A stretch of DNA of 5,539 nucleotides, from assembly GCA_003153075.1 (NCBI GenBank), contig PMBW01000346.1:978-6516 (forward strand), written 5' to 3'. The translations under genes and the position numbers were made by a program. Shown one piece after another: positions 1-5,539 of this stretch. Positions within the stretch are counted from its first letter, which is position 1; every line of letters starts with the position of its first letter. The notes under the pieces are model-generated. The model saw nothing but the letters and a program-made list of their open reading frames with translations. It did no database searches and had not been told where the DNA came from. Origin of the DNA: Dehalococcoidia bacterium. GTDB taxonomy: Bacteria > Chloroflexota > Dehalococcoidia > Dehalococcoidales > Fen-1064.

Positions 1-656
1 CCTTCGGCGATGGCGGTTTTACCGACACCGGCTTCACCTACGATAACCGGATTATTCTTCGTGCGGCGGGTCAATACCTGCGCCACCCGTTTGATTTCAT
101 TCTCCCGCCCGATGACCGGGTCGAGTTTGCCTTGCCGGGCCATTTCCGTGAGGTCGCGTCCGTATTTCTGCAGGGAGCGGTATTTGCTCTCCGCTCTGGC
201 GTCAGTGACGCGGTGCCCGCCCCGCAGTTTCTGGAGGGCGGCATAAACCTTTTCTTTGTCTACACCGAAACGGTGCAGAATATTATATGCTTCGCCGTTG
301 CCTTCCCCGGCGATAGCGATAAAAATATGTTCAGTGCTAATGAATTCGTCCTGCAGTCTTTTCGCCTCGGCATCGGCAGCATTAAACAGCGTAAAGATGC
401 GCGGCGTAGGGTACATCTGCGGTGTCATGTTATAAACCTTCGGCATGCGTTCCAGTACGGTATTGACCTGTATTTTCATACCGTCAACATCGATCTTCAT
501 ATCACGTAGGATCTCTCCGACAATCCCCTTTTCCTGCATCAATAAAGCATACAAAATATGCTCAACGTCCCAGAGACTGTGGCTGTATTGCGCTACCAGC
601 TGCTGAGAAGCGATGATTGCCTCCCAGGCCATTTCTGTAAATTTTTCCTGCCTCAT
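1..656 (-). CDS. clpB: ClpB-type AAA+ disaggregase, N-terminal part (3' end outside window)
   Basis: ATP-dependent Hsp100 chaperone of the cytosol that, in this family, resolves aggregated proteins with DnaK. Visible are the first 218 residues. Two Clp N-domain repeats lie at about residues 1-75 and 80-145, followed by a linker with RGGHRVTD (146-153). NBD1 then begins, with [21 protein letters not shown] at about 164-184 and a complete Walker A motif, GEAGVGKT, at 207-214 just before the window edge. The RGG-RVTD linker and KYGRDLT motif favour ClpB over ClpC. The middle coiled coil that would settle this is outside the window. The ATG start at 656 is well supported: GGGGGAGG (664-671) lies 7 nt upstream. 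The gene begins only 16 nt after the stop of the hydrolase-like gene, so it is probably the distal gene of the VTT-methyltransferase/hydrolase operon. No CIRCE or other heat-shock operator is visible immediately upstream. Confidence 0.88.
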
Positions 657-663
657 AACAAAG

Positions 664-671
664 CCTCCCCC
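664..671 (-). promoter_or_regulatory. Ribosome binding site of the clpB-type gene
   Basis: GGGGGAGG on the minus strand lies 7 nt before the ATG at 656. It fixes the start and sits immediately upstream of the hydrolase gene's TGA stop (minus-strand sense of the spacer), so the two genes are tightly linked. Confidence 0.7.
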
Positions 672-672
672 A

Positions 673-1503
673 TCAACGTTTCTCCCCAAGAACAGTAGTC
701 AGAAACTCGGTGATGCGCCCGTGCACCTCAGGATATGCCCACTGATATTCGTGCCCAGGTGTGTTAATGCAGTCAGTGAATTTGACATGCTTACCCTGCG
801 TCTCGTATTTAAACCATAGAACAAATGCTTTGAAATATGATTTCGTCCCCTTCCAAAGGTCACGGTGGCACATCGGATCGCGCATTAAACCGTTACTATC
901 GATTGCCAGGTTCCGTTGGGTCAACACGCGGCGGCGCATATGAGCGAAAAATGTCCCTAACTCAATACTATATATTCTCTCCGCGCCGCCTAAATGAGTC
1001 ATTACCGCATTATCAAACGCCGCGCCCTGACTGGCTCCTACCAGGATTATCCTTAGCCCGGGTAAATTCGTTGTTATAAAATTTAATTCTTCAGCAAATA
1101 CTTCAGCCCGGAAATTTTTACCGTAGAAGAAGAACTGACCCTCTTTGAACCAGCTTCTTCCTCCCCACAGGGCATCGCCGCTGCGGAAGTACTGCTTCAT
1201 AATGCTACTATAGCCGAGTTTTTCTACAGTCGCTGTGACTCCGGTCACAACGCTCTTTTCCCAGTCCAGTAACCCTTCCCAATGAGTATTTCCCCAGCCG
1301 CCCGGACTGTGAATTATCAGAATGTCTTTATTATGGGACGCTGAATACAGCTCTTTGAGACCGCCAAAGAATAATTTCCGTTTTTTGGTATTGTGCGGGA
1401 ATAGTTTCACCGCCAATTCTCCGGCTGCTTCAATGACCGGTTGACCTTTTTCGGCGGACGGTTGTTGTCCGGTTTTAACCGATTTTGTCTGCTGCTTCAA
1501 CAA
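673..1503 (-). CDS. Alpha/beta hydrolase-like protein (GASQG nucleophile elbow)
   Basis: Predicted cytosolic alpha/beta-fold hydrolase of 276 residues; the substrate is unknown. Seen in the sequence: a hydrophilic, lysine-rich N-terminus (1-45), a strand followed by the oxyanion-loop-like HSPGGWG (65-71), a strand into the elbow VGASQG (155-160, so Ser158 would be the nucleophile), and C-terminal histidines at 251 and 261. His261, shortly before a final helix, is the better catalytic-His candidate; the acidic partner is not clear. There is no signal peptide or membrane segment. The start is TTG at 1503, supported by AGGGAG at 1511-1516 with a 7-nt spacer. No ATG or GTG in this frame would preserve that spacing. 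The first 29 nt overlap the end of the VTT-methyltransferase gene in another frame, so translation is probably coupled. Fold assignment is fairly secure; the enzyme activity (esterase, lipase, thioesterase or none) is not. Confidence 0.72.
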
Positions 1504-2701
1504 TTTGGTGCTCCCTGGGAATTCGATCTTTCCGCTGCCGGAGATGAGTTTCCCCTCCCTTTTGCCAAACCCAAATATGATGGTCGCGGATTATCCAGGC
1601 AGCGATAGATTGCCTGGAAGGGTAAGCGATAAAAACAGACCCGGCAACCCGGTTCATTTCCGCCAGAGCCTGTTCCGCCAGCTGCGTAGTAGGCATATGT
1701 TCCAGAACATGGCTGCTGAATATAGCCCCGAATGATTTGTCGCTGAAAGGAATATCGGTGCAACTGGCTACCACCGCGCAGGGATGGCCTTCCAGCGCTC
1801 TGCGGTCGATGTCCAGACAGACATCGCCATCTCCATGCGCCGGTTTATCAAATAACCGGCGGTATGCTTTCACGCCCCAGGGTCCCCCGATCACGAGCAG
1901 CGGTTTTCCGCTTTTCTCGGCGTATTCACAGGCGGCTATATACTTACGGTTTTTATCACGGATTTCCTGAATCCAGATCACAAGCTGCCAAACGCCGATA
2001 ACAAAAATGACGCCGATAATTGCAAGGATAAGAATTGTTATTGGTGAGTTCATAAAACCCTCCATTCTCAGTCTATCGATCCATTGGCTTAGCGCGTCTA
2101 AGCCGTAATACCCCGTAAACGCGATGATGAAACTGCGCAAACAGATACCCAGAAAGGAATAGAAAATGAATTTGTAAGGTGGATATTTTAAAAGCGCGAT
2201 GGCAATAGTCATCGGGAGATGTATGGGGTTTGGGATTAAAGTCATTAAAAAGATGGTCCAGGATCCGGATTTCCTGAGCCATTTAACTGACCGTTCATAG
2301 GTTTCAGGGCTGAAACGGCGGCTCATTTTTTCGGATAACGAATGGCCGCTGTAACCGATCATAAAGGTGATAAATTGCCCCAGGCAAGCAGCAACGGCGG
2401 TTACCCCGGCTACCCAGACGGGCGCCCAAATACCGTAACGCGCGGCCAGAATAGTGGGCAAAGTAAACGTCACCACCCAGTACGGCATGGCGACCGGGGT
2501 CATACTTAAAATACTGCTGGCGATAAAGGCAAACAAGAACATTCCGGCCAGACCGTAGTCTTTGATGTTTGCCAGATTTTTGAGGTCATTACTATAATAA
2601 ATAACGAGAAAGCCCAGGGCAATGGTGAGGATTATCCCCAGGATCCCGAAGAAGATTTCTTTTTTCGTAAAGAAGCCGGTATGTTTTTTAGCGTGATGCA
2701 T
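1475..2701 (-). CDS. VTT/DedA-type membrane protein fused to a SAM-dependent methyltransferase domain
   Basis: A two-domain protein of 408 residues. Residues about 15-245 are an integral membrane region with hydrophobic segments near 16-36, 49-68, 75-115, 147-170, 177-200 and 218-245. FLMTLIPNPIHLPMTIAIA (151-169) resembles the conserved core of VTT (SNARE-associated/DedA) proteins, a family linked to lipid scrambling or transport across membranes. After a charged linker (246-265), a class I methyltransferase of the Methyltransf_11 type follows. It shows a glycine-rich SAM loop, LLVIGGPWG (268-276), an acidic strand end CLDID (295-299), ASCTDIPFSDKSFGAIFSSH (312-331) and VLEHM (332-336). Motif I is GGxxG rather than the usual GxGxG. 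The methyltransferase part is short and may act on a lipid or membrane-bound substrate; that is inference. ATG at 2701 has only a weak AAGAAAG-like ribosome site. It begins the operon that continues with the hydrolase and clpB-type genes. Confidence 0.82.
   Translation of the reverse strand: MHHAKKHTGFFTKKEIFFGILGIILTIALGFLVIYYSNDLKNLANIKDYGLAGMFLFAFIASSILSMTPVAMPYWVVTFTLPTILAARYGIWAPVWVAGVTAVAACLGQFITFMIGYSGHSLSEKMSRRFSPETYERSVKWLRKSGSWTIFLMTLIPNPIHLPMTIAIALLKYPPYKFIFYSFLGICLRSFIIAFTGYYGLDALSQWIDRLRMEGFMNSPITILILAIIGVIFVIGVWQLVIWIQEIRDKNRKYIAACEYAEKSGKPLLVIGGPWGVKAYRRLFDKPAHGDGDVCLDIDRRALEGHPCAVVASCTDIPFSDKSFGAIFSSHVLEHMPTTQLAEQALAEMNRVAGSVFIAYPSRQSIAAWIIRDHHIWVWQKGGETHLRQRKDRIPREHQIVEAADKIG
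1511..1516 (-). promoter_or_regulatory. Ribosome binding site deciding a TTG start
   Basis: AGGGAG on the minus strand, 7 nt before TTG at 1503 and inside the coding sequence of the upstream membrane-methyltransferase gene. It is the main reason to accept a non-ATG start for the hydrolase-like protein. Confidence 0.6.
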
Positions 2702-2717
2702 GATTCTTTCTTACCAA

Positions 2718-2743
2718 ACTCACTTTATTATATAACAGTGAGT
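2718..2743. repeat. 26-bp imperfect palindrome in the leader of the VTT-methyltransferase gene
   Basis: Perfect 7-bp arms ACTCACT and AGTGAGT (2718-2724 and 2737-2743) enclose an AT-rich centre that can extend the stem by four more pairs (TTAT/ATAA) past one bulged G, leaving a 3-nt loop. It lies 17-42 nt upstream of the start codon and within the predicted 5' leader, so it could be an operator or an mRNA hairpin near the ribosome site. No T-tract follows on the minus strand, so it is not a standard terminator. Confidence 0.5.
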
Positions 2744-2793
2744 CAAATCCCGGGAAAATCCTGAGTATACCAACCTAGTTTAATTTTGCCCCT

Positions 2794-2823
2794 ATTATAG
2801 CAATATTCCCCTCTTCATCTCAA
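2794..2823 (-). promoter_or_regulatory. Sigma70-type promoter for the VTT-methyltransferase operon
   Basis: On the minus strand, TTGAGA (2818-2823) and a consensus TATAAT (2794-2799) are separated by 18 bp. The -35 box overlaps the TGA stop of the upstream NUDIX gene. Transcription would start near 2787, giving a leader of about 85 nt that holds the 2718-2743 palindrome. No terminator is visible between the NUDIX gene and this promoter, so read-through from upstream is also possible. Confidence 0.55.
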
Positions 2824-3425
2824 GAAGGTGTTAACCGGGTAATAATCTCCAGCAATTGCTTAAGGATCATGGAGGTGGCTCCCCAGATGATCCTATCGCC
2901 GTATTTATAGCAGCCGGTATCCAAGTATTGTCCGGTTATCAGGACGGTGGTTTCGCTGTAATTATTTTTATCCAGCAAGACGGTCAGCGGGACTTCCAGA
3001 ATTTCTTCGGTCTCCCATTTGTCCGGTTTGAACTGGTACGGATACGGGATCAGTCCCACGAAAGGGGAGATAACGTAGTTGGAACTGGCGGTCGGGGTAT
3101 CATCCAATTGCCCCAGGACCTGAACATCCTCAATTGCTAACCCAATTTCTTCCCTGGCTTCACGCAGCGCTGTATTCAGAAGAGTGCGGTCTGATTTTTC
3201 ATAGGCGCCGCCGGGGAATGATATTTGTCCCTTGTGGTCTTTGACCCGCTGGGTCCTCTGGATGAAGAGCAGGTGATACTGCCCGGCTTTCAGAAAAACA
3301 GGCACCAGCACAGCCGATATTTTCTTTCCCGGTTCATTCAACCGCACTACCGGGCGTTTGGCCAGGGCCTCTCTGAGTTTCTGAATCACAGTTTTAATAC
3401 TAGCACCGCATTCGAGCAGAGACAA
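2820..3425 (-). CDS. NUDIX hydrolase, probable CoA pyrophosphatase (NudL/YeaB type)
   Basis: Probably cleaves CoA or a derivative to 4'-phosphopantetheine and 3',5'-ADP, as known for this NUDIX subgroup; cytosolic. The protein is 201 residues, normal for the family. Diagnostic stretches are HKGQISFPGG (64-73) directly before the Nudix box, ALREAREEIGL (86-96) carrying the metal-binding REXXEE core, LDDTPTASSNYVISPFVG (107-124), and the late WGATSMILKQLLEII (181-195). The spacing between the GG and the REXXEE helix is longer than the generic Nudix pattern by the amount usual for the CoA-specific subgroup. The start is uncertain. A TTG at 3425 directly follows an in-frame stop (TAG two codons upstream) and has no good ribosome site. 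GTG at 3389 (residue 13) is an alternative that would still leave the whole fold. Its own promoter is not obvious. A strong terminator at 3650-3673 separates it from the redox operon upstream. Confidence 0.88.
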   Translation of the reverse strand: MSLLECGASIKTVIQKLREALAKRPVVRLNEPGKKISAVLVPVFLKAGQYHLLFIQRTQRVKDHKGQISFPGGAYEKSDRTLLNTALREAREEIGLAIEDVQVLGQLDDTPTASSNYVISPFVGLIPYPYQFKPDKWETEEILEVPLTVLLDKNNYSETTVLITGQYLDTGCYKYGDRIIWGATSMILKQLLEIITRLTPS

Positions 3426-3649
3426 ATAGGACTAAAGACTTAGTGAATTGTCAGTTTTGAGGTGTGAGTAATGAGTTTTGAGTATTGTATTGTTTCTTGT
3501 TGATCAGGCACACTCTTCAATCTCTCCGCATTTCTTTCGTTAATTACTGCCGGCTGCGCCCTAGGCCTGATAGGGAGAGCAGAGACAAAAGAGCACTTAT
3601 TCAAACTATGCCGGTGGGTTTGCAGGCATCAAGGGAAAAGGAAACAGAC
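3426..3649. other. Gene-free spacer with short repeats and possible structure
   Basis: No supported gene on either strand. Near the NUDIX end, a 9-bp sequence AGTTTTGAG occurs twice in direct orientation (3453-3461 and 3474-3482) within a TGAGTA-rich stretch. At 3522-3579, CTCTCC and GGAGAG could close a 58-nt structured element. At 3608-3629, ATGCC and GGCAT form another possible stem with a 12-nt loop. No convincing promoter for the NUDIX gene was found by eye. Confidence 0.4.
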
Positions 3650-3673
3650 AAAAGGGAGCGCTTTAGCGCCCCC
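3650..3673 (-). terminator. Rho-independent terminator of the glutaredoxin/reductase operon
   Basis: On the minus strand, GGGGGCGC (3666-3673) pairs with GCGCTCCC (3654-3661) across a TAAA loop. The 8-bp stem has one G-U pair. It is followed directly by TTTT (3650-3653) and a T-rich tail. It begins about 38 nt after the rubredoxin-domain stop codon. A weaker 5-bp stem CTGAT/ATCAG (3701-3715) overlaps that stop codon. Confidence 0.8.
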
Positions 3674-3711
3674 TCTTCTGGATTGTCTACTATAACCTTG
3701 CTGATTTTTTA

Positions 3712-4221
3712 TCAGAGAAAACGTTCGAAACGTTCTTTTTTCGCTTTGCAAACGGGGCAGATTTCCGGCGGGCCGTCCCTTGCGCACAGGTAACCGCACA
3801 CTTTACAGCGCCATACCGGATAAGGCAGGTTGGTAAGATTTGCAGATACCATCTTAGCCGCAGCCTTCCTCTGTTCCGGTGGAGGACGCCGCTCCGGTAT
3901 CGATGTCAATTCCTGTTGGCCTTTGGCGACCGCCTCGGCGACATACAGCCCTCAGTAACAGGCCCCGTGTTCTACTACATCGGCATCCCGGTAATCACAG
4001 GGACAGATGATATCGATATCTTCCGCTTTTACGCCTACCGCCAGACGGCAGGGGCAAGCCTGGTACCCATATCTATTTTCATTGGTCAGCAAACCCTGGG
4101 CCAGCGATTTTGTAAACTCAATATCAGGATTGAGGTAATAACCGCCGGAACGAGCATCTTTCTGCAGCTGCTCGTAAAGCTTGTCGATCTGTTCCTGGGT
4201 GACGGCCGGTTGTTCGTTCAT
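3712..4221 (-). CDS. Ferredoxin:disulfide reductase with rubredoxin domain; probable selenoprotein (in-frame TGA at codon 90)
   Basis: Predicted 169-residue [4Fe-4S] disulfide reductase if the TGA at 3952-3954 is read as selenocysteine. Residues 1-103 match the catalytic subunit of ferredoxin:thioredoxin reductase: ACPCR (Cys56, Cys58), [11 protein letters not shown] (Cys73, Cys75) and EHGACY-U-GLY (Cys88, Sec90). By analogy with plant-type FTR, Cys56, 73, 75 and 88 bind the cluster, and Cys58 with residue 90 is the redox pair. [11 protein letters not shown] linker (107-116) leads to a rubredoxin-like domain, WRCKVCGY (137-144) and [14 protein letters not shown] (153-166), with all four iron cysteines. 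This FTR-plus-rubredoxin layout is known from the ferredoxin:disulfide reductase of Methanosarcina acetivorans, where rubredoxin replaces the FTR variable subunit. The ATG at 4221 overlaps the glutaredoxin stop (ATGA), so translation is coupled. The gene ends with TGA then TAA. Without readthrough it would give an 89-residue enzyme lacking one active-site residue and the rubredoxin domain. Confidence 0.82.
3914..3943 (-). promoter_or_regulatory. Candidate bacterial SECIS hairpin after the in-frame TGA
   Basis: Counting from the nucleotide after TGA, positions 9-38 can fold as TGT/ACA, a small internal loop, GCC/GGC, a GA/AAA internal loop, GGC/GCC, and a GGUC apical loop at positions 21-24. 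A G and U in a small apical loop about 20 nt after UGA is the hallmark of SelB-binding hairpins such as that of E. coli fdhF. The stems here are short (3 bp each), and CGCC/GGCG just upstream could compete, so this is a candidate rather than a firm call. Confidence 0.45.
3952..3954 (-). other. In-frame TGA, probable selenocysteine codon
   Basis: The frame is exactly conserved across the codon: the ATG at 4221 and the rubredoxin domain ending at 3712 share it. The TGA stands where the family has the second cysteine of its terminal C-x-C motif. Cysteine codons TGC and TGT differ from TGA by one base, so a sequencing or nonsense change is the competing explanation. Confidence 0.7.
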
Positions 4222-4499
4222 TTGCCGAAACTATCCCTGATTTTACTTTCCTGGAACCCGACGATGCTATTGGCGTTGTCAATTATTATAGTGGGGAAAG
4301 ACATGCTGGGATTCCATTTCTGGATGATCACCATCGCGTCCTTTTTTTCGGCATCGGTCATCAAATCAACATCATCGAAGTAGTATTCCACTCCTAAATC
4401 TTCCAGCAGTTTTTTAGTTTTTTTACACCAGGGACAGGTGCTCAGCGCGTATAAAACGATATGCCCTTTGTTCTTGCCTGCCACGTGTTTTAACGCCAT
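4218..4499 (-). CDS. Glutaredoxin-like protein (CPWC)
   Basis: A small cytosolic thiol-disulfide oxidoreductase of 93 residues with the glutaredoxin/NrdH order of elements. It has a short basic N-terminus, strand HIVLYALS (13-20), active site TCPWC (21-25; Cys22 the likely nucleophile, Cys25 the resolving residue), helix KKTKKLLEDLG (26-36), second strand EYYFDDVD (38-45), the cis-proline site SFPTIII (67-73), and a GF turn (81-82) where glutaredoxins often have GG. The dithiol motif means it can cycle through an internal disulfide. Its ATG at 4499 has AGGAG at 4507-4511 with a 7-nt spacer. Its TGA overlaps the ATG of the FTR-type reductase by ATGA. This suggests that the reductase, rather than glutathione or an NADPH flavoenzyme, reduces it. 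The physiological target cannot be read from the sequence; ribonucleotide reductase or peroxidases are possible. Confidence 0.88.
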   Translation of the reverse strand: MALKHVAGKNKGHIVLYALSTCPWCKKTKKLLEDLGVEYYFDDVDLMTDAEKKDAMVIIQKWNPSMSFPTIIIDNANSIVGFQESKIRDSFGK

Positions 4500-4506
4500 A
4501 TTCCAT

Positions 4507-4511
4507 CTCCT
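4507..4511 (-). promoter_or_regulatory. Ribosome binding site of the glutaredoxin gene
   Basis: AGGAG on the minus strand with a 7-nt spacer to ATG at 4499, the usual geometry. It also opens the operon for the coupled reductase gene, whose own upstream sequence has only a distant GGGA-like match. Confidence 0.7.
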
Positions 4512-4601
4512 GTTTTCGGGTATTTTTTTCTATGACAACTTATTCGATAATCTGTTTCCCGGTGTGCCATGCTTTATTGAATCATTTTCGCTATACCGTA
4601 C

Positions 4602-4628
4602 ATTATCACCGCAAAGGTGAAAAATCAA
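4602..4628 (-). promoter_or_regulatory. Weak promoter candidate with an inverted repeat in its spacer
   Basis: On the minus strand, TTGATT (4623-4628) and GATAAT (4602-4607) are 15 bp apart, shorter than ideal; CTTGAT shifted by one gives 16. The interval is occupied by the inverted repeat TCACC/GGTGA (4606-4620, 5-nt loop), where a repressor could sit. It would drive the glutaredoxin/reductase operon with a leader of about 95 nt. Confidence 0.3.
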
Positions 4629-4640
4629 GCATACCTAATT

Positions 4641-4655
4641 GAATTCGCGAAATTC
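4641..4655. repeat. Short inverted repeat GAATT-CGCGA-AATTC
   Basis: Two 5-bp arms around a CG-rich centre, upstream of the candidate promoter of the glutaredoxin operon. It also contains the perfect 8-bp palindrome TTCGCGAA. It could be a regulator binding site; the size makes chance likely too. Confidence 0.25.
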
Positions 4656-4683
4656 ACCAACAATCTCAAAACTGCAATTTTAC

Positions 4684-4698
4684 CAGTTTGGGAAACTG
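4684..4698. repeat. Hairpin CAGTTT/AAACTG just after the unknown gene
   Basis: A perfect 6-bp stem with a 3-nt loop begins about 11 nt after the stop codon of the gene at 4710-5539. The position suits a terminator or an mRNA 3' end. But the stem is AT-rich and no T-run follows on the minus strand, so any termination would be weak. Confidence 0.35.
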
Positions 4699-4709
4699 AC
4701 ATAAAAACG

Positions 4710-5539
4710 TTATAAACCGATCAGTCTTACTACGGTAGCCGCGCCAACACTTTGGGTACATTGCTTATTGTTGGAGCGGTGTAAATCCAAACGAGCCCTT
4801 CCCACACTACGAATCCACCGGCCGATCGGGACGAGATCAGCATAAGGTATTTTCAGATATTGTCCAAGGCACCATAAAGCATTATTGTCAGCCAGGTCGT
4901 TACTGACTTCACCGGTAGTTTCCAACCGAGTCAGGAATCCCGTAATAAAATCTTCCAGCGTTCTCCCTGTTTCGCCCAGGTAAGGCGGCAACTGCAGCGC
5001 TTGCCTGTATTCATTGGGAGAAAATCCGATTTCCAGCTGCTTGCGGTCCGCCAATACCTTCCCCTGACCCGGCTCCGGCATGACCGGGGAACTTTCTATC
5101 AGCCCGACCGACCAGCCGGGAAAAGCGCAAATATGATAGTTGCTGATGACCTCCCGTTTGGTTTGCCCCCGGTGATTTTTGGTATATTCCTGCGGAAAAT
5201 AGACAAGCTCTCCTCTCTCAACCGCCTGTCTTAAGGTTTCCCACATCCAGACCTGTTTGTCTTTATTGACACGAACGGGGACCAGCGGGTCAGCGGGAGA
5301 ATGCCTGGTTTGGAAAATCTTGCCTGCGGCCGCGTGTTTAGTGACGGCCGTTTTCAACAGGTCAACCAGTGTGAGCAGCGGCATCGCCATGGGTGTTAAT
5401 TCCATACAGTCAAAACCCTGCGGCACTTTTCTATTTATAAGCTCGCGGTTGTGAATAAATAGTTCCGCAACCTGTTCCCCTGTTGGGATCGGATATTCTG
5501 TGCCGTCTGTTCCTATTATGCAGGGGCTGCCCGATTTTG
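4710..5539 (-). CDS. Unrecognised protein, C-terminal part (5' end outside window)
   Basis: Family not recognised. The reading frame is open without a stop from the right window edge to TAA at 4710, giving 275 visible residues. An internal GTG at 5426 has no ribosome site, and the residues before it (including PCIIGTDGTEYPIP and EQVAELFIHNRELI) look like protein, so the true start is probably beyond the window. The visible part appears soluble and mixed alpha/beta. It has no signal peptide, no transmembrane segment and no metal-binding cysteine cluster. It is rich in W, Y and P motifs such as VWMWETLRQAVERGELVYFPQEY and has a middle stretch CAFPGWSVGLIESSPVMPEPGQG. The PGQGKVLADRKQLEIG and GRTLEDFITGFLTRLE stretches would make good search seeds. 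It is separated from the redox operon by about 210 bp, so a functional link is not implied. Confidence 0.6.
   Translation of the reverse strand, partial: KSGSPCIIGTDGTEYPIPTGEQVAELFIHNRELINRKVPQGFDCMELTPMAMPLLTLVDLLKTAVTKHAAAGKIFQTRHSPADPLVPVRVNKDKQVWMWETLRQAVERGELVYFPQEYTKNHRGQTKREVISNYHICAFPGWSVGLIESSPVMPEPGQGKVLADRKQLEIGFSPNEYRQALQLPPYLGETGRTLEDFITGFLTRLETTGEVSNDLADNNALWCLGQYLKIPYADLVPIGRWIRSVGRARLDLHRSNNKQCTQSVGAATVVRLIGL

Follow-up and report, generated by a model that had tools for sequence, protein, structure and literature searches.

The stretch of DNA analysed here (5,539 nucleotides from a Dehalococcoidia bacterium, hereafter the window) carries on its minus strand a glutaredoxin-like gene (grx) followed directly by a frame that runs from the ATG at 4221 to the TGA at 3712-3714, and whose sole internal stop is the TGA at 3952-3954, codon 90 (Table 1). 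Translation confirmed the original prediction of a single frame broken only by this TGA, as well as its reading of the CPC, CPC and CxC motifs as complete save for a last cysteine given as TGA: the motif order in the frame is C56-P-C58, C73-P-C75, C88-Y-U90, [18 protein letters not shown], and a CxxC...CxxC rubredoxin domain which, as had also been stated, continues in frame. With U at position 90, residues 12-104 match FeThRed_B (PF02943) at 81.5 bits against a Pfam cut-off of 22, with the features of an FTR catalytic subunit in which U replaces the last C, and residues 137-166 match RUBY_RBDX at 52.6 bits (cut-off 26.5). As judged by sequence comparison, the gene very probably encodes a selenocysteine (Sec)-containing ferredoxin:disulfide reductase (FDR), with UGA 90 read as Sec. 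From the roles known in the FTR family, C58 is presumed to be the redox partner of U90 and C56 a cluster ligand. Three further minus-strand frames were observed in the window: a single 408-residue frame at 1475-2701 in which a VTT (DedA-type) membrane domain and a methyltransferase domain are fused, the VTT part being kept in genomes G380, G379 and G382; a 276-residue frame at 673-1503 with no Pfam or NCBIfam match, alpha/beta hydrolase-like by eye (GASQG); and a 275-residue frame at 4710-5537, open at the window edge and with no Pfam match, of which the 238-residue form with a GTG start has no NCBIfam match.

Table 1. Predicted features of the FDR locus, in window coordinates
Feature	Position	Strand	Basis
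Predicted Sec-FDR gene, ferredoxin:disulfide reductase, 169 residues with U90	3712..4221	-	Translation with TGA as U, Pfam, PDB 4TPU
In-frame TGA, predicted to be read as selenocysteine 90, second redox-cysteine position (C-Y-U)	3952..3954	-	Cys in relatives, TGA in 11 further genomes
FTR catalytic domain FeThRed_B, residues 12-104, holding C56/C58, C73/C75, C88 and U90	3910..4188	-	Pfam
First CPC motif, residues 56-58	4048..4056	-	Sequence; roles known from the FTR family
Second CPC motif, residues 73-75, presumed [4Fe-4S] ligands	3997..4005	-	Sequence; role known from the FTR family
Rubredoxin-like domain, residues 137-166, 3' of the TGA	3724..3813	-	Pfam
Putative SECIS, weak in this copy; spans nt 15-36, numbering from the U of UGA, and has GGUC at nt 24-27	3919..3940	-	Register fold -8.1 kcal/mol
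Glutaredoxin-like gene (CPWC) immediately upstream of the FDR; its TGA stop and the FDR start codon share ATGA	4218..4499	-	PF00462, 48.1 bits

The closest solved protein is PDB 4TPU (E 7.1e-65, query residues 8-169), filed as 'Rubredoxin' and taken here to be the FDR of Methanosarcina acetivorans. The near full-length match and the shared domain order, with the FTR catalytic domain followed by the rubredoxin domain, mark the protein of the window, by sequence, as a predicted rubredoxin-fused FDR of the Methanosarcina type; the six FTR cysteine positions align, but 4TPU has Cys at the column where the window has TGA. The catalytic chain of plant and cyanobacterial FTR (PF02943) has the same domain and motif pattern, but lacks both the rubredoxin domain and Sec; in plants it is paired with a variable chain. 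The full-length relative P0003 is identical to the window protein at 67 of 89 residues before the TGA and, since it remains identical at 64 of 79 after it, the stretch 3' of the TGA is real coding sequence.

Column 90 is occupied by Cys in 80 of 80 relatives in genome_contigs (the best 80 of 463 confirmed loci; TGC in 51, TGT in 29), so that the UGA of the window lies in frame at the Cys column of its homologues with coding sequence beyond, as in a selenoprotein. Cys is also found there in every full-length database relative listed (120, out of 8000 scored); these cannot serve as a test for TGA, since a called gene would not run through a stop at this position. Where DNA was read, TGA was found exactly at column 90, in an aligned FDR frame without any other stop, in 11 further genomes (G380, G385, G386, G114, G225, G1163, G1192, G1055, G1183, G1173 and G1134): two among the 21 matching of 301 genomes in the phylum of G012, five among the 34 matching of 156 in the order of G114 (both of the former included), and eight among the 51 matching in a 393-genome draw from the class of G114, two of these already counted and six new. 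The checks proposed with the original prediction thus came out in its favour: Cys aligns with the predicted Sec at this column, other homologues bear the TGA, and their sequence downstream is conserved and not degraded. No TGA was seen at column 90 in the phylum of G022 (48 of 297 genomes matching), in which nine of the 48 have a stop inside the match; column 90 is Cys in all of the six inspected individually (G720, G757, G751, G686 and G633, which are the five with TGA, and G610 with TAG), the stop in the other three, G750, G607 and G583, being TAG. Six matches in the 249 genomes of the phylum of G036 included none with TGA, and no FDR relatives were found in viral_contigs or plasmids. Weak matches with stops, at 25-38% identity, occur in G023 and elsewhere, among them a distant FTR-like one at G023:C122:3512-3832 on the plus strand (25% identity, residues 15-123, one TGA inside). 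The database protein P0002 (218 residues) shows a second rubredoxin-like stretch behind the first, and many other listed relatives are of similar length.

When the 89-residue stub that ends before the TGA was used as query, 636 proteins were matched and 120 of the 120 listed end in C-Y or C-F just before column 90. A second search with one of these stubs (P0161) matched 1200 proteins and, with both lists combined, all 165 distinct listed proteins end in the same way, an observation that concerns the protein ends of the listed matches and not stop codons or the DNA beyond. These database stubs probably stop short since the selenocysteine codon was taken for a stop, in which case many entries listed as stubs, mostly of 88-89 residues, would probably be about 165-170 residues long.

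Selection on either side of the TGA was compared in six pairs of genes (codons 1-89 versus codons 91-169). The G380 copy (L089) is 87% identical to the window FDR and syntenic with it (VTT-methyltransferase, nudix, FDR, grx), the neighbours being 85% (VTT-methyltransferase gene, over 202 residues to the locus edge), 80% (nudix) and 90% (grx) identical; for this pair dN/dS was 0.080/0.696 before the TGA and 0.053/0.694 after it. Values before and after were 0.133/0.503 and 0.129/0.670 for L155 versus L156, 0.068/2.399 and 0.087/0.725 for L151 versus L152, 0.130/1.165 and 0.171/0.792 for L151 versus L154, and 0.170/0.904 and 0.190/1.234 for the window versus L090, the Cys copy of G379; for L102 versus L105, in which dS was saturated, dN was 0.167 before and 0.272 after. 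The part 3' of the TGA, rubredoxin domain included, is therefore under purifying selection, with dN there somewhat above that upstream in some pairs.

These data bear on the simplest alternative, namely that the TGA is a premature stop produced by recent gene decay or by an assembly error that gave TGA for TGC or TGT. Only one base separates TGA from either Cys codon, and the SECIS of the window itself is weak, as such a stop would have it; nevertheless, comparison of the sequences makes error or decay very unlikely, because the same TGA recurs in 11 other genomes, including the syntenic copy of G380, and dN/dS is equally low past the TGA (a ratio of about 0.08 against G380), while every one of the 165 listed stub calls ends at column 90. 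It could also be supposed that UGA is mainly a real stop, so that the usual product is a functional FTR stub of 89 residues and read-through is occasional, and inefficient Sec insertion does commonly leave some termination product. Such a stub would however be devoid of the second redox cysteine, and purifying selection acts on what lies past the TGA, rubredoxin included, which renders a functional stub decidedly improbable. A full-length protein with Sec at position 90 is the preferred reading.

Genes for Sec insertion were sought in the genomes concerned. Among the 11 TGA genomes selB was over its cut-off in eight, tRNA-Sec scored at least 68 bits in nine and selA was present in ten, with at least one of these in 11 of 11. 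Neither selA nor selB exceeds its cut-off in G386, and in G380 and G1163 no tRNA-Sec exceeds the threshold, gaps that may reflect incomplete genomes; the contig of G380 that carries selA and selB holds no tRNA-Sec at gathering score. The tRNA-Sec scores cover no more than 90-96 tRNA candidates per genome, and hits near 47-55 bits were taken for other tRNAs. Two c-di-GMP-II riboswitch matches in tandem were observed on that same selA-selB contig of G380 (L149 16390-16855). G386 has a tRNA-Sec of 69 bits and a formate dehydrogenase-N frame of 1248 bits that reads through three TGAs, one at ARLUHS, which we take to be a Sec site, with the other two placed ahead of the probable start and at the probable end. 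In G1055, the genome in which selD was examined, about 10.4 kb of contig C65 (L178 526-10918) hold selB, selD with an in-frame TGA of its own (U18, presumably a Sec site), yedF, a member of the cysteine-desulfurase family, one other gene, selA, a pair of genes that look CoA-transferase-like by eye, and grx-FDR; the end of selA lies about 1.8 kb before grx, and tRNA-Sec is on another contig. Presence of Sec machinery alone is weak evidence, because 36 of the 54 non-TGA FDR genomes tested, a subset of the matching genomes, also have selB over cut-off or a tRNA-Sec of at least 63 bits; the remaining 18 have neither. selA was found in none of nine Cys genomes, mostly close relatives, that were chosen knowing that selB and tRNA-Sec were absent. 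Two full-length selB matches (contigs C150 and C50) were noted in G1325, a Cys-FDR genome.

The frame would stay open whichever residue the TGA gave, and the codon might accordingly specify another amino acid, by a variant code or a near-cognate tRNA. A changed genetic code is argued against because UGA also stops grx and the FDR itself in the same operon; moreover, the TGA replaces a catalytic Cys, the classic signature of Sec, Sec machinery is found in 11 of 11 TGA relatives, and both selD of G1055 and formate dehydrogenase-N of G386 carry in-frame TGA at presumed Sec sites. Insertion of an amino acid other than Sec is considered extremely improbable. The Sec-FDR of the original prediction, with its TGA at a catalytic Cys, is in this way largely supported by the recurring TGA, by the purifying selection beyond it and by the Sec machinery of the TGA relatives.

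The SECIS evidence is fair for the TGA group and poor for the window. In the window, the 50 nt past the UGA fold no better than shuffled sequences (z 0.15), and longer stretches give z from -0.13 to 0.63. In the first six TGA genes the hairpin at nt 15-36 has a median of -11.9 versus -1.4 in 103 distinct Cys sequences (p 2.5e-5), with GGUC or GGUU at nt 24-27 in five of the six versus 13 of 103; two Cys genes, L074 and L075, have both a SECIS-like loop and a stem. When this register, chosen from those six genes, was applied to six new TGA genes, the test failed (p 0.22; GGUY in 0 of 6 versus 2 of 18), and these six later genes share another hairpin, GGCCGU-CGUGA-AYGGYC, which was seen after the fact. 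A published bSECIS model, coded from the legend of Fig 2 in the available text of PMC13188914, was passed by 10 of 12 TGA genes (all except L089 and L155, which fall short of its energy threshold) versus 32 of 121 Cys genes (p 1.7e-4, relatedness not corrected). As coded from that legend, its thresholds accommodate the best hairpin of the window (-11.6 kcal/mol), which 28 of 200 synonymous recodings equal in strength; recodings as strong numbered 5-10 of 200 for L102, L105, L107, L116, L154 and L156, 21-42 for L151, L152, L153 and L155, and 89 for L089 of G380. Rfam models run over the window gave nothing near gathering score (best E 2.2).

The history of Sec and Cys at this position was followed on a tree of 87 FDRs (12 TGA, 75 Cys), to which the first 80 loci contributed only L001-L040, and from which duplicates, short matches and two rows containing other stops had been removed. 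Five changes of the TGA label are required on this tree, of which strongly supported branches force at least two, and a single clade for all TGA rows gave a borderline p-AU of 0.047. The pair formed by the window and G380 is joined by the Cys copy of G379 with support 99/84; in G379 neither selB nor tRNA-Sec reaches its cut-off, and selA is absent. Together, the tree and G379 fit a replacement of Sec by Cys, or of Cys by Sec, that goes with the presence or absence of the machinery.

Sec has been predicted in FTR sequences before. The available text of PMC2398784 (GOS, 2008) reports it for two of them, one with two Sec, and in the accessible portions of PMC9312934 and PMC13188914 FTR is listed with the motif CxU, the latter also giving NF041072; FDR is mentioned in what is available of PMC6262447, whose reference list carries a title consistent with the M. 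acetivorans assignment of 4TPU made above. The word "rubredoxin" is absent from the available text of PMC9312934 and PMC13188914. As far as these partial sources describe them, the GOS Sec-FTRs and NF041072 (FtrB_double_U) share with the window the FTR catalytic domain and Sec at redox cysteine positions, but the window has one Sec only, C58 being a Cys codon, and is fused to rubredoxin. Membership of NF041072 was rejected, the window scoring 55.4 bits against a cut-off of 160 and having one Sec and not two; seven of the 11 TGA relatives, tested against the same cut-off, scored 44.7-54.8 bits. The TGA copies occur in genomes grouped with Dehalococcoidales or Dehalococcoidia records, whereas the GOS Sec-FTRs, in the text available, are marine reads. 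No earlier report of a rubredoxin-fused Sec-FDR was found in open PMC papers. What appears to be new here is the rubredoxin-fused form with one Sec, at a position that by analogy with the FTR structure would face the [4Fe-4S] cluster.

In plant-type FTR, the role of exposed nucleophile falls to the second Cys of the first CPC, and the last Cys of CxC lies at the cluster. We infer the cluster chemistry, the partner and Sec insertion in this organism, with catalytic roles assigned by analogy with that enzyme. UGA codon 90 would be decoded as Sec by SelB and tRNA-Sec, giving a protein with a [4Fe-4S] cluster on C56, C73, C75 and C88 beside a C58/U90 selenenylsulfide, and with the rubredoxin domain at its C-terminal end. 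Electrons would reach the cluster one at a time from ferredoxin or from the rubredoxin domain; because of the plant-type map, C58 would be the residue that attacks the disulfide of the co-encoded glutaredoxin, with U90 meanwhile held near the cluster, and a second electron would then bring about the release of the reduced partner. A grx-like gene lies directly upstream of the FDR in 11 of 11 TGA relatives, for which reason glutaredoxin is the likely substrate or redox partner, and the enzyme probably passes electrons from ferredoxin to this glutaredoxin-like protein.

Taken together, we lean slightly towards the view that the gene belongs to a widespread and as yet unnamed selenoprotein family of FDRs fused to rubredoxin and carrying a single Sec at the redox position that faces the cluster, whose selenolate would serve as a transient ligand or electron relay of the [4Fe-4S] cluster, and in which Sec and Cys would have replaced one another repeatedly, in parallel with gain or loss of the Sec machinery. 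If true, this would add the rubredoxin-fused FDR branch to the few Sec-FTRs predicted so far and would place selenium directly beside a catalytic Fe-S cluster, where it could be visible to EPR or Mossbauer spectroscopy; close Sec/Cys pairs, such as those of G380 and G379, offer material for asking why Sec is kept.
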